A stretch of 64,000 nt of DNA. It comes from Lachnospiraceae bacterium A4 (GTDB lineage Bacteria > Bacillota > Clostridia > Lachnospirales > Lachnospiraceae). Both the position numbers and the translations under genes were made by a program. The notes under the pieces were generated by a model, which saw nothing but the letters and a program-made list of their open reading frames with translations, did no database searches and was not told where the DNA came from. Where the stretch lies: positions 37,105 through 101,104 of the forward strand of contig KE159564.1 in the NCBI GenBank assembly GCA_000403215.2. Direction: 5' to 3'. Of the stretch, positions 1-64,000 are shown piece by piece (position 1 is the stretch's first letter; each line of letters starts with the position of its first letter).

Positions 1-455
1 GCTGCCTTCCTCTCCCTGCTCTATGTAAATCTTTTCGTAGCAGACGAAAATTGTACCTGCAAGGGATTTTACAATATCCCCTTTGTCATCACGGATAACG
101 GCAGGAAATTCAAAATCCACGGTAATTTCGCCGTCCGCAAGTGTGACGTTTTTTATGGTCTCCCTTACCACCGGGCTGCCGTTCACATCCAGTAAGGTCT
201 CACCCGTTTCCATGTCCACGAGACGGGATTCGACTTTATACCTCGTCCCCGGCATAAGCTTCCGATAGGTTATGGTATCATGCACCGTCACGGTTTCCTC
301 CGCGTAGGTTACGTCAACACCCGTCTTGTCATCCCAAAGCCTTGTCGTTATTTCCGGTATGTAAAAAGATTCATGCCAGTCGTACTGCTGTTTGTATTCC
401 AGTACAAGTTTATCCGCCAGATACACCTCGACATCGCTGACATATATCAATGTAG
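1..455 (-). pseudogene. VaFE/Cna-B-type surface protein fragment, open at left edge
   Basis: Reading the minus strand gives about 150 codons with no start codon. The frame opens just after a TGA and runs off the window. Residues such as VYLADKLVLEYK, YIPEITTRLWDD and GTIFVCYEKIYIEQGEEGS match the repeat style of VaFE domains, the isopeptide-forming Ig-like repeats of Gram-positive surface adhesins. The last 57 bases (1-57) are identical to 3456-3512 in another fragment of the same kind, so both probably come from one repetitive gene or a duplicated one. The upstream part is lost: at about 455 the sequence switches into a DUF4320-like gene. I infer a recombination scar; the protein is not translatable as it stands. 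Confidence 0.6.
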
Positions 456-766
456 AAGGGGGTTCCCAGCTGGATGATCCGGCTCATGCCGGACGGAGTG
501 GCTGACTTGTGGGAAGCGTCAATGGAGTAGGAAATGTTTTCTGCCCCTTCAATCTGGGAGCAGAGGGAATTAAACAGTTGTTCTATTTTCCCATTGACGC
601 CTTCGGAGAGCTGGATCTGCTTCACTATCTGGTCTGCACAATAATCCAGCTCCTGTTTGGTGGAGATGATGCTGAACAGGTCCAGGATAAATGCCAGCAG
701 AAGCACCGCTATGAAGATGAACACCACCGTATTGAAACAGCCCTCATCACCATTCTCGCTTTTCAT
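410..766 (-). pseudogene. TadE-like DUF4320-family protein, 3' end replaced
   Basis: The frame begins at the ATG at 766 (MKSENGDEGCFN). It has one hydrophobic helix (about residues 11-30, VFIFIAVLLLAFILD) followed by a soluble part ending in a GTPFYIDI stretch. This matches DUF4320/TadE-like pilin proteins found in conjugative elements of Firmicutes. After FYIDI the frame leaves the family and stops within a few codons, because it runs into the VaFE fragment. The same frame stays open upstream to a TTG at 922, but those 52 residues have no family character, so I prefer 766 although its ribosome site is weak. Probably a remnant of a conjugation module. Confidence 0.5.
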
Positions 767-1040
767 TATGGATGCCAGGTTCCTGCCGGCTATTTTGGAA
801 ATAATGTTGGAATTGCCTTTGGCAACGTAAGACCACCGCTTTTCTGTTGTACCAGGTATAGCATGGATGCCTTTACGGGGAAAGAGCGGAACCGTGCCAA
901 TGCTGTACTGATGCTGTACCAATTTTTACTTACCCCCAAAAAACAGGCAGATCTGGGGAATTGAATACAGCAGGTTTATTGTGGAAAAATAAGAAAAACC
1001 AGGTATCATAAAACAATACTTTATTTTTATGACGTTAATC

Positions 1041-1069
1041 TTGAAATAGGATGATTATTGCTGTATTAT
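1041..1069 (+). promoter_or_regulatory. Sigma-A promoter of the AbiE-type operon
   Basis: TTGAAA (1041-1046), 17-nt spacer, TATTAT (1064-1069), followed by AAAGGAGGAG directly before the ATG at 1089. The start of transcription would fall about 12 nt before the gene. AbiEi-type antitoxins usually repress their own promoter, which fits a promoter this close, but I see no clear operator palindrome. Confidence 0.65.
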
Positions 1070-1088
1070 TAAAGAAAAGGAGGAGTTT

Positions 1089-1853
1089 ATGCTGCTTGAA
1101 TACTATGAAAAATTGCTGCAGTTAAAATGTTTTTCATTTGATGACGCAGCAAAAGTATTTGGGGATGAGCGCAAGGCAAAGAATATACTATACACTCTAA
1201 AGAAAAAGGGGCTGTTGCAGTCAGTACGCCGTAATTATTATGCCACGATAAGCCTGGAAACGAAAGAAGCTGTCGCGGCTCCTTTTGAGATTGCATCATC
1301 CATAACAGAAAACAGTTATATTTCCCATCATTCCGCTTTTGAATTTTACGGGCTTGCAAACCAGGTTTTCTCCGATATATATGTTTCCACGGGGCGGGAT
1401 TTCCGGGAATTTGAGTTTGGCGGGCGGTGGTATCATTGTATGAAGACCAAAAGGGATTTTGGAATATCACTTCAAAAAACGATACGGGTAACAGACATGG
1501 AGAGGACTGTGCTTGATAATATAAAGGATTTTGATAAGGTCGGGGGGCTGGAAGAGCTTTTGCGCTGTCTGGAGATGATCACCGTACTGGATGAAGACAG
1601 ACTGACCACCTATCTTGGAAAGTACCATAACCAGTTCCTGGCGCAGAAGGCAGGATACCTTTTATCTTTTTACCCGCAGCTGAAATTGTCAGATGGATTT
1701 TTTGATTACTGTAAAAAGAACATAGGGAACAGTTCCCGCTATCTCTACCACGATCTGAAAGAAGAAAAGAGTATATTTTCAAAAGAATGGAATTTATGTA
1801 TACCGGAAGATATCATGCAGCTGATGAATGAAGGAGGAGAACCGCTTGTTTAA
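1089..1853 (+). CDS. AbiEi-family antitoxin / transcriptional regulator (type IV TA)
   Basis: 254 aa. An N-terminal winged-helix region (about residues 1-60, with the YTLKKKGLLQSVRRNYYA wing typical of AbiEi_4-type antitoxins) is followed by a C-terminal effector-like domain. It has a consensus promoter and a strong Shine-Dalgarno. Its stop overlaps the start of the nucleotidyltransferase gene by 8 bp, the usual coupling in AbiE loci, where the antitoxin both represses the operon and counteracts the toxin. Known role of the family: abortive phage defence and element stabilisation. The function here is inferred from fold and context. The pair lies between broken surface-protein fragments, so it arrived in, or survived, a rearranged stretch. 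Confidence 0.8.
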   Translation: MLLEYYEKLLQLKCFSFDDAAKVFGDERKAKNILYTLKKKGLLQSVRRNYYATISLETKEAVAAPFEIASSITENSYISHHSAFEFYGLANQVFSDIYVSTGRDFREFEFGGRWYHCMKTKRDFGISLQKTIRVTDMERTVLDNIKDFDKVGGLEELLRCLEMITVLDEDRLTTYLGKYHNQFLAQKAGYLLSFYPQLKLSDGFFDYCKKNIGNSSRYLYHDLKEEKSIFSKEWNLCIPEDIMQLMNEGGEPLV

Positions 1854-2793
1854 TTATACAAAGTCAGAATTGTCAGAAATTGCGAATAAGCAGAATTTCA
1901 TCCGGGATACCCTGGAAAAAGTAGTACGTTTAAGTGAAGTCCTGGATTATATCAACAGTAATCCCATTATGAAAGGCTGCCTTGCATTGAAAGGGGGAAC
2001 CGCCATCAACCTGACAGTCTTCCATCTTCCCAGGCTGTCGGTTGATATTGATCTGGATTATTGTTCAGAAGGAAACCGGGAGGAGATGCTGGGGCAAAGG
2101 CAGAAAATTTCAGAGGACCTGAAAAAATTTATGCAGACGCAGGGATATAGCCTGAATCCCCAAAGCAGGAGCCGCCATAGCCTGGATTCTTTTGTGTTCA
2201 CTTATATAAATCTGGGAGGAATGAGGGATAATATCAAAGTAGAAATAAATTATTCGCTGAGGAGCCATTTGTTTGAGCTGGAAGACAAGCCTGTTCTATC
2301 GGATGCGATCCATATGGAACATTTGATCACCGTGCTTTCGCCTGTTGAACTTTTTGCGGCGAAAATCAATGCGCTACTCAGCCGGGCAGCAGCGAGGGAT
2401 CTCTATGATACATATAACATGATCGATACGGGGCTGTTTTCTAAAGACGAATACGAGATGCTGAGAAAATCGGTGGTGTTTTATACGGCCATATCACAGG
2501 AAGATAATCCAGAAAGATATGATGTGAATGTAATCGATCGGATCAGCATCCGAAAAATAAGGACGGATCTCCTTCCTGTCATTCAAAAGGGAGAATTTAT
2601 AGAACTGGAAAAAATAAAGAACCGTGTAAAGGAATTTTTGTCGGGGTTAATGGTTCTTACAGCGGATGAACAGGATTTTTTGAGAAAATTCAGGGATAAG
2701 GAATATTGCCCGGAACTGCTTTATGATGATGAACAGATCATCAGACGCATCAGTAATCATCCAATGGCATTGTGGAAGATACAGGAACATTAA
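1846..2793 (+). CDS. AbiEii/AbiGii-family nucleotidyltransferase toxin
   Basis: 315 aa from a TTG at 1846. An ATG at 1828 is in frame, but its first codons (AAGGAGGAG) are the ribosome site of the TTG, so I choose the TTG. The nucleotidyltransferase signature is visible: LKGGTAINL about 50 residues in, followed by LSVDIDLDY carrying the two metal-binding aspartates. AbiEii enzymes of this fold modify RNA such as tRNA and stop growth; the paired upstream gene is the antitoxin. Length is normal and the frame is intact, so the system may be functional. It ends 6 bp before the stop of the convergent VaFE fragment. Confidence 0.82.
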   Translation: MFNYTKSELSEIANKQNFIRDTLEKVVRLSEVLDYINSNPIMKGCLALKGGTAINLTVFHLPRLSVDIDLDYCSEGNREEMLGQRQKISEDLKKFMQTQGYSLNPQSRSRHSLDSFVFTYINLGGMRDNIKVEINYSLRSHLFELEDKPVLSDAIHMEHLITVLSPVELFAAKINALLSRAAARDLYDTYNMIDTGLFSKDEYEMLRKSVVFYTAISQEDNPERYDVNVIDRISIRKIRTDLLPVIQKGEFIELEKIKNRVKEFLSGLMVLTADEQDFLRKFRDKEYCPELLYDDEQIIRRISNHPMALWKIQEH

Positions 2794-2798
2794 AACAT

Positions 2799-3782
2799 TT
2801 ATTTTGCGAAATATGTGTAAAATATATAACCCTTCAATTCATATGTAAAACCCGGTATCAGGTTTTCATATGAAAAGGTATCTATAATCGTCGTCAGGCC
2901 GTCTGCAAACGGCGTCTTCGTGAATGTGTCGCTGTCAATCGCACTCGTCCATACCTTCGGCACACGGATGGTCTGGTCCTCGTCCAGAAGAACCTGATGC
3001 TCCGCCACAAGATGCCTTCCCACGCCGTAGCCATTTTCGAGGTACATCCGCTCGTACACCACCAGTGTCCTGCCAGCGAAGATTTCCGCATCGACGTCAA
3101 ACGTCATCCCGCTGCCCTCATGGTTCTCCGGGATGACGTCGCCATATGTGAGGTACTGGTTGTCCTGTAAGTCAAAATCAGCTTTAAAATAGGTCGTGAT
3201 TACCTGTTTCTTCCCGGCATTGTCCACGACAATCTCGCCTGTCGCAGTATCGCGGAGTTCCGACACTAATTTGTATGTGTATTCCGGACGGACTGCCTCG
3301 TAATGCACCGTGTCATATATCTTCATGTCCTTCTCGGCATAAGATATGTGTTCTTCCGTTTTCTGGTCAAGCGCCGTCGTGTCGATATAGGGCATATAGA
3401 TCCGCTGGCTCTCGTCCCAGAAGTCTTCATGGTCCGCGACGAGTACCCATTTCCCGCTGCCTTCCTCTCCCTGCTCTATGTAAATCTTTTCGTAGCAGAC
3501 GAAAATTGTACCATCGGGTACTTTTCCCTCGTTTGCCGTGTCCGCCAGATCCAGTACCTCGAAAAATAATTCGTCCTGCCCTGCATCCGATATGTGCAGG
3601 GACTCTCCGTCGTCACCATATCTGTAAACCAGATGTTTCTCCCCAGCTTTAGTGACATCCGCGATATAAACTTCATAACCGTCATCAGGAACCAGTTCGA
3701 TTTCAACTCCATCCCCTGGTGTAAATGCCCATATGGAACCATCGTTATCGACCTGATCCAGTCTGCCTTCCTCATTTACCAT
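2799..3782 (-). pseudogene. VaFE/Cna-B-type surface protein fragment, truncated at both ends
   Basis: The open frame is 327 aa. It contains at least two VaFE-like repeats (TYKLVSELRDTATGE, GTIFVCYEKIYIEQG, RTLVVYERMYLENG, FTYELKGYI). No signal peptide precedes it: the frame begins at an internal methionine, and a stop lies a few codons upstream. It ends abruptly in FYTYFAK beside the AbiEii stop, with no LPxTG anchor. Complete VaFE proteins are much longer, secreted and sortase-anchored. I read this as an internal piece left by deletion or recombination, related to the fragment at 1-455 through an exact 57-nt repeat. Expression is unlikely to give a surface protein. Confidence 0.6.
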
Positions 3783-4217
3783 TATATTTAAATCAGGTAT
3801 CCTGTCACGGACTCAGGACGGCAGCAGGATTTGGTATTAACAAGAAATGTATTTAAAAAATGGTTTACATTAAATAAAAGTTTGACCGTAACATGAAGGG
3901 CTGCTACATGGAACTGTGGAAATCCGACTGCGATGTGGAACGTGCCACATGTGAATATGAAGCACGCCACGGGAAGGGGATACAATAGGTTTCAAACCTG
4001 AAATGAATCAAAAAACTATCCGGCACGGACATACGCCCGCCGAACAATTTTTTTGACCTTTATGGACAGCAGTTGGTGTCCTGTCCTGCTGGACGAAAAC
4101 TGAACATAAGATATAAAACTGAACCGGGAAAACAAATACAAAAAGACGGAAAACAGCATTCCTGCTGCCCCCCGTCCCGTAACATTATTCCGTCAGTAAC
4201 GTCGCCGTCCCGGTGCA
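3783..4217. other. Intergenic stretch without a convincing gene
   Basis: 435 bp between the VaFE fragment and the secreted hydrolase. A 31-codon frame on the plus strand (3893-3988, starting MKGCYMELWKSD) reads like a fragment of a protein but has no ribosome site. Two copies of the 10-mer GGCAGCAGGA occur, at 3820-3829 (plus) and 4160-4169 (minus). No clear terminator follows the gene ending at 4218. Confidence 0.4.
3820..3829 (+). repeat. Recurring intergenic 10-mer GGCAGCAGGA
   Basis: The same 10-mer is found at 3820 (+), 4160 (-), 5307 (-), 5441 (+), 6397 (-), 9464 (+) and 11212 (+). All are outside intact genes, and I saw it nowhere else in the window. Flanks mostly differ, except that the copies at 9464 and 11212 lie in a longer repeat. 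Function unknown. Confidence 0.5.
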
Positions 4218-5114
4218 TCAATACTCGTAGTGCCATATATAGCGGAGGCATGCATCAAGTTCAGCCCAGCTGATAAACCTCCCCCAGTGCATTTTCATGT
4301 CACTGTTCTGGTTTGATTCCACCACAGTTATGCCGTCACTGCTACGGGAAAGCACAACCATCACGTGCCCGAGTCCCTCAGAATTCTTGATATACACCTC
4401 GTCGCCTATCCTTAAGGAACTTTCCGCGACGCTGCGGGAAGCTATCGACCTTTTGGGGACGCATCCATCCACGGTCATTAACACGTCGTCATCCCCCTGT
4501 GCGACCCAGCCCACATGGATATCATAAGGATCCCCATACAGTCCGTTTGTGATCCTGGCCGCACCGGAGCTGCAGTTTCCGACCTTCATTCCTTCGGGAT
4601 ACTGCTCCTTGAGCGAGAGAAGCCTTGCCTGCACCTGCTGCTCGGTCCAGCCCACATGGACGTAACCCGCCGCGTCAAACTGCTGCTGCAGTCTCTGCTT
4701 CTCCTGCAGGAATGTTGCCTTGTCAACCTCCTCTCCGTCTGTGAAAAGCCAGAAAGGTCCGTTGCCGATGTCCACCGTGGTCTGCACGGGTGTGGTTACC
4801 GTCGCAGTGTCGGCCGCCGTATCCGCCGTCCCGTCCACGGACTCGCCCCCTGTAGCGCCCTCATACGGAATCCTGCCCTCCTTCTGTCCGAAGTTTACAT
4901 AGTGGCTGTACAGCGCCTCGGGACTCGTCCCTACGGCCGCCGCCACGTCCGGATACAGCGCCGCGTAGTACACCGGGTCGAAGCTGCCGGCGTCCTCCTG
5001 ATCCGCACGCGCGGGACTGGTAACCATCCCTGCGCCTTCCACGGCGCCGAATGCCATTGCCGCCGCCATTGCCCCCACGATAAGTTTCTTTGCAAAATTT
5101 TCTCTTTTTTTCAT
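4218..5114 (-). CDS. Secreted putative cysteine amidase/peptidase
   Basis: 298 aa with a clear signal peptide (MKKRENFAKKLIVGAMAAAMAFGAV, cleavage near residues 30-38, after SPARA). Residues about 45-85 form a short repeat-like domain (YYAALYPDVAAAVG...HYVNFGQKEGR) common in secreted Lachnospiraceae proteins. A Thr/Ala-rich linker follows. The C-terminal half has a papain/CHAP-like layout: NCSSGA (candidate nucleophile Cys), GDEVYI, GHVMVV (candidate His) and VVESN (candidate polar residue). That suggests cell-wall cleavage, as needed by conjugative elements, but the exact family is not certain. AAAGGAGG precedes the ATG. A TTGACA promoter lies 240 bp upstream, so the leader may be long. Confidence 0.6.
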   Translation of the reverse strand: MKKRENFAKKLIVGAMAAAMAFGAVEGAGMVTSPARADQEDAGSFDPVYYAALYPDVAAAVGTSPEALYSHYVNFGQKEGRIPYEGATGGESVDGTADTAADTATVTTPVQTTVDIGNGPFWLFTDGEEVDKATFLQEKQRLQQQFDAAGYVHVGWTEQQVQARLLSLKEQYPEGMKVGNCSSGAARITNGLYGDPYDIHVGWVAQGDDDVLMTVDGCVPKRSIASRSVAESSLRIGDEVYIKNSEGLGHVMVVLSRSSDGITVVESNQNSDMKMHWGRFISWAELDACLRYIWHYEY

Positions 5115-5353
5115 TTTAATGTCCTCCTTTTCTTCGTTTCATCTTGTATTGCCGTTTTTAATATGGCAGTACGTTATAAATACTTTTTTGTTTTTAAGTG
5201 TTTACCCTCCAAATGCTACGCCGCATTCTATCCATCGTTCATATGGTTCCTCCTCGTTTCTATACTTCAGGCAGCGGCATCCCGCCGTCCACTAGATCTT
5301 TCCATCTCCTGCTGCCATGCCGGTTTGGAGAAAATCAGTGTATCCTAATAAGT

Positions 5354-5383
5354 ATTTTATCTCATTATGATGAATTTTGTCAA
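5354..5383 (-). promoter_or_regulatory. Promoter with long leader toward the secreted hydrolase gene
   Basis: On the minus strand TTGACA (5383-5378) is followed after 18 nt by TAAAAT (5359-5354). The bases GAGATAAAAT around the -10 are identical to those of the promoter at 6295-6324, which suggests shared origin or shared control. Transcription would run through about 230 nt before the ATG at 5114, passing one GGCAGCAGGA copy. Confidence 0.6.
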
Positions 5384-5537
5384 CATGACACGATAAATCA
5401 ATTTCCAGTCCCGCCGATGCCATATTCCAGCGCATATACAGGCAGCAGGAATACCTACCCTGCCTATAGCAGAATTCTTCCCCGCAGTAAGACTGCAGGG
5501 AGTTCTTTACTATGCTGCAGTATTGAATGAAATCTAC

Positions 5538-5576
5538 AAAAAAAGAAGCAGTATCTCTAAATACTGCTTCTTTTTA
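5538..5576. terminator. Bidirectional intrinsic terminator
   Basis: An 11-bp perfect stem, AGAAGCAGTAT / ATACTGCTTCT, with a 6-nt loop, A-rich on the left and five T on the right. It works on either strand. On the minus strand it would end the transcript of the signal peptidase gene at 5718-6254. Confidence 0.8.
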
Positions 5577-5717
5577 ATCATACATTATCCAAAAACCCAA
5601 AATCAGAAAATACAGAAATCAGTTCATGTATGTCAGTCTTTTCTCAATACTGTTCTGGAGCAGGACGGATATTACCAGATTCTGCAATGTTTTAACCGGC
5701 CGGATCTGTGATTCTTT

Positions 5718-6254
5718 TTAGTTTCTAATATAATCCAGATTCCCACAGTTTTTCAGGGGAGATATGATAAATTTCGCTTTTCCCACGATATTTTCAAGCG
5801 GAACATATTTTTCTGTCCAGAACCGGCTGTCGTTTGACTGGTTCCTGTTATCCCCGAGAAAAAAATAACACCCATCAGGCACCACATAAATGCCGTCCCC
5901 CCTGCCGTTCATCGGTCTTCTTATAAATGAATCATCCAGTTCCGTTCCGTCTGCATAAACACATCCGCCCGACACCTCGATGGTCTCTCCGGGCAGCCCG
6001 ATAACGCGTTTGACAAACAGCTCATCCGGACTGTCCGGGGGATAGAAAAAAAGTATGTCATATCTTTCAATGTCCTCCCCTTCGATGCCATACCGCGTAC
6101 CCAGAATCAGATCGCCGGTTTTTATTGTATCCTCCATGCTGCCTGACACTGCCCGGTCCAGACGCCACACCGTACTAAATAAAATAAAAAAAATTAACAT
6201 GCCACACACATAAACAGCAAAGATTTTTAACATTCTTTTCGTAAATTTATCCAT
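5718..6254 (-). CDS. Type I signal peptidase (first of two paralogues)
   Basis: 178 aa. One N-terminal membrane helix (about residues 10-30) is followed by the catalytic Ser in VSGSMEDT, the catalytic Lys in FVKRVIGLPGE, and the conserved GDNRNQSNDSR box. All signatures of bacterial type I leader peptidases are present, so it should be active on the outer face of the membrane. Its neighbours encode or encoded secreted and surface proteins, so I infer a role in processing those. It is clearly paralogous to the gene at 6416-6937. It has its own TTGACA promoter and a terminator about 140 bp downstream. Confidence 0.88.
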   Translation of the reverse strand: MDKFTKRMLKIFAVYVCGMLIFFILFSTVWRLDRAVSGSMEDTIKTGDLILGTRYGIEGEDIERYDILFFYPPDSPDELFVKRVIGLPGETIEVSGGCVYADGTELDDSFIRRPMNGRGDGIYVVPDGCYFFLGDNRNQSNDSRFWTEKYVPLENIVGKAKFIISPLKNCGNLDYIRN

Positions 6255-6294
6255 AAATCCCTCTCTTTTAAGGTTTTATCTATCCACACGAACC

Positions 6295-6324
6295 ATTTTA
6301 TCTCTTATTGTTTAAAATTGTCAA
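6295..6324 (-). promoter_or_regulatory. Promoter of the first signal peptidase gene
   Basis: TTGACA (6324-6319), 18-nt spacer, TAAAAT (6300-6295), read on the minus strand. Spacing and the GAGATAAAAT -10 context equal those of the promoter at 5354-5383. The leader to the ATG at 6254 is about 35 nt. Confidence 0.65.
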
Positions 6325-6415
6325 CATTGACTTGCATGGATTCGTATGGCCTGTTTCTTCCATATAATATAGATATAAAACGGACAGCCGTATTTATCCT
6401 GCTGCCCCCTGTCAT

Positions 6416-6937
6416 CTATACAGCCCCGATGTTTTTAAAGGGAAAGACTATAAACTTCGCTTTCCCCTCGACATTTTCAACCGGCACATACTTTTCCGTC
6501 CAGAACCTGCTGTCGTCTGACTGGTTGCGGTTATCGCCCATAACGAAATAACAGCCGTCCGGTACCACATAAGTGCCATCCCCCTTTGTGTTCATCGGAT
6601 TTTTTACAAAGGAATCATCCAGCCTGACGCCGTCCGCATATACGCTTCCGTCGCAGACCACGACCGTTTCTCCCGGAAGTCCGATCACCCTCTTGATATA
6701 GACCGTATCCGGTTCGTCAGGCGGAGCGAAAACCAGTATGTCATACCGTTCTATATCCCCCTCCCCAATATCATACCTTGTGCCAAGCACGAAATCACCC
6801 GTCCTGATCGTGCCCTCCATACTGCCGGATGGTATAAAGTTTAACATCAGTACGGTTCTGGACAGGATTACCGTGGCTGCCCATAACATACAGTACCCCG
6901 CCAGGAACCGCAGAAGCCTTTTCTCAAATATATCCAT
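6416..6937 (-). CDS. Type I signal peptidase (second paralogue)
   Basis: 173 aa with the same layout as its neighbour: N-terminal membrane helix, catalytic Ser in PSGSMEGT, catalytic Lys in YIKRVIGLPGE, and GDNRNQSDDSRFW. The two differ mainly in the membrane anchor and the C-terminal tail. A tandem pair is unusual for one element and suggests either different substrates or a recent duplication. The ribosome site GGGAGG lies before the ATG at 6937. A TATAAT element occurs at about 6990 but its -35 is weak. The transcript end is followed by a GGCAGCAGGA copy at 6397-6406. Confidence 0.88.
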   Translation of the reverse strand: MDIFEKRLLRFLAGYCMLWAATVILSRTVLMLNFIPSGSMEGTIRTGDFVLGTRYDIGEGDIERYDILVFAPPDEPDTVYIKRVIGLPGETVVVCDGSVYADGVRLDDSFVKNPMNTKGDGTYVVPDGCYFVMGDNRNQSDDSRFWTEKYVPVENVEGKAKFIVFPFKNIGAV

Positions 6938-7040
6938 GAAATTTTCCTCCCTTCAGGACATGTGCGGATTTATTGTTTCCATAATATATATTATACGCCA
7001 TGCCTGTATTTAACGGTTTTAGGGAAAACATGGAAGGGGC

Positions 7041-7070
7041 AGAAAACCCCGGACAAAACCGGGGTTTTCT
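7041..7070 (-). terminator. Intrinsic terminator after the MazF-DUF5688 gene
   Basis: A 12-bp stem, AGAAAACCCCGG / CCGGGGTTTTCT, with a 6-nt loop. It begins 9 bp after the stop codon at 7079. The A-rich arm gives a T-rich tail on the minus strand. Confidence 0.8.
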
Positions 7071-7078
7071 ATTTCATG

Positions 7079-7747
7079 TCAGCATATATAAATCCTGCCT
7101 TCTTCCCTGTCATAGCAGTACAGCGAGTACGACAGGATCTCATCCGGCTGCACCTGCGTGTCATTGATTTCCCTGATCATGCTTCTGATTTCTTCCGTCT
7201 CCTTCATGTCTTCAACCGGCAGGATTAGAAGCTCATGTACCGACGAGGGAATGATAAAAAGGCTGCTGCCGGTTCTGTCTGCGAATTCACGGATTAGGCC
7301 GGGATACAGCATGCAGGCCGCCCCTTCTATCTTTTTTATGTTGGTAAGCACATACATTGGCACGCTGTCCGCAGATTCTGCCGTAAACCCATCACAGTCC
7401 GGGTTCTCCGCCCTTATGGCTTCTTCCATGCTTTTTATCTGCCCCTCGTAATCAGTATTTTTAATGCTCCCTATCCACTTCCCCAGCCTGTCCTTGTCTA
7501 TGGAGGTAATCTGTTCCGCCATGGCTGTACATGGTCCGTCCAGCCCGCAGTCATTCAGATGGACATGGGTAGGCAGCTTTTTCTTTTTCACTTTGCTGGT
7601 AACCGGAATTACGGTCACCACCGGCGAAAATTTATTTGCCATGTCGTTGCTGATCACTATTACCGGCCTTATCCCGGCCTGCAGACTTCCCTCTGGCTGC
7701 ATGTCCAGCCGCGTTATGTATATATCCCCGTTTCTGCACATCCGCAT
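7079..7747 (-). CDS. MazF/PemK-like toxin fused to DUF5688-like C-terminal domain
   Basis: 222 aa from the ATG at 7747, which has AAAGGAGAA in front; the frame stays open further upstream without a better site. Residues 1-112 are a MazF/PemK-type ribonuclease fold: GDIYITRLD, GIRPVIVISND, VIPVTSK and the EQITSIDKDRLG helix. Residues about 125-222 look like the end of DUF5688 proteins: MYVLTNIKKIEGAACMLYPG, IIPSSVHELLILP, NDTQVQPDEILSYSLY. MazF toxins cut mRNA and normally are about 110 aa with a separate antitoxin gene. No antitoxin gene is next to it, so the tail may act in its place or direct the enzyme. A strong terminator follows. Confidence 0.7.
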   Translation of the reverse strand: MRMCRNGDIYITRLDMQPEGSLQAGIRPVIVISNDMANKFSPVVTVIPVTSKVKKKKLPTHVHLNDCGLDGPCTAMAEQITSIDKDRLGKWIGSIKNTDYEGQIKSMEEAIRAENPDCDGFTAESADSVPMYVLTNIKKIEGAACMLYPGLIREFADRTGSSLFIIPSSVHELLILPVEDMKETEEIRSMIREINDTQVQPDEILSYSLYCYDREEGRIYIC

Positions 7748-7902
7748 ATTTCTCCTTTCCTTTTTACATTCATCTAAAAGATGGTTTTTTTGCAGGTTAT
7801 TTTTTGCCTTATGCCGTTCCATGTCCCTGCGCAAAATCCACGCCCCTCCGCCGCCGGCAGTCCTGATCCGTTTCCAAAGGATTTTACCTCCTTCCCAAAA
7901 AG

Positions 7903-7935
7903 AAAACGGCCACGGCAAAACTGCCATGGCCATTT
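7903..7935 (-). terminator. Terminator-like hairpin after the frameshifted small gene
   Basis: AAAACGGCCACGGCA pairs with TGCCATGGCCATTTT with one mismatch and a short loop. It starts immediately after the TGA at 7936-7938, which supports that stop as the true end of the small gene upstream. Confidence 0.6.
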
Positions 7936-8164
7936 TCAACCACAAAAATAAGGAGTACATATCATACAAAATGTGAAATAACCGCTTTTATCCTGCAGAA
8001 CCACCCGGCCTGTCAGGTCCCCTGGCCAGATAGCCATCCACTGTTCCAGCATGGCAGGCTCCATGGACAGCACCAGATAACCCGGTCACTGAATGGCTGT
8101 CCCGGCCCATACGCAGCCCTGTGATCCCCCTGCACTTCCTTCCGTCAATCCTGTTTCCTTTCAT
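7936..8164 (-). pseudogene. Small element-borne gene, apparent frameshift
   Basis: A GAGGAGGG site precedes an ATG at 8164. The first frame (MKGNRIDGRKCRGITGLRMG) gives a 58-aa product, but after about 28 codons its sequence turns Gly/Ala-rich and unlike a protein. One base away, a second frame continues sensibly (YLVLSMEPAMLEQWMAIWPG, then RVVLQDKSGYFTF) to a TGA at 7936, directly followed by a hairpin. Joining the two near position 8080 gives about 73 aa. I infer a single-base insertion in CCGGGTTATC; a sequencing error or programmed shift is possible. Function unknown. Confidence 0.45.
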
Positions 8165-8269
8165 ATACCGCCCTCCTCTTTTAAATATTTAATTACACCG
8201 TTAATATGCATTCTTTCAGAAAATGAAATTTCTTCATTTCCGACATAACATTTCCGGCCAGACCCATGC

Positions 8270-8275
8270 TATAAT
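8270..8275 (+). promoter_or_regulatory. Candidate -10 box for the resolvase transcript
   Basis: A perfect TATAAT on the plus strand; the -35 region 17 nt upstream is poor (AACATT). It would give a leader of about 135 nt containing the folded element at 8311-8374. Confidence 0.4.
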
Positions 8276-8310
8276 ATCCGTAAAGATGCCAATATTTTAC
8301 GAACATTCAG

Positions 8311-8374
8311 AAACCCGGGAATAAACCTTTACGAAAGGAAATTCCAGCCCTGAGGGGGGCAGTCCCGGGTTTTT
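8311..8374 (+). promoter_or_regulatory. Three-way-junction leader / attenuator-like structure
   Basis: A closing stem AAACCCGGGA (8311-8320) with TCCCGGGTTT (8363-8372) encloses two hairpins: CCTTTACGAAAGG (8326-8338) and a GCCC/GGGC hairpin (8347-8360). Five T follow at once, as in an intrinsic terminator. The motif TTTACGAA or a close form recurs (about 8296, 8327, 8387). It lies in the leader of the serine recombinase and could stop transcription unless refolded, or the repeats could bind the recombinase. Identity unknown. Confidence 0.5.
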
Positions 8375-8415
8375 GTAAAGGTATACCTTAACGAAGGGAA
8401 GGAGCGTGTCTGTTT

Positions 8416-9090
8416 ATGGGAGATATCTACGGATATATCAGGGTCTCGGAAAAAAGCCAGAACCCGCAGAGACAGTGGGACATCATGACGGAGCAGGAGG
8501 GAATCCCCCCGAAATACATTTTTGAGGACAGGGCAAGCGGCAGGGATTTTAACCGGAAGGCATACAACGCCCTCGTGGGGACGGAAAACACGGTGCCGCT
8601 CCTCCATGCGGGCGACCTGCTGGTGATATACTCGATCGACCGTCTGGGGAGAAATTACACGGAGATTAAGGAGCAGTGGAAACATATTACCCGGACACTC
8701 GGGGCGGATATCAAGGTCATCGACATGCCGCTCCTGGATACACGCTCCACAAACGGAAACGACCTCGAGCGGACCTTCATCGCCGACCTCGTCCTGCAGA
8801 TATTGTCCTACTGTGCACAGAAAGAAAGGGAAAATATCCTGGCCCGGCAGAAGCAGGGAATTGCCTCCATGAAAACCGTCGGCGGAAAAAAAGTCTCCCT
8901 TAAAACAGGAAAACCTACCGGCCGCCCTGCCATAGGTTACCCGCAGGACTGGCCGGATGTCTATGCCCGATGGAAAAATAAGGAGATTACTGCCGTGGAG
9001 GCAAGGCAGCTTCTGGGGCTTAAAACAACCACCTTCTATAAACTGGCCCGTCAGTACGAAACGGACCACCAGCCTGCCGACTCCATGTAA
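8416..9090 (+). CDS. Small serine recombinase (resolvase/invertase family)
   Basis: 224 aa. The N-terminal catalytic domain shows GYIRVS (nucleophile Ser11), FEDRASGRDFNRKAYN and the YSIDRLGRN active-site arginine motif. A long E-helix follows (CAQKERENILARQKQG), then a C-terminal helix-turn-helix (ITAVEARQLLGLKTTTFYKLARQ). This is the size and order of Tn3-resolvase/DNA-invertase enzymes, so it should invert or resolve DNA rather than integrate large elements. The start is the ATG at 8416 with GGAAGGAG about 12 nt upstream. It may resolve multimers of the element or flip a segment; no crossover site is certain, although TTTACGAA-type repeats lie just upstream. Confidence 0.85.
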   Translation: MGDIYGYIRVSEKSQNPQRQWDIMTEQEGIPPKYIFEDRASGRDFNRKAYNALVGTENTVPLLHAGDLLVIYSIDRLGRNYTEIKEQWKHITRTLGADIKVIDMPLLDTRSTNGNDLERTFIADLVLQILSYCAQKERENILARQKQGIASMKTVGGKKVSLKTGKPTGRPAIGYPQDWPDVYARWKNKEITAVEARQLLGLKTTTFYKLARQYETDHQPADSM

Positions 9091-9150
9091 AATATCATAT
9101 TTAACACTGCAGGGGAGATTCCTGATAATTCCCCGCTTCCCCTGTGGCAG

Positions 9151-9200
9151 AAAATGCCTGTTCCCCGGAATCATGTCACTGGGGAACAGGCATTTTTCTT
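9151..9200 (+). terminator. Intrinsic terminator after the resolvase gene
   Basis: A 16-bp perfect stem, AAAATGCCTGTTCCCC with its complement at 9181-9196, a 14-nt loop and a T-rich tail. Confidence 0.85.
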
Positions 9201-9208
9201 TAAATACC

Positions 9209-9463
9209 CCCCCACACACCACTGTACGTACCGTTCGGTATACAGCGGTTCAATAGTTTTCACGATACTTTCAGATAATAGTCGGTCATGGAGATATATC
9301 CCGGGTTGGCTATTATTTCATTCGTGAAGGCTACGCTTAACATCTGCTCAATTCATGTGAGCATCTTTTCCCCCTGTGTTCCAATCTTTTTCCCTATCTC
9401 TTCTTTATCCATTTCCTCTGTCCTCCACGGCGGCTTTCTTTTTTGTTTTGTTACGTCTGACAT
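9209..9463 (-). mobile_element. Group II intron remnant with deleted maturase gene
   Basis: On the minus strand an ATG at 9463 opens a frame starting MSDVTKQKRKPPWRTEE and reaching GEKMLT, typical of the start of group II intron maturases. After one in-frame TGA come IEQMLS and then directly a maturase-like C-terminus (TNEIIANPGYISMTDYYLKVS, stop at 9260). About 350-400 codons between are missing. Downstream, the bases at 9210-9251 (containing CGAACGGTACGTAC) resemble the conserved segment following maturase genes before domain V, which is cut off at about 9209. I infer an internally deleted, inactive intron. The match is from memory of such introns, not from a search. Confidence 0.55.
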
Positions 9464-9490
9464 GGCAGCAGGAATTCCGCGTCCACATTT
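9462..9490 (+). repeat. 29-nt direct repeat, copy 1
   Basis: Matches 11210-11238 at 27 of 29 positions in the same orientation. The two copies flank the DUF6088/nucleotidyltransferase pair. This copy overlaps the start of the group II intron maturase remnant. It contains GGCAGCAGGAATTCCGC. Confidence 0.7.
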
Positions 9491-9545
9491 GTTAGAAACA
9501 ATCGGGAGATGCAGTATATACTGTGTCTCACCTCTTTCATCTGTA

Positions 9546-10460
9546 TCATTTTGCAAACAGGTTACTGGCCACAAGAGTCCGCATCTGCCCTATCACATCA
9601 TCATAAGATACCGCATCTTTCGCAAAATAATCTGTAATAGCCTGATAATCCTCCCTGTAAAAAGAATTATCGCAAAATTCAGAAATAACTGCCGGTACAT
9701 CAACTGTCTCATCCGCTGACGGACATATCCGCATCCTTGAACGATGTTCCCGCACTTCCCGTACCAGCACAGCAAATCCATCATTAAATTCTATCCGGGG
9801 AGTCAGCTTATAAATATCATACAAATGGCGGGAATAGCGTTTTGACTTTCCCTGAAGATAATAGTCGCACAGGGCAAAAACTTTATCTATATAGGTCCGT
9901 TCCAAAGACTGAAGGTTCATGGAAAACCTGCCCAGAGAAAACTGTCCCGCCAAATCTGCCCTACCCCTGCCTTCCAGGTAATCTCCAATATAATTGCGGA
10001 TTTCAACAGTCTGTGTAGGAAAAGAATAAGAGCCAAGGGCAGTCTCCAGCTTTACATACTGTGGCAGCCTGTCATCCTGAAAGCCAGACACGGATTCATA
10101 AGAAAACAGATAGGCATTATAATCCCTGTCACTCTGGGTTTCTTCCCAGTTAGCTATCGGCATACCCAGTTCCTCACTAATCCCCCTCAAAACAACATTT
10201 TTCAATTTCTTTCTCCTGCTCTCCCCGATATGTTCCTTAAATGTAATATCTATATCCTCAGAAAAACGGTCTATCACATGGAAACCTTTTGACAGGGACG
10301 TCCCTCCCTTGAACACACACCTAGGCAACTGTTCTGAAAACAGTTTCAGGATCAGTGTCACATAGTAATCTTTTTCCACTACGATCGGTGTCCTCCCGCT
10401 GCTGTCAGCAGCCTGCCCAACCATATCCTTAAATGTTTCCCTGTCCCTGTGCAGATACAT
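9546..10460 (-). CDS. AbiEii/AbiGii-like nucleotidyltransferase toxin (second system)
   Basis: 304 aa. The nucleotidyltransferase core is near residue 45-75: VFKGGTSLSKGFHVIDRFSEDIDITF, with the GG(T/S) loop and the two aspartates of the catalytic DxD. The C-terminal half is helical with a conserved HLYDIYKLT motif, as in AbiEii proteins. Its start overlaps the end of the DUF6088 gene by 32 bp, so the two are translated together. Type IV systems pair such a toxin with a regulator. Sequence and partner differ from the pair at 1089-2793, so this is an independent system, not a copy. The frame is intact and it is likely active. Confidence 0.8.
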   Translation of the reverse strand: MYLHRDRETFKDMVGQAADSSGRTPIVVEKDYYVTLILKLFSEQLPRCVFKGGTSLSKGFHVIDRFSEDIDITFKEHIGESRRKKLKNVVLRGISEELGMPIANWEETQSDRDYNAYLFSYESVSGFQDDRLPQYVKLETALGSYSFPTQTVEIRNYIGDYLEGRGRADLAGQFSLGRFSMNLQSLERTYIDKVFALCDYYLQGKSKRYSRHLYDIYKLTPRIEFNDGFAVLVREVREHRSRMRICPSADETVDVPAVISEFCDNSFYREDYQAITDYFAKDAVSYDDVIGQMRTLVASNLFAK

Positions 10461-11070
10461 ACCCTACCCCCGTCTCATAAATCGCCTTGTATATTTTCAG
10501 CGGATACATTGCAAGAAACCTGTCTACTGCTGATTTTGTAAGGGCGTGCTCCCTGGCATAACCGCTAAGAATCCGTCCGCAGACCTTCGGTTCCTCTTCT
10601 GCACACTTCTCCAAATCCTTCAGGCAGTCCAGAAACTGCAGGACAGCCACATTTTCATCCGTAACCTCAACAACAGGGCGTCTCAGAATGTACTTCCGGT
10701 TTTTTATGGTTAATTCCCGAACCTGCGCCGGTGCATAATTACTGGTGATTTCTTCCGTAAGCGGCACCTGGGCAGACAGCCCCATACGGTTTGCCAGGGT
10801 ATATCCCGAATAGTACCCTACCCTTTTCCCCCGGCGCCTCACATATTTATGGAGCACCACCGTATCTGCCGTCAAAGCCATCTTTTCCCCAAAAATATCT
10901 GTTCTGGGAAAATAGTAGATTCCTGCCTCAAACCTGCACAGGATACCGTCATCTGTAAGCCGCTTTAAGTGATACCGGAGATTTTCTTCCGATAGTCCGG
11001 AAATGGAAATATCCCCGGAAAAGATTGGTTCCCCGGGTTCGTAATTCCCTTTCAGATATTCATACAGCAT
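10429..11070 (-). CDS. DUF6088-type antitoxin / transcriptional regulator
   Basis: 213 aa from the ATG at 11070, which has AGGTG at good spacing; a GTG lies 9 bp upstream. The N-terminal part (about residues 20-60) is winged-helix-like: SGLSEENLRYHLKRLTDDGILCRFEAGIYYFP. The remainder, with YYSGYTLANRMGLSAQVP, matches DUF6088 proteins seen next to AbiEii-like toxins. It probably represses the promoter at 11118-11146 and neutralises the partner toxin; both roles are inferred from the family. First gene of a two-gene operon. Confidence 0.72.
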   Translation of the reverse strand: MLYEYLKGNYEPGEPIFSGDISISGLSEENLRYHLKRLTDDGILCRFEAGIYYFPRTDIFGEKMALTADTVVLHKYVRRRGKRVGYYSGYTLANRMGLSAQVPLTEEITSNYAPAQVRELTIKNRKYILRRPVVEVTDENVAVLQFLDCLKDLEKCAEEEPKVCGRILSGYAREHALTKSAVDRFLAMYPLKIYKAIYETGVGYVSAQGQGNI

Positions 11071-11117
11071 GACGTTCACCTACTTTCGATTTGTAAATTA
11101 TTTTTTTACTTATCGTT

Positions 11118-11146
11118 AGTATATCCAAAAATTGAAATTCAGTCAA
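11118..11146 (-). promoter_or_regulatory. Promoter of the DUF6088/AbiEii operon
   Basis: TTGACT (11146-11141), exactly 17 nt, TATACT (11123-11118) on the minus strand; leader about 40 nt. Near-consensus, as expected for a toxin-antitoxin operon under autorepression. Confidence 0.75.
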
Positions 11147-11209
11147 TAGAAATAAACGGGAAATTTTGTTCTTATCTTTTTCCTGTTACATATTCTGCAG
11201 GTGTTTAAT

Positions 11210-11238
11210 ATGGCAGCAGGAATTCCGCATCTACATTT
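11210..11238 (+). repeat. 29-nt direct repeat, copy 2
   Basis: Second copy of the repeat at 9462-9490 (two mismatches). It sits between the toxin-antitoxin operon and the end of the next minus-strand gene at 11254. Together the copies bracket about 1.7 kb. Confidence 0.7.
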
Positions 11239-11253
11239 CAGGCCTTCAGTCTC

Positions 11254-12138
11254 TCATGTATTGAGTCTTAACGCCTCATCCTCTTTAATTTTCTTATAGG
11301 AAATACCCACGGCCCGGCAGATGCACCCAAGCTTTTTCTGCAGTCCCATCCCGGTCAGTCTTTTCCAGCCGCTTCCGTCATCCCTCGGAATGGCAAAAAC
11401 ATACCTGACGTCTGCAGGATGCAGGTTCAGCGCGTTCCTGACAATCTCCGCCCTCCTTCTTACGCGGAACAGCCCCTCATCAAACTGCATGATACTGTCC
11501 GCAGTCCTTCTGCCCCAGCAGTCCTTTTTGGAGAGGTTCACAATCTCCATCAGCGAGATCCCTCCCGTAAACCACAGACCTACCGCCAGCCCCCTTGCGT
11601 CGGTGGGATGCAGTTCGGACCAGTTCATTATTTTTTCCGTCTCCCCGGAAGAATACGGGTTCCCTATGTATGAAATCCTGTGCCTTGAACTGATAAAATC
11701 ACGGAACCTCTGTCTGTCATGGACAAACTCCAGCAGCCCTTTCTCCGCCATTTTGTCAAGTCCCACCTGGAACATCCCCATAAAGAAAACCATTTCATTT
11801 TCATCCAGCCCGTACAGCTCCCTGACATCCTTTTCGAACTTATTTACTGTTTTTTCCGTAAGTTTGGAAGCATCCATCTTCCCGACCCTGCTGTCCTTAA
11901 AACATTTCTTATACACCGACCAGAACATATTTCTCATTGCCGTATCCTGTGAAGCCATTTTTGCTGCCATTTCGGAGTCGATAACCCCTGCAAGACACCG
12001 CCCCTTCTGCCCGTCCCCTGTGCCCTTCTGCCTGCCTTCGATCGTCTGCCTGATCCTGGCCTCGTCTTCAAAAGACAGCTGGCCGCTGCCAATCATCTGT
12101 ATTACCATATCCGCCATTGAAACCATGCCTTCTGCCAT
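11254..12138 (-). CDS. Tyrosine-recombinase-like protein lacking the catalytic arginine
   Basis: 294 aa from the ATG at 12138 (AAAGGGGGATT before it; the frame is open to 12183). The middle resembles the core-binding and catalytic parts of tyrosine recombinases: KIMNWSELHPTDARGLAVGL, then FTGGISLMEIVNLSKKDCWG, where integrases have TGLRxxEIxxL. The arginine is replaced (GGIS), and no HxxR or catalytic Tyr box follows, so strand cleavage is not expected. It could be a DNA-binding accessory or regulatory protein of the element; the resemblance is weak and the function unknown. N-terminal residues 1-40 (VSMADMVIQMIGSGQLSFED) form a separate helical segment. Confidence 0.45.
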   Translation of the reverse strand: MAEGMVSMADMVIQMIGSGQLSFEDEARIRQTIEGRQKGTGDGQKGRCLAGVIDSEMAAKMASQDTAMRNMFWSVYKKCFKDSRVGKMDASKLTEKTVNKFEKDVRELYGLDENEMVFFMGMFQVGLDKMAEKGLLEFVHDRQRFRDFISSRHRISYIGNPYSSGETEKIMNWSELHPTDARGLAVGLWFTGGISLMEIVNLSKKDCWGRRTADSIMQFDEGLFRVRRRAEIVRNALNLHPADVRYVFAIPRDDGSGWKRLTGMGLQKKLGCICRAVGISYKKIKEDEALRLNT

Positions 12139-12289
12139 AATAATCCCCCTTTTCCTTTGCAATATGATATTTTCCTGTTGCAACAGAAAAGAGCCGTCCC
12201 CCGTGGGACGACCCTCATAAACAACGGAAAGCTTTATGGCAGCAGATTTACCGGCTCCGGCTCAATATCTTCCTTCATGCCCCCCTTTC

Positions 12290-12418
12290 CTACAATCTCC
12301 GGGCTTCCTGCCAGCCCTGCAGCATGTCCGTAGCCTCTGCCCATGAAAAACCGGCAAAATCTGCCGCTTCGTCGAGTGTCAGTTTCCCCGCATCCACCAA
12401 TCCGAACAGCATTTCCAT
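12290..12418 (-). CDS. Small helical protein of unknown function
   Basis: About 42 aa from the ATG at 12418 (MEMLFGLVDAGKLTLDEAADFAG...). The sequence forms two or three amphipathic helices and resembles the short helical tail (LSxEExAxxxGLSxEE) seen at the C-terminus of Rpn-type proteins and in many small element proteins. AGGAGG lies 18 nt upstream, too far for a good site, and the frame stays open to 12565, so the true start is uncertain. It follows the 12480-12788 gene at close distance on the same strand and probably shares its transcript. Confidence 0.45.
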   Translation of the reverse strand: MEMLFGLVDAGKLTLDEAADFAGFSWAEATDMLQGWQEARRL

Positions 12419-12479
12419 CCTGCCGGCATGATAATGCCTCCTGTGTTCCTTTTTACCGTCATAAACCGCTACGGCACAG

Positions 12480-12788
12480 CTAATCAAACGGCAGCTCCTC
12501 ATCCATGGCTTCTTCCGCCTTTTTCCTGCACATATTGCAGCAGCCATGCCTCTGGAAAAATCCACAGACCTGGTCCACCAAGCACCTCAGATCCGTTTCA
12601 TAACATGTCCTCCTTCCGGCCGCTTCGTCGTCCACCCGCTTCCTATTGTCATACTGCAGGTGATAAAATGTGCACGATACCGTCTCATCTTCCATTCCGC
12701 TGTCTCGCCCCCTCCTTTCCACTGCCTTCTGCATCAGATCTTCCATCTGATGTTTCTCTTCCTCACTCAGATAATTAAACAATTCCAT
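12480..12788 (-). CDS. Small cysteine-rich element protein, unknown function
   Basis: 102 aa from the ATG at 12788, with AAGGAGGG 9 nt upstream; a GTG at 12794 is the alternative. Acidic N-terminal helix (LFNYLSEEEKHQMEDLMQKAVERRG), then a Cys/His-rich C-terminal half with CTFYHL, CYETDLRCLVDQVCGFFQRHGCCNMC, whose CxxC and nearby Cys residues could bind zinc. It is the first gene leftward from the 46-bp repeat array, so it may be controlled by, or act on, that region. No family recognised. Confidence 0.5.
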   Translation of the reverse strand: MELFNYLSEEEKHQMEDLMQKAVERRGRDSGMEDETVSCTFYHLQYDNRKRVDDEAAGRRTCYETDLRCLVDQVCGFFQRHGCCNMCRKKAEEAMDEELPFD

Positions 12789-12884
12789 ATTCACAATCCC
12801 TCCTTATCTTTTTTCCGAAAGGCTTATATACCGCTTTCCGACACACCTATGATATCACATCCGGAAGATCACCGGATCTGTCAG

Positions 12885-13225
12885 ACATCACCTATGGCAG
12901 GAACATTAACTGCGGGGACAGTCATTACAAACATCACCTATAGATACCGTTTCCTTTTACAGCTTCCGTAAAACAAACATCACCTATAGATTCAATTTTC
13001 CATATTACCATGAAAGAAGCATCACCTTACAGGTGCAATCTCTTTTTTACAGTCCCGAGAATAAAACATCACCTTATAGATGCAATTTCTCTTTACAGTC
13101 CCGAAAATAAAACATCACCTTACAGGTGCAATTTCTTTTTGCAGCCCCGAAAATAAAACATCACCTTACATATGCAATTTCTTTTTGCAGCCCCGAAAAT
13201 AAAACATCACCTTACATATGCCGTC
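12885..13225. repeat. Tandem array of eight 46-bp repeats
   Basis: The head motif ACATCACCT (GCATCACCT in one unit) recurs at 12885, 12931, 12977, 13019, 13066, 13112, 13158 and 13204, a period of 46 bp (42 and 47 once each). The right-hand units are nearly identical through CACCTTACAGGTGCAA, a T-rich run and CAGCCCCGAAAATAAA; the left units are more diverged and the last one is partial. Some units form the dyad CACCT-TAC-AGGTG. There are no unique spacers, so this is not CRISPR. The place upstream of a putative initiator gene suggests iterons or partition/operator sites. Confidence 0.85.
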
Positions 13226-13604
13226 TCCGCACTTTAAAATCAGGATACAGATTGTTTTTGTACCCGATATCACATCTGAAAAATGCTCCGGCATGTGATG
13301 TCTCTTTATATATACAGAAAAATGTTTGATATCTTCCCCTTCTCCATGTACACAAAAACAACCCGATGCTATAAACATCAAAAATATATCACAATCTCCA
13401 TAATTTCCTGACAAAATGTACCTTAAAACAGCCCATTTCCTGACACATGCAGTCTTTTGGCATACAAAATCCTTTCCCCATTCTTACACGGACAGGCCGA
13501 TGCCCGTTTAGCAGCCCTCCATTCCTGCCCTGCCACGGCAAAATAACCGATTCCTGCGGATGCATGCATACAGGTGTCTTTTTTATACGCAGGACAGCTT
13601 TATA

Positions 13605-13632
13605 AAATTGTGTATAACTTATTACACAATTT
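13605..13632. promoter_or_regulatory. 10-bp perfect palindrome upstream of the initiator gene
   Basis: AAATTGTGTA, 8 nt, TACACAATTT, about 170 bp before the ATG at 13802. Perfect arms of this length look like an operator for a dimeric repressor or an origin hairpin. No promoter with good -35 and -10 boxes could be fixed around it. Confidence 0.5.
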
Positions 13633-13801
13633 GTTATGCTACTGCCCCCGGCCGCCTGTTTTTCCATCCGGATCGTTCTCTTTTAGATTTATTTTATAAA
13701 TTCTTTATACTTTTCACCCTTCCCCGCAGTAAAAATCTTCCATTTTATTTGCAAAAAATTATACCGTCTGTATTTGAGCGGCATTCCCGGAGGGCAATAA
13801 A

Positions 13802-14956
13802 ATGGTATCTAACAATCAATCATCAGCTTCTATCATCAACTCTGCGCAATCACTACTGCCTGCTGCGGTTTCTTCATCCGCTACAATAAATACAGCAGTC
13901 CCTATCGCTTCAACAGACAAAACGGATAAAGAAAAAATCCCCCGCCGTACCAAAAGCAAAGCTGGGGATACTGCTGAAATACCAGATAAACTTCCCGTAA
14001 TCACAATCCCCAAATACCGAGACGCCCTCACACTGATCAAAAACGGCACTGCCTATCTCCAGCCCGTTTCTGATATCCAAAACATAAAATACAGTGACGG
14101 CATATTACTGTTTAACGGGCTGCCTGCCACATCAGCGGAATTATCCGGACTGTATACGTCCCGGAACATTAAGGAGTTTAATCTCCCGCTGTTACGGGCA
14201 CTATACGGGGTCATCCACCACAAGATTTATGACACTCCTGCTAAACTCCTGAACCCCGATGAAACGATAACGGTCTATTACCCTGATTTTGCAAAGGGGA
14301 TTGGAAAAACTACAGGCATCGGCAAAACCGATGCACAGGAATGTCTCAGCGATATCAGACATTTTCAGACGGTTTTCGGAATCATTAATAATGGGGCAGA
14401 CAGCCATGATATCCTCCCAGTATTACATTCACTGGAATATGACGGGGTAAAAAATACGGTCTGCTTCACGAGTCCCTATATGACCAGGATCATCCATGAA
14501 ATATATAAAGAAAGTCTGCGCACGGACAGGCAGGGAAATATATGTATAAAGAAAAACGGCACACCGCAGATGTACCCGTCACACTCCTATCTGGTTGATA
14601 TGGATATCGTAAAGGAGCGGAACAAAAAGGCCGTTGACATTGTATTATCCATCGTTGCCCTGATCGAGCAGTCTGGAAAATTTACGCCTCATATCAGTGC
14701 CAGGACAATCGTGGAACGGAATCCGCTGCTACATAGCAGTCTTAATACAGGAACCCTCAGAACCGGCAATAAGAACATACTGCTGGAACGGGCATTCAGC
14801 AAGGCATGGGAACTGCTGCGGGAAAAAACATCACTTTCTACAGTATATAACGGCATCCAGCTTCCCGATCCCCAAAATCCCGAGACTATCCCGACATGCG
14901 CAACGCTTGACATGGTTTTCACTTTCCCACACCATGGAAAAAACGCAAATCCCTAG
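13802..14956 (+). CDS. Putative replication initiator of the mobile element
   Basis: 384 aa; GGAGGG lies 7 nt before the ATG. The first 60 residues are Ser/Thr/Lys-rich and probably disordered. The rest reads as a conserved protein of Firmicutes integrative elements (LPLLRALYGVIHHKI, VYYPDFAKGIGK, FASPYM-like FTSPYMTRIIHEIYK, VDMDIVKERNKKAVDIVLSIV, RAFSKAWELLREKT), likely winged-helix. I call it an initiator from context: it is flanked by a 46-bp array upstream and four 21-bp iterons 8 bp downstream, and is followed by helicase and primase-like genes. No rolling-circle or relaxase motif (HUH) is seen. The specific family name is not certain. Confidence 0.55.
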   Translation: MVSNNQSSASIINSAQSLLPAAVSSSATINTAVPIASTDKTDKEKIPRRTKSKAGDTAEIPDKLPVITIPKYRDALTLIKNGTAYLQPVSDIQNIKYSDGILLFNGLPATSAELSGLYTSRNIKEFNLPLLRALYGVIHHKIYDTPAKLLNPDETITVYYPDFAKGIGKTTGIGKTDAQECLSDIRHFQTVFGIINNGADSHDILPVLHSLEYDGVKNTVCFTSPYMTRIIHEIYKESLRTDRQGNICIKKNGTPQMYPSHSYLVDMDIVKERNKKAVDIVLSIVALIEQSGKFTPHISARTIVERNPLLHSSLNTGTLRTGNKNILLERAFSKAWELLREKTSLSTVYNGIQLPDPQNPETIPTCATLDMVFTFPHHGKNANP

Positions 14957-14963
14957 GCATGGC

Positions 14964-15047
14964 ATTATGTTGGGAAGCGTAACCGTTATGTCGAGAAGTG
15001 TAACCATTATGTTGGAAAGTGTAACCATTATGTTGGGAAGTGTAACC
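14964..15047. repeat. Four contiguous 21-bp iterons
   Basis: Units 14964-14984, 14985-15005, 15006-15026 and 15027-15047 follow without gaps. Each is a variant of ATTATGTTGGGAAGTGTAAC plus C, differing at one to three positions. A 21-bp period (two helix turns) and contiguous direct repeats next to a replication gene are the hallmark of Rep-binding iterons in theta-replicating plasmids. Confidence 0.9.
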
Positions 15048-15104
15048 GGGCAGATATACATCCCCGCATTCTACAAGGGGTTCAGAGCATTCCGTAACCC
15101 ACTA

Positions 15105-15167
15105 ATACTATATTATCTAAATAATATAGTATCGGCGGGAGTGGCTGCTTGACCCGCAGCCATTCCC
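15105..15167. other. AT-rich palindrome and adjoining GC-rich hairpin (origin-like)
   Basis: ATACTATATTAT-CTAA-ATAATATAGTAT (15105-15132) is a 12-bp perfect hairpin. Four bases on, GGGAGTGGCTGC-7 nt-GCAGCCATTCCC (15137-15167) is a 12-bp stem with one G-T pair. Lying 57 bp from the iterons and before the helicase gene, they look like parts of a replication origin; the second could also terminate the initiator transcript, although no T-run follows. Confidence 0.7.
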
Positions 15168-15230
15168 ATACTATACTTGAGTAAATTACGGAGATGAAAG
15201 AAAAAATGAATTCTTTTGGAGGTAAAACAT

Positions 15231-16313
15231 ATGTCAGAGCAGACAATCATTTCAAACCAACATGCAGACCAAACCCGGCATAAAGCCAATGTCCCCGCCA
15301 TAAGACGTTTTAATATGGGGGAATACTACAGCAGACAATTCCCCCACGATGTTGAGAACTTCAAAAAAACCGGCCGGCTGAAATCGGGATACTCCAACCT
15401 TGATGCCATCACCAACCTGTATCCCGGCCTCTATGTTATTGGCGCAATCTCGTCTCTAGGAAAAACAACCTTCATTCACCAGATGTGTGACCAGATGGCA
15501 GAAGCAGGAACTCATATCCTGTTTTTCAGTCTGGAACAGTCCGCGCTGGAACTTGCATCAAAAAGTATCGCCCGGACCATTGCCATGGAGAATACGGCAG
15601 ACGGCTTATCCTCCCTGCAGGTCAGGAGAGCCGACCTGTCCCTCCCTCACATAGCATCTGCCATTGAAAGGTGTAGGAACTATTCCGACAAAATGACAGT
15701 AATCGAATGCAGCTTTCGTGCAACCATCGATGACATTGTCGGTGCAGTTACGGGATACATCCAGACAAACAAGGTCAGACCCGTAGTAGTGGTTGATTAT
15801 CTCCAGGTCATACAGTCCCCTTCGGAAAACCGTATGACGACAAGAGACACGGTAGACTATCATGTAAAACGGCTTAAGGAACTGCAGGCAGACCATCAGA
15901 TAACAATGATTGTAATTTCTTCCCTGAACAGGCAGAATTACATGGCCGCGATAGACTTCGAGTCCTTCAAGGAAAGCGGCGGGATCGAGTATACGGCGGA
16001 TGTGCTGTGGGGACTGCAACTCCAGTGCATTCATGAAAAGCTGTTTTCCCAGACAAACGGGATCAATGAAAAAAGGCAGCGGATCAGGGAAGCCAAACGA
16101 TCGGTTCCGAGAAAAGTCGAGCTTGTCTGTCTCAAAAACCGCTTTGGTATCAGCAGCTACTCATGTCTTTTTGATTATTATACAAAATATGACTGGTTCA
16201 AACCGGTTCCACCCATTCTTAAGCCTGATGATATTGAAGAAAGCAATAACGACACTGATGGCTGGATGACCATTCCAAAAGGTGTTGAAAATGAACTTCC
16301 GTGGGACATATAG
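15231..16313 (+). CDS. DnaB-type replicative helicase (C-terminal domain only)
   Basis: 360 aa from the ATG at 15231 with TTGGAGG in front; a TTG at 15216 lies inside that site. A RecA-fold ATPase of the DnaB C-terminal class: LKSGYSNLDAITNLYPGLYVI, Walker A in SLGKTTF, FFSLEQS, Walker B in VVVVDYLQVI, and SSLNRQNY. The DnaB N-terminal domain, which binds primase and loader, is absent; a short N-terminal extension replaces it. It probably unwinds the element's origin together with the initiator and the TOPRIM protein encoded next. Plasmid and phage helicases often have this reduced form. Neighbouring gene order supports an autonomous replication module. Confidence 0.85.
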   Translation: MSEQTIISNQHADQTRHKANVPAIRRFNMGEYYSRQFPHDVENFKKTGRLKSGYSNLDAITNLYPGLYVIGAISSLGKTTFIHQMCDQMAEAGTHILFFSLEQSALELASKSIARTIAMENTADGLSSLQVRRADLSLPHIASAIERCRNYSDKMTVIECSFRATIDDIVGAVTGYIQTNKVRPVVVVDYLQVIQSPSENRMTTRDTVDYHVKRLKELQADHQITMIVISSLNRQNYMAAIDFESFKESGGIEYTADVLWGLQLQCIHEKLFSQTNGINEKRQRIREAKRSVPRKVELVCLKNRFGISSYSCLFDYYTKYDWFKPVPPILKPDDIEESNNDTDGWMTIPKGVENELPWDI

Positions 16314-16359
16314 TATAAACTGTTTACTTTAATGCCCCTTGTATCAGAGGTAACCATCC

Positions 16360-17226
16360 ATGAACAATAGTGTTTCAAAATCACAGATTCATACCGCAAG
16401 ACAAACAGATTTGTACACATTTTTGTTAAAATACCATGCTTCTAACTTCATCCGTGAAGGAAACAGTCTCCGTCCAAAAGATAACCACAGCATCTCAATA
16501 AAGAATGGCTACTGTGGCTACAGGGACTTTTCCAACGATGAAACTGGCAATTCCATCGAATATCTGACAAGACATATGGGGTATACATTTGTAACAGCAG
16601 TACAGGCACTGGCAGGGGAATCCACGGAGAAATGTCCCCAGAACAGTCAGCTAGACAAAATAAAGTCCGTTCCGCCCCGTTTTCCCATCCCTGTGGACGG
16701 GACATACAAGAATCTTTTTGCATTCCTTACAAACCGCGGCATACCGGCAGGAACAATCCGGATGCTTATTTCACAAAAGATTCTGTATCAGGAAAGAGAA
16801 CGAAACAACATTGTATTCATCAATGCGGAAAGAGATTTCGCAGAACTTCGCGGAACTTACACTTATGGAAAACCTTTCCACGGAATAGTTCCTGACTGCA
16901 GAAATGATGGTTTCTGGTGGTTTAGGACTTCCAGGGCTGCATGCAAAGCTTACATATGTGAGGCTGCCGTTGATGCCATCAGTCTCTTCGAATTACACAG
17001 GCTACGGGGAACCAATGAACCTGCCTACTATATCAGCATAGCAGGTGCGGCAAAGCAGACAGCCATTGGCAGGCTAAGAGGTTCAACCCTGAGTCTGATT
17101 TTGGCCGTGGACAATGATGCCGCCGGACAGCAGTGCCGAGACAGGAATCCGGATTTGGAATACATCCTGCCGAAGCATAAAGACTGGAACGATGACCTGC
17201 AGACACTACAAGGATATACACATTAA
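16360..17226 (+). CDS. DUF3991/TOPRIM primase-like protein
   Basis: 288 aa. The N-terminal region (about 1-85) with CGYRDFSNDETGNSIEYLTRHMG is the DUF3991/CHC2-like part of element primases, although the usual zinc-binding cysteines are not evident. The C-terminal region is a TOPRIM domain: AYICEAAVDAISLFEL (catalytic Glu region) and LILAVDNDAAGQ (the DxD), followed by PKHKDWNDDLQ, typical of these proteins. Primases of this type make RNA primers on the lagging strand. It follows the helicase by 46 bp, probably in one transcript. Confidence 0.8.
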   Translation: MNNSVSKSQIHTARQTDLYTFLLKYHASNFIREGNSLRPKDNHSISIKNGYCGYRDFSNDETGNSIEYLTRHMGYTFVTAVQALAGESTEKCPQNSQLDKIKSVPPRFPIPVDGTYKNLFAFLTNRGIPAGTIRMLISQKILYQERERNNIVFINAERDFAELRGTYTYGKPFHGIVPDCRNDGFWWFRTSRAACKAYICEAAVDAISLFELHRLRGTNEPAYYISIAGAAKQTAIGRLRGSTLSLILAVDNDAAGQQCRDRNPDLEYILPKHKDWNDDLQTLQGYTH

Positions 17227-17291
17227 ATTCCGTTTTTTCATCATTTCCGTAGTACATTGACCGCATTTCTCTGCGAATTAGGCCTTATGGC

Positions 17292-17341
17292 AAAAAAACA
17301 TCCCTGACAGATATGATTTGTTTATACCTGTCAGGAATGTT
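17292..17341 (-). terminator. Intrinsic terminator on the minus strand
   Basis: ACATCCCTGACAG (17298-17310) pairs with CTGTCAGGAATGT (17328-17340) with one mismatch. The seven A at 17292-17298 give a T-run on the minus strand. It would end the transcript of the truncated Rpn gene. Confidence 0.7.
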
Positions 17342-17429
17342 ATCACCTGTCTGTATCAAAATGTAAAAAGCCATTCCCACCCTGATTCTTTAATTTCCCC
17401 ATTTCACCGTCCAAGTCACAATCTAACCG

Positions 17430-17803
17430 CTATACTGGCTGCAGCAATTCCTTCTGCAGTTCTTCAACCTCTTCAACGGTAAGTCCGGTTCCTTCTGCAA
17501 TTTCCTCGATAGAAAGCCTGCCCATCCTTAAAAATCTTTTTGCCGTCCCTATTTTGATAATATTTTCAGCCTCATATCTCTCGCTTTCCACATAAGACCT
17601 GAGCACTTCCTGCTCGTCATACAGTTCCATTAACATATCCACTACCTCCTTCTCCCGGCTGGAGAGATATTCCTTCAAAACATTTCTTTCCTTGCATATC
17701 CGTATTGCTTCCTGCACCGCTTCCCTTGTCCTGCCGTGTATTGCCACCTGTTCATTGCATACCTTGGTAAAAACTACATACTGGTTAATATAGCAGGCTT
17801 AAT
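17430..17803 (-). pseudogene. Rpn/PD-(D/E)XK nuclease family protein, N-terminus lost
   Basis: The frame runs from just after a TAA at about 17803: ACYINQYVVFTKVCNEQVAIHG, then TREAVQEAIRICKERNVLKEYLSSREKEVVDMLMELYD and the usual C-terminal helix LSIEEIAEGTGLTVEEVEELQ. This is the last third of Rpn (recombination-promoting nuclease / putative transposase) proteins, which are about 280-320 aa with a PD-(D/E)XK nuclease at the front. That domain is absent. A GTG at 17747 could start a 105-aa product but without nuclease residues. A terminator follows. Confidence 0.75.
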
Positions 17804-17911
17804 ATAGAACATTCTGACTTACGTACAGCAGACGGTCGTGAAAAATATACTGAATCCATACCTGTCACAGCTGTTTCCATTATAAAACCAGGCACCGAAT
17901 AACGCTATATA

Positions 17912-19261
17912 CTAATTTTTGTCTTTTGCCTGCTGTTCTTTCCATTTCTTAAATTCTAAAAATTCCTGATAGTCTTTATCATCTATTTCAATGGAATGCT
18001 TTGGCGTTGCGTCATCAATAAACAATTTACCGGGTGTCTGGATTTGCGACAGCGCTTCAATGTTTTCGTGCGTATAGATGTTTTCATCAATCCGTTGCTG
18101 ATGTCCAGCCATCATAGAAACCACAAGTGAATTATTCCCATTTGCTGTATTGGCATACGTAATAAATGTATGCCGGAGACTATGCAGACATAAACCCTTA
18201 TATATACCTGTCTTCCCTCGTTGTACACATCTGTCAATATCCAGAAAATTGCATAATGTTTTGAAACCAACTTCCATTGTCGAATTGCTTCTCGCCCTAT
18301 ACGGCTTCCTAAACACCGGGTACAATAAATCGTCTTTATTCTCTTTACAATATGTTGCAGTCCTCTGCTGCATGTCAATCACGCATTCCTTGGCAATATC
18401 AGATAGATAAATAATTCTCTGCTTTTTATTTTTGGGAACTTTGTAGTATTCTTCTATACCACCTCCGTCTTCATCAGCAAATCGTCTCCCCATGGACCTT
18501 TTAATTGTTATAATACTCTTCTCCATATTAATATCAGAATTTTGCAATGCTGCAAACTCCTGCGCCCTTAATCCCGTTTCCAACAGAAATACGGCAACAA
18601 CGTCATACTGGCTATTATGCAGATGGCTGCGCCACTCATTATGAAACTTTATGACATCCTCCTTCGAAAATATTTCTTTTTTCTGCTCCTCCTTTTCCTG
18701 TCTTTCCCTGCTATACTCATCAACAACTTCTTTTTTGGGCACCGCCTGAGATGCATAGTCCTCCGGTATCAGGGATCGGTTCACCAAATCTTTACATAGT
18801 CTACGGCAGAGCTGAACGGGAAGAGAGCACGTCTTTTTGCTGTATTTCTGTCCGATTTCATCATAGTAATCCTGAAAAGCCCTGACAGAAAGATTATGCA
18901 GCTGAAATTTCGATATTCTGTACGGATAAAAATATCTTTCCATATTTTTATAATAGGAATAATAGCCACTGTCCGTAATAGTTCCCTTGACTTTGTTTTC
19001 CATATATTCTGTCATATATTCCCCGAACAACTTCGTTTTCTTAAAATTTGCATCATTGCCATGATTCCTATATTCCTTCTCCCAAGCCTGCATAGCCATA
19101 ATTGCTGCTGAACGTGCCTCTTTTTCTGTCGCCCCCCTTCTCATAAATCTTTTCGGCTTCAGTGTTTTAGGATTGATCAGGTTAGACTGTATCACACATT
19201 CATATTTTCCTTGTGCTATTTTTCTACATGACCCTTCTCCATTATCTTTTCTCGTTCTCAA
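17912..19261 (-). CDS. Tyrosine integrase of the mobile element
   Basis: 449 aa from a TTG at 19261, preceded by GGAAGGAG; the frame reaches a GTG at 19306. It has an AP2-like/arm-binding N-terminus (GSCRKIAQGKYECVIQSNLINPKT), a SAM-like core-binding domain (about 85-180) and the catalytic domain with Arg in TGLRAQEFAAL, His-x-x-Arg in LHSLRHTF, AGHQQ, and the Tyr in ENIYTHENI. All active-site residues are present. It is of the Tn916/ICE type that integrates and excises elements. It lies at the right edge of the foreign DNA, transcribed inward, with core genes starting 250 bp away, so the attachment site should lie between 19307 and 19552. Confidence 0.9.
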   Translation of the reverse strand: MRTRKDNGEGSCRKIAQGKYECVIQSNLINPKTLKPKRFMRRGATEKEARSAAIMAMQAWEKEYRNHGNDANFKKTKLFGEYMTEYMENKVKGTITDSGYYSYYKNMERYFYPYRISKFQLHNLSVRAFQDYYDEIGQKYSKKTCSLPVQLCRRLCKDLVNRSLIPEDYASQAVPKKEVVDEYSRERQEKEEQKKEIFSKEDVIKFHNEWRSHLHNSQYDVVAVFLLETGLRAQEFAALQNSDINMEKSIITIKRSMGRRFADEDGGGIEEYYKVPKNKKQRIIYLSDIAKECVIDMQQRTATYCKENKDDLLYPVFRKPYRARSNSTMEVGFKTLCNFLDIDRCVQRGKTGIYKGLCLHSLRHTFITYANTANGNNSLVVSMMAGHQQRIDENIYTHENIEALSQIQTPGKLFIDDATPKHSIEIDDKDYQEFLEFKKWKEQQAKDKN

Positions 19262-19388
19262 TAATATGCTCCTTCCCTCTGTAGTAGAATAAACTCCCTT
19301 AGTCACTATATATCTGATGTTACGGCAGAAACAAAGAAGATTCCGAAAGGCTATTTAACGCCACTTCCCAAAACATACATCTATCAGT

Positions 19389-19453
19389 TTATGATAGTTT
19401 TCAGAATTTTCCATTTATGATATTATGATATATGTTTATGATATTTTTGTCAA
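19389..19453 (-). promoter_or_regulatory. Integrase promoter with four TTATGATA repeats
   Basis: On the minus strand TTGACA (19453-19448), 17 nt, TATCAT (19430-19425). The octamer TTATGATA occurs on the plus strand at 19389, 19415, 19423 and 19436, one copy covering the -10 box. One copy is also part of the dyad CTATCA-GTTTA-TGATAG (19381-19397). These look like binding sites for a regulator or an excisionase at the element's end. Confidence 0.65.
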
Positions 19454-19465
19454 CTTTAGGGATAT

Positions 19466-19508
19466 CAAAAAGGGATATTGAAGAAACCATACTCCTTCAA
19501 TACCCCTT
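19466..19508 (-). terminator. Intrinsic terminator of tpiA
   Basis: A 14-bp stem, AAGGGATATTGAAG (19470-19483) with CTTCAATACCCCTT (19495-19508), one G-T pair, and five T on the minus strand. It lies 45 bp after the tpiA stop and marks the start of core DNA. Confidence 0.8.
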
Positions 19509-19551
19509 ATTTCAGGCATTTTCCAACTATCAGATTTTTGCCGTTTCCCTA

Positions 19552-20301
19552 TTATTTATAATTCACGATCTTCCCGAAATCAGCCTTTAAGCTTGCGCCG
19601 CCTACCAGTCCGCCGTCAATGTCAGGCTGTGCGAAAAGCTCTGCTGCATTTGCTGCATTGACAGATCCGCCATACTGAATGCGCACTGCCTCTGCGGTTG
19701 CGGCATCATAGATCTCTGCGATGCAATCGCGAATGCCCTTGCAAACCTCCTGTGCCTGTTCTGTTGTAGCGGTCTTGCCTGTGCCGATCGCCCAGATTGG
19801 CTCATATGCGATCACCAGCTTCTTTACTTGATCTGCTGTGATGCCTACTAAATCCGACTTAATCTGAAGTCTGATCCAATCCATTGTAACGCCCATCTCT
19901 CTCTGTTCAAGAGATTCACCGCAGCAAAGGATTGGTGTCAAACCATGCTCAAATGCTTTGGCAACCTTTTTGTTGAGGAATGCATCGTCCTCCTTAAAGT
20001 AGTCACGGCGCTCAGAGTGTCCGATAATAACATATTTTACGCCAGCGTCCACCAGCATTCCCGGTGCGATCTCACCTGTGAAAGCGCCCTTTTCCTCGAT
20101 GTACATGTTCTCAGCGCCAACCTCAACATTTGTCCCCTTCACAGCTTCCACAACTGGAACGATATCAATTGCCGGCACGCAGTATACGACATCAACGTCC
20201 TCTGACTTTACCAAGTCTTTTAATTCCTCAACCAACTTAACCGCCTCACTGGGTGTCATATTCATCTTCCAGTTTCCGGCTACAATCTTTCTTCTTGCCA
20301 T
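19552..20301 (-). CDS. tpiA: Triosephosphate isomerase
   Basis: 249 aa, the normal length. It interconverts dihydroxyacetone phosphate and glyceraldehyde-3-phosphate in the cytosol. Visible residues: GNWKMN (Lys), the catalytic His in IIGHSERR, the catalytic Glu in [14 protein letters not shown] with loop 6, and the C-terminal phosphate loop YGGSV and GGLVGGASL. It is the last gene of gap-pgk-tpiA, 94 bp after pgk. Its terminator is the first core feature beside the integrated element. Confidence 0.97.
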
Positions 20302-20395
20302 TTTCTCTTTTCTCCTTACCGATTCTACACTGTCTTATGATTAAAACACTTTCGTTATCTGCACAATCCACAAAGAATGCGCCAGCATTACGAAA

Positions 20396-21619
20396 TTACT
20401 TGTCATCTGCTGCAACAACACCCGGAAGCTCTTTGCCCTCTAAGAACTCAAGGGAAGCGCCGCCGCCTGTAGAGATGTGGCTCATCTTATCAGCAAAGCC
20501 TAACTGGTTTACTGCCGCTGCGGAATCGCCGCCGCCGATGATTGTGGTAGCCTCTGTCTCAGCAAGTGCCTTTGCTACTGCGATGGTTCCCTTTGCCAGT
20601 GTAGGATTTTCAAATACGCCCATCGGCCCGTTCCATACCACAGTCTTTGCTGATTTTACAGCATCTGCAAAAAGTTCTGCGGTCTTAGTACCGATATCAA
20701 GCCCCTCCTTGCCTGCTGGAATCTTATCTGCATCTACCACCTCTACTGCGATCTCTGCGTCAATCGGATTTGGGAAGCCGTCTGCAATCGTGGTATCAAT
20801 CGGAAGAAGAAGCTTCTTGCCAAGGCTCTCAGCCTTTGCCATCATTTCTTTGCAGTAGTCAAGCTTCTCATCGTCCACTAAAGAGTTTCCAATCTCATAG
20901 CCCTTTGCCTTTAAGAATGTAAATGCCATGCCGCCGCCGATGATCAATGTATCACACTTCTCTAACAGATTGTTGATAACGTTTAACTTGTCAGCAACCT
21001 TCGCACCGCCAAGAATCGCTACAAATGGTCTTACAGGATTTTCTACCGCATTGCCAAGGAAGTCAATCTCCTTCTGCATTAAGTAACCAACTGCGTTCTC
21101 TCCGCCTTTTTCTGTGATAAACTTGGTAACGCCCTCAACAGATGCATGTGCTCTGTGAGAAGAACCAAACGCATCACACACATACAGATCTGCAAGATCA
21201 GCGAGCTCTTTGCTGAACTCCTCGCCGTTCTTTGTCTCCTCTTTGCCGCGGAAACGTGTATTCTGCAATAAAACAACATCGCCCTCGTTCATCGCCTCGA
21301 CTGCCGCTGTAGCTGCCTCACCTGTCACGTTGTAATCAGAAATAAAGTTTACTTCTTTTCCAAGCTTCTCAGAGAGTCTCTTTGCAACTGGCGCCAGTGA
21401 TTCGCCTTCGTTTGGCCCATTCTTTACTTTTCCTAAATGAGAGCAGAGAATCACTTTTCCGCCGTCCTTGATCAGCTTATTGATTGTGGGAAGTGCTGCA
21501 ACGATACGTGTCTCGTCTGTAATCTCGCCATTTTTGAGGGGCACATTGAAGTCGCATCTCACAAGCACTCTTTTTCCCTTTGCATTGATATCATCAACTG
21601 ATTTCTTATTTAATCCCAT
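20396..21619 (-). CDS. pgk: Phosphoglycerate kinase
   Basis: 407 aa, usual for the family. It transfers phosphate between 1,3-bisphosphoglycerate and ADP in glycolysis. Seen: the N-terminal substrate site [20 protein letters not shown], the hinge, and the nucleotide-binding C-terminal domain with [22 protein letters not shown] and [11 protein letters not shown]. It lies between gap and tpiA on the same strand. A GC-rich hairpin between gap and pgk may set the relative amounts. Confidence 0.97.
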
Positions 21620-21680
21620 TTTATTATTCTCCTTTATATCTTTCCTATCATTTTCCCCTGTAAGGGCTGTATATCAAAAC

Positions 21681-21705
21681 GGGCCCGGCCCATAAGACCG
21701 GACCC
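21681..21705 (-). terminator. Hairpin between gap and pgk (partial terminator)
   Basis: GGGCCCGGCC / GACCGGACCC with a 5-nt loop and G-T pairs; four T follow on the minus strand. It may let only part of the gap transcription continue into pgk-tpiA. Confidence 0.6.
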
Positions 21706-21728
21706 TTAAAAGGTCATTTACAAACGAA

Positions 21729-22745
21729 TTATGCTAACTCAGAGAAGTACTTAATTGTTCTTACCATCTGAGATGTGTAGCTGTTCTCGTTGTCATACCA
21801 AGATACAACCTGTACCTCATACTGGTCATCAGAAACCTTGTTCACCATTGTCTGTGTAGCATCGAACAGAGAACCAAATCTCATTCCGATTACATCAGAA
21901 GAAACAATCTCGTCCTCGTTGTATCCGAAAGACTCATTTGCTGCTGCCTTCATAGCGGCATTGATGCCTTCCTTTGTCACATCAGCCTTATTTACTACTG
22001 CTGTGAGGATTGTTGTGGAGCCTGTCGGTGTCGGAACACGCTGTGCAGAACCGATGAGCTTGCCATTCAGTTCAGGAATAACTAGTCCGATTGCCTTTGC
22101 AGCGCCTGTGCTGTTTGGAACGATATTCACTGCTGCTGCTCTGGATCTTCTCAGATCACCCTTTCTCTGAGGTCCGTCAAGTGTCATCTGATCACCTGTG
22201 TAAGCATGGATTGTCACCATGATACCAGACTGAATCGGTGCATACTTGTTGAGTGCGTCTGCCATAGGTGCCAGACAGTTTGTTGTACAAGAAGCTGCTG
22301 AAATGATTGTATCAGATGCCTTCAATGTCTCATGGTTTGTATTGTAAACGATTGTAGGAAGATCGTTTCCAGCCGGAGCAGAGATAACAACCTTGCGTGC
22401 ACCAGCGTTGATATGTGCCTGAGCCTTATCCTTACTTGTATAGAAGCCTGAACACTCTAATACAACGTCAACCTTTAACTCTCCCCAAGGGCAGTTGTTT
22501 GCATCTGGGAAAGCGTAGATCTTAATCTCTTTTCCGTCTACTGTGATCGAATCCTCACCTGCTGTAACCTTGTCCGCCAGCTCATACTTTCCCTGTGAAG
22601 AATCATACTTCAACAAGTGTGCTAACATCTTAGGGCTTGTCAGGTCGTTGATCGCAACTACTTCATATCCCTCTGCATTGAACATCTGTCTGAATGCAAG
22701 ACGGCCAATACGGCCAAAACCATTGATTGCTACTCTTACTGCCAT
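21729..22745 (-). CDS. gap: Glyceraldehyde-3-phosphate dehydrogenase, type I
   Basis: 338 aa. NAD-binding Rossmann start [16 protein letters not shown]; catalytic Cys in [12 protein letters not shown]; catalytic His in the [11 protein letters not shown] region; C-terminal [13 protein letters not shown]. This is the glycolytic NAD-dependent form. First gene of the gap-pgk-tpiA cluster, with AGGAGG directly before the start and its own promoter. Codon use is strongly biased, as expected for a highly expressed gene. Confidence 0.97.
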
Positions 22746-22769
22746 GTTATTTTCCTCCTAAAATAGATA

Positions 22770-22798
22770 ATATTATTTTATCATCCTTATTTTGTCCA
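22770..22798 (-). promoter_or_regulatory. Probable gap promoter
   Basis: TGGACA (22798-22793), 17 nt, TAATAT (22775-22770) on the minus strand, giving a leader of about 20 nt with AGGAGG. The rest of 22800-23080 is very AT-rich and holds no gene; other promoters for gap or for the gene at 23108 may lie there. Confidence 0.45.
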
Positions 22799-23107
22799 CA
22801 AATTACACAGATACCATGTAGTCTTTGCCCCAATTACACTTTTTATACATAGAATCAATGAAAAAAGTCCCGTAATCTGGCAGTTTGTGTAAAATGATTG
22901 ACAAAATTTTATCAACAAATTTATTTTACCTAATTATGGCATAAAATTCAAGACATATTTTGAAAAAAACGCAAAAAGTTCTGTAAAATTTTTGATACTA
23001 AATTTTTATAATATTTTAATATAGGTTTCTATTCAAATCTGTGGTAAAATAAAATTTAGACGAAAAAAATTATTTCAAAACTTATGCATTCAAAGGAGGA
23101 TTCCCGC

Positions 23108-23923
23108 ATGGCAGTCAAAGCCGATTTTCATATGCACACAAATTTTTCCGGAGACAGCAGCGCCCCGATGGAGGACATGCTTCACCGCGCAGTCTCACTG
23201 GGGCTTTCGCACGTCTGTATCACAGAACATTATGATCCTGATTTTGTCTATGCGCCGGGGGAGGAGGCCGTCTTTGAGCTAAACACCGACTCTTATCTGT
23301 ATGAGCTGTTAAGACTCCGCCAAAAATACAAGGACAAAATCACTGTCGGCTTTGGCGTAGAACTTGGCCTGCAGCCTCATCTAAAGCGCCAGCTCGCAGT
23401 GTACGCCAAATCCTACGATTTTGATTTTATTATAGGCTCGTCGCATCTGTGCAACGGAAAAGATCCTTATTATCCTGAATTTTTTGAAGGGCGAAGCGAG
23501 GACGAGGCGCATCACGAGTATTTTCTGTCGGTTCTGGAGTGTGTGAAAACACTCCCGTATTTTGATGTGTATGGCCATCTTGACTATGTAGTGCGGTACG
23601 GCCCCACCTTCAACGAAAAATACGCCTACGCAAAACACGCAGATGTCTTTGATCAAATCCTGACCCACTTAATTGAAAACGAAAAAGGACTGGAAGTCAA
23701 CACCAAAGGATTTTGTATGGGGCTTGGCCAGCCAAATCCATGCGCAGAAATTCTAAAACGCTATCATGAGCTTGGCGGTGAGATCATCACGGTCGGCTCG
23801 GACGCCCACAAGCCCGATGAGATCGCACAGGAGTTTGACCGCGCGCGCAGCCTTTTGCTGGAATGCGGCTTTCGATACTACTGTATCTACCAGTCCCGCG
23901 TACCAGAATATTTAAAGCTATAG
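23108..23923 (+). CDS. PHP-domain phosphatase, histidinol-phosphatase (HisJ/HisK) family
   Basis: 271 aa from the ATG at 23108; the upstream ATG at 23084 is excluded because AAGGAGG, the ribosome site, lies inside its first codons. PHP metal ligands are visible: ADFHMHTNFSGDSSAP near the start, CITEHYDP, IIGSSHLCNG, DVYGHLDYVVRYGP and GSDAHKPDEI at the end. The family removes phosphate from histidinol phosphate; some members act on other phosphates, and no his genes are near, so the substrate is inferred. It ends 1 bp before the convergent mnmA stop. Confidence 0.85.
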   Translation: MAVKADFHMHTNFSGDSSAPMEDMLHRAVSLGLSHVCITEHYDPDFVYAPGEEAVFELNTDSYLYELLRLRQKYKDKITVGFGVELGLQPHLKRQLAVYAKSYDFDFIIGSSHLCNGKDPYYPEFFEGRSEDEAHHEYFLSVLECVKTLPYFDVYGHLDYVVRYGPTFNEKYAYAKHADVFDQILTHLIENEKGLEVNTKGFCMGLGQPNPCAEILKRYHELGGEIITVGSDAHKPDEIAQEFDRARSLLLECGFRYYCIYQSRVPEYLKL

Positions 23924-23924
23924 A

Positions 23925-24998
23925 TTATGGCAGGATTGTCCCGCCGCCAAAGACATAATCCTCCTTGTAGAATACGACAGCCTGTCCGGGCGTGACTGCC
24001 CTGACAGGTTTGTGAAAACTGCACTTTACCTTTCCATCTGCCATTTTTTCGACTGTGCAGGCTTCCCCTGCATGGGAATAGCGGATTTTTGCGATTACCT
24101 CCACAGGTTCTGTGAGCGCTTCGACAGCCATAAAATTCAAATCGTCACACACCAGTGTATCCGTCCATACCTCCTGCCCTTCCCCAATCACCACTTCATT
24201 CGTGTCTGGCCGAAGCTGTGTCACAAACACAGGATGCCCCATCGCAAGGTTCAGCCCTTTGCGCTGGCCCACGGTGTAATGTATGATACCCTTGTGCTGG
24301 CCCAGTATTTCTCCCGATGCTGTCACAAAATTCCCCGGCGCCGGCACACGGTCCCCTGCCTCCTTTTGGACAACGGCTGCGTAATCGTTGTCCGGCACGA
24401 AGCAGATGTCCTGACTGTCTGCTTTATCCGCCACGGGAAGCGACAACTGCCTAGCAAGCTCTCTGATTGCGTCTTTCTCATATTCTCCCACTGGCATCAG
24501 GGTATGCGCAAGCTGGGATTGTGTGAGATTGTAGAGCGCATACGTCTGGTCTTTTTTTGCTGTGACCGAGCTGCGCAATACATATCTGCCATTTTCAAGC
24601 TGCACAATGCGGGCGTAATGCCCCGTTGCGATATAGTCTGCCCCCAGCTCCAGACTCCGCTGTAGCAGCGCTTCCCACTTGACATGGCGGTTGCAGAGTA
24701 TACAGGGATTCGGGGTTTGGCCATGCAGATACGCCTCCACAAAGGGATTGATCACGCACTCCCGAAAGGTCTTTTTAAAGTTCAATACATAATAAGGGAT
24801 TTCCAGTTTCGCCGCGACCCGTCTGGCGTCCTCCACCGCACTCAGCCCGCAGCAGCCTCCATCTTCCTCGGCAGCGCTTTCCTCCTGCCAGATCTGCATC
24901 GTCACGCCGATGACATCATATCCTTGTTCTTTTAATAAATATGCTGCCACTGACGAATCCACTCCGCCTGACATGCCGACCACTACTTTTTTCGCCAT
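23925..24998 (-). CDS. mnmA: tRNA-specific 2-thiouridylase MnmA
   Basis: 357 aa. It puts the 2-thio group on wobble uridine 34 of Lys, Glu and Gln tRNAs. PP-loop ATPase motif GMSGGVDSSVAAYLL at the start; catalytic cysteines in NPCILCNRHVKWE (about 100) and SQDICFVPD (about 200); C-terminal barrel with VGQRKGLNLAMGHP. All are in place. Single-gene unit, convergent with the PHP gene and divergent from the SpoVB-like gene. Confidence 0.96.
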   Translation of the reverse strand: MAKKVVVGMSGGVDSSVAAYLLKEQGYDVIGVTMQIWQEESAAEEDGGCCGLSAVEDARRVAAKLEIPYYVLNFKKTFRECVINPFVEAYLHGQTPNPCILCNRHVKWEALLQRSLELGADYIATGHYARIVQLENGRYVLRSSVTAKKDQTYALYNLTQSQLAHTLMPVGEYEKDAIRELARQLSLPVADKADSQDICFVPDNDYAAVVQKEAGDRVPAPGNFVTASGEILGQHKGIIHYTVGQRKGLNLAMGHPVFVTQLRPDTNEVVIGEGQEVWTDTLVCDDLNFMAVEALTEPVEVIAKIRYSHAGEACTVEKMADGKVKCSFHKPVRAVTPGQAVVFYKEDYVFGGGTILP

Positions 24999-25174
24999 AT
25001 CTGCCTCCTATTCTTTCCTCATTGCACAATTGCAAACTTATACGGTTGCAAGATAGCACGCGCAACACATAATTTGTTAGATGATAGCACGCTGCCCCCC
25101 TTCCTGTCAAGGCAGAGACATATTTATCAAAATTTTCCATACATTATAGAAAGTGAATGTGTTGGAGTCACACT

Positions 25175-26542
25175 ATGTCAAATCTATCCACAAAAAAACT
25201 CCGAGGCTATCTCAATCCCAGATACCTGAAAAATCCCATCATCACAGGCACATTTTTCCTGACTGCGGCTGGCATCGTCACGAAATTGATCGGATTTTTT
25301 TACCGCATTTTCCTCTCAAGAACCTTTCACGAAGAAAGCCTTGGCATTTTTGGCCTGCTCGGACCAGTCATGATGCTCGTACATGCCGTGTGTGCCTCCG
25401 GCATACAAAATGCCATCACGCGCTTTGTCGCCGCCTCGAAAAAGGACAAATCGGCGGAAGCCTACGGATATCTCTTTACTGGAATTGCAATTTCCGCCTT
25501 CCTTTCCGGCGCGATGGCTTATCTTATTTTTCATCATGCGCCCTATATTGCAATCCAGTTTATCGGCGAGCGGAGGTGTATCCCGCTGCTGCGCATTTGT
25601 GCATTGTCATTTCCGCTCGCCACGCTTCACTCCTGTATCAACGGATTTTTCTATGGTCTGAAAAGGGCGGCAATTCCCGCATGGTCGATGATTATAGAAC
25701 AATCCTGCCGCGTTGTCACTGTCTATATTTTATGCCGTCTTTCGGTGCAAGCCGGACTGAATATTTCTCTGTCATATATCTGCGTTGGCCTGCTCGCCGG
25801 CGAATTTGCTTCCGCACTGTTTTCTAGCTTTATGCTGGCAGTCCGGCCGGGAAAAACAGAATTTTCCATTCGAAACGCCCTCTCTCTCCAAAAAGGAAAA
25901 TCTATTTTCTCCCTTGCGCTGCCAATCAGTCTCAATAGAATCTGCATCAGTTTTATCTCCTCTGTCGAGACCATACAGCTTCCGAAAATGCTTGTCGCCA
26001 GCGGTTTAAGCACCTCCAATGCACTGTCCTTATACGGCGTCTTTTCCGGGATGGCAATTCCGCTGATTATGTTTCCCAGCGCATTCACAGGCTCTGCCGC
26101 CTCCTTGCTGCTGCCCTCCGTGTCAGAGGCGCAGGCGCAGGGCAACGACCAGCGCATCCGCAAGACCATCTGTCTGACAATGGGTTTTTGTTTCCTGCTT
26201 GGGGTCTTTTGTTTCCTGTTTTTCTTTACCTTTGCAGAGCTGCTTGGTGAACTTCTGTTCGGAAGTGCTATCGCAGCAAGCCAGATTCGCGCGCTCTCTT
26301 TTGTATGTCCCTTTTTGTATATGTCCGGTACCTTGTGCAGCATTCTTCACGGGCTTGGCAAGACGGGCATCACCTTTATTTTTAATGTGTCCAGCATCTT
26401 GCTGCGCCTTTTCTTTGTCCTCTTTGCGGTTCCTAAGATTGGGTTTTCTGGATATATTTATGGGACACTCTGTAGCCAGATCTTCTTTGATTTGCTAATT
26501 ATCCTTGCGTTGCGGCGCTATCTGTTATATGATAAAAAATAG
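25175..26542 (+). CDS. SpoVB-like polysaccharide flippase (MOP/MATE superfamily)
   Basis: About 455 aa from the ATG at 25175, with TTGGAG before it; an ATG at 25157 would swallow that site. Twelve to fourteen hydrophobic segments, starting PIITGTFFLTAAGIVTKLIGFFYRIFLSR, typical of SpoVB/MurJ-type lipid flippases. SpoVB is needed for spore cortex formation, probably by moving lipid-linked precursors. Lachnospiraceae often carry several relatives, so the sporulation role is likely but not proved. It is followed after 41 bp by the DAHP synthase gene on the same strand. Confidence 0.8.
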   Translation: MSNLSTKKLRGYLNPRYLKNPIITGTFFLTAAGIVTKLIGFFYRIFLSRTFHEESLGIFGLLGPVMMLVHAVCASGIQNAITRFVAASKKDKSAEAYGYLFTGIAISAFLSGAMAYLIFHHAPYIAIQFIGERRCIPLLRICALSFPLATLHSCINGFFYGLKRAAIPAWSMIIEQSCRVVTVYILCRLSVQAGLNISLSYICVGLLAGEFASALFSSFMLAVRPGKTEFSIRNALSLQKGKSIFSLALPISLNRICISFISSVETIQLPKMLVASGLSTSNALSLYGVFSGMAIPLIMFPSAFTGSAASLLLPSVSEAQAQGNDQRIRKTICLTMGFCFLLGVFCFLFFFTFAELLGELLFGSAIAASQIRALSFVCPFLYMSGTLCSILHGLGKTGITFIFNVSSILLRLFFVLFAVPKIGFSGYIYGTLCSQIFFDLLIILALRRYLLYDKK

Positions 26543-26583
26543 CGGCTGACTGCCGTGACGTTTTTACGAAAGGAGTCTAACAA

Positions 26584-27612
26584 ATGAGTTTTGAGTTTAT
26601 AAAAAAACTGCCGACGCCCGACCAGATCAGAGAGGAGTATCCCGTCCCTGATGGAATGCAGGCATTAAAGAACGCAAGAGATCAGGAAATACGAGAGGTA
26701 TTTACCGGACAATCTGACAAATTCCTGGTCATTATAGGTCCTTGTTCTGCCGACAACGAGGACGCTGTGTGTGAATATGTATCAAGGCTTGCCAAAGTCA
26801 ATGAAAAAGTAAATGATAAGCTGATTCTCATACCGCGGATATACACCAACAAGCCGCGGACAACGGGCGACGGCTACAAAGGCATCGTTCATCAGCCGGA
26901 CCCCGAAAAGGGCACTGATTTTCTAAAAGGCATCATCGCCATGCGTAAGATGCAGCTGCGGGTTATGTGTGAATCAGGGCTTACTGCAGCAGATGAGATG
27001 CTCTACCCTGAGAACTGGGGCTATGTCTCAGACCTTCTCTCTTATGTGGCAATCGGCGCCCGCTCTGTTGAGGATCAGCAGCACCGGCTTGTTGTGAGCG
27101 GCTTTGACGTGCCCGCCGGCATGAAAAACCCGACAAGCGGTGATCTGAGTGTGATGCTCAACTCCGTGTATGCAGCGCAGCACCCACATCCTTTTATCTA
27201 CCGCGGCTGGGAGGTCAACACGACTGGAAACCCGCTCGCACACACCATCCTGCGCGGGGCGGTCAATAAGCATGGCAACAACATTCCCAACTACCACTAT
27301 GAGGACTTGATGCTTCTGCTGGAAAAATATAACGAGCGCGACCTTGTCAACCGTGCATGTATCGTGGACGCGAACCACAGCAACTCCAACAAGCAGTTCA
27401 AAGAGCAGCTTCGCATTGTGCATGAAGTAATGCATTCGCGCCGTACCAATAGTGAACTGGCAAATCTGGTAAAGGGCGTCATGGTTGAGAGCTATATCAA
27501 AGAGGGCTGTCAAAAGATTGGCGAACATATTTATGGCAAATCCATCACAGACCCTTGTCTGGGCTGGAAGGATACTGAAGATTTAATTTACAGAATTGCA
27601 GATTTTATCTAA
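26584..27612 (+). CDS. aroF: 3-deoxy-7-phosphoheptulonate synthase (AroG/F/H type)
   Basis: 342 aa. It condenses phosphoenolpyruvate and erythrose-4-phosphate, the first step of aromatic amino acid synthesis. Class I-alpha motifs: IIGPCSADNEDAV, PRIYTNKPRTTGDGYKG, ESGLTAADEML, IGARSVEDQQHR, GMKNPTSGD, VDANHSNSNK and VKGVMVESYIKEG. AAAGGAG precedes the ATG and a strong terminator follows. Feedback type (Phe, Tyr or Trp) cannot be decided by eye; the symbol marks the family only. Confidence 0.93.
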   Translation: MSFEFIKKLPTPDQIREEYPVPDGMQALKNARDQEIREVFTGQSDKFLVIIGPCSADNEDAVCEYVSRLAKVNEKVNDKLILIPRIYTNKPRTTGDGYKGIVHQPDPEKGTDFLKGIIAMRKMQLRVMCESGLTAADEMLYPENWGYVSDLLSYVAIGARSVEDQQHRLVVSGFDVPAGMKNPTSGDLSVMLNSVYAAQHPHPFIYRGWEVNTTGNPLAHTILRGAVNKHGNNIPNYHYEDLMLLLEKYNERDLVNRACIVDANHSNSNKQFKEQLRIVHEVMHSRRTNSELANLVKGVMVESYIKEGCQKIGEHIYGKSITDPCLGWKDTEDLIYRIADFI

Positions 27613-27640
27613 AACTGGCGCGGGCGGCTTTCGCTGCATA

Positions 27641-27678
27641 AAAAATCCACTCTTGCTTGAAGAAAGAGTGGATTTTTT
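27641..27678. terminator. Bidirectional terminator between DAHP synthase and xerD
   Basis: AAAAATCCACTCTT and AAGAGTGGATTTTT form a 14-bp stem with a short loop; the T- and A-tracts serve both converging genes. Confidence 0.88.
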
Positions 27679-27689
27679 ATGCAATCTTA

Positions 27690-28574
27690 TCATCCTCTTG
27701 GATGCGCTTTGGCATATACTTCTCTGATCCGGTTATGCGACAGATTGGTATAAACCTGTGTTGTGGAGATGTCAGAATGTCCGAGCATTTCCTGTACACT
27801 TCTCAAATCTGCACCATTCTCCACCAAGTGCGCAGCGAATGAATGGCGAAGTGTATGCGGTGTAATGTCAGCCATGATGCCCGCCTTCTTTGCATAATAC
27901 TTGATCAGTTTCCAAAAGCCCTGTCTGCTCATCGGCTGACCCGAACAATTTACAAACAGGATATCAGACTGTAAATCAAACAGCATCACATCACGCGCTT
28001 TCGCAAGATAATTTGTCATTGCCTTCTTAGCAGCAGCACCGAACGGAATCACTCTCTCTCTGCTGCCATCTCTACAAATGATAAAGCCCATCTGCATATT
28101 CACATCGGAAACTTTTAGGGTAATCAGTTCCGTAACGCGGATTCCTGTCGCGTATAAAAGCTCCAACATAGCCTTATCGCGAATTTCTTTGGGTGTATCT
28201 CCCTTTGGCTGTTCCAGAAGCCATATAACTTCCTCTGGTGTTAAAATTTCAGGCATTTTCTTTTCAATCTTTGGCGCTTTCAACCCATCAGACACGTCCT
28301 GTTCTACAATGCCTTCCTTACACAGATAGTGAATGAAAGCCTTTATAGAAGCAACATTTCTGGATATGGTTGCAGCCGCAAAATGATTTTCACCTAAATA
28401 CACAATATAGGATTTCAGGGTCTCTGATGTAATGTCCTTCACTTCAACGATCCCCTCTTCTTCTAAATACTGGCGCAGCTTGCCTAAATCCCTCTTGTAT
28501 GATAATTCAGTATTGTTCGAAGTTTTCTTTATATTATGTAAATAAGAAATAAAAGTATTAATTTCTCTTTCCAT
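27690..28574 (-). CDS. xerD: Tyrosine recombinase XerC/XerD family
   Basis: 294 aa, the length of chromosome-dimer recombinases. Core-binding domain (EINTFISYLHNIKKTSNNTELSYKRDL), then the catalytic Arg in TGIRVTELITL, Lys/beta-hairpin, HTLRHSFAAHL, LGHSDISTTQVYT with the final Tyr. It resolves chromosome dimers at dif together with FtsK. Gene order with spoIIM and a Nudix gene is common for the core xerD of Firmicutes, which separates it from the element integrase at 17912. Confidence 0.92.
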   Translation of the reverse strand: MEREINTFISYLHNIKKTSNNTELSYKRDLGKLRQYLEEEGIVEVKDITSETLKSYIVYLGENHFAAATISRNVASIKAFIHYLCKEGIVEQDVSDGLKAPKIEKKMPEILTPEEVIWLLEQPKGDTPKEIRDKAMLELLYATGIRVTELITLKVSDVNMQMGFIICRDGSRERVIPFGAAAKKAMTNYLAKARDVMLFDLQSDILFVNCSGQPMSRQGFWKLIKYYAKKAGIMADITPHTLRHSFAAHLVENGADLRSVQEMLGHSDISTTQVYTNLSHNRIREVYAKAHPRG

Positions 28575-28625
28575 AAATAAAAAACCTCCTCATAAAGATT
28601 TGATTTACCCCTTATGCCTACTCTT

Positions 28626-28654
28626 ATTATATATTGAATTTGACATAAAATCAA
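28626..28654 (-). promoter_or_regulatory. Promoter of xerD
   Basis: TTGATT (28654-28649), 17 nt, TATAAT (28631-28626) on the minus strand, about 50 nt before the gene. The spacer 28575-28759 is otherwise AT-rich and empty. Confidence 0.65.
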
Positions 28655-28759
28655 ATGTTTTTTCAGAAAATTTTAAATTATTTTTCCTTATTATCAAAAT
28701 ATTTCATTTCATACTAGAATTTGCGCCTAAAATATGTACTTTTCAAACAATTTTAACAA

Positions 28760-29452
28760 TTAAAAAAATAGTGCTATTTTCCGCATAATTTCGGGATTTA
28801 TATAGATTTCACATAATATTCCGACACAAAACACTGCCAAAATCAACAAAACTGTCTTGACAGCCTCAAGCAGTTGGCGGCTTCCCCTGCCTTTTATGGT
28901 CTCCTCTTTATGGCAACACTTTTTGTTACCTGTCCAATATTTGCGAAACAGAATCAAAAAAACGATGCAGTAAAAAATTCCATGAGGCAGAAACATTGAA
29001 AAAGTGAGAAAAATTCCCTTGATGCCATATTGATACACCAGTGAAAAAACCATGAGTCCTATCTCGAAGCCGCACCAGCCCATGACGGAAAATGCCACGA
29101 TGCCGCCAATACTGCTCAAGGAACAGATCACGCCAAGCAAGAGCTGTTTCGCCCTCAGATGGAGTACATATTCAAAAAGCCCCGACTCGTCTGCCTCGAA
29201 ATTCTGCATCAGCACCAGATGCTCTTGGTCTAGCAAGCCCCGCGCACTGGCGTTTTGTCCTCCCGATAAATAAAAAAATACCATGCCTATACAAAATCCT
29301 GTAAGAAATACAAGCACCCTATTGTCAGGCATCGTATTTTTATAATTCAGCTTCCTATAATCAATATATGCATCGTTTTCTTCGGACACACTGAGGACGG
29401 ATATTTCCTCCGCCTGTTCTTCAGGTTCAAATTTGTTCATCTGCTTTTTCAC
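28760..29452 (-). CDS. spoIIM: Stage II sporulation protein M
   Basis: 230 aa. An acidic N-terminal cytoplasmic part is followed by about five membrane segments (LVFLTGFCIGMVFFYLSG; the last near the C-terminus, VLLILAVFCVGILCEIYI). The FSVMGWCGFEIGLMVFSLV region and the PHGIFYCIVFLILFRKYW segment resemble SpoIIM. In spore formers SpoIIM works with SpoIID and SpoIIP to remove septal peptidoglycan so the mother cell can engulf the forespore. Placed between the Nudix gene and xerD, a common arrangement. Confidence 0.82.
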   Translation of the reverse strand: MKKQMNKFEPEEQAEEISVLSVSEENDAYIDYRKLNYKNTMPDNRVLVFLTGFCIGMVFFYLSGGQNASARGLLDQEHLVLMQNFEADESGLFEYVLHLRAKQLLLGVICSLSSIGGIVAFSVMGWCGFEIGLMVFSLVYQYGIKGIFLTFSMFLPHGIFYCIVFLILFRKYWTGNKKCCHKEETIKGRGSRQLLEAVKTVLLILAVFCVGILCEIYINPEIMRKIALFF

Positions 29453-29484
29453 CTATATCACAGCTATTTACTTAAACCTATGAA

Positions 29485-30021
29485 CTATTTTGCATATTTA
29501 TTCTTATATGCCAGAATTGAGGCGATTGTTTTTGCATCTTCGATCGTCCCGTCATAAATCATCTGCTCAAGCTGCTCAAGCGTGCAAACCTCCACATTGA
29601 CAAATTCGTCCTCATCGAGATGCTGCGCTGTCTTTTTGAGGTCCGTTGCAAGATAAATGTCAATTTTCTCATTGCAGAATGCAACGGTCGTCCGAATCGT
29701 AATCAGTTTCTCAATCTTTCCACAACAGTACCCAGTCTCCTCCTCAAGCTCTCTCGCAGCCGCGGTAATCGTAGGTTCATCGGGATTTAAGCCCCCGGCT
29801 GGTATTTCCAGCGTAAACCGATCGAGCGCATTGCGGTACTGCCGCACCATGACAAGTCTCCCGTCCTCCAAAACCCCCACTGCCGCAGCGGCGCCATTAT
29901 GTCCCACAAAATCATAGATTTCAGTGTTTCCATCTGGCAGCACCACAGTGTCTTTGTAATAACTCATAATCGTACCCTTGCACTGTAATTCCCTTTTGAT
30001 TCTCTTGATTTCTGTGTTCAT
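29485..30021 (-). CDS. Nudix hydrolase, ADP-ribose pyrophosphatase type
   Basis: 178 aa from the ATG at 30021, with ATGGAGGAAAACGCG before it; the frame stays open to 30132 through the rny terminator, which rules out a longer start. Nudix box: AARELEEETGYCCGKIEKL after GGLNPDEPTI, with the EExxE metal ligands. YDFVGHNGAAAAVGVLEDG and VMVRQYRNALDRFTLEIPAGG fit the ADP-ribose pyrophosphatase (NudF-like) group, which cleaves ADP-ribose to AMP and ribose phosphate. First gene of a Nudix-spoIIM run (spacing 32 bp). Confidence 0.9.
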   Translation of the reverse strand: MNTEIKRIKRELQCKGTIMSYYKDTVVLPDGNTEIYDFVGHNGAAAAVGVLEDGRLVMVRQYRNALDRFTLEIPAGGLNPDEPTITAAARELEEETGYCCGKIEKLITIRTTVAFCNEKIDIYLATDLKKTAQHLDEDEFVNVEVCTLEQLEQMIYDGTIEDAKTIASILAYKNKYAK

Positions 30022-30080
30022 CGCGTTTTCCTCCATCACTATAATTTTCCAGTTCCTTCTTTGTCTGTTCCCATTGAAAA

Positions 30081-30112
30081 AACCATCAAAATCCATATGG
30101 ATTTTGATGGTT
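30081..30112 (-). terminator. Intrinsic terminator of rny
   Basis: AACCATCAAAATCC-ATAT-GGATTTTGATGGTT, a perfect 14-bp stem, followed on the minus strand by six T. It lies 20 bp after the rny stop, inside the open frame upstream of the Nudix start. Confidence 0.9.
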
Positions 30113-30131
30113 CTTATAATGTTCGTTTTCA

Positions 30132-31673
30132 TTATTTCGCATACTCAACGACACGAGATTCCCTGATGACATTTACCTTGATCTGTCCCGGATATTCCAG
30201 CTCTGCTTCAATCTGCTTGGAAATATCGCGCGCCAACAGGATCATATCTGCATCACTAACCTGATCAGGAACTACCATAACACGAACCTCTCTACCTGCC
30301 TGAATAGCAAAAGACTTATCGACACCTTTAAAATTGTTGGTTATTTCTTCTAGTTGTTTCAATCTGGTTGTATATGTTTCGAGAGTTTCACGTCTTGCCC
30401 CCGGTCTCGCCGCCGAAATCGTATCAGCAGCCTGTACCAGACAGGCAATCAATGACTGTGCTTCCACATCGCCATGATGTGATTCGACAGCATTAATAAC
30501 AATCGGTGATTCCTTGTACTTTCTGCACAGCTCTGCACCTAACTGTATATGTGAACCTTCCATCTCATGATCCACTGCCTTGCCAATGTCATGCAGCAAA
30601 CCAGCTCTCTTTGCCATTCTGACATCAAAACCCATCTCGGCAGCAAGCAAGCCTGTAAGATGCGCTACCTCAATGGAATGCTTCAATGCATTCTGCCCAT
30701 AGCTGGTTCGAAACTTCATCTTACCTAAAAGCTTTACAAGTTCAGGATGAATGCCATGTACACCAACTTCTAATGTTGCTGACTCGCCTTCTTCCTTGAT
30801 CATGACCTCCACTTCTCTCTGAGCCTTCTCAACCATCTCCTCAATTCTTGCCGGATGAATACGTCCATCCACAATGAGCTTCTCAAGTGCAATCCTTGCG
30901 ATCTCTCTCCTGATTGGATCAAAACCTGAAAGAATGACTGCTTCCGGCGTATCATCAATAATCAGCTCAACACCTGTAAGCGTCTCCAGCGTCCTGATAT
31001 TACGCCCTTCTCGTCCAATGATTCTACCCTTCATCTCATCATTGGGAAGCTGTACAACGGAAATCGTTGTCTCAGATACATGATCCGCAGCACATTTCTG
31101 AATCGCAGTGACAACGTACTCTTTGGCCTTCTTATCTGCCTCTTCCTTTGCCCTGCTCTCCATTTCTTTGATCATGACTGCTGTCTCATGCTTCACTTCG
31201 TCTTCAACAATTTTTAATAAATGCTCTTTTGCCTGTTCAGAGGTTAATCCTGAAATTCGTTCCAGTTCCTGTACCCGCTCTTCGTTCAGTCTTGCAACGA
31301 CTGCACTCTGTTTTGCAAGCTCTTCTTCACGTGCGGCAAGGCTGGCTTCCTTCTTCTCAATGGCATCCGCCTTCTTGTCAATGCTTTCTTCCTTCTGCTG
31401 AACCCGTCTCTCATAGCGCTGTGCCTCAGCCCTGCGCTCTTTGATTTCCTTGTCAAGCTCATTCTTGGTCTTAATGGATTCCTCCTTAATCTCAAGAAGT
31501 CCCTCGCGCTTTTTCGTCTCAGCAGTTTTGAGAGCCTCATCGACAATTTCCCTTGCCTTATCTTCTGCATTTCCAATTGTAGCCTCTACACTTTTCTTGT
31601 AGTTTGAAAATGCGAAAAAGCAACCTGCTACACATATTGCAATAATGACAATTGCTTCCAATAAGTATAGCAT
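30132..31673 (-). CDS. rny: Ribonuclease Y
   Basis: 513 aa from the ATG at 31673 (AAGGAGG about 11 nt upstream; a GTG at 31685 abuts that site). Order: N-terminal membrane anchor (residues 1-25, [18 protein letters not shown]), long coiled coil (about 30-205, very rich in Glu/Lys/Ala), KH domain with [15 protein letters not shown], and HD domain with [10 protein letters not shown] and [12 protein letters not shown]. It starts mRNA decay as a membrane-bound endonuclease. The promoter is 20 bp from an IS that now sits between rny and recX. Confidence 0.96.
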
Positions 31674-31838
31674 GTACAGGAGCACCTCCTTATTAAATTT
31701 TCATTGTGCAACTGTTCAGTGCCTCCACAGTTTCCTGCTCAACCGATCAGAGAACACGCTTCCCTGCTTGGCGCTGAAATCTATAAAGTATTCCGAATAG
31801 TCACTTCATTGTATCCTTACAGATACTACAACATATTA

Positions 31839-31867
31839 ATTTTACTCTTTTACACAGCCAATGTCAA
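31839..31867 (-). promoter_or_regulatory. Promoter of rny
   Basis: TTGACA (31867-31862), 17 nt, TAAAAT (31844-31839), giving a leader of about 160 nt. The IS target duplication begins 10 bp upstream of the -35, so the promoter was kept intact. Confidence 0.8.
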
Positions 31868-31876
31868 GCATTTATT

Positions 31877-31886
31877 CACGCCACTG
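31877..31886. repeat. IS target-site duplication, left copy
   Basis: CACGCCACTG, identical to 33898-33907, directly abutting the terminal inverted repeats. Confidence 0.92.
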
Positions 31887-32077
31887 CAGGGTTGTTTCAC
31901 GAAGGCTTCCAAACGACATCATTTATTATGAACTTGCTGTCAGTCTGTTCGGAATCTGGACATCCTGCCGCCTTCACAGCTTTTTTTCTTTTCAGTTGTC
32001 CACATCTGAAAAAATGCGCAAAACATCCCCTCTATCTTATTTACACTTTTTTTCAAATCCTATATACTTATTTTATA

Positions 32078-33448
32078 TCAATAAAAACTCTCAATTCCGC
32101 TGAAGACATATTTCTTTCTCAAAAGAAGGTCATCGCTGAAATCATCCATGGCTTCTGTCATGATCTCCGCACAGTCACCATACAGTATGGCTATCCGCAG
32201 GATGTTATAGGCAAACTTCCTGATCAGCGCCAGATTGTGCTTTGATTTCTTTGCCGGTGACCTGTCTTCACGGAATGCATCATCCAGTACATGGTGCAGA
32301 CGGTTCTCAACCGCCCAGTGTTCCCTTTTTATCCTCCCCATTTCTTCTGCTGTCAGTTCCATGTCCGAGATCATCCCTGTTTCCTGGATATCTTTCCCTG
32401 TCTCTTCATCCTGGACCGGTTTCGGCCTCCGCCTTGAACCTTTTTCCAGAAAAGTTTTTATATCCGGCGTAATGTCGTTTCCCTGCCCGTCCCTTTCTAC
32501 TGGTATCCGTATCTGCCTGGCTAATCCCACTGTTTTTACAAAGGGCCATTCTTTCTGCGTCTTTGTCAGGAGGCTGCATTCCCGGCATACGCTGTACCAC
32601 CGGTATTCCTGTCTGTCACGGTTCCTCTCCTTCCGGCTGATTTCTTCATATTTCTCCTGCATCCCGGGATATCTTGGTCTGTAGTTCTCGTCCTCCTTCG
32701 TTCTTTTATGGTCTTCTGACATTTCCCCGAAATATTTTACGATCTCCTCATAAGACTGCGGTTGGTTCTTTTTGACCATCAGTACAAAATGCCCCTCCTG
32801 GGACAGGATCTGTTCCATGATCTGCGTCTGGGTTCCCACCGCGTCTGCCGTGACGACGCTTCCCTTGATATCCAACAGTTTCAACAACTCCGGTATCGCT
32901 TTGATCTCACAGTCCTTATTCTTTATGGGCATCTGCGCTGCCACCAGCCCCGTTGCCGCATCCACCGCATTCAGAATCATCGGTGCCCGGAAATTCTTCA
33001 CTTTCTCCATTCCAGCCCGCAGTGCCTTCCCGTCAACCGCAAGGTGGATCCCTTTCGTATCCATGATTTCCCCGATCCATTCCATGAATTCCAGCGCAAA
33101 CAGTTCCTCATCGATCCCTGACAGGAGACGGCATGCTGTGGATGGGGAGGCGATGCCATTCTTTAATGGAAGATATTCCCTCAATTCTTCCAAATGCTTT
33201 TTACACCATTTCAGGCTCCGGCGTATGGTCGTCCTCCCCGCCAGGAAACCGGCCACCAGGCATACCAGCACTTCCGCATGGTCATGTTTTGTTTCCCTGC
33301 CACACCTGGGGTCCGGCACCGCCCTCATATATTCCACAAGCGGCTTTGTCCGGAATCCGTTTTCAGCACATGGAAAGGTCCACTCCCGTTTTTCCCAACA
33401 ACTGTTCCTGTTCCGGGCTGATCTTTGATACCGCCCTTTCTTTTCCAA
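32078..33448 (-). CDS. ISAs1-family DDE transposase
   Basis: The open frame is 456 aa. The family part starts near LVEYMRAVPDPRCGRETKHD, followed by the DDE_Tnp_1-associated region and the RNase H fold: HLAVDGKALRAG (first Asp), VVTADAVGTQTQI (second Asp), REHWAVENRLHHVLDDAFRED (Glu). The first 40 residues overlap the preceding frame and look like out-of-frame sequence, so translation may begin at an internal GTG or by frameshift from the upstream gene. All three acidic residues are present, so it is probably active. Confidence 0.87.
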   Translation of the reverse strand: MEKKGRYQRSARNRNSCWEKREWTFPCAENGFRTKPLVEYMRAVPDPRCGRETKHDHAEVLVCLVAGFLAGRTTIRRSLKWCKKHLEELREYLPLKNGIASPSTACRLLSGIDEELFALEFMEWIGEIMDTKGIHLAVDGKALRAGMEKVKNFRAPMILNAVDAATGLVAAQMPIKNKDCEIKAIPELLKLLDIKGSVVTADAVGTQTQIMEQILSQEGHFVLMVKKNQPQSYEEIVKYFGEMSEDHKRTKEDENYRPRYPGMQEKYEEISRKERNRDRQEYRWYSVCRECSLLTKTQKEWPFVKTVGLARQIRIPVERDGQGNDITPDIKTFLEKGSRRRPKPVQDEETGKDIQETGMISDMELTAEEMGRIKREHWAVENRLHHVLDDAFREDRSPAKKSKHNLALIRKFAYNILRIAILYGDCAEIMTEAMDDFSDDLLLRKKYVFSGIESFY

Positions 33449-33734
33449 TGTACAGCAGGTAAATGCTTTTCAGCACCTGCAGTTCCTGCAGCCCCACTCC
33501 GTGTTCTTTATACATACGCCTGCTCAGGGATATTTTTTTCTTTCCGCTTTTTATGACCCCTTCTGGTGTGATGATACCAATATAGGTATCTACCGGCTGG
33601 GGGTATTTCTTTCCGGGGACGCGCCTGGATGTCCGCTTATAGAGATAATAGGTATCCCCTTTCTTTTTCACTGTAGTTCCCCGTGTCCGCTGCTCCTGCA
33701 CCCAATCCGGGTATCTTTTTTCTGCTGCTGTCAT
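33363..33734 (-). CDS. IS-encoded N-terminal / accessory protein
   Basis: 123 aa with AAAGGAGG before the ATG at 33734. Basic, with GTTVKKKGDTYYLYKRTSRRVPGKK and YIGIITPEGVI, a short domain often found in front of transposases of this kind and probably DNA-binding. It overlaps the transposase frame by 86 bp in a different frame, the layout of an orfA/orfB pair. A frameshift joining both would give a single longer transposase. The small palindrome TATAGGTA-TATGC-TACCTATA just upstream may be its operator. Confidence 0.6.
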   Translation of the reverse strand: MTAAEKRYPDWVQEQRTRGTTVKKKGDTYYLYKRTSRRVPGKKYPQPVDTYIGIITPEGVIKSGKKKISLSRRMYKEHGVGLQELQVLKSIYLLYIGKERAVSKISPEQEQLLGKTGVDLSMC

Positions 33735-33808
33735 AATATCCTCCTTTCTATATAGGTAGCATATACCTATATTATATAAATATTATACCTCTACAGGGCG
33801 AAAAAGTC

Positions 33809-33846
33809 GAGGGATATGGAAAATATGTATAGCTTCCATATCCCTC
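33809..33846. other. Hairpin inside the right end of the IS
   Basis: GAGGGATATGGAA with its exact complement after 12 nt. Such subterminal hairpins in IS often block outside transcription from entering the transposase gene; recX transcription approaches from this side. Confidence 0.6.
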
Positions 33847-33897
33847 GTAAAAATGCCGTGTCTATTAGTTTCAATTATTCTTCGTGAAACAACCCTG

Positions 33898-33907
33898 CAC
33901 GCCACTG
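33898..33907. repeat. IS target-site duplication, right copy
   Basis: CACGCCACTG, identical to 31877-31886. Confidence 0.92.
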
Positions 33908-33957
33908 TCACAGCCAGTAATTGCCGTGCTCTTTGGACTTTCTTCTCTCCTAAGGAG

Positions 33958-34575
33958 CTATTCCTCACACCTGCCGACCGCCTTGTATATTTTGTCGGGC
34001 ACAAAGCCCCTGCGGTACAAAAATCCTATCATTTTCTGGCATTCTTCATACGTTGCATGCTCTCTGTCAAAATGCTTCTTCTCAAGCAGTCTGTGAATCA
34101 GCTCTTCCTCTGCTGTGACGCTGTCCTCCTCTGAACACTGCTCATAGGCATGTTCAATCGTATCTTTGGACACTCCTTTGCTGGCAAGACTGTTCTCAAT
34201 CTGTCTCCTGCTCTTTGTATTCCCTGCATACTCTATATAATTCTGGGCATACCGAAAATCATTGACATAGCCATAAGAAGCCACATATGCAATCGCAGCA
34301 TCAATAATTTCCTCTGGATACACCCCTTGTCTGAGTTTGATCCTAAGCTGGTATTCTGTATAGTCCCTGCTCTTTAATAAATTCATGCATCTGAGTTTTG
34401 CCCGCTTTAAGAGAACTTCGTTCATGAGTGTGTCATAGCACTCCTGAGAAATCTCAGCATTCTTTTCAATCCTGTACGTTCTGAGTTCACTTTTATACAG
34501 CGCAAAACAAAGATCAGTATCCAGGAAAACTTTTGACTTTTTTTTGGAAATCTCTGTAATATCTGTTACTGTCAT
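33958..34575 (-). CDS. recX: Regulatory protein RecX
   Basis: 205 aa. RecX binds and limits RecA filaments. Three-helix repeats typical of the family: CMNLLKSRDYTEYQLRIKLRQGVYPEEIIDAAIAYVASYGYVNDFRYAQNY and later RRQIENSLASKGVSKDTIEHA and KKHFDREHATYEECQKMIGFLYRRGF. It starts 15 bp after recA on the same strand, so both are made from the LexA-controlled promoter. Its 3' end is now followed by the IS. Confidence 0.93.
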   Translation of the reverse strand: MTVTDITEISKKKSKVFLDTDLCFALYKSELRTYRIEKNAEISQECYDTLMNEVLLKRAKLRCMNLLKSRDYTEYQLRIKLRQGVYPEEIIDAAIAYVASYGYVNDFRYAQNYIEYAGNTKSRRQIENSLASKGVSKDTIEHAYEQCSEEDSVTAEEELIHRLLEKKHFDREHATYEECQKMIGFLYRRGFVPDKIYKAVGRCEE

Positions 34576-34590
34576 TCTGATCTCCCGACT

Positions 34591-35712
34591 TTATTCTGCC
34601 GGTGCTGGCGCTGCGGCTTCTGCTGCCGTTTGCTCTGCTGCTGTTTTTGATGATTTTGTTTTCCCCTTGGTCTCTGGCTTCTCCGGCGGCGCTGCTGGTG
34701 CCGGAGAGGCATCTGCCCCCTGCAATCCGAAATGCTGGCGGACTTTATTCTCAATCTCCTTGCAGGTCTCAGGATTATCCTTGAGATACTGTTTTGCGTT
34801 CTCACGCCCCTGACCAATCTTGCCGCTCTCATACGCATACCACGCACCACTCTTTACAATGATGCCGACAGACGCAGCCAGATCGAGGATATCGCCCACC
34901 GCAGAGATTCCCTCGCCAAACATAATATCAAACTCTGCCTCCTTAAAAGGCGGCGCAATCTTATTCTTGACTACTTTTACTCTTGTACGGTTGCCCATGA
35001 TCTCGCCGCTCTGTTTCAGTGACTCAATCCTTCTGACATCAAGACGCACAGAGGAATAGAATTTGAGCGCACGTCCTCCTGTCGTCGTCTCCGGATTGCC
35101 AAACATAATGCCGACCTTCTCACGCAATTGGTTAATAAAGACGACTACACAGTTTGACTTGCTGATCACTGCCGTCAGTTTGCGCAGCGCCTGTGACATC
35201 AGCCGCGCTTGCAGACCTACATGGGAGTCTCCCATCTCACCATCAATCTCAGCCTTTGGCACCAGCGCCGCAACAGAGTCCACCACGACAATGTCAATCG
35301 CGCCCGACCGCACCATAGTCTCTGTAATTTCAAGCGCCTGCTCACCATTGTCAGGCTGTGATATATATAGATTATCAACGTCTACGCCAATATTCTTCGC
35401 ATATGCCGGATCAAGGGCATGCTCTGCGTCGATGAAGCCGGCGATTCCGCCAATTTTTTGCACCTCCGCGATCATGTGAAGTGTGACTGTCGTCTTACCT
35501 GAGGACTCTGGTCCGTAAATCTCAATAATTCTTCCTCTTGGGATTCCGCCCAGTCCAAGGGCGATATCAAGGCTGAGAGACCCCGTCGGGATTGTCTCCA
35601 CATTCATCTGTACGTTGGGATCGCCCAGCTTCATCACTGCGCCCTTTCCATACTGTCTCTCTATCTGTGCAAGTGCGGCATCTAGCGCTTTTAATTTGTC
35701 TTCTTTTTCCAT
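34591..35712 (-). CDS. recA: Recombinase RecA
   Basis: 373 aa. Walker [16 protein letters not shown]-type [18 protein letters not shown], Walker [15 protein letters not shown], the L2 loop after [22 protein letters not shown], and [18 protein letters not shown]. The C-terminal tail is long and rich in Ala, Pro, Glu and Lys, as often seen in Clostridia. It carries out strand exchange and triggers LexA self-cleavage. Operon with recX. Confidence 0.98.
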
Positions 35713-35782
35713 TGTGCATTCTCCTTTGATTTCCTTATATTTTCCGACTCAATTTCAAGAACAAGTGTTTCAATCTGTATCT

Positions 35783-35811
35783 ACTATAAAACATTCGTTC
35801 GCAAATGTCAA
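35783..35811 (-). promoter_or_regulatory. recA promoter with LexA (SOS) box
   Basis: TTGACA (35811-35806), 17 nt, TATAGT (35788-35783). Between and over the -10 lies CGAACGAATGTTTT (35801-35788), matching the Gram-positive SOS box CGAACrnryGTTyC except at the final base. Repression by LexA at this place is the expected control. Confidence 0.85.
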
Positions 35812-35975
35812 GAGGTTTTTGTAAAATTTTACAGGCTTTGCTGTAAACGCTCTACTTTGTATCAACAGCAGCCTAAATCACCATACCATATATACGCCCT
35901 TGAAACAAGTGCGAATTTTTACATTTCGCGCCCTATTTACAATATGCCTCTGCCCGGGACGGCGTGTGCATAAAG

Positions 35976-36012
35976 TAAAAAATCCACTGCCCCGCCGGGC
36001 AATGGACCTTTT
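35976..36012 (-). terminator. Intrinsic terminator after pgsA
   Basis: AATCCACTGCCC-CGCC-GGGCAATGGACCTT forms a GC-rich stem; six T follow on the minus strand. It ends the yicC-remA-rpoZ-rimO-pgsA transcript before recA. The remaining spacer to recA's promoter (35812-35975) shows nothing else. Confidence 0.82.
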
Positions 36013-36019
36013 CACGCTT

Positions 36020-36595
36020 TTAAATTTTTCCATCAAAGAGCACATTCTTATTTTTCACCATATAATCAATCAGCGAAATCACTGTCAATAGCACGGCAAT
36101 CCACATGACAAGCTGCGTCAGCACGGCAAGCGCGTCAATATTGGCAATCATCAGGCAGACCATAACCATCTGAAATGTCGTCTTAAACTTTCCCCAGTAA
36201 TTTGCTGCGATCACCACACGATTGTCCGCTGCGACAAGCCGGAAGCCGCTGATAATAAATTCACGGCTCATGATAATAATCACAATCCACGCGGGGATTC
36301 TGTCCATCTCAACCAGACAGATCAGCGCCGCACACACAAGCAGCTTATCCGCCAACGGGTCCATAAACTTTCCAAAATTGGTGACTAAATTATATTTTCT
36401 GGCAATCCTGCCATCTAGCAGATCTGTAAGGCTCGCAATAATAAAAATTGCTAACGCGATATAGTCTGCATAGCCTGCAATCCCTCCAAACAGCGCCATA
36501 TACCACGCCCACTCGGCGTAACTGCCCAGCATCACCAGCACAAACGGCACGATCAGAATCACTCTGAATACAGTTAATTTATTTGGTAAATTCAT
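36020..36595 (-). CDS. pgsA: CDP-diacylglycerol--glycerol-3-phosphate 3-phosphatidyltransferase
   Basis: 191 aa. It makes phosphatidylglycerol phosphate, the step leading to phosphatidylglycerol. The CDP-alcohol phosphotransferase motif DGx2ARx8Gx3Dx3D is visible as DLLDGRIARKYNLVTNFGKFMDPLADK. Four to six membrane helices. Starts 4 bp before the rimO stop, so translation is probably coupled. Confidence 0.94.
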   Translation of the reverse strand: MNLPNKLTVFRVILIVPFVLVMLGSYAEWAWYMALFGGIAGYADYIALAIFIIASLTDLLDGRIARKYNLVTNFGKFMDPLADKLLVCAALICLVEMDRIPAWIVIIIMSREFIISGFRLVAADNRVVIAANYWGKFKTTFQMVMVCLMIANIDALAVLTQLVMWIAVLLTVISLIDYMVKNKNVLFDGKI

Positions 36596-36599
36596 CTCT

Positions 36600-37943
36600 T
36601 TACTCTCCTGTTATCTCTCCGATCAAGTCATATTCATAGGAGCCTGTGATCTTTACGCGCACGAAATCTCCTGTCATAAGCTCTCTTTCTGTCTGGATAA
36701 ACACAAAACCGTCCACGTTTGGCGCATCTTTATAGCTTCTTGCGACATAGGCGTGTTCGTCCGGCAGTCTGCCCTCGACCATGACAAGCATCGTACTCCC
36801 CACAGCAGCCTGCGCTTTCTCAAAGGCGATCTCCTGCTGCAGCTCCATAATATCTGCCTGCCGTTCCAGCTTCACCGCCTCATCAACCTGATCTTCAAAC
36901 AGCGCAGCGGGCGTGTCCTCCTCCGGCGAATATGGAAAGACACCCAGTCTGTCAAACGCCATCTCGTCAACAAATTCCAGCAGCGACTCATGCTCCTCTT
37001 GTGTCTCCCCCGGAAAACCGGTAATGATTGTCGTCCTCAGACAGATTTCCGGGATTTGCTCCCTTAATTTTGTTATAATATCCGTAAGCTCCTGCCGGTC
37101 TGTACGCCTGCCCATCCGCTTTAAGATGCGGTCCGATGCGTGCTGTATGGGAATATCCAGATAGCTGCACACCTTGTCCTGTGTCCGTATCGTCTCGATC
37201 AATTCGTCTGTGATCTCCTCCGGGTAGCAGTAAAGAAGCCGAATCCAATAAACACCCGCAATCGCACACAAGCGCTTGAGTAATTCAGGCAGACGTTTCT
37301 CCCCGTACAAATCCATTCCATATAAGGTCGTCTCCTGTGCCACTAAGATGATTTCCTTTGCGCCAAATGATACGAGACGCTCTGCCTCCAAGATAAGCTC
37401 TTCCATCGGAATGCTTCGGTAGTGCCCTCTCACTTTAGGAATAATGCAGTAACTACAGTGCTTATCGCAGCCCTCTGCGATTTTTAGATAGGCATAATGC
37501 CCTCCTGTGGTGACAATCCTTTTATGTTCTGCAGAATGGTCATACACCGCAGGCATGTGACTGATGTCTTTTAGATAATTTTGAGGCTTCCCCGCCAGCA
37601 CTTCCTCCAACGCATCTGCAATCGCATCAATCGCCGTAGTGCCAACAATGACATCCACCTCCGGGATTTCTTTTTGTATCTCTTCCCGGTAGCGCTGTGC
37701 AAGGCAGCCCGCGGCAATCAGTGCTTTGACTGCGCCGCTTTTTCGCAATTCTGCCATCTCCAAGAGGGTATTGATGCTCTCCTGTTTGGCATCATTAATA
37801 AAGCAGCATGTGTTGACCACCACTGCCTGCGCCTGCGCCTCGTCGTCCGTTATCGAAAATCCCCGCTGTACCAGTGTGCCAAGCATCATCTCCGTATCTG
37901 CCAGATTTTTATCACAGCCAAGAGATATAAATAAAATCTTCAA
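36600..37943 (-). CDS. rimO: Ribosomal protein S12 methylthiotransferase RimO
   Basis: 447 aa. N-terminal UPF0004 domain with SLGCDKNLADTEMM and the other two cluster cysteines (NTCCFI, AAGCLAQRY); radical-SAM CxxxCxxC in GCDKHCSYCIIP; C-terminal TRAM domain ending EYDLIGEI. It adds a methylthio group to an aspartate of S12. Between rpoZ and pgsA, spaced by 3-4 bp on each side. Confidence 0.95.
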   Translation of the reverse strand: MKILFISLGCDKNLADTEMMLGTLVQRGFSITDDEAQAQAVVVNTCCFINDAKQESINTLLEMAELRKSGAVKALIAAGCLAQRYREEIQKEIPEVDVIVGTTAIDAIADALEEVLAGKPQNYLKDISHMPAVYDHSAEHKRIVTTGGHYAYLKIAEGCDKHCSYCIIPKVRGHYRSIPMEELILEAERLVSFGAKEIILVAQETTLYGMDLYGEKRLPELLKRLCAIAGVYWIRLLYCYPEEITDELIETIRTQDKVCSYLDIPIQHASDRILKRMGRRTDRQELTDIITKLREQIPEICLRTTIITGFPGETQEEHESLLEFVDEMAFDRLGVFPYSPEEDTPAALFEDQVDEAVKLERQADIMELQQEIAFEKAQAAVGSTMLVMVEGRLPDEHAYVARSYKDAPNVDGFVFIQTERELMTGDFVRVKITGSYEYDLIGEITGE

Positions 37944-37946
37944 ATC

Positions 37947-38177
37947 TTAATCCTCATGTGTTATCTTGATCTTACCTTTGTTTAATTCCTCAATCGCAAT
38001 CGAGAGCGGCTTCGTCTGCCTAGTGTCCACCAGCGGTTCCTCCCCGGCAATAATCTGCCTTGCACGCCTTGATGTCGCCATAACAATCGAATAACGGCTG
38101 TTTACCACAGGCGCCTCTCCCGGCTCGACCTCGTTGTTTACTACTTTCATTAAGTCTGTGTACGATGGATGTAACAT
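37947..38177 (-). CDS. rpoZ: DNA-directed RNA polymerase subunit omega
   Basis: 76 aa, usual size. MLHPSYTDLMKVVN, NSRYSIVMATSRRARQI and the KPLSIAIEELNKGKI tail are typical of omega, which helps assemble the beta' subunit. In most Clostridia gmk stands directly before it; here remA does, with 35 bp between. Confidence 0.93.
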   Translation of the reverse strand: MLHPSYTDLMKVVNNEVEPGEAPVVNSRYSIVMATSRRARQIIAGEEPLVDTRQTKPLSIAIEELNKGKIKITHED

Positions 38178-38212
38178 ATTTTTCCCTCTCTTTGATACTT
38201 ATTTTTCGATAA

Positions 38213-38494
38213 TTAATTGTTAATTTGTAAATTCTCGCCGGCATCGTCATCTGCCAGCACGCCCTGCGCCCGTCCTGCGATCGTCTCAGGCAGAAGTGCA
38301 GAGAGCACAATCTGGCTGCTTTCCATCACCAGCACCGACTTTGTCCTGCGTCCCTGTGTGGCATCTATGACGGTGCCGTTTTCTTTTGATTTCTGTACAA
38401 GCCTTTTTACGGGCGCCGAATCAGGACTCACAATCGCTATGATCTTAGACGTGTTGACGATATTGCCGAACCCTATATGAATCAGTCTGTTCAC
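38213..38494 (-). CDS. remA: RemA family regulator (DUF370)
   Basis: 93 aa from a GTG at 38494 with GAGGTGG before it; the frame is open to a GTG at 38506. HIGFGNIVNTSKIIAIVSPDSAPVKRLVQ and IDATQGRRTKSVLVMESSQIVLSALLPETI match RemA, a small DNA-binding ring protein that activates matrix and osmoprotection genes in Bacillus and is widespread in Clostridia. The C-terminal tail is a little longer than in Bacillus. Confidence 0.9.
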   Translation of the reverse strand: MNRLIHIGFGNIVNTSKIIAIVSPDSAPVKRLVQKSKENGTVIDATQGRRTKSVLVMESSQIVLSALLPETIAGRAQGVLADDDAGENLQINN

Positions 38495-38544
38495 CTGCCA
38501 CCTCACTGCTGTCTGTATTGTTTCTTACAATGTCTCCAAAAGAA

Positions 38545-39423
38545 CTACTCAATATTCTGTATCTGTTCCCTGACCTTCTCTATCTCGGTCTTTAGATCAA
38601 TACCGCGGTTGGATATCTCGAGATCATTTGCTTTCGAGAGGATTGTGTTTGCCTCCCTGTTCATCTCCTGTGCAATAAAATCCAGCTTTCTGCCGATGCT
38701 GCCGCCGTCCGACAGCGCCTGTTTCATGGTCTCTATGTGGCTTCGAAGCCGCACAAGCTCCTCATCCACACACACTTTGTCTGCAAATATCGTAATCTCT
38801 GTCAGCAGTCTGGACTCATCCACCGACGCATCGCCGAGGAGTTCATGAACCCTCTCCTCCAGTCTTTTTCTGTATTCGTCGATAATCTGCGGCGAGCGCT
38901 TTTCTATGAACGCAACATGTTCTAACATGCCGTCGAGCTTTCCCTTCAGATCAGCGGCTAGATTCCCGCCTTCCCTGATACGTGTTTCCACCAGACCTTC
39001 CGCGGCTTTTTGTATGGCTTTGGAAAGCCCCTTCCAGATTTCCTCCTCATCAACAGCCTGCTCCTCCATGGAAAATACTTCCGGATATCTTGAGAGCGTC
39101 GAGACGCGGACATCATTGTCCAGTCCGAAATCTTCTGACATAGCTTTCAAATAGCCAAGATACTCCGCGGCAATATCCTTATTGTATTTGATACACACAT
39201 TACTCTCAGAAAAATCCTCGTATGTGATAAACAAGTCAAGCTTTCCGCGCTGCACATAATTTTTTAACTCATTTCTAATAGAACTCTCAAAAATACTGAG
39301 CTTTTTGGGCATCTTGATACTGGCGTCAAGATATCTGTGGTTTACAGATTTCATCTCGACTGTGTATTTGCGGTCACCCTCTGTAATCTCACACCGTCCA
39401 AAGCCTGTCATACTTTTAATCAT
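38545..39423 (-). CDS. yicC: YicC family endoribonuclease
   Basis: 292 aa. N-terminal MIKSMTGFGRCEI is the family signature; the C-terminal DUF1732 part contains EITIFADKVCVDEELVRLRSHIETM and GRKLDFIAQEMNREANTILSKAND. YicC proteins have been shown to cleave RNA in Bacillus and E. coli. First gene of the yicC-remA-rpoZ-rimO-pgsA run, with a near-consensus promoter. Confidence 0.94.
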   Translation of the reverse strand: MIKSMTGFGRCEITEGDRKYTVEMKSVNHRYLDASIKMPKKLSIFESSIRNELKNYVQRGKLDLFITYEDFSESNVCIKYNKDIAAEYLGYLKAMSEDFGLDNDVRVSTLSRYPEVFSMEEQAVDEEEIWKGLSKAIQKAAEGLVETRIREGGNLAADLKGKLDGMLEHVAFIEKRSPQIIDEYRKRLEERVHELLGDASVDESRLLTEITIFADKVCVDEELVRLRSHIETMKQALSDGGSIGRKLDFIAQEMNREANTILSKANDLEISNRGIDLKTEIEKVREQIQNIE

Positions 39424-39468
39424 CTCAATCCCCCTGACTGCCGATTGATTTTGAACATATATTAATGT

Positions 39469-39497
39469 ATTATAAAATAATCCGTTCCCCGCGTCAA
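39469..39497 (-). promoter_or_regulatory. Promoter of the yicC operon
   Basis: TTGACG (39497-39492), 17 nt, TATAAT (39474-39469) on the minus strand, about 40 nt before the gene; divergent from the LtaS-like promoter. Confidence 0.82.
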
Positions 39498-39535
39498 CCT
39501 ATTTTCGCCTGAAATGAAAAAGAGGCAAAACAACC

Positions 39536-39564
39536 TTGAAAACACTGGAAAAAAATGCTATTGT
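39536..39564 (+). promoter_or_regulatory. Promoter of the LtaS-like gene
   Basis: TTGAAA (39536-39541), 17 nt, TATTGT (39559-39564). The long open frame of the gene would begin at this -35, which shows that translation must start further down. Confidence 0.6.
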
Positions 39565-39592
39565 AGTATATAATTTTGTAACAATTTGGAGG

Positions 39593-41413
39593 ATGAAAAA
39601 ATTTATTATGAAAATGTTACTGTCAAAACACCCTAAAGTCATATGGTGTCTGAGAAATTTAGTCCCTATGGTACTGTTTCCTGTCGCAAATTTTTATCTG
39701 TTTGAATGGTATCTGAACAATCCGTGGAAAGAAATGAAAGTCCCCATACAATTTCTAAACATTTATTTATTTGAACTGCTCATGGCGTTGTTTCTGTGTG
39801 TCTTTGGGCGCCTGAAATGGTCCCTGCGCCTGCAAAGCATCTTTTTTATGGTCGTGGGTCTGGCAAATTATTATGTTATCAGCTTCCGCTCTGCGCCGAT
39901 CATGCCGTGGGATATCTACTCTCTGGGCACTGCCCTGAGCGTTGCCAACAATTTTAAATACACCATCGAGCGCCAGGCTGTCATTGTCCTGATCGGATTT
40001 ATTTTGTTGATCGTATGTGAGTCTGTCGTCAATCTGGAATTAAAAGGTACGGATAAATGGAAAAAACGCTTTTGGGGGATCCGCGTGGCAGGCGCCATTG
40101 TCTTTTTTGCGCTGCTTTGCAGTTTCACAAATATGCTGCATCAGGACAGCACCATCATCAAGTACAAAATGTATGATAAACTGTTTACGCCGACTGTCAT
40201 GAGCAAGCGCGATGGTACTGCTGTCGCATTTTTAATGGAATTAAAATATATCAAGGTGGACAAGCCCGCTAATTACAGTGAAAGCGCTGTCGAGGAGATC
40301 TTAAAGCCCTATGCGGAGGCAGAACCCAGTGCAGTTCCCGAACGGCTGCCAAATATTATCGTGATCATGAACGAAGCCTTCTCTGACCCGGCTGTACTTG
40401 GTTCGTTTGAAACGAACGAGGACTATATGCCCTATGTACATTCTATTCTTAATGGTTCCGTCGAAAACACGATTTCCGGTTATCTGAATGTATCGGTGCT
40501 CGGCGGCAACACTGCCAATACGGAATTTGAGTTTCTCACAGGAAACACGATGGCATTCCTGCCGCAAGGCAGCGTGGCATACCAGCAGTATCTCAAAAAG
40601 GAGATGCCCTCTCTTGCGTCCCATCTAAAAGCGCTGGGTTACAAGACGATCGCCACGCATCCTTATAATAGTACTGGCTGGGACCGCAATAAAGTATACC
40701 CTCTTTTGGGATTTGATGAAATGTATTTTATAAAAGATTATAAAAAACCGGAAAGAGTCAGAAAATATGTAAGTGACAAAGCGTGTTATGACAAGATTAT
40801 AGGCATGTATGAGTCGAAGCCCGCAGGCACCCCGCTTTTTGTATTCAATGTGACGATGCAGAATCACTCGTCCTACACAGATGACTTTGATAATTTTCAT
40901 CCAGATATCAAGGTTTCGGGCAGCAAATCCAAGGCGCTGAACAACTATCTGTCCTTGATGAAGATCTCCGACGAATCTGTGCGCGGGCTGACAGAATATT
41001 TTTCCAATGCCAGCGAGGACACGATGATTATATTTTTTGGCGACCATCAGCCGACAAACTCCGTCGTGTCAAATGTCTGGAAATTAAATGGAAAAAATGG
41101 AAATGAACTGTCTGCCGAGGACGAGGCAAACCGGTATAAAGTACCTTATTTTATCTGGTGTAATTTTGACATTGAATCCAAAACGAACGCCGATACCAGC
41201 ACAAATTTCCTTGCAACAGATCTCCTTGAGACTGCGGGCATTCCTATGACAATGTACGAGCAATATCTTGACAAATTGTCAGAGCATTATCCCGTAATCA
41301 CCTCCATCCGCACTGAGGATGCGCAGGGCAAGAGCACAGACACGGAAAATGTGATGGGCGAGTTAAACAACTATGCCATTTTGCAATACGACTGTATCTT
41401 TGGCAAAAAATAA
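39593..41413 (+). CDS. LTA synthase-like sulfatase-family membrane protein
   Basis: About 606 aa from the ATG at 39593, which touches the TTGGAGG site; ATGs at 39608 and 39614 are alternatives with better spacing. Five N-terminal membrane segments precede an extracellular sulfatase-fold domain: NIIVIMNEAFSDP (metal and nucleophile region), SVLGGNTANTEFEFLTGN, ATHPYNSTGWDRNKVYP, FNVTMQNHSSY and FFGDHQPTN. This is the layout of LtaS and related phosphoglycerol transferases, which move phosphoglycerol from phosphatidylglycerol onto a glycolipid or glycan. The exact acceptor is not known. A YfhO-family gene follows after 19 bp. Confidence 0.85.
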   Translation: MKKFIMKMLLSKHPKVIWCLRNLVPMVLFPVANFYLFEWYLNNPWKEMKVPIQFLNIYLFELLMALFLCVFGRLKWSLRLQSIFFMVVGLANYYVISFRSAPIMPWDIYSLGTALSVANNFKYTIERQAVIVLIGFILLIVCESVVNLELKGTDKWKKRFWGIRVAGAIVFFALLCSFTNMLHQDSTIIKYKMYDKLFTPTVMSKRDGTAVAFLMELKYIKVDKPANYSESAVEEILKPYAEAEPSAVPERLPNIIVIMNEAFSDPAVLGSFETNEDYMPYVHSILNGSVENTISGYLNVSVLGGNTANTEFEFLTGNTMAFLPQGSVAYQQYLKKEMPSLASHLKALGYKTIATHPYNSTGWDRNKVYPLLGFDEMYFIKDYKKPERVRKYVSDKACYDKIIGMYESKPAGTPLFVFNVTMQNHSSYTDDFDNFHPDIKVSGSKSKALNNYLSLMKISDESVRGLTEYFSNASEDTMIIFFGDHQPTNSVVSNVWKLNGKNGNELSAEDEANRYKVPYFIWCNFDIESKTNADTSTNFLATDLLETAGIPMTMYEQYLDKLSEHYPVITSIRTEDAQGKSTDTENVMGELNNYAILQYDCIFGKK

Positions 41414-41432
41414 ACCGGAGGACGAAGCTACC

Positions 41433-44015
41433 ATGAATTTCATGAAATTAAAGAAAACGGACCCTTTATATCTGCTCTCATTTTTACTGCCAACCCTGAT
41501 TATGCTGGTCATCTTTGTGATTCAAAAGATATATCCCTTTGGCGACCGCTCTTTTCTCCACATTGATATGTATCACCAGTATTTTCCATTTCTGGTGGAA
41601 TTTTATCATAAATTAAAAGGCGGCGAGAGCCTTTTCCACTCGTGGCACACTGGCATCGGCTCGAACTTTATCGCGCTCTATGCCTACTACCTTGCAAGCC
41701 CTTTTAACTGGCTGTGTGTCCTGATTCCTGAGCAGTTTCTGATGGAATTTTTGTCCTATATGGTCGTTTTAAAGATTGGCTTGTGCGGGCTGACCTTCAC
41801 TTATTATATTCGGAAGCATTTTCACACCGACTCATGGTCCGTCTTGTGCTTTGCCCTCTTTTATGCGCTGTCCGGTTTTATGGCAGCCTACAACTGGGAC
41901 GTGATGTGGCTCGATGTCGTTGTCCTTGCACCGCTCATTCTCCTCGGCGTAGAACGGCTTGTCAACGAGGGAAAATGTTATCTATACTGTATTACGCTGG
42001 GCTTATCCATTCTGTCCAACTACTACCTCTCGATTATGCTGTGTATTTTTCTGGTACTCTATTTTATCGTACTGTTAATCGCACGCAATCCGTCGGAGGA
42101 AACAAGCTCTGCCCCGCTCGCCTTTCCCAGACTAGAGCGCATCAAAAACTTTTATGGCAAAGCCATCATCCGTTTCAGTGTCTATTCCCTGCTCGCAGGC
42201 GGCATGGCGGCAGTTTTGCTTCTGCCGACACTCTCCGCACTGCACTTTACAGAGTTTAGCGACATCAACTTTCCGTCAAAGATGAAAACATACTTTCCAG
42301 TGATTGACATGGTTGCCAGACACTGTTTTAATGTGACGGTGGAAACCGGACTAGACCACTGGCCCAATATCTATTGCGGTGTGCTCGTCTTTGTGCTGCT
42401 GCCGCTGTATGCCCTGCAAAAGAAAATCCCGCTGCGGGAGAAAGCACCCAAATTATTTCTGCTTGGTTTTATATTAATCAGCTACTCAACCAATACGCTG
42501 AATTTTATATGGCATGGACTCAATTATCCTGACTCGCTGCCAGCCAGACAGTCCTTTTTGTACTGCCTGCTGCTATTAACGCTCTGTTTTGAGGCATATT
42601 CTTATATCCGCGAATACACCAAAAAAGAGCTTACCACAGTCTTTACAGGCGTTTTATTTTTTATCGTGTTATGCGAGAAAATTGTGACGGACGATTCCTT
42701 CACAGGTGTATGCTTCTTGTTTACAGGGGTTTTTCTGCTGATTTATGCAGTGCTGATCTACTATTTTAGAAACCACGGAAATCTTGCCAGAATGTTGTGC
42801 GTCTGCGCAGTGCTTGTCACCGTCACAGAGGCTGGTGTAAACACTTATCTCACCAGTGTTCCCACGGTTTCAAGAACCACGTATCTGTCCAACTACGACT
42901 CTTATCAGATACTGACAGACAGGACTGTGCAGAAGGAGGACGGCGACTTCTTCCGATTTGAAAAGTTTGCGCGCAGAACACAAAACGATGCGATGCTGAT
43001 TGGTTTTCAGGGCGGTTCGTACTTTTCTTCCACGCTGAACTCTCTCGTCTCTGATTTTTATGAAACTTATGGTATGAAGGGCAGCCGTGTCAATTATTGT
43101 TACGACGGCGCCACGCCCGTTACCGCTGCGCTGCTTGCCAACCGCTATATGTTATACACACTGGACAGAGGGTATGATAACCTGTTTACACTCGCGGATA
43201 CTGAGGGAAAATTGTATCTGTACAAGAACAACTATTCGCTGCCGCTGGGTTACATGATTACCTCACCCAACGCGCGTTTTGATGATGCCCAGAATGTAGC
43301 AGAGAATATTCATGAGGATGAGGATACACAAGACAAAAATTTAAATCCGATAGAACGCCAGATCAGACTTGTTCACCGTCTGGGGATTGACGGCGATGTA
43401 TTTCTCAATGTTCTGGTTAATTCCTACGGCGCACAGGCAGAGCTCTATATAGAGGAGGATGCGCATTACTATGCCTACACCTCCAACACAAAGATTGATA
43501 CGATTAAAATGACTTATGAGGAGGAATCCAAAAGCTTTAGCCAGATCAAGAAAAAATATATCCTTGACCTCGGCTATCACAAAGCCGGTGAGACACTCTC
43601 CCTAAAATCTGAGAACGGCAAAGATCTGAATCTGACTGCCTACAAGGTCAATGAGCCAGTACTTGGCGATTTTATCAGCCAGTTAAGCCGCCAGACAATG
43701 ACTGTTGACAGTTATGACGAAACGTCCTTAAATGGCCAGATTGATGTCACCTCGCCCGGCCAGCTGGTTTTATCCATTCCCTATGACCCCGGCTGGACTT
43801 TATACGTGGACGGCGCAAAGACAGAGATGGATTTATTTGAGGATACCTTTATCAGCATTGAATTGGAAGAGGGCACTCACACGATTGCGCTGCGCTATTT
43901 TCCTAAGGGATTTATTCCCGGCGTGCTTGTCTCGGTTGTGTGTATCCTGTTATTTGCCGGTTTGTGGCTGGTATCACGCGCCTTTATGCGCTCTCCAGCA
44001 TCAACAAAACAGTAA
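41433..44015 (+). CDS. YfhO-family membrane protein (putative glycosyltransferase)
   Basis: 860 aa from the ATG at 41433 with CCGGAGG before it; an ATG at 41373 inside the preceding gene is in frame but unlikely. About a dozen membrane helices in the first 500 residues. DMYHQYFPFLVEFYH and FHSWHTGIGSNFIALYAYYLASPFNW are the catalytic-site-like motifs of YfhO and related GT-C proteins. A large extracellular C-terminal part ends in a beta-domain (VDGAKTEMDLFEDTFISIELEEG) and a last helix. In Bacillus, YfhO is linked to glycosylation of lipoteichoic acid; pairing with an LtaS-like gene fits that. Its end overlaps the convergent kinase gene by 32 bp. Confidence 0.82.
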   Translation: MNFMKLKKTDPLYLLSFLLPTLIMLVIFVIQKIYPFGDRSFLHIDMYHQYFPFLVEFYHKLKGGESLFHSWHTGIGSNFIALYAYYLASPFNWLCVLIPEQFLMEFLSYMVVLKIGLCGLTFTYYIRKHFHTDSWSVLCFALFYALSGFMAAYNWDVMWLDVVVLAPLILLGVERLVNEGKCYLYCITLGLSILSNYYLSIMLCIFLVLYFIVLLIARNPSEETSSAPLAFPRLERIKNFYGKAIIRFSVYSLLAGGMAAVLLLPTLSALHFTEFSDINFPSKMKTYFPVIDMVARHCFNVTVETGLDHWPNIYCGVLVFVLLPLYALQKKIPLREKAPKLFLLGFILISYSTNTLNFIWHGLNYPDSLPARQSFLYCLLLLTLCFEAYSYIREYTKKELTTVFTGVLFFIVLCEKIVTDDSFTGVCFLFTGVFLLIYAVLIYYFRNHGNLARMLCVCAVLVTVTEAGVNTYLTSVPTVSRTTYLSNYDSYQILTDRTVQKEDGDFFRFEKFARRTQNDAMLIGFQGGSYFSSTLNSLVSDFYETYGMKGSRVNYCYDGATPVTAALLANRYMLYTLDRGYDNLFTLADTEGKLYLYKNNYSLPLGYMITSPNARFDDAQNVAENIHEDEDTQDKNLNPIERQIRLVHRLGIDGDVFLNVLVNSYGAQAELYIEEDAHYYAYTSNTKIDTIKMTYEEESKSFSQIKKKYILDLGYHKAGETLSLKSENGKDLNLTAYKVNEPVLGDFISQLSRQTMTVDSYDETSLNGQIDVTSPGQLVLSIPYDPGWTLYVDGAKTEMDLFEDTFISIELEEGTHTIALRYFPKGFIPGVLVSVVCILLFAGLWLVSRAFMRSPASTKQ

Positions 44016-45342
44016 GGCAAAACTCGTCTTTACTGATTGTAATATCAAGATCTCCAGCGTACTTTCCCGCCACCCTGCGGATATTGGACAGTCCGTAACC
44101 ATGACCGTCCTCTCTCTGCTTGGAGGTGGCTGGAAGCCCGCTTTCTGTATCCCATTTTAGACTTTCTGCAAAATCATTTTTGACTTCTATTATGTATGCG
44201 TTATTTTTGCGGTACGCGCGGATATCCACATACTGTACGGCGTACTCCACTGCGTTTTGAAGCGCATTATTTAAGATAATGCTCACATCAAATGCATTGA
44301 CTGTGGTTCCTGACGGATACTGAAATGCAGAATGAAATTCAAGGTTTCTGTTCTGCGCCTCATTTTTTTGCTCTTGTAAAATCACATCAGTAACAGGATT
44401 TCCAGTCCTTAGCTCTCCTGCCGCTTCCGAAAAAGCCGCAGACAGCTCCGCGCTGTACGCCTTTGCCTCCGCCTCCTTGTTTCCCGCATAAAGCCTCTCC
44501 AGCGTGAGCAGGTGGTTTGCCATGTCATGCTTTATGCTGCGGATATCCTGATATAAATATTCCACCTGACGGATATGCTGCTGTATGCTGCCCATCTGCG
44601 CTGCGAGAAGTTCATTTTGCAGCTTCTCCCGCTGATTTGCCCAAATACTTTGGTACAGCATCACAACAACCACGACTGCCGCAACGGATACTGCATAGTA
44701 CAAAAGCGCCAGCACCTCATAGGACTCTATGCTTTTTCCAGCCGCCCGAATATAGAAATCACGGTAATAGCGCAAAATCTCAAATCCTGCCATTCCAGTG
44801 ACTGAAGGCACGCAGAGCATCAGCAGCTCTCTTTTGCTCATCTTTGCCTGCTTGTAGGTATATGCCTTGATGATACATATGTTCGATATTGCTGTCAGGA
44901 CGCTTTTTGCCGCAAGATGAATGCAAAGCATACTCACATACAAAGCAAGCCACAAGTCCAAATGCGCCGCCATGAACTTTGTCTGCTCTGCATAACGATA
45001 TATATTATCGTACAAAATCTCTGCCATCTCAAAGACAAACCAGTGCAGGGAGAAAAAAGTGACAGTAAGAAACACTTTTTGCGCATAGTTTTGCCTGTCA
45101 ATCCAGCACAGGACACAGAACCCGGCAGAAAATGCAATGCCATTGATCAAGTAATAATCCATACGAACTGCAAAAATATAAAATACAAGCATGACCCCAA
45201 AATATACTGCGCTAACGCAGTATACACCCCTCTTATTTTGCAGAAACGGCTTTGTAAGCCCGGCATAAAAAAATCCCGTAACTGCCATCTCAGCAATTGC
45301 CGCCAGATGGGACATGATTGTCCACTGCAATTCATTGTACAT
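43984..45342 (-). CDS. AgrC-like GHKL sensor histidine kinase
   Basis: 452 aa from the ATG at 45342, which overlaps the end of the regulator gene by 11 bp and uses AAAGGAACGG as ribosome site. Six to seven membrane helices (about residues 1-220), a coiled linker, then the phospho-acceptor in SIKHDMANHLLTLERL, N-box ILNNALQNAVEYA, and G-box GHGYGLSNIRRVAGKY. HPK10-type kinases of this form sense peptides (AgrC, ComD) or cell-wall stress. No agrB/agrD-like gene is nearby, so the signal is unknown. Confidence 0.9.
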   Translation of the reverse strand: MYNELQWTIMSHLAAIAEMAVTGFFYAGLTKPFLQNKRGVYCVSAVYFGVMLVFYIFAVRMDYYLINGIAFSAGFCVLCWIDRQNYAQKVFLTVTFFSLHWFVFEMAEILYDNIYRYAEQTKFMAAHLDLWLALYVSMLCIHLAAKSVLTAISNICIIKAYTYKQAKMSKRELLMLCVPSVTGMAGFEILRYYRDFYIRAAGKSIESYEVLALLYYAVSVAAVVVVVMLYQSIWANQREKLQNELLAAQMGSIQQHIRQVEYLYQDIRSIKHDMANHLLTLERLYAGNKEAEAKAYSAELSAAFSEAAGELRTGNPVTDVILQEQKNEAQNRNLEFHSAFQYPSGTTVNAFDVSIILNNALQNAVEYAVQYVDIRAYRKNNAYIIEVKNDFAESLKWDTESGLPATSKQREDGHGYGLSNIRRVAGKYAGDLDITISKDEFCLTVLLMLESA

Positions 45343-46045
45343 CTTCTTCCGTTCCTTTCCTGCGGATATAGCGCAGATAGCATTTGACGAAATCCTGATA
45401 ATTCTGTTTTGCCATGAGCGCCTGTCCTTTTGACAGATAAATTGTTGTGGCATCATATTTTCGAATATAGTTCATATTCACCAGATATGCCCTGTGCGGC
45501 CGGTAGAAGTCCTCCCCTGCTTTCTTCTCGAGTTCTTTCATTTTTCCATAGTATTCTATTTTCTCCTGTATGGTATGGAGAATGATTTTGCGGTCGAACA
45601 CCTCGGCATAGATAATTTCCTGAGGATTGACTGTGATATGCTCGCCGCCTTTGGTAATGACAAGACTTGCGGCGGCGTTCACACTTTTTTCTAACCGGCG
45701 GTTTACGGCAGTTTGCAGCACACTGGCAAACTTGTCATCATCAAAGGGTTTTACCAGATAATGAAATGCCTCCACGTCAAATGCCTGAAACACATACTCC
45801 TCCAGCGCCGTCACAAAAATGATGGCTGCCTGCCTGTTTTTGGCGCGAAATTCCCTAGCGGTCTGCATTCCGTCCTTGCCCGGCATCTGAATGTCCAGCA
45901 GCAGAATATCTGTCGGTGTATCCGCCGCCAGCAGCTCCTCCCCTGATGGATACAGCGCCAGCTCTGCTGAGGGAAACAAGCTTCGTATCTTATCCGCCAA
46001 CAGTTCGCGGACATTTTTTTCATCATCACATACTGCAATACGCAT
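45332..46045 (-). CDS. LytTR-family response regulator
   Basis: 237 aa. Receiver domain with AVCDDEKN, the phospho-acceptor in ILLLDIQMPGKDG, and YLVKPF; C-terminal LytTR DNA-binding domain with ITVNPQEIIYAEVFDRKIILHT and FYRPHRAYLVNMNYIRKYD. It forms a two-component system with the kinase gene it overlaps. AAGGAAGTG precedes the start. Targets are not evident; AgrA-type regulators bind pairs of direct repeats. Confidence 0.93.
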   Translation of the reverse strand: MRIAVCDDEKNVRELLADKIRSLFPSAELALYPSGEELLAADTPTDILLLDIQMPGKDGMQTAREFRAKNRQAAIIFVTALEEYVFQAFDVEAFHYLVKPFDDDKFASVLQTAVNRRLEKSVNAAASLVITKGGEHITVNPQEIIYAEVFDRKIILHTIQEKIEYYGKMKELEKKAGEDFYRPHRAYLVNMNYIRKYDATTIYLSKGQALMAKQNYQDFVKCYLRYIRRKGTEEDVQ

Positions 46046-46095
46046 TGTTTCACTTCCTTCGTAATGTCAGACTTTCATAATACAATCCGTTCCTG

Positions 46096-46545
46096 TCAAT
46101 AATCCTGCATATGCCGGTAGTTCCCTAACTTCATGCTGTCAAACTCATCCATGTCTCGCGCACAGGAAACACCTAATTCTTTTAACAATTCATTAATTGT
46201 CCCCTCGCCGCTGCGCGGTTTGATCAGGATTTTTCCATTTTCGTAGAGTATGCCGCCCTGTGTCCCAACGCCGCCAAAATAATCAGTCTCTATGTAGGCA
46301 AGTCTTGTGTGTAACGAAAATTCCTGCAAAAGCTGTTCTGCGATGGTCGAAAAATAACACAGCTCTGGGCAGCAGAAATCATCAGAGATATGATTTAATT
46401 CTTCTATGCTTTCTATCAATGTGTCTGTCAGAAACACCATCGCAAACTCCTGCGGCAGTTCAATCACGGACGCATAAATCCATGTGTCCGCTAATTTTTG
46501 AATGGTGTCCTGTCTGCCAATGATGGCGCTGATGTTGTGTCCCAT
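46096..46545 (-). CDS. Conserved hypothetical cytoplasmic protein
   Basis: 149 aa, no signal peptide or membrane helix. MGHNISAIIG at the start and the fold-like alternation (YASVIELPQEFAMVFLTDTLIE, LAYIETDYFGGVGTQGGILYENG) suggest a compact alpha/beta protein. I do not recognise a named domain; similar proteins with this N-terminus occur widely in Firmicutes without known role. Same strand as the MATE gene upstream (29 bp apart) and the two-component genes downstream (50 bp), so it may belong to either transcript. Confidence 0.7.
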   Translation of the reverse strand: MGHNISAIIGRQDTIQKLADTWIYASVIELPQEFAMVFLTDTLIESIEELNHISDDFCCPELCYFSTIAEQLLQEFSLHTRLAYIETDYFGGVGTQGGILYENGKILIKPRSGEGTINELLKELGVSCARDMDEFDSMKLGNYRHMQDY

Positions 46546-46574
46546 GGTACCTTCCCCCTTTATATTTAAGACAA

Positions 46575-47909
46575 TTAGCTCTTTTTACGCCTGCGTCCGT
46601 GCACATAAAAACATACCCCCGCCGCGTCCGCAAGCATCCACCCTATCGGCACTGACAGCCAGATGCCTGTCACACCGACGGTTTCAATCGACGACAATAG
46701 ATATGCGAGCAGCACGCGCATTCCAAGAGACACCACTGTGAGAATCACAGAGATGCCGGGCTTGCTGACTGCGCGAAAATACCCATAAAACAAAAATAAT
46801 AGTCCAATGCCAAAGTAAAAAGATGCCTCGATGCGCAGATAGCCCACGCCGACAAGCACCGCGTCTGCACTGCTCTCATCGAGAAACAGCGACATGAGCG
46901 GCTTCGCAAAGCCAACTACCAACACAGAAATCACTGCGCAAAACACAAATGCACTAAGTACCGCGTCCCGCATTCCCCTGCGGATTCGCTCACTTTTCCC
47001 TGCACCATAGTTCTGCGCCACATACGTTGAGAACGCATTGCCAAAGTCCTGCACTGGCGAATAGGCAAAAGAGTCAATCTTGACGGCCGCTGCAAACGCT
47101 GCCATCACTACAGGACCAAAACTATTGACCAGCCCTTGTACCATCAAAATGCCAAAATTCATGACAGACTGCTGCAAACATGTCAGCGAGGACAGTCCAA
47201 GCAGTTCTTTTAGAATATTGGGGTTCCAGTGCCGGTTTGCTTTTTTGATCTGTACTTCGGGATATTTTTTGATACAATATATCAAAATGCCCACGCCCGC
47301 AGTATACTGTGAGATGACCGTCGCTGCCGCTGCTCCGCCAACGCCCCACATCAGCACCCTGATAAAAAATAAATCAAGAAAGATATTTAACACCGCAGAA
47401 ACACCTAGAAAGCATAAAGGTATCAGCGAATTTCCGAGCGCACGCATAAAATTTGCTGCAAAATTATACAGAAATGTCGCCGCAATCCCCGCAAAAATCC
47501 ACAAAAGATATTCCTTCATATAGGGAACCACTTCAGCGGGCACGCGAAGAAACGCCAGAATCCCATACATTCCTGCATAGACAAAAACGTTCAATGCCAC
47601 AGTGACAGCGCCGATCATCAAAACTGCCATATAGATACCCTGCTGGAGTCTGTCATGGTCACGCCTGCCAAACTGCATCGAAAAAAAGGCACTGCTGCCC
47701 ATGCACAGCCCTAAGATAATGGAGGTCACAAAAACCATCAGCGTGTAGGACGAGCCCACTGCTGCCAGCGCATTTTTGCCAAGATACCGCCCGACAATCA
47801 ATGTATCCACCACGTTGTATAACTGTTGAAGCACATTGCCCACCATAATAGGAAAGGAGAACTTCAGCAGGTTTTTCAGAATATTTCCTTGCGTCAAATC
47901 ATAGTTCAT
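46575..47909 (-). CDS. MATE family efflux transporter
   Basis: 444 aa from the ATG at 47909 (TGTGGGGG before it; an in-frame start at 47942 lies within the upstream hairpin). Twelve membrane helices. LLKFSFPIMVGNVLQQLYNVVDTLIVGRYLG is the N-terminal MATE signature, and the second half repeats the pattern. Such proteins expel drugs or metabolites using sodium or proton gradients; the substrate cannot be told. C-terminus very basic (HGRRRKKS). Confidence 0.9.
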   Translation of the reverse strand: MNYDLTQGNILKNLLKFSFPIMVGNVLQQLYNVVDTLIVGRYLGKNALAAVGSSYTLMVFVTSIILGLCMGSSAFFSMQFGRRDHDRLQQGIYMAVLMIGAVTVALNVFVYAGMYGILAFLRVPAEVVPYMKEYLLWIFAGIAATFLYNFAANFMRALGNSLIPLCFLGVSAVLNIFLDLFFIRVLMWGVGGAAAATVISQYTAGVGILIYCIKKYPEVQIKKANRHWNPNILKELLGLSSLTCLQQSVMNFGILMVQGLVNSFGPVVMAAFAAAVKIDSFAYSPVQDFGNAFSTYVAQNYGAGKSERIRRGMRDAVLSAFVFCAVISVLVVGFAKPLMSLFLDESSADAVLVGVGYLRIEASFYFGIGLLFLFYGYFRAVSKPGISVILTVVSLGMRVLLAYLLSSIETVGVTGIWLSVPIGWMLADAAGVCFYVHGRRRKKS

Positions 47910-47928
47910 AAAACCCCCACAACAAAAA

Positions 47929-47950
47929 TCCTCCAACCGCAATTGGAGGA
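47929..47950 (-). terminator. Hairpin between the HPr-like gene and the MATE gene
   Basis: TCCTCCAA and TTGGAGGA around a 6-nt loop, followed on the minus strand by five T. It would end the HPr-like transcript; because it lies 20 bp before the MATE start, it could also act as an attenuator of that gene. Confidence 0.7.
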
Positions 47951-48008
47951 CTTTGTTTTTTCTATTGTACTTGCTCGTATTTTTTGTTTTAGATCTCCCT
48001 CTTTATTT

Positions 48009-48236
48009 TTAAATACAGAACCTGCCGATTTTTTCTAACAGCTCCTCTGCATGGTCTGCGTGGATATCCATTCGCATCATACGGCGGAATCCCTTACTCA
48101 GCATCCCAAGAACAGATTTTGCATTAATTACAGAGTTATCCACAGCAATATCAACATCATACGAGCACTGCTCTACATGGTTGACAAACTCCATAACTTC
48201 ATCAATGTCTGTTAAAAATATGTTTTTGCTTATCAT
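48009..48236 (-). CDS. HPr-like protein without the active-site histidine
   Basis: 75 aa. The centre (DVDIAVDNSVINAKSVLGMLSKG) matches the Ser46 region of HPr (KSIMGVMSLG), and the end (EELLEKIGRFC) fits its last helix. Where HPr has GIHARPA with the phosphorylated His15 there is only DIDEVMEFVN, so it cannot take phosphate from EI in the normal way. Such short HPr relatives are common in Lachnospiraceae and of unknown role, perhaps regulatory through the serine-type site (KSVLG). Followed by a terminator. Confidence 0.72.
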   Translation of the reverse strand: MISKNIFLTDIDEVMEFVNHVEQCSYDVDIAVDNSVINAKSVLGMLSKGFRRMMRMDIHADHAEELLEKIGRFCI

Positions 48237-48370
48237 ACTAGATTCACCTCCTCTATTATTTCAGATTTGAATTTAATCCACGTGAAATAGAATACATGTT
48301 TACAGCGCAAGAAACAATTACCAAATCCATCACAAACTGACTTTTTGCACTTTTTTATTTTGAAAACTGG

Positions 48371-48399
48371 TTGACAGACAGGTTTGCAGCCGCTAAACT
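48371..48399 (+). promoter_or_regulatory. Promoter of the AraC-family gene
   Basis: TTGACA (48371-48376), 17 nt, TAAACT (48394-48399), about 45 nt before the chosen start. The spacer 48237-48370 shows no gene. Confidence 0.7.
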
Positions 48400-48446
48400 A
48401 GGACTTACATCTATTGTTTGAAGTATCAGATTATGGAGGTATCTTT

Positions 48447-49244
48447 ATGATTATTGTAAGTAATTGTGGCTTTGATTCCAGACATCGTGCAGGATTTGAT
48501 ATACGGCGTCCAAATGGAAATGGTTTTTATACACTAATGTTTATTAAGACCGAGGCTTTTTTTGAAATTGACGGCAAACTCATCAATACGCCGCCTAACA
48601 CCGCAGTCTTGTATGATAAAACTGCCTATGTACACTACGGCTGCCGCACACAAACCTACAGTGATGACTGGGTACGGTTCGATTTTTCAGAGGAGGAAAA
48701 TCTGGTGGAAAAATTATCTCTCCCGCTAAACCAGCCATTTTCTCTGACAGATACCACCTTGCTGACAGAATACATCAAAATCATTGTCTCCAAAAACTTT
48801 TCCACTCACCTGTACAAGGAACAGCTCATTGATGCCCTCATGCACGCCCTCCTGTACTCGCTCGCCGGGCAGATTCATGCCAGCGGGGACGAACGGCGAA
48901 AAAATAAATATTTTCTGCTGTTAAGCCAAATACGAATGAACATCCGAAATGCGCCGCACAAAAAATGGGACGTTGCTTCGATTGCCCGGGAAGCCAATCT
49001 CAGTCCGACCCATTTTCAGCGTCTCTATAAAAGTTTCTTTGACACGACCTGTATACAGGATATCATTCAGTCCCGCATCCAGAATGCGCAGTTCTATCTA
49101 CAGACCACAGACATGACGATTCAGGCGCTGGCTGTCTTTTGCGGATACGACAACGAACTGCATTTCATGCGCCAGTTCAAAAAATATACTGGAATGACCC
49201 CGAGTGAATACCGCAAGCTGCACTTAACAGACCACCTTTACTGA
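48447..49244 (+). CDS. AraC-family transcriptional regulator
   Basis: 265 aa from the ATG at 48447 with ATGGAGG 7 nt before; the ATG at 48414 lies upstream of that site. N-terminal cupin-like sensing domain (about 1-140) and C-terminal double helix-turn-helix: WDVASIAREANLSPTHFQRLYKSFFDTT and IQALAVFCGYDNELHFMRQFKKYTGMTPSEYRK. Usually such regulators control a nearby sugar or stress gene; the only close candidate is the convergent lipoprotein gene, whose end it overlaps by 7 bp. Confidence 0.9.
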   Translation: MIIVSNCGFDSRHRAGFDIRRPNGNGFYTLMFIKTEAFFEIDGKLINTPPNTAVLYDKTAYVHYGCRTQTYSDDWVRFDFSEEENLVEKLSLPLNQPFSLTDTTLLTEYIKIIVSKNFSTHLYKEQLIDALMHALLYSLAGQIHASGDERRKNKYFLLLSQIRMNIRNAPHKKWDVASIAREANLSPTHFQRLYKSFFDTTCIQDIIQSRIQNAQFYLQTTDMTIQALAVFCGYDNELHFMRQFKKYTGMTPSEYRKLHLTDHLY

Positions 49245-50398
49245 ATACTCCCGTGATCTGTTACATGGACGGTTGTCGCCGGCATTGCAGAGATTTCATC
49301 AGAAACCGTAATTCTGCCTGTGTACAGTTCTTTTACCAGCGCGCGGTAATCCTTCTCCTTAAAACCACCCGTCCACTGCGTCGTGCGGATTGGAAGCTGC
49401 ACATAATTTTCGTCTGCATTATCAGTCACAATGCCCAAATTCTCAATTTTTCCTGCAAACTGTGCCCAGTTGCCGTCCCTGATGCCTGTAAGTACCCTGT
49501 TGATGGTTGAGGAAAGCCCCTTCATTGCAGAAGTGACTGTGATTCCCTGTCCATAGGCACCATCAATCACTGGCTGCTGGTCAGAATCCACGCCAATCAC
49601 TTTTCCACCTGCTCTTGCCGCCGCCTCTGCCGCGGAGGTATAGATTTTGCCGCCGCACGCAAACACCACCTCCACGCCCATTGTCTGATACCATGTATCC
49701 ATCGTATCGGTGATGTTCTCGTCTCCATAGAACTGTCCGCCGTACAGATACTCTACCTCCACGCACTCCGCTATTCCAAGCTGCACCGCTGCGTCGTCAA
49801 TTCCCTGCAGATACCCATATCCGTAGCGCTTGACCGCCGGCACAGACATGCCGCCGAGGAATCCCAGATGCCTGTAACCAGACTTCACAGCCGCATATCC
49901 TGCCATATATCCTGAAATCTCCTCCTGATACGTACAGCAATAAACATTTGCTTCGTGAACGCCCTCTTTCCCGCCTTTGTCAATGATATCCTCCGCGCTG
50001 ACATCCAGTGCTACAAACTTGATTTCGGGATACCGCTCTGGCTGCGTGACAATTGCCGATGCAAACACATATCCCGGCAATATGATAATATTCGCGCCTT
50101 CCGCCGCTGCCTGATCAATACTTGCATTTCTCGCCTCATCTGAATCCTGCTCTGGCATATAATACGCAAACGGAATATCATTGATATCCGCCCAATTGCT
50201 GCACACCTCATACGCTGTCTGGTTAAAGCCATGATCTGTGATATTGCCGGCATCTGTGATCATCGCAATATGCATACCGGACGCAGTATTGGTATTGACA
50301 TGTCTCTCCGTACCGCATGCCGCCAAAGCGGTTACAAATATAACTGCCGCCGCCCACAGCAGCAGCCTCCTCCTGACAAACTGACTTTTTCTTCTCAT
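49238..50398 (-). CDS. BMP-family substrate-binding lipoprotein
   Basis: 386 aa from the ATG at 50398 (AAAGGAAG upstream). Signal peptide with lipobox TALAAC (Cys at about 27). Family features: IAMITDAGNITDHGFNQTAYE, NIIILPGYVFASAI, YKFVALD-like IKFVALDVS, GFLGGMSVPAVKRYGYGYLQG, VVFACGGKIYTSAAEAA and VIGVDSDQQ. BMP (PnrA-like) proteins bind purine nucleosides for ABC import. The usual ATPase and permease genes are not next to it, but purA is directly upstream, which fits a purine link. Confidence 0.87.
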   Translation of the reverse strand: MRRKSQFVRRRLLLWAAAVIFVTALAACGTERHVNTNTASGMHIAMITDAGNITDHGFNQTAYEVCSNWADINDIPFAYYMPEQDSDEARNASIDQAAAEGANIIILPGYVFASAIVTQPERYPEIKFVALDVSAEDIIDKGGKEGVHEANVYCCTYQEEISGYMAGYAAVKSGYRHLGFLGGMSVPAVKRYGYGYLQGIDDAAVQLGIAECVEVEYLYGGQFYGDENITDTMDTWYQTMGVEVVFACGGKIYTSAAEAAARAGGKVIGVDSDQQPVIDGAYGQGITVTSAMKGLSSTINRVLTGIRDGNWAQFAGKIENLGIVTDNADENYVQLPIRTTQWTGGFKEKDYRALVKELYTGRITVSDEISAMPATTVHVTDHGSIQ

Positions 50399-50433
50399 TC
50401 TATTTCTTCCTTTGTCCGCAAACAAATTTTGCA

Positions 50434-50475
50434 ACAAGCCAAAGGCGATGACAAAACGCATCGACTTTGGCTTGT
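50434..50475 (-). terminator. Hairpin after purA
   Basis: ACAAGCCAAAGGCGATG pairs with CATCGACTTTGGCTTGT with one mismatch over 17 bp and an 8-nt loop. There is little T-run on either side, so termination may be partial; it separates purA from the lipoprotein gene. Confidence 0.6.
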
Positions 50476-50486
50476 TCTTGATACTA

Positions 50487-51779
50487 TTATTTATTTAACG
50501 TGCTCTTTCGATAGATAATGTCGTCTCTGGCAGGCCCGTTGCTCACAAGTGTGATTGGATAGCCGATCTGTTCCTCGATAAACTCCACATACCTGCGGCA
50601 GTTCTGCGGCAGCTCCTCATAATTTCTGATGCCCCTGATATCGGACTTCCAGCCTGGCAGTGTCGTGAATACCGGTTTTGCCTTTGCAAGTTTTGCCGTA
50701 ACAGGAAACTGTGTCGTCACCTCACCGTCAATCTCATAGCCTGTGCAGACAGGAATCTCATCCAGATAGCCGAGTACATCAAGCACCGTAAAGCAGACAT
50801 CGGTCGTGCCCTGCAAGCGGCAGCCATATTTTGATGCAACACAGTCAAACCAGCCCATGCGTCTCGGACGTCCTGTCGTCGCACCATACTCGCCGCCGTC
50901 TCCGCCGCGGCGCCGAAGTTCATCTGCCTCCTCGCCAAATATCTCAGACACAAAAGCTCCCGCCCCCACTGATGAGGAGTACGCCTTGCATACAGTATAA
51001 ATTTTTTTGATCTCATAAGGCGGTATCCCTGCGCCGATCGCACCGTAGGCGGCAAGCGTCGAAGAGGAGGTTACCATCGGATAAATTCCATGATCAGGGT
51101 CCTTTAATGTCCCTAACTGTCCCTCTAACAAAATGTTCTTTCCAGCCTTTAACGCCTCGTCGAGATACACAGAGACATCACACACAAACGGTTTGATCAT
51201 ATCTCTGTAGGTGTGCAGCGTCTCGAGAAGCGCTGACGGGTCAAGCGCCGGTTTGTGATACAAATGTTCCAGAATTACATTTTTCTGTGCCACTACACTT
51301 TCAATCTTTTCTTTTAAAAGTTCCTCGTCAAAAAGCTCGCTCACTTGGAACCCGATCTTTGCGTATTTATCAGAATAAAAAGGTGCAATGCCAGACTTGG
51401 TAGAGCCAAAGGACTTACCGCCCAGACGCTCCTCCTCATACTGATCAAACAGAATATGGTACGGCATCACAATCTGTGCCCTGTCTGATACCAAAATCTT
51501 AGGCATCGGCACATTTCTGTCTATGATAGATTTGATCTCCTCCATCAGAATTGGAATATTGAGCGCCACACCATTGCCTATAATGCTTGTCGTATGATTA
51601 TAAAATACGCCTGAAGGCAGCGTGTGAAGTGCAAACTTACCATAATTGTTCACAATTGTGTGTCCTGCATTTGCACCCCCCTGAAAACGGATAACAATAT
51701 CTGCCTCCCGCGCGAGCATATCGGTAATCTTACCTTTTCCCTCGTCGCCCCAGTTCGCTCCTACTACTGCTTTTACCAT
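50487..51779 (-). CDS. purA: Adenylosuccinate synthetase
   Basis: 430 aa from the ATG at 51779, preceded by CCGGAGGT; the frame is open to 51818. GTP-binding start VGANWGDEGKGKITD, QGGANAGHT, the IMP site including GTTGRPRRMGW(F), and VKAYSSSVGAG-like VCKAYSSSVGAGAF. It makes adenylosuccinate from IMP and aspartate. Same direction as purB, 194 bp away. Confidence 0.96.
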   Translation of the reverse strand: MVKAVVGANWGDEGKGKITDMLAREADIVIRFQGGANAGHTIVNNYGKFALHTLPSGVFYNHTTSIIGNGVALNIPILMEEIKSIIDRNVPMPKILVSDRAQIVMPYHILFDQYEEERLGGKSFGSTKSGIAPFYSDKYAKIGFQVSELFDEELLKEKIESVVAQKNVILEHLYHKPALDPSALLETLHTYRDMIKPFVCDVSVYLDEALKAGKNILLEGQLGTLKDPDHGIYPMVTSSSTLAAYGAIGAGIPPYEIKKIYTVCKAYSSSVGAGAFVSEIFGEEADELRRRGGDGGEYGATTGRPRRMGWFDCVASKYGCRLQGTTDVCFTVLDVLGYLDEIPVCTGYEIDGEVTTQFPVTAKLAKAKPVFTTLPGWKSDIRGIRNYEELPQNCRRYVEFIEEQIGYPITLVSNGPARDDIIYRKSTLNK

Positions 51780-51973
51780 TGACATACCTCCGGTTCTCTT
51801 CCTCGGAACTGTCCCCATTCGATGACGCCGGACACTTCCTTACTGAATTGTATCTACACTGTGCCAGATACCTTTATCCGAAATCTGCGATCATTCCAGC
51901 AAAATACAGGTATCTGTGTGCATGAAGCACCGCTAATAATGATACAACTTTTTGATACATAAGTAAAGAATAT
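51780..51973 (-). promoter_or_regulatory. purA leader region
   Basis: 194 bp with a 9-bp inverted repeat, CAGATACCT (minus 51916-51908) and AGGTATCTG (51873-51865), around a 34-nt loop. It lacks the conserved three-way core of a purine riboswitch and has no T-run. TTGTAT/TATCAT-like boxes near 51940 may be a promoter, but are weak. Confidence 0.35.
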
Positions 51974-53425
51974 TTATACATTAATTTCTGCCTTGATGCC
52001 AAGCTCTGCCTTGTTTGCCTCCAGCACAGGCTTTACGACCTTATCAAGAAACGCGTCCACCTGTACTGGCGACCTGCCGACATACTTGGACGGGTCCATC
52101 GCCGCCTGAAGTTGATCGAGTGTCAAGTTAAATTCCGGGTCTGCCGCAATCAGCTCCAATAGATTGTTGTCTTTTCCCTCCACCTTGACATTCTTTCCAG
52201 CCTCCATGGAAAGTGTCCTGATCTTCTCGTGAAGCTCTTGTCTGTTTCCGCCATTTTTTACGGCGTCCATCATAATGTTCTCCGTCGCCATAAACGGAAG
52301 TTCTGCCAGCAGATGCTTTGTGATCACCTTGTCATAGACCACCAGACCGTCCACGACATTGAGGCACAGATCGAGTATGCCATCGATTGCAAGGAAGCCT
52401 TCCGGAATCGAGAGCCTCTTGTTTGCCGAATCATCAAGCGTCCGCTCAAACCACTGCGTTGCGGACGTGACCGCCGGATTTAATGCGTCAATCATCACAT
52501 AGCGGGACAAGGAGGCGATGCGCTCAGACCGCATCGGATTTCGCTTGTAAGCCATCGCTGACGAGCCTATCTGGTTTTTCTCAAAGGGCTCCTCCACCTC
52601 TTTTAAGTGCTGTAGCAGGCGGATATCGTTTGACATCTTGTGTGCACTTGCCGCAATTCCGGCTAAGATATTTGCCACTCTGGTGTCTACTTTTCTGGAA
52701 TAGGTCTGTCCTGACACTGCATAGCAGTCTTTAAAACCCATCTTTGCTGCAATCATGGGGTCAATCTTGTCAATCGTCTCCTGATCGCCGTCAAAAAGCT
52801 CCAGAAAGCTTGCCTGTGTGCCTGTCGTTCCTTTGGACCCCAGCAGCTTCAGGCTTCCCATCACATACTCCAGATCTTCCAAATCCATCAAAAACTCCTG
52901 CATCCAGAGCGTCGCACGCTTGCCTACCGTGGTCGGCTGTGCAGGCTGGAAATGTGTGAAGGCAAGTGTCGGCAGGTTCTTGTAATTCTCTGCAAATTTT
53001 GCAAGTTCGGCAACCACATTCACCAGTTTTTTGTGCACCAGCTTCATCGCCTCATTCATCACAATAATATCAGTATTGTCACCGACATAGCAGGAGGTTG
53101 CCCCCAGATGAATGATGCCTGCCGCCTTCGGGCACTGCTGTCCATAGGCATATACATGACTCATCACATCATGGCGCACCAGCTTCTCGCGCTCTCTTGC
53201 CACCTCATAGTTGATATCCTCCGCGTGTGCCTTCAGCTCATCAATCTGCTCGCGTGAGATGACGGGCTTGCCATTCTCACTCAGCCCAAGCTCCATCTCC
53301 GTCTCCGCCAGCGCAATCCAAAGCCGCCTCCATGTCTTAAACTTCATATCCTGTGAAAAAATATACTGCATTTCCTTGCTGGCATAACGCTCAGAAAGGG
53401 GGCTTGTGTATCTGTCTGTACTCAT
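51974..53425 (-). CDS. purB: Adenylosuccinate lyase
   Basis: 483 aa. It cleaves adenylosuccinate to AMP and SAICAR to AICAR. Fumarase-superfamily signature GSSAMAYKRNPMRSE (about 300); HVYAYGQQCPKAAGIIHLGATSCYVGDNTD with an active-site His; FTHFQPAQPTTVGKR. This longer, eukaryote-like PurB form is common in Clostridia. 23 bp downstream of purF. Confidence 0.95.
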   Translation of the reverse strand: MSTDRYTSPLSERYASKEMQYIFSQDMKFKTWRRLWIALAETEMELGLSENGKPVISREQIDELKAHAEDINYEVAREREKLVRHDVMSHVYAYGQQCPKAAGIIHLGATSCYVGDNTDIIVMNEAMKLVHKKLVNVVAELAKFAENYKNLPTLAFTHFQPAQPTTVGKRATLWMQEFLMDLEDLEYVMGSLKLLGSKGTTGTQASFLELFDGDQETIDKIDPMIAAKMGFKDCYAVSGQTYSRKVDTRVANILAGIAASAHKMSNDIRLLQHLKEVEEPFEKNQIGSSAMAYKRNPMRSERIASLSRYVMIDALNPAVTSATQWFERTLDDSANKRLSIPEGFLAIDGILDLCLNVVDGLVVYDKVITKHLLAELPFMATENIMMDAVKNGGNRQELHEKIRTLSMEAGKNVKVEGKDNNLLELIAADPEFNLTLDQLQAAMDPSKYVGRSPVQVDAFLDKVVKPVLEANKAELGIKAEINV

Positions 53426-53448
53426 ACTCTTCTCCTCGTCCTAAATCT

Positions 53449-54897
53449 TTATTTGTCAAAATCACCGCGGATATCCCCTGTGGGCGGTGCCATCGGATAG
53501 TCCCCATTAAAACAGCCTGTACAAATGCCCAGTCCGTCCACCATCTCCCGCAGCCGCTCTATATCCAGATATCCCAGCGAATCCGCGCCGATCATTGCTC
53601 TAATCTCATCGACAGTCCTGTTATTTGCAATCAACTGGTCCTTTGCCGGTACATCTGTGCCAAAATAGCAGGGCCACAGAAAAGGCGGCGAGCTGATGCG
53701 CACATGAACCTCCTTTGCACCTGCCTCGCGCAGCATATGCACAATCCTGTCCGAAGTCGTGCCGCGCACGATCGAGTCGTCGATCATAATAATCCGTTTG
53801 CCGTTCACCGCTTCCTTGAGAACATTTAGCTTTACCTTCACACTCGACTCCCGGCTGCTCTGCCTGGGCTTGATAAAAGTCCTTCCTACATAGCCGTTCT
53901 TCACAAACGCTGTGCCGTAAGGTATCCCTGACTGTAACGAATACCCCAGTGCAGCCGCATTGCCAGACTCCGGCACGCCCACGACAAGGTCTGCCTCCAC
54001 GGGCGAATCCATCGCAAGAAAACGCCCCGCCTGGATTCGTGCCGCATATACGCTCACTCCGTCAAACTGGCTGTCAGGCCGCGCAAAATAAATGTATTCA
54101 AAGATACACCGCGCCTCCTGTTCTTTGGAGACGGCACGTGACAGATCTGACAGAATGCCGCCGTCCGGGGTAATCGTGACAGTCTCTCCCGGAAGGACGT
54201 CGCGCACAAACTCTGCGCCGATCGTATCCAGTGCACAGGTCTCAGAAGTGATGATATAGCTGTTTTCCCGTTTCCCGATACAGAGCGGCTTGAACCCATA
54301 CGGGTCTCTCGCCCCGATCAGCTTTCTGGGGCTCATCACCACCAGCGAGTATGCGCCCCGAAGCTTTTGACATGCCCGGTTTACTGCCTCCTCAACGGTT
54401 TGGGTTTGAAGGCGCTCGCGCGCAATATGGTACGCGATCACCTCCGAGTCAATCGTTGTCTGAAAAATAGCGCCTGTGTATTCCAAATCATGCCGAAGCT
54501 CTGCGGCGTTGATAAGATTGCCGTTGTGCGCAAGCGCCAGTGTCCCCTTCACATAATTTAACACAAGCGGCTGGGCGTTCTCCCGCGTGGACGCACCCGC
54601 TGTCGAGTAGCGCACATGTCCCACACCGATATCGCCCTTGAGCGGCTCGAGATTGTCCTGCGTGAACACTTCATTGACAAGCCCCATTCCCTTGTAGGAT
54701 ATTACTTTTCCTTTGGGACCGCTGGTCTCACTGACCGCTATGCCGCAGCTTTCCTGTCCCCTGTGCTGTAGCGCAAAAAGACCATAATAGATTGTCGATG
54801 CGACCTCCCGCCCCTCAAAGTCATAAATGCCAAAGACGCCGCACTCCTCCTTCACGCCTGTCTCGTCAAGATTTCTGTCGATCTCCTCATTGTACAT
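53449..54897 (-). CDS. purF: Amidophosphoribosyltransferase
   Basis: 482 aa. First committed step of purine synthesis: PRPP plus glutamine to phosphoribosylamine. The mature N-terminal Cys is in KEECGVFGIYDFEG, so 18 residues are a propeptide to be removed. Glutaminase RYSTAGASTRENAQPLV and AHNGNLIN; PRTase motif IIMIDDSIVRGTTSDRI; C-terminal CTGCFNGDYP with iron-sulfur cysteines as in the Bacillus type. Between purC and purB in one run. Confidence 0.96.
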   Translation of the reverse strand: MYNEEIDRNLDETGVKEECGVFGIYDFEGREVASTIYYGLFALQHRGQESCGIAVSETSGPKGKVISYKGMGLVNEVFTQDNLEPLKGDIGVGHVRYSTAGASTRENAQPLVLNYVKGTLALAHNGNLINAAELRHDLEYTGAIFQTTIDSEVIAYHIARERLQTQTVEEAVNRACQKLRGAYSLVVMSPRKLIGARDPYGFKPLCIGKRENSYIITSETCALDTIGAEFVRDVLPGETVTITPDGGILSDLSRAVSKEQEARCIFEYIYFARPDSQFDGVSVYAARIQAGRFLAMDSPVEADLVVGVPESGNAAALGYSLQSGIPYGTAFVKNGYVGRTFIKPRQSSRESSVKVKLNVLKEAVNGKRIIMIDDSIVRGTTSDRIVHMLREAGAKEVHVRISSPPFLWPCYFGTDVPAKDQLIANNRTVDEIRAMIGADSLGYLDIERLREMVDGLGICTGCFNGDYPMAPPTGDIRGDFDK

Positions 54898-54909
54898 AAA
54901 ATTTTTCCT

Positions 54910-55782
54910 TTATTTAAATTCTTTTCCTGTCAGCAGTGCAAACGCCTCTTTATATTTGTCAACCGTTCTGGTGACAACCTCCTCCGGCAGCAGGTTCTCG
55001 TTATCAGGATTTGCCCTGAGCCAGTCTCTCACATACTGCTTGTCAAAAGATGGCTGTCCCTTTCCTGCCTCGTATCCGTCCAGCGGCCAGAAGCGTGAAC
55101 TGTCCGGCGTGAGCATCTCATCGCCAAGCACCACATTGCCGTCCCTGTCAAGACCAAACTCAAACTTTGTATCCGCAATGATAATTCCTTTGCTCAGCGC
55201 ATATGCCGCACATTTTTTGTAGAGCGCGATCGTAGCCTCCTTAATCTTGACAGCGTACTCCTCTCCCTTTCCGGGAAACTGTGCTTCCAGCACCTCAATG
55301 CTGCGCTCAAAGGAGATATTCTCATCATGCAGTCCAATCTCTGCCTTGGTGCTCGGCGTGTAGATCGGCTCAGGAAGCTTCTCAGACTCCTGTAATCCCT
55401 CTGGCAGTTTTATGCCGCAAACAGTTCCATTCTCCTTGTAGCTTGCCCAGCCGCTGCCTGTGATATATCCGCGCACAATGCACTCAATTGGAAGCATCTC
55501 AAGTTTTTGGCACATCATGCTCTTTCCCTCAAACTGCTCGTTCTGGAAAAATTCGGGCATGTCCTTCACGTCCACAGAAATCATGTGGTTCGGTACAACC
55601 TCCTTCGTGAAATCAAACCAGAATTTTGACATCTGTGTCAGTATTGCGCCCTTGTTCGTAATCTTGTTTCTTAAAATGACATCAAAGGCGGAAATCCTGT
55701 CTGTCGCCACAATAATCAGACTGTTCCCGTTGTCATATACCTCACGTACCTTCCCCTCTTTGATTGGTGCAAATTCCTGCAT
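54910..55782 (-). CDS. purC: Phosphoribosylaminoimidazole-succinocarboxamide synthase
   Basis: 290 aa. It joins aspartate to CAIR. EGKVREVYDNGNSLIIVATDRISAFD at the start, IECIVRGYITGSGWASYKENG, then IIADTKFEFGLDRDGNVVLGDEMLTPDSSRFW. This is the longer SAICAR synthetase type. It precedes purF by 12 bp and follows the coiled-coil membrane gene by 38 bp with AGGAGG and no terminator. Confidence 0.96.
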   Translation of the reverse strand: MQEFAPIKEGKVREVYDNGNSLIIVATDRISAFDVILRNKITNKGAILTQMSKFWFDFTKEVVPNHMISVDVKDMPEFFQNEQFEGKSMMCQKLEMLPIECIVRGYITGSGWASYKENGTVCGIKLPEGLQESEKLPEPIYTPSTKAEIGLHDENISFERSIEVLEAQFPGKGEEYAVKIKEATIALYKKCAAYALSKGIIIADTKFEFGLDRDGNVVLGDEMLTPDSSRFWPLDGYEAGKGQPSFDKQYVRDWLRANPDNENLLPEEVVTRTVDKYKEAFALLTGKEFK

Positions 55783-55820
55783 CTCTTCTTCCTCCTAAAT
55801 ATATACTTTTATAAAATGCT

Positions 55821-57005
55821 TTAAGCAAGCGCTTTCTCATAGTCAGACACCAGATCTAAGATCTTCTCCGCGTACTCGGGATATTTATCCACAATATCCT
55901 TCACCTCGTCCTGTGCCTCCTGTGCCGCCTTGGCGTTGTACTCCATCTGTTTTCTGAGCTTCTGGCGGCGGATAATCAGTCCATGCCGGATTTCAATCAT
56001 CTCTTTATTGTCAATCAAGGCAGCCGCCTGACGCAGCCAGATATTCGGGTCTGCGAGATTGCAGCGGCGCAGCAGTTTGATCAGCGCGGCCTCATTAAAG
56101 TCCAAATCCTGATCCATCTGCTTCTCCTGCTCACGGTGAATATTTTCCTCTAAATATTTGTCCCAGAGCTTTTTGAGCTCGTTGGAACTGTTCACATCAT
56201 ATTTCACATACAGATATTCCAGAAGATTTGTGTTGTTCACATAGCGGATTTTCACTGTATTGTGCAGCAGCACAAGTTTATTAATTCCCTTCTCAACCCT
56301 CACAAGCTCGCGCTGTGCATCATGGAATTTGACATACACAAACGCAAGTGTTGACGCTGCGATGAGCACAGCGACCGCATAGCCCAGCGACACTTCTAAC
56401 TGCCATGCCGCACCGATAATCGTGAGCATCAGCACCAGAAACAGCATCGAGCCAACGCAGATAAAGGTGAGGCCTTTCATATTCTGCATTGTATTTAGAA
56501 GCTCGTTCTTTCGGAAATAATAGGCATGGCGCTCACCTTCAAGCCTTCCCATATCTTTTTTGACAAGGACTTGATAATCTTCTGCCTCTTTGAGCTTGCT
56601 GTATCCCTCTGGCATATACTGCTCTACGCGCTCCATGCGCAGATAATCCTCCGGCTTCATAATACGCCGCTTTTTGTCAAGCTTCTCCCTGCTGTTTTCG
56701 AGCTCGAGAAGCTTTGTAGCATACGTCTTTAGCTGCTCCTTCACCTCGTCTGTCTGTGCCTCGATTTCCTCCATATCGGTCAAGTAAGATGTCACCAGAT
56801 TATATTCTCCTCCCAGCGCGTCCAGCTCCTTTGACGCCTCTGACATCTGCTCCAGACACGCCTTGACGTAGTGCTCGCGCTGTTTCTTGTCATGCATGTC
56901 AATATTATCGCGCTTTAAGCTCTCCTCCTCCCAGTCGGGGCGGCACACATTTTCTTCATCCGCCTGACGGTCAAAAAGTCCCTTGATTTTTCCCAGTAAC
57001 CCCAT
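55821..57005 (-). CDS. Coiled-coil protein with two membrane spans (DUF5717/5716 operon)
   Basis: 394 aa from the ATG at 57005 (AAAGGAG 8 nt upstream; an ATG at 57011 touches the site). No known domain. Residues about 45-175 are a long charged coiled coil (EQMSEASKELDALGGEY, LLELENSREKLDKKRRI). Two hydrophobic helices lie at about 180-203 and 208-228, close enough to form a hairpin in the membrane. A second charged region follows with many Glu/Lys and a short helical end (DEVKDIVDKYPEYAEKIL). Both ends should therefore face the cytoplasm. Last of four genes (15-27 bp spacing); it could anchor the complex formed by the others. Role unknown. Confidence 0.72.
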   Translation of the reverse strand: MGLLGKIKGLFDRQADEENVCRPDWEEESLKRDNIDMHDKKQREHYVKACLEQMSEASKELDALGGEYNLVTSYLTDMEEIEAQTDEVKEQLKTYATKLLELENSREKLDKKRRIMKPEDYLRMERVEQYMPEGYSKLKEAEDYQVLVKKDMGRLEGERHAYYFRKNELLNTMQNMKGLTFICVGSMLFLVLMLTIIGAAWQLEVSLGYAVAVLIAASTLAFVYVKFHDAQRELVRVEKGINKLVLLHNTVKIRYVNNTNLLEYLYVKYDVNSSNELKKLWDKYLEENIHREQEKQMDQDLDFNEAALIKLLRRCNLADPNIWLRQAAALIDNKEMIEIRHGLIIRRQKLRKQMEYNAKAAQEAQDEVKDIVDKYPEYAEKILDLVSDYEKALA

Positions 57006-57026
57006 TTTCATACTCCTTTCGCCATT

Positions 57027-57860
57027 TTAGTCCATTGTCTGACGTTTGTAATCCTTCTTGAGCTGCCTGATCAGCCCCTGTGACTGCTGGCTGTACGCCT
57101 CGAGCTGTCCTTCCTCCCTGAGCCGCGCAAGCTCTGTCACGAGCTGCCGCTCTCTCGATACAAGCCATCTTTCATCTGCCTGCGCACACAGTTGCTCTAC
57201 CTTTAGAAAATCCTCCTCCCAATTCGGATTCTCGCGCTTAAACGCGCCGTATGCATAGTCTGTGAGTGCTTTTTTGTTCGCAAGGATATAGGCATATCTC
57301 GTCTGCCTGTCAGGATGCAAAAGATACGCTTCATAATATAAGTTTGCCGCCTGCTTATAGGCAAAATCCATGGCATAGACCGACGCCATATTATAATACA
57401 GCAGCGCCCTCCCTGCGCTGTCCCGCGATGGTATGTACTCCACAAGCTCTCTGTAAATCGAAAGTGCCTGACGGAATCTCCCCTGTTGGTACAGATATTC
57501 TGCCCGTTTTTTGTAGCGCTCGATCGTCGTGAGGCTGGACTGTTCTTTTAAGATACGGTCAACCTGTCTGATCGTGCTGCTGTCATACATCCCGGTCCGC
57601 TCAAAAACGGTCGAGACAAAGGCAGCCACGGACACATGTTTCCTGACATAGCCCTCGAGTTCATCTGCCAGCTCTGTAAGCCCGCATTCGTGGCGGATCC
57701 AGTTGACCAGCTCTGCCGAGACCACCGAGTCATCCAGCAAATGCACCCTTTCCATAAAATAATAACATAATTCCTCTATAGAATACAATGAAATGTCAGA
57801 AAATTTTAAATAAAATGGATTTTTTGCATAATTTCCTGTGCATAAACAAACATTATTCAT
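57027..57860 (-). CDS. TPR-repeat protein of the DUF5717/5716 operon
   Basis: 277 aa, soluble. Residues about 1-110 form a helical domain of their own (SIEELCYYFMERVHLLDDSVVSAELVNWI, VRKHVSVAAFVSTVFERTGMY). Residues about 120-210 hold TPR-type repeats: YKKRAEYLYQQGRFRQALSIYRELVEYIP, ALLYYNMASVYAMDFAYKQAANLYYEAYLLHP. TPRs bind other proteins, so it probably links members of the operon. The C-terminal helix is strongly charged. It starts 20 bp after the DUF5716 gene. Confidence 0.75.
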   Translation of the reverse strand: MNNVCLCTGNYAKNPFYLKFSDISLYSIEELCYYFMERVHLLDDSVVSAELVNWIRHECGLTELADELEGYVRKHVSVAAFVSTVFERTGMYDSSTIRQVDRILKEQSSLTTIERYKKRAEYLYQQGRFRQALSIYRELVEYIPSRDSAGRALLYYNMASVYAMDFAYKQAANLYYEAYLLHPDRQTRYAYILANKKALTDYAYGAFKRENPNWEEDFLKVEQLCAQADERWLVSRERQLVTELARLREEGQLEAYSQQSQGLIRQLKKDYKRQTMD

Positions 57861-57880
57861 TTACATAACCTCTTCCCCAT

Positions 57881-59203
57881 TTATGTAATCGCCTCAAGCG
57901 GCAGACATTCTCTCCAGACCTGCCCCGTGGATGGGAAAAATTCGCCAAAGCCCTTGTCCGTAATCTCAATCTGCACAGCATTGGCATCCTCCATATAAAA
58001 CCGAAGCCCTACACGGTTTGTCTTATTGCCCCTGACCTTCATGCCCTCAAGCGAAATCCGCGCCACGCGTGTCTTTTTCCCATCAACCGGAGAAATATTG
58101 AGCGTAATCGTATTGTTTTTGACAAGCATCACATCAAAAACACTGTTTGCCTCATACCAGTTTGTGCCAGCGTCCAAAATCGGATAATAAATCTCCGTCT
58201 GTCCTTTATCGCAGGTCATTCCGATATTCGCCCGCAGCTTGTCCGCCGACAGATATACATACGCGCCGGACAGCGTGGAGGGATACACCCTCTCCCGCGC
58301 CCCGTAACACGCCCCTTTACTGAAAAGATTGTTCCCCTGAAACACACGCCTTCCGCGGCACATGTACTTGAGCGAATCCCTGCACCATTCCTTTGAAAAA
58401 TGTTCGCCCAGCAAAAAGACCGATGTGATGACCCGCTGGTCACAGTTCTTGCGCACAATCTCAAGCAGCGCTGCGTCGAGCTGCTTGTAAAATGCACTCT
58501 TTGCCGTCTCATTCTTATCTGACAGGTCCGGAATCCGCATTTGCGGATAATTTGCCGTCTCTATAAAACACGCCACTGGATTTGTCTTTCTGTTCATCGA
58601 GAGCAGATGGCTGTCAATGCCGTCACTTCTGTAATCATACAGCAGGACATCATGAATCCACATCTCCTGCGGCTGATGAATCATATATTGAAAAAAACAG
58701 TCCTCATGGCTCAAAAAATATACTTCGAGCTTTCGCTGCCCTGCGCGGTTTGACGCATTGCGAAGCATCTCCATGACCCCTTTATCCATCTCCTTGAGTG
58801 TGAATGCCACCGCCGCAATCTCTTCGGAGACAATATACGCCGACAGCAGGGCAAGCGCCTTTCGCACAAACAGGGCAAGCAGCTCTTCCGCCGTCACCGC
58901 CTCCTCGGCAGCCGAAGCTGTGCCAACCTTGACACTGGTGTTGTTTTTCGCCAGCACCAGCAGATTTTCAACAAGCGTTCCCTCCCCTTCCTTGGCAGTT
59001 TTCAACGCTTCTTTGCCAATCAGCCATGCCGCGCTTCCCGTGGCGTTCTTTTTTTTGCACAGCAGTGTAGGAATATTGTACTGCTCTTCCCCCATCACCA
59101 GACTCACCGTGTCCGGCATACTCTGGTCCTGTCTGCAATAGCTAATCTGTGAGTAGTCATTTCCAAGATCAAACCCGACAACCACTTTATTCTTTTTCGT
59201 CAT
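57881..59203 (-). CDS. DUF5716 protein, actin/Hsp70-like fold
   Basis: 440 aa. The start VVVGFDLGNDYSQISYC has the form of the phosphate-1 loop of the actin/Hsp70/sugar-kinase (ASKHA) fold (DLGTxxS). YFLSHEDCFFQYMIHQ and DVLLYDYRSDGIDSHLL stand where the linker and phosphate-2 loops are expected, and VFLLGEHFSKEWC where the adenosine loop (GG) is expected; the latter two are degenerate. It may bind ATP weakly or have lost hydrolysis. DUF5716 is known mainly from Lachnospiraceae and lacks an assigned function. Second gene of the operon, 21 bp after DUF5717. Confidence 0.78.
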   Translation of the reverse strand: MTKKNKVVVGFDLGNDYSQISYCRQDQSMPDTVSLVMGEEQYNIPTLLCKKKNATGSAAWLIGKEALKTAKEGEGTLVENLLVLAKNNTSVKVGTASAAEEAVTAEELLALFVRKALALLSAYIVSEEIAAVAFTLKEMDKGVMEMLRNASNRAGQRKLEVYFLSHEDCFFQYMIHQPQEMWIHDVLLYDYRSDGIDSHLLSMNRKTNPVACFIETANYPQMRIPDLSDKNETAKSAFYKQLDAALLEIVRKNCDQRVITSVFLLGEHFSKEWCRDSLKYMCRGRRVFQGNNLFSKGACYGARERVYPSTLSGAYVYLSADKLRANIGMTCDKGQTEIYYPILDAGTNWYEANSVFDVMLVKNNTITLNISPVDGKKTRVARISLEGMKVRGNKTNRVGLRFYMEDANAVQIEITDKGFGEFFPSTGQVWRECLPLEAIT

Positions 59204-59224
59204 AACAACTCTTTACCCCTCTGG

Positions 59225-62200
59225 TCACAATACCTTAAACAGCTCTCTGACGCAGAAATCCTGATACACATAGTCCTCTGTCAGCTGCTGTGCCGTCACC
59301 TCGTCCCGCACGCCGATACTCAGTAAAATATCATTTAAGATGCTGAACCGGTCGGCTGTGCCCTGCTTCCCTGACGCCGCAGAGGTTTCTGACAGCCCGG
59401 AAAGTGTGCCGCTCTGCGTCACATGCTCTCTGACCACATTATCGTCGTCCAGATAGTTTTCTGTAATATAATACTGTATCGTCTCTCCATAAAAAAGCTG
59501 GAACATACTCACATGAATCCCATCGTACATTTCCTTCATTTCGCGGATTTCATAACTGCCCTCCTCCACAGAGTCATCATCAAAGGCGTAATGTATATAG
59601 ACCTGACTCTGCGGCTGTGTCCGGTACTCTATAAAGATACTGTTTTTGATATAATGCAGCTCTGGCACCAGCTCCACCAGCTTCACATAAAACGGAAAAT
59701 AGATGTCCTCATTCAGCAGCTCCCGGATAAACAGCCGCGCGACATCCTGCGGAAGCTCTGTCTGCTGTACATTTTCTGCCCAGAATTTTAAGAGCGCCAG
59801 CTTGCACACCTTGTCTGTCAGTGCTTTTTTGTCATACTTCTGGTACAGGATATCAAATACCTCCGGGTGAATAATCGCCTCATAGACAAAGTATTCATAT
59901 GCAATGTTCATCAAAATCCCATTCACCAGTGACGCATCGTGCGCCTCATACTGCACATATGCGATCAGCATCTCATCCCGGTCCTGAATGGCAGCCCCGG
60001 TAAACACAATCTGCCTGAGAAGCCGCTCTAGTATGAGCTTTGCATCCAATTCCAAATCTACTGCGGATTTCCACAATTTGCGAAGCTCAGACGACCTGCC
60101 GTCATAATTCATCATCAGATAGCGCAGAATATTCTCGTCATACTTCATATTCTTGTAGATGTAATGTGCAACATTCACAAGAAATTCATCATATTCATAA
60201 TCTTTACTGACAATCCGTTTGCTGACCAGCCTTGCCACCGCTTTAGACTCCACATCTGCCACGCCAAAAGATCTCAGCCAGTAATACGCCTTGTCAAACA
60301 TGCCCCTCGAGATCAGATACTTGATAAATTCTGCACGCTCGGACGCCTCCATATCATCTGCCTCGACGTCCTCCAAAAAGGCATCCAGCTCGCCAATCAT
60401 GTCATTGTCATAATAAAACCGAAGCAGCTTCGTCCGGATTTCCTTCTTAAAGCTCTCCACCACCTGCGGCGATTCCGCAAGATTCTTAAAGCGTTTTACA
60501 TTGTCCTGCGTTATGGTAATGTAATTCTTGTCCACTTCACACAGATAAATGTCAAAGCTCAGCCGTCCCTGCATATAACCGCTGATATATGCCACCTGTC
60601 TCTTTGGGTCCATCAACTGTTTATTTTCATAATCAATGCTCTTTGTAAAACGGTTTCCATGCTCGTCCTGTAAAAAAAGTTTATATTCACTGCCATAAAT
60701 CGGTATCATGCAGACACAATTTTCCACCGGATACGAGCTCTCGCCGTTCACCTTCTCATGAATAACCACAATGTTTTTCACCTTGGGGTTATCGACGTAG
60801 ATGCGGTGCATAAAAAGCAGCGGCGTAAACGCATATGCCGTCTCATCTGTGACCATCTGCGGCGCCAGCATATTTTTATATAAATATGCCAGATTTTCAT
60901 TGATGTGGCCCAGCCTGATCTGGTCTACCACAAACCGTTCAATCGCGATGCGGTAACTCTGCTCTAAGTCTGGATATTTGTCTTTATTTTTGATGATATA
61001 GGCATACAAAAAGGCATTTAACTCATAATCCAGATTGCTTTGGTAGGCAAAATACATCAGCACCATCTTGGGAATCTCAATACTTCCCTTGATGTCCCCA
61101 TACTTGTCAAGTTCAAGCGACATCATATAATACTCATACAGTCCCGTCACTCTCACCGAATGCTCTACCCCCAGCGCATACCACGGGTAGCAGGCGGCAC
61201 CTTTTTTGCCGCCCAGTATCAGTATATGGCAGACCGACGCCACTGTCTGCGGCGAGCCATACGCCTCATAAACCTTTCCTAAAATTCTGACAAGCAGCGC
61301 CGAGTACTCCTTCTTGCGGGCGGCAAGATATTGAAGCTGCTCGATTAGTTCCGGTTTGAGAATCTGCTGTCTGGCGCCATGCCACAGAACACTTTCCTCA
61401 AATTTGTCAAGCTTTAACAGAAAAGTAGGACGTTCTAAGAGCAGCATAACCGCCTCGCACAATAACAGCGGGCTGGTACAGCCGTTCTCAAACATCTCCT
61501 CCATAAACTGCCATCGCTGTTCTTTATTCCGAAACAGCTCTTCATTGAGCTGAAGGACAAACCAGCCCAGACGCCACTCCGACGGATTATTGACATAGAT
61601 CGTCTCAATCTCATCACTAATATTCTTGACATAGTCCTCTGCGCAGTTAATCAGCGTTGTCAGATACAGGTAATAGCAGTTTTGAAAAATGTCACTCGGC
61701 TCCTTGGACAGCCGCTGTTCAAGCAGGTCAAGATACCATTTTGCCTCGTTAAAACGCTCCTTTGCGATGAGAAGCTGCACGCGGTATAAATTGTAGAGAA
61801 TACTGTCCTCGTCCATCTCCAGCAAAATTTCCAACGCCTTCTCAAAACGGTGAAGCCACTGCGCCAGCGTAATCTTTTCCATGCGCATGTCCACATAGCT
61901 GCGAATCATGTCACAGACTGCCCTGCGCTGTCTGCGGTTTTCCGTCCGCTGCTCCTGTTCCTCTTCCATCAAAATGTCAACTGGTATCGTGTACTCATTG
62001 CACGCATCTGAAAAAATCACTGCCCCGCTGTTGACGCCTTCATGCAGTTTGGAAGCATCTATGTAAATATCAAAAACACACTGGTTTTCGACAAAATCCG
62101 CATTAGTAAGCTGCTGTCTGGCAGTGCTGATAAAATCCCCCTTAATCCACACCTGGACGCATCCATAGCCCCAACTGCTCTTTTGAATCACGATGCTTTT

Positions 62201-62800
62201 CACGATACTGTCCTGCACATCCTCAAGCAGAAATCCTTCTATATCAAAGGTGTAAATAATCGGCGTCTTTTTACTAATCTCGATCAAAAATTCCTCTACA
62301 TTCTGCTCGTTGCCCTCATTGCGCGTCAGCCCCGTGTAAGACATGACCGCATTTTTATCACTCCTGTGCAGTATGGAGGCAAAATTCCGAGCGTAAAAAA
62401 GCGCAACTGCCTCCTCCCAGTTGGTCTGCGCCAGATTCGTAAAATGAAACAGATTCTTGATCGTTCCCAGAGAACTCTGCATCCGCGGCTTCTGCACACT
62501 GACATGATACGGTATCACATACTCACCGCGGTTGCTGATCAGTACAAACTCTCCACGGATACTGCTGCCCGCCTCAACAGATGTCCCGTCAAAGCAGTAC
62601 GAAACCTGTGTCTCCTCACCCGAAAAAGTATTCTCATGTACTCTCATTCTGGTATCTGACGAATAGATTTTTCCCTCTGTATATTTGTCAGCGGCATGTA
62701 TGGCAAAGCTGTCCTCAACAATTTCTCCCAGTTCTGCACTAAACTCTATATTCTGACAAGAAATCTCGAGATACTCCGGCTTTTCCTTATTGTCACCCAT
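59225..62800 (-). CDS. DUF5717 giant helical-repeat protein
   Basis: 1191 aa, no signal peptide or membrane helix. N-terminal beta-rich domain (about 1-110, GEIVEDSFAIHAADKYTEGKIYSSD, RGEYVIPYHVSV), a second Ig-like part near 195-290, then a long helical array (about 300-900) with TPR-like pairs (LIAKERFNEAKWYLDLLEQRL, YYLYLTTLINCAEDYV). The end (about 1060-1140, SQVYIHYAFDDDSVEEGSYEIREM) is again beta-type. It is the first gene of the unit, with its own promoter. Size and repeats suggest a scaffold. Family DUF5717 has no assigned function. Confidence 0.78.
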   Translation of the reverse strand: MGDNKEKPEYLEISCQNIEFSAELGEIVEDSFAIHAADKYTEGKIYSSDTRMRVHENTFSGEETQVSYCFDGTSVEAGSSIRGEFVLISNRGEYVIPYHVSVQKPRMQSSLGTIKNLFHFTNLAQTNWEEAVALFYARNFASILHRSDKNAVMSYTGLTRNEGNEQNVEEFLIEISKKTPIIYTFDIEGFLLEDVQDSIVKSIVIQKSSWGYGCVQVWIKGDFISTARQQLTNADFVENQCVFDIYIDASKLHEGVNSGAVIFSDACNEYTIPVDILMEEEQEQRTENRRQRRAVCDMIRSYVDMRMEKITLAQWLHRFEKALEILLEMDEDSILYNLYRVQLLIAKERFNEAKWYLDLLEQRLSKEPSDIFQNCYYLYLTTLINCAEDYVKNISDEIETIYVNNPSEWRLGWFVLQLNEELFRNKEQRWQFMEEMFENGCTSPLLLCEAVMLLLERPTFLLKLDKFEESVLWHGARQQILKPELIEQLQYLAARKKEYSALLVRILGKVYEAYGSPQTVASVCHILILGGKKGAACYPWYALGVEHSVRVTGLYEYYMMSLELDKYGDIKGSIEIPKMVLMYFAYQSNLDYELNAFLYAYIIKNKDKYPDLEQSYRIAIERFVVDQIRLGHINENLAYLYKNMLAPQMVTDETAYAFTPLLFMHRIYVDNPKVKNIVVIHEKVNGESSYPVENCVCMIPIYGSEYKLFLQDEHGNRFTKSIDYENKQLMDPKRQVAYISGYMQGRLSFDIYLCEVDKNYITITQDNVKRFKNLAESPQVVESFKKEIRTKLLRFYYDNDMIGELDAFLEDVEADDMEASERAEFIKYLISRGMFDKAYYWLRSFGVADVESKAVARLVSKRIVSKDYEYDEFLVNVAHYIYKNMKYDENILRYLMMNYDGRSSELRKLWKSAVDLELDAKLILERLLRQIVFTGAAIQDRDEMLIAYVQYEAHDASLVNGILMNIAYEYFVYEAIIHPEVFDILYQKYDKKALTDKVCKLALLKFWAENVQQTELPQDVARLFIRELLNEDIYFPFYVKLVELVPELHYIKNSIFIEYRTQPQSQVYIHYAFDDDSVEEGSYEIREMKEMYDGIHVSMFQLFYGETIQYYITENYLDDDNVVREHVTQSGTLSGLSETSAASGKQGTADRFSILNDILLSIGVRDEVTAQQLTEDYVYQDFCVRELFKVL

Positions 62801-62833
62801 TGTTTCACTTCCTTAAAAAACTCATTATCTTCT

Positions 62834-62863
62834 AGTATACCCTATAAGGTGACATTATGTAAA
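62834..62863 (-). promoter_or_regulatory. Promoter of the DUF5717 operon
   Basis: TTTACA (62863-62858), 18 nt, TATACT (62839-62834) on the minus strand; leader about 30 nt with AAGGAAGTG. No other promoter was seen between here and purA, so the transcript might extend into the pur genes. Confidence 0.68.
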
Positions 62864-62998
62864 TAATGAAATGAAACTTTGTTCAAACTTTGTCATTTCT
62901 TCCTTCTTTCAGATGACAAAATCCCACACATCACCTGTCAAACAGCGATGCAAACAGCAATGCACACGGCAAAAGAGCATCGTCGCTATGACATGAAA

Positions 62999-63043
62999 GA
63001 GTCCCTCTGTCGTGAAATTACCTTTCACCAACATGAGGGACTC
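62999..63043 (-). terminator. Hairpin after truA
   Basis: GAGTCCCTC and GAGGGACTC, 9-bp perfect arms with a 27-nt inner region, starting 9 bp after the truA stop; only three T follow. Probably a weak terminator. The rest of 62864-62998 is empty. Confidence 0.55.
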
Positions 63044-63051
63044 AATTCAAT

Positions 63052-63795
63052 TCAGTACCGCACTTCGACCAGACACAGCCCTTTTGCGGGAACAAGTGCG
63101 CCCGACAAATCTCTTGTGGCGCCTTTTTCAAGCAGCGTTTTCACAGACGCAGGGTCTCTCTGCCCAAGCCCTGCTTCGATCAAAGTGCCTGTGAGAATGC
63201 GAACCATATGATACAGAAAACCATCACCGCTGTAGGTGATGACAACCTCACTGCCCTTTCTGTCAATCAATACTGCATCAATCGTGCGTACAGTAGATTT
63301 CTTACTCTTTTTATTGGAGGTGAACGCTTTGAAATCATGTGTTCCCACCAGACAGGCAGCCGCAGTTCTCATGGCGTCCAAATCAAGCGTTTCCGGCAGT
63401 TCATACACATACCTGCGTTCAAAGACACACGGAATGCTTGTGTTCCAGATGCGGTAGCGGTATGTTTTTCCCTTTGCATTGAGCCTGCTGTGAAAGCGCT
63501 CTGGCATCTCGTAAATTGCGGTCACGCCAATATCCTCTGGCAGATACTGGTTGATGTAATCCATCACCGCTGCCGCCGGCATATTGGTGTCAAGCTTAAA
63601 ATTCGCCACCTGACCAATCGCGTGAACGCCTGCGTCTGTGCGCCCAGAGCCATCCACCTGCACGAAATCAAGCCCTGTCATTTTCGCAAGGATTGCCTCC
63701 AGTTTTCCCTGTATGGTATTTCCTGTGGTGTCCTGACGCTGCCACCCCTGATAGCGGGTGCCCTCGTACTGTATTATAATCTTGAAATTTCTCAT
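63052..63795 (-). CDS. truA: tRNA pseudouridine synthase A
   Basis: 247 aa, usual length. It makes pseudouridine at positions 38-40 of tRNA. Catalytic Asp in VDGSGRTDAGVHAIGQVANF; RLNAKGKTYRYRIWN; FTSNKKSKKSTVRTI; the end GDGFLYHMVRILTGTLIEAGLG. 24 bp after the permease gene on the same strand. Confidence 0.95.
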   Translation of the reverse strand: MRNFKIIIQYEGTRYQGWQRQDTTGNTIQGKLEAILAKMTGLDFVQVDGSGRTDAGVHAIGQVANFKLDTNMPAAAVMDYINQYLPEDIGVTAIYEMPERFHSRLNAKGKTYRYRIWNTSIPCVFERRYVYELPETLDLDAMRTAAACLVGTHDFKAFTSNKKSKKSTVRTIDAVLIDRKGSEVVITYSGDGFLYHMVRILTGTLIEAGLGQRDPASVKTLLEKGATRDLSGALVPAKGLCLVEVRY

Positions 63796-63819
63796 ACTTC
63801 CTCTATTATGATTCCATTT

Positions 63820-64000
63820 TTACTCGTCCAGCTTTTTGATCTCCTCCTTGGTTAGCTGCCGGAACTGGTTGATATTCCGAACCAACAGCCGTATGCTGTA
63901 CTTTGGCGTGTCAAAAAAGCCTGCCTCATTCATATTCACCACAATAATGCCGATTGGCACCGCCACCAGCATACCGCCAACACCTGCAAGACGATACCCA
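63820..64000 (-). CDS. AI-2E family transporter, C-terminal end (cut by window)
   Basis: The last 59 codons are present: GYRLAGVGGMLVAVPIGIIVVNM, a membrane helix, then a cytoplasmic tail FRQLTKEEIKKLDE. GxGGMLxAVPIG-type sequence near the end is typical of the AI-2E/PerM/YtvI permease family. The rest lies outside the window, so subgroup and substrate are open. Confidence 0.72.
   Translation of the reverse strand, partial: GYRLAGVGGMLVAVPIGIIVVNMNEAGFFDTPKYSIRLLVRNINQFRQLTKEEIKKLDE

Follow-up and report, generated by a model that had tools for sequence, protein, structure and literature searches.

The four-gene operon on the minus strand of the window (the whole 64,000-nucleotide stretch of Lachnospiraceae bacterium A4 DNA analysed here) may encode a reduced, Hsp70-derived chaperone or assembly platform, a reading to which we give about even odds (0.5). 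The predicted fold and the descent of its second product, DUF5716, argue strongly for membership of the Hsp70 superfamily, with a nucleotide-binding domain (NBD) fold followed by a substrate-binding β domain (SBD-β). Judged from its model and from alignments, DUF5716 is an Hsp70 devoid of catalytic residues and of a lid, and not a canonical active chaperone. In sister families of the order, the DUF5716 orthologue (H2) belongs, as a degenerate component, to a larger cluster with a GrpE-domain protein and three Hsp70s (H1, H3, H4) whose catalytic residues are intact.

All four ORFs are present in the window, and their order is that of the original prediction (Table 1). The genes are closely spaced as had been proposed, but the actual gaps are 21, 20, and 15 bp from DUF5717 to the coiled-coil gene, and not 15-27 bp. 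The proposed promoter-like site is also found, and may serve all four genes; its -10 hexamer is conserved in position, with a drifting -35, in 16 of the 19 upstream regions aligned, which comprise the window and 18 relatives picked among the nearest loci (the exceptions are L091, L092, and L103). A gene that we take from its sequence to be purC starts 38 bp beyond the coiled-coil gene, and the terminator scan lists no terminator between the two on this strand. The four genes are genuine, and strong purifying selection acts on them, with dN/dS values of 0.023 to 0.067 against the closest relative (L090). None of the four proteins has an above-cut-off NCBIfam match.

Table 1. Features of the operon, numbered from the first letter of the window.
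Feature	Position	Strand	Basis
Promoter-like site TTTACA-18-TATACT	62834..62863	-	Upstream of DUF5717; TATACT in the same place in 16/19 aligned upstream regions
DUF5717, 1191 aa, putative scaffold protein	59225..62800	-	Pfam PF18984 and PF18983; AlphaFold2 model
DUF5717 residues 9-105, predicted Ig-like domain resembling ASH/PapD/MSP domains	62486..62776	-	AlphaFold2 model
DUF5717 residues 179-279, second predicted Ig-like domain	61964..62266	-	AlphaFold2 model
DUF5717 residues 282-662, predicted TPR-like α solenoid	60815..61957	-	Model; Foldseek rows Ctr9, Ski, IFT-A, low TM-scores
DUF5717 residues 732-1050, second predicted α solenoid, β stretches on both sides	59651..60607	-	AlphaFold2 model
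DUF5716, 440 aa, predicted lidless pseudo-Hsp70	57881..59203	-	AlphaFold2; Hsp70 fold matches; profile match to intact Hsp70
DUF5716 residues 5-308, predicted Hsp70 NBD fold, catalytic residues lost	58280..59191	-	Structure match and alignments
DUF5716 residues 320-435, predicted Hsp70 SBD-β, no lid after it	57899..58246	-	Model and profile match
TPR protein, 277 aa	57027..57860	-	Pfam TPR below cut-off; fused to DUF5716 in four Lachnospiraceae genera
Coiled-coil protein, 396 aa, accessory	55821..57011	-	Sequence; putative two-helix membrane hairpin
Putative membrane hairpin, residues ~181-227 of the coiled-coil protein	56331..56471	-	Hydrophobic stretches in alignment, by eye

DUF5716 belongs to Pfam PF18980 (DUF5716_C; E 1e-101, 340 bits against a cut-off of 34.7). 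In the Pfam scan the window protein does not match PF00012 (HSP70), while its sister-family orthologue in locus L053 does, and a sequence search of the PDB returns nothing at E<=1. Several pieces of evidence nevertheless point to an Hsp70: the AlphaFold2 model (pLDDT 89.2, pTM 0.88) has Hsp70s as its top structural matches along the chain, SBD-β included, with Ssz1 tied best; and the DUF5716 profile matches sister-family H3 at E 1.9e-26, its comparisons with H1 (E 0.026 over 107 columns) and H4 (E 0.94) not being significant. Structure prediction, the check proposed in advance, thus bears out the suggested ASKHA fold and narrows it to Hsp70. In low-identity alignments, the catalytic Lys, Glu, and Thr are lost in 23/23 DUF5716 sequences and the Asp is kept in 14/23, while the first glycine of the ATP-pocket GG is kept in all 23 and the second in none. 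Most positions of the SBD pocket are still hydrophobic in an alignment likewise of low identity, the M404 position being mixed and the A429 loop missing. The chain stops after SBD-β, so the SBD-α lid is absent. A length filter leaves four fused DUF5716 ORFs out of the residue alignments and of the tree, and one NBD comparison omits ORFs of at least 500 aa and repeats.

DUF5717 exceeds the curated Pfam cut-off of 25 for both PF18984 (E 2e-283, 942.7 bits) and PF18983 (E 1e-75, 254.9 bits), as its name in the original prediction implied; as for DUF5716_C, Pfam gives no function. Its AlphaFold2 model has a mean pLDDT of 86.4 and a pTM of 0.57, a value that leaves the placement of the domains unsure. 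The large helical scaffold that had been anticipated is borne out as a model, to which Ig-like domains are added, and DUF5717 would form the scaffold of the assembly. Foldseek TM-scores are low and a whole-chain structural relative is not claimed. Rows from the ciliary central pair are returned for both the DUF5717 and the DUF5716 models, and are read as common shared domains.

The third protein matches TPR models under their Pfam cut-offs, the best at 1.6e-5. In four Lachnospiraceae genera, DUF5716 and the TPR protein are a single ORF of 684-723 aa; these fusions represent 4/117 and could stem from few events. They make the TPR protein a candidate, and only that, for completing the DUF5716 SBD. 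The coiled-coil protein has nothing above a Pfam cut-off, and its best matches in a PDB sequence search are keratins (E 7.5e-4), followed by other coils. Its sequence supports the membrane hairpin that had been proposed, but the protein is accessory and not a core member: the gene is matched in 54 of 120 Lachnospiraceae genomes, or 53 once a match of 25.6 bits is dropped. Where present, it is nearly always close to DUF5716, on the same contig and at most 1.3 kb from the DUF5716 match in 52/53 cases. In the Lachnospiraceae loci devoid of it, no recurrent substitute is seen in the four ORFs that follow.

The 120 Lachnospiraceae genomes sampled represent one genome per genus, the window's own included. 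DUF5716 (PF18980) is found in 117 of them, in one copy each, and DUF5717 (PF18983) in 116. G020, a genome 67% complete, has DUF5716 without DUF5717; G029, G091, and G098, which are 93, 98, and 99% complete, lack both. The two genes are adjacent and on the same strand in 113 of the 116 genomes having both, the other three being split across contigs. Within the order, a draw of 146 genomes yields DUF5716 in 71 (15 of these in the window's family), DUF5717 in 75, and both in 70. In the class draw DUF5716 occurs in 9/245 genomes and in the phylum draw DUF5717_N occurs in 4/299, always within the window's family, and 14 control genomes have neither DUF5716 nor DUF5717; in these samples, the two families are restricted to the order.

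The core formed by DUF5717, DUF5716, and TPR, in this order, is near-universal in Lachnospiraceae. All 26 neighbourhoods drawn from Lachnospiraceae genomes having DUF5716 contain these three genes, with DUF5717 divided into two ORFs in L081, and seven contain the coiled-coil gene. The 80 nearest named relatives form a set that favours close kin; the three genes are found in 80/80 of them, some clipped where a contig ends, and the fourth is found in 75/80. The survey of gene neighbourhoods therefore retains three genes of the four-gene core originally put forward and sets aside the fourth, given its 53/120 distribution. Genes that we presume from their sequences to be purC/purF/purB-like or valS-like recur downstream; such housekeeping neighbours are little informative.

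The larger cluster of the sister families follows the order DUF5717, H1, GrpE-domain protein, H2, H3, H4, TPR. It is complete in seven loci (L052, L053, L054, L055, L058, L060, and L062) that represent six other families within the order, with an additional 195-aa ORF between H3 and H4 in L058. L056 has the same plan, H2 being identified by position only, as does L050, from a seventh family, in which H4 and TPR are each broken into two ORFs. In some sister-family loci DUF5717 is also present as two ORFs. In L053, the Pfam HSP70 model matches H1 (5e-76), H3 (7e-63), and H4 (4.5e-96); H4 also harbours a VWA domain (1.9e-10), and H2 matches both DUF5716_C (1.5e-26) and HSP70 (1.4e-17). The GrpE domain is found in 9/9 such proteins scanned and VWA in 7/7 H4 proteins scanned, while no J-domain protein is seen among the cluster proteins scanned by Pfam. 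In family f5 the cluster genes are often scattered yet retained, for instance on three contigs in G123 or 43 kb apart in G191, a pattern that speaks for a functional tie in addition to linkage; DUF5717 is not within the three f5 loci examined.

No orthologue-level match to H1, H3, or H4 is found across the 120 Lachnospiraceae genomes. The H1 query returns 0/120 at 1e-60; in a control it scores 571-950 bits in 5/5 sister-family genomes and at most 161 in three Lachnospiraceae genomes. For H4, the best Lachnospiraceae match reaches 288 bits against 854-1072 bits for orthologues, and among the matches listed none extends past residue 576 of 696. PF18980 also detects H3 (7.5e-10 in L053), yet each matching Lachnospiraceae genome has a single hit, and H3 is therefore taken as absent. 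In Lachnospiraceae, the GrpE-domain protein is missing from the place that it occupies in the larger cluster, DUF5717 and DUF5716 being adjacent there. In a tree, H1, H3, H4, and Lachnospiraceae DUF5716 each lie on one side of a branch; H2 adjoins DUF5716 and H3 falls outside both, a topology that comes with long-branch and composition warnings. The tree leaves out L065 and L066, and one H2 (L055) groups with DUF5716, perhaps falsely; the H2 of L050 and L056, missed by the motif filter, are also left out of the rows used. Such a placement suggests that H2 and H3 are both older than Lachnospiraceae, and it fits the loss of H3 in this family.

Five records labelled "Bacteriophage sp." match the cluster. 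In the three examined, in stretches, DUF5717, DUF5716, TPR, and coiled-coil hits stand in a row, DUF5717 being clipped by the record end in L179 and the coiled-coil ORF being only 200 aa long in L180. From the starts of their sequences, we take ORFs adjoining the cluster in L178 to be valS-like, and an upstream gene common to L178 and L180 to encode a RarA-type ATPase. On the basis of these three of the five records, the phage label is rejected and they are read as bacterial DNA labelled phage. A viral origin was discarded too, a single-protein query having no relative in viral contigs, as was a plasmid origin, for which plasmids gave no match.

The open-licence literature searched contains no description of the cluster; the names DUF5716 and DUF5717 return only an unrelated match, and PMC7159879 is not among the results of that search. 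Excerpts of PMC8215388, PMC8265645, and PMC11019930 mention no such cluster. The Pfam memberships were already known; this analysis adds the Hsp70 identity of DUF5716 and the larger cluster of the sister families.

As described in an excerpt of PMC7083937, Ssz1 of the eukaryotic ribosome-associated complex (RAC) has no lid, binds ATP without hydrolysing it, and relies on a partner to complete its SBD. DUF5716 would resemble it in its Hsp70 NBD fold and SBD-β, the lack of a lid, and the expected lack of hydrolysis. This is a resemblance and not membership: DUF5716 is bacterial and shares 14% identity over the aligned part, and the partner of Ssz1 is a J-protein, whereas the candidate partners here are the TPR protein and DUF5717. 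A RAC-like co-chaperone, a DnaK adaptor loading nascent or exported chains with DUF5716 in the Ssz1 role, is unlikely, though it draws on these traits and on the rank of Ssz1 among the top structural matches: other Hsp70s score equally, and a J-domain protein is absent from the cluster proteins scanned. Compared with canonical Hsp70/DnaK and GrpE, the fold is common and the sister cluster likewise pairs three intact Hsp70s with a GrpE-domain protein, but DUF5716 is a predicted pseudo-ATPase without a lid, no J-domain protein is seen in the proteins scanned, one cluster Hsp70 carries VWA, and there is the giant DUF5717 scaffold. An assembly organising the membrane or the division site, in which the Hsp70 fold is only a protein–protein module, has the same low probability as the co-chaperone. 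The lost catalytic residues, the giant Ig/solenoid DUF5717 with solenoid matches to scaffold-type subunits, and the membrane coiled coil in 53/120 genomes are all in its favour, but the three intact Hsp70s and the GrpE domain beside the DUF5716 orthologue indicate chaperone work, and most SBD pocket positions are still hydrophobic.

The Hsp70/GrpE theme of the GAP1-N2 GTPase conflict systems is described in PMC7159879 (eLife 2020) for firmicutes and actinobacteria. It combines an HSP70 and GrpE with an FNIII protein that carries a DnaJ or TPR fusion and, in some cases, with a second HSP70 that lacks the peptide-binding domain. The composition is similar: Hsp70s (one degraded), GrpE, and β-sandwich and TPR proteins in an operon, with firmicutes among the hosts; moreover, the PADLOC candidate PDC-M61B matches H3 (8.7e-11) and H4 (4.4e-7) of L053. 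That the cluster is a member or an offshoot of this theme is nevertheless very improbable: no GTPase or GAP1 family appears among the Pfam matches of the cluster proteins and of those flanking proteins scanned, none of the four window proteins matches PADLOC (E<=0.01), and the genes are near-universal and single-copy (117/120 genera), with no plasmid match. The actin- or MreB-like filament with accessory proteins fares worst and is scarcely credible. It shares the ASKHA superfamily fold, but the top matches are Hsp70s over the chain including SBD-β, and the nucleotide loops are lost; SBD-β and the sister-family orthologues adjoining intact Hsp70s and a GrpE-domain protein speak against the cytoskeletal guess of the original prediction and make its chaperone-like guess the better one.

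In the Hsp70-derived platform, DUF5717 would provide the scaffold through its Ig-like domains and two solenoids, and DUF5716, seated on it, would hold a peptide, a tail, or a partner in SBD-β without an ATP cycle. The TPR protein would be a direct DUF5716 partner, as its fusions in four genera suggest, and the coiled-coil hairpin, where present (about half of the genera), may tie the assembly to the membrane. The fusions, co-occurrence, and co-absence support the putative complex of these proteins. In the sister families, the intact Hsp70s would drive an ATP cycle with their own GrpE, while the Lachnospiraceae remnant may act as an ATP-independent holdase or assembly hub, or hand clients over to the housekeeping DnaK, on the model of Ssz1 and Ssb in yeast. 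Further points weigh against the platform: the interaction of DUF5717 with the other proteins is drawn from linkage and co-occurrence, more than half of the genera lack the membrane gene, and an inactive Hsp70 might serve purely for interactions and bind no client.

More tentatively, and at somewhat less than even odds, the Lachnospirales may have a dedicated multi-Hsp70 machine, made of three active Hsp70s, a pseudo-Hsp70, GrpE, VWA, and an Ig/solenoid scaffold, which Lachnospiraceae would have stripped to the pseudo-Hsp70, the scaffold, and TPR: a near-universal, ATP-independent remnant and a convergent counterpart of the RAC pseudo-Hsp70. Two Pfam families of unknown function gain a concrete hypothesis, and a gene set present in almost every sampled Lachnospiraceae genus, unmatched outside the order in the samples, and assigned no function in the literature searched, becomes testable as a chaperone-derived machine. 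If this is true, it was the dead Hsp70 that was retained in evolution and the live ones that were lost, and a dominant family of the gut would have an ATP-independent remnant as a core machine.

The run of genes for DUF5717, DUF5716, the TPR protein and the coiled-coil protein is also present in three GenBank records labelled 'Bacteriophage sp.' (L178-L180; MT835486.1, MT835719.1 and MT835988.1), which look like bacterial DNA under a wrong label. Elsewhere in the genome of Lachnospiraceae bacterium A4, a 222-aa open frame on contig C36 (loci L172 and L174) partially matches the Hsp70 model, covering only its first part (~positions 1-204). In L050, a locus from a sister family within Lachnospirales, the genes of H4, an Hsp70 with a VWA domain, and of the TPR protein are each split into two ORFs, reflecting either assembly error or decay.

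Coordinates of the broken genes and of the intergenic gap
Feature	Sequence	Positions
H4 (Hsp70-VWA), two ORFs	L050	5840-7884
TPR gene, two ORFs	L050	4705-5731
Stretch spanning the gap, coiled-coil gene to purC-like gene	Window	55782-55821

A protein of 445-540 aa, with a zinc-ribbon-like N-terminal start in some loci, recurs two to four genes 3' of the cluster, adjoining valS-like genes (L065, L066, L069, L084, L085).

The coiled-coil gene and the purC-like gene lie just 38 bp apart, and purine genes follow the cluster in many relatives. The chaperone-like operon and purine synthesis genes may lie on common transcripts.
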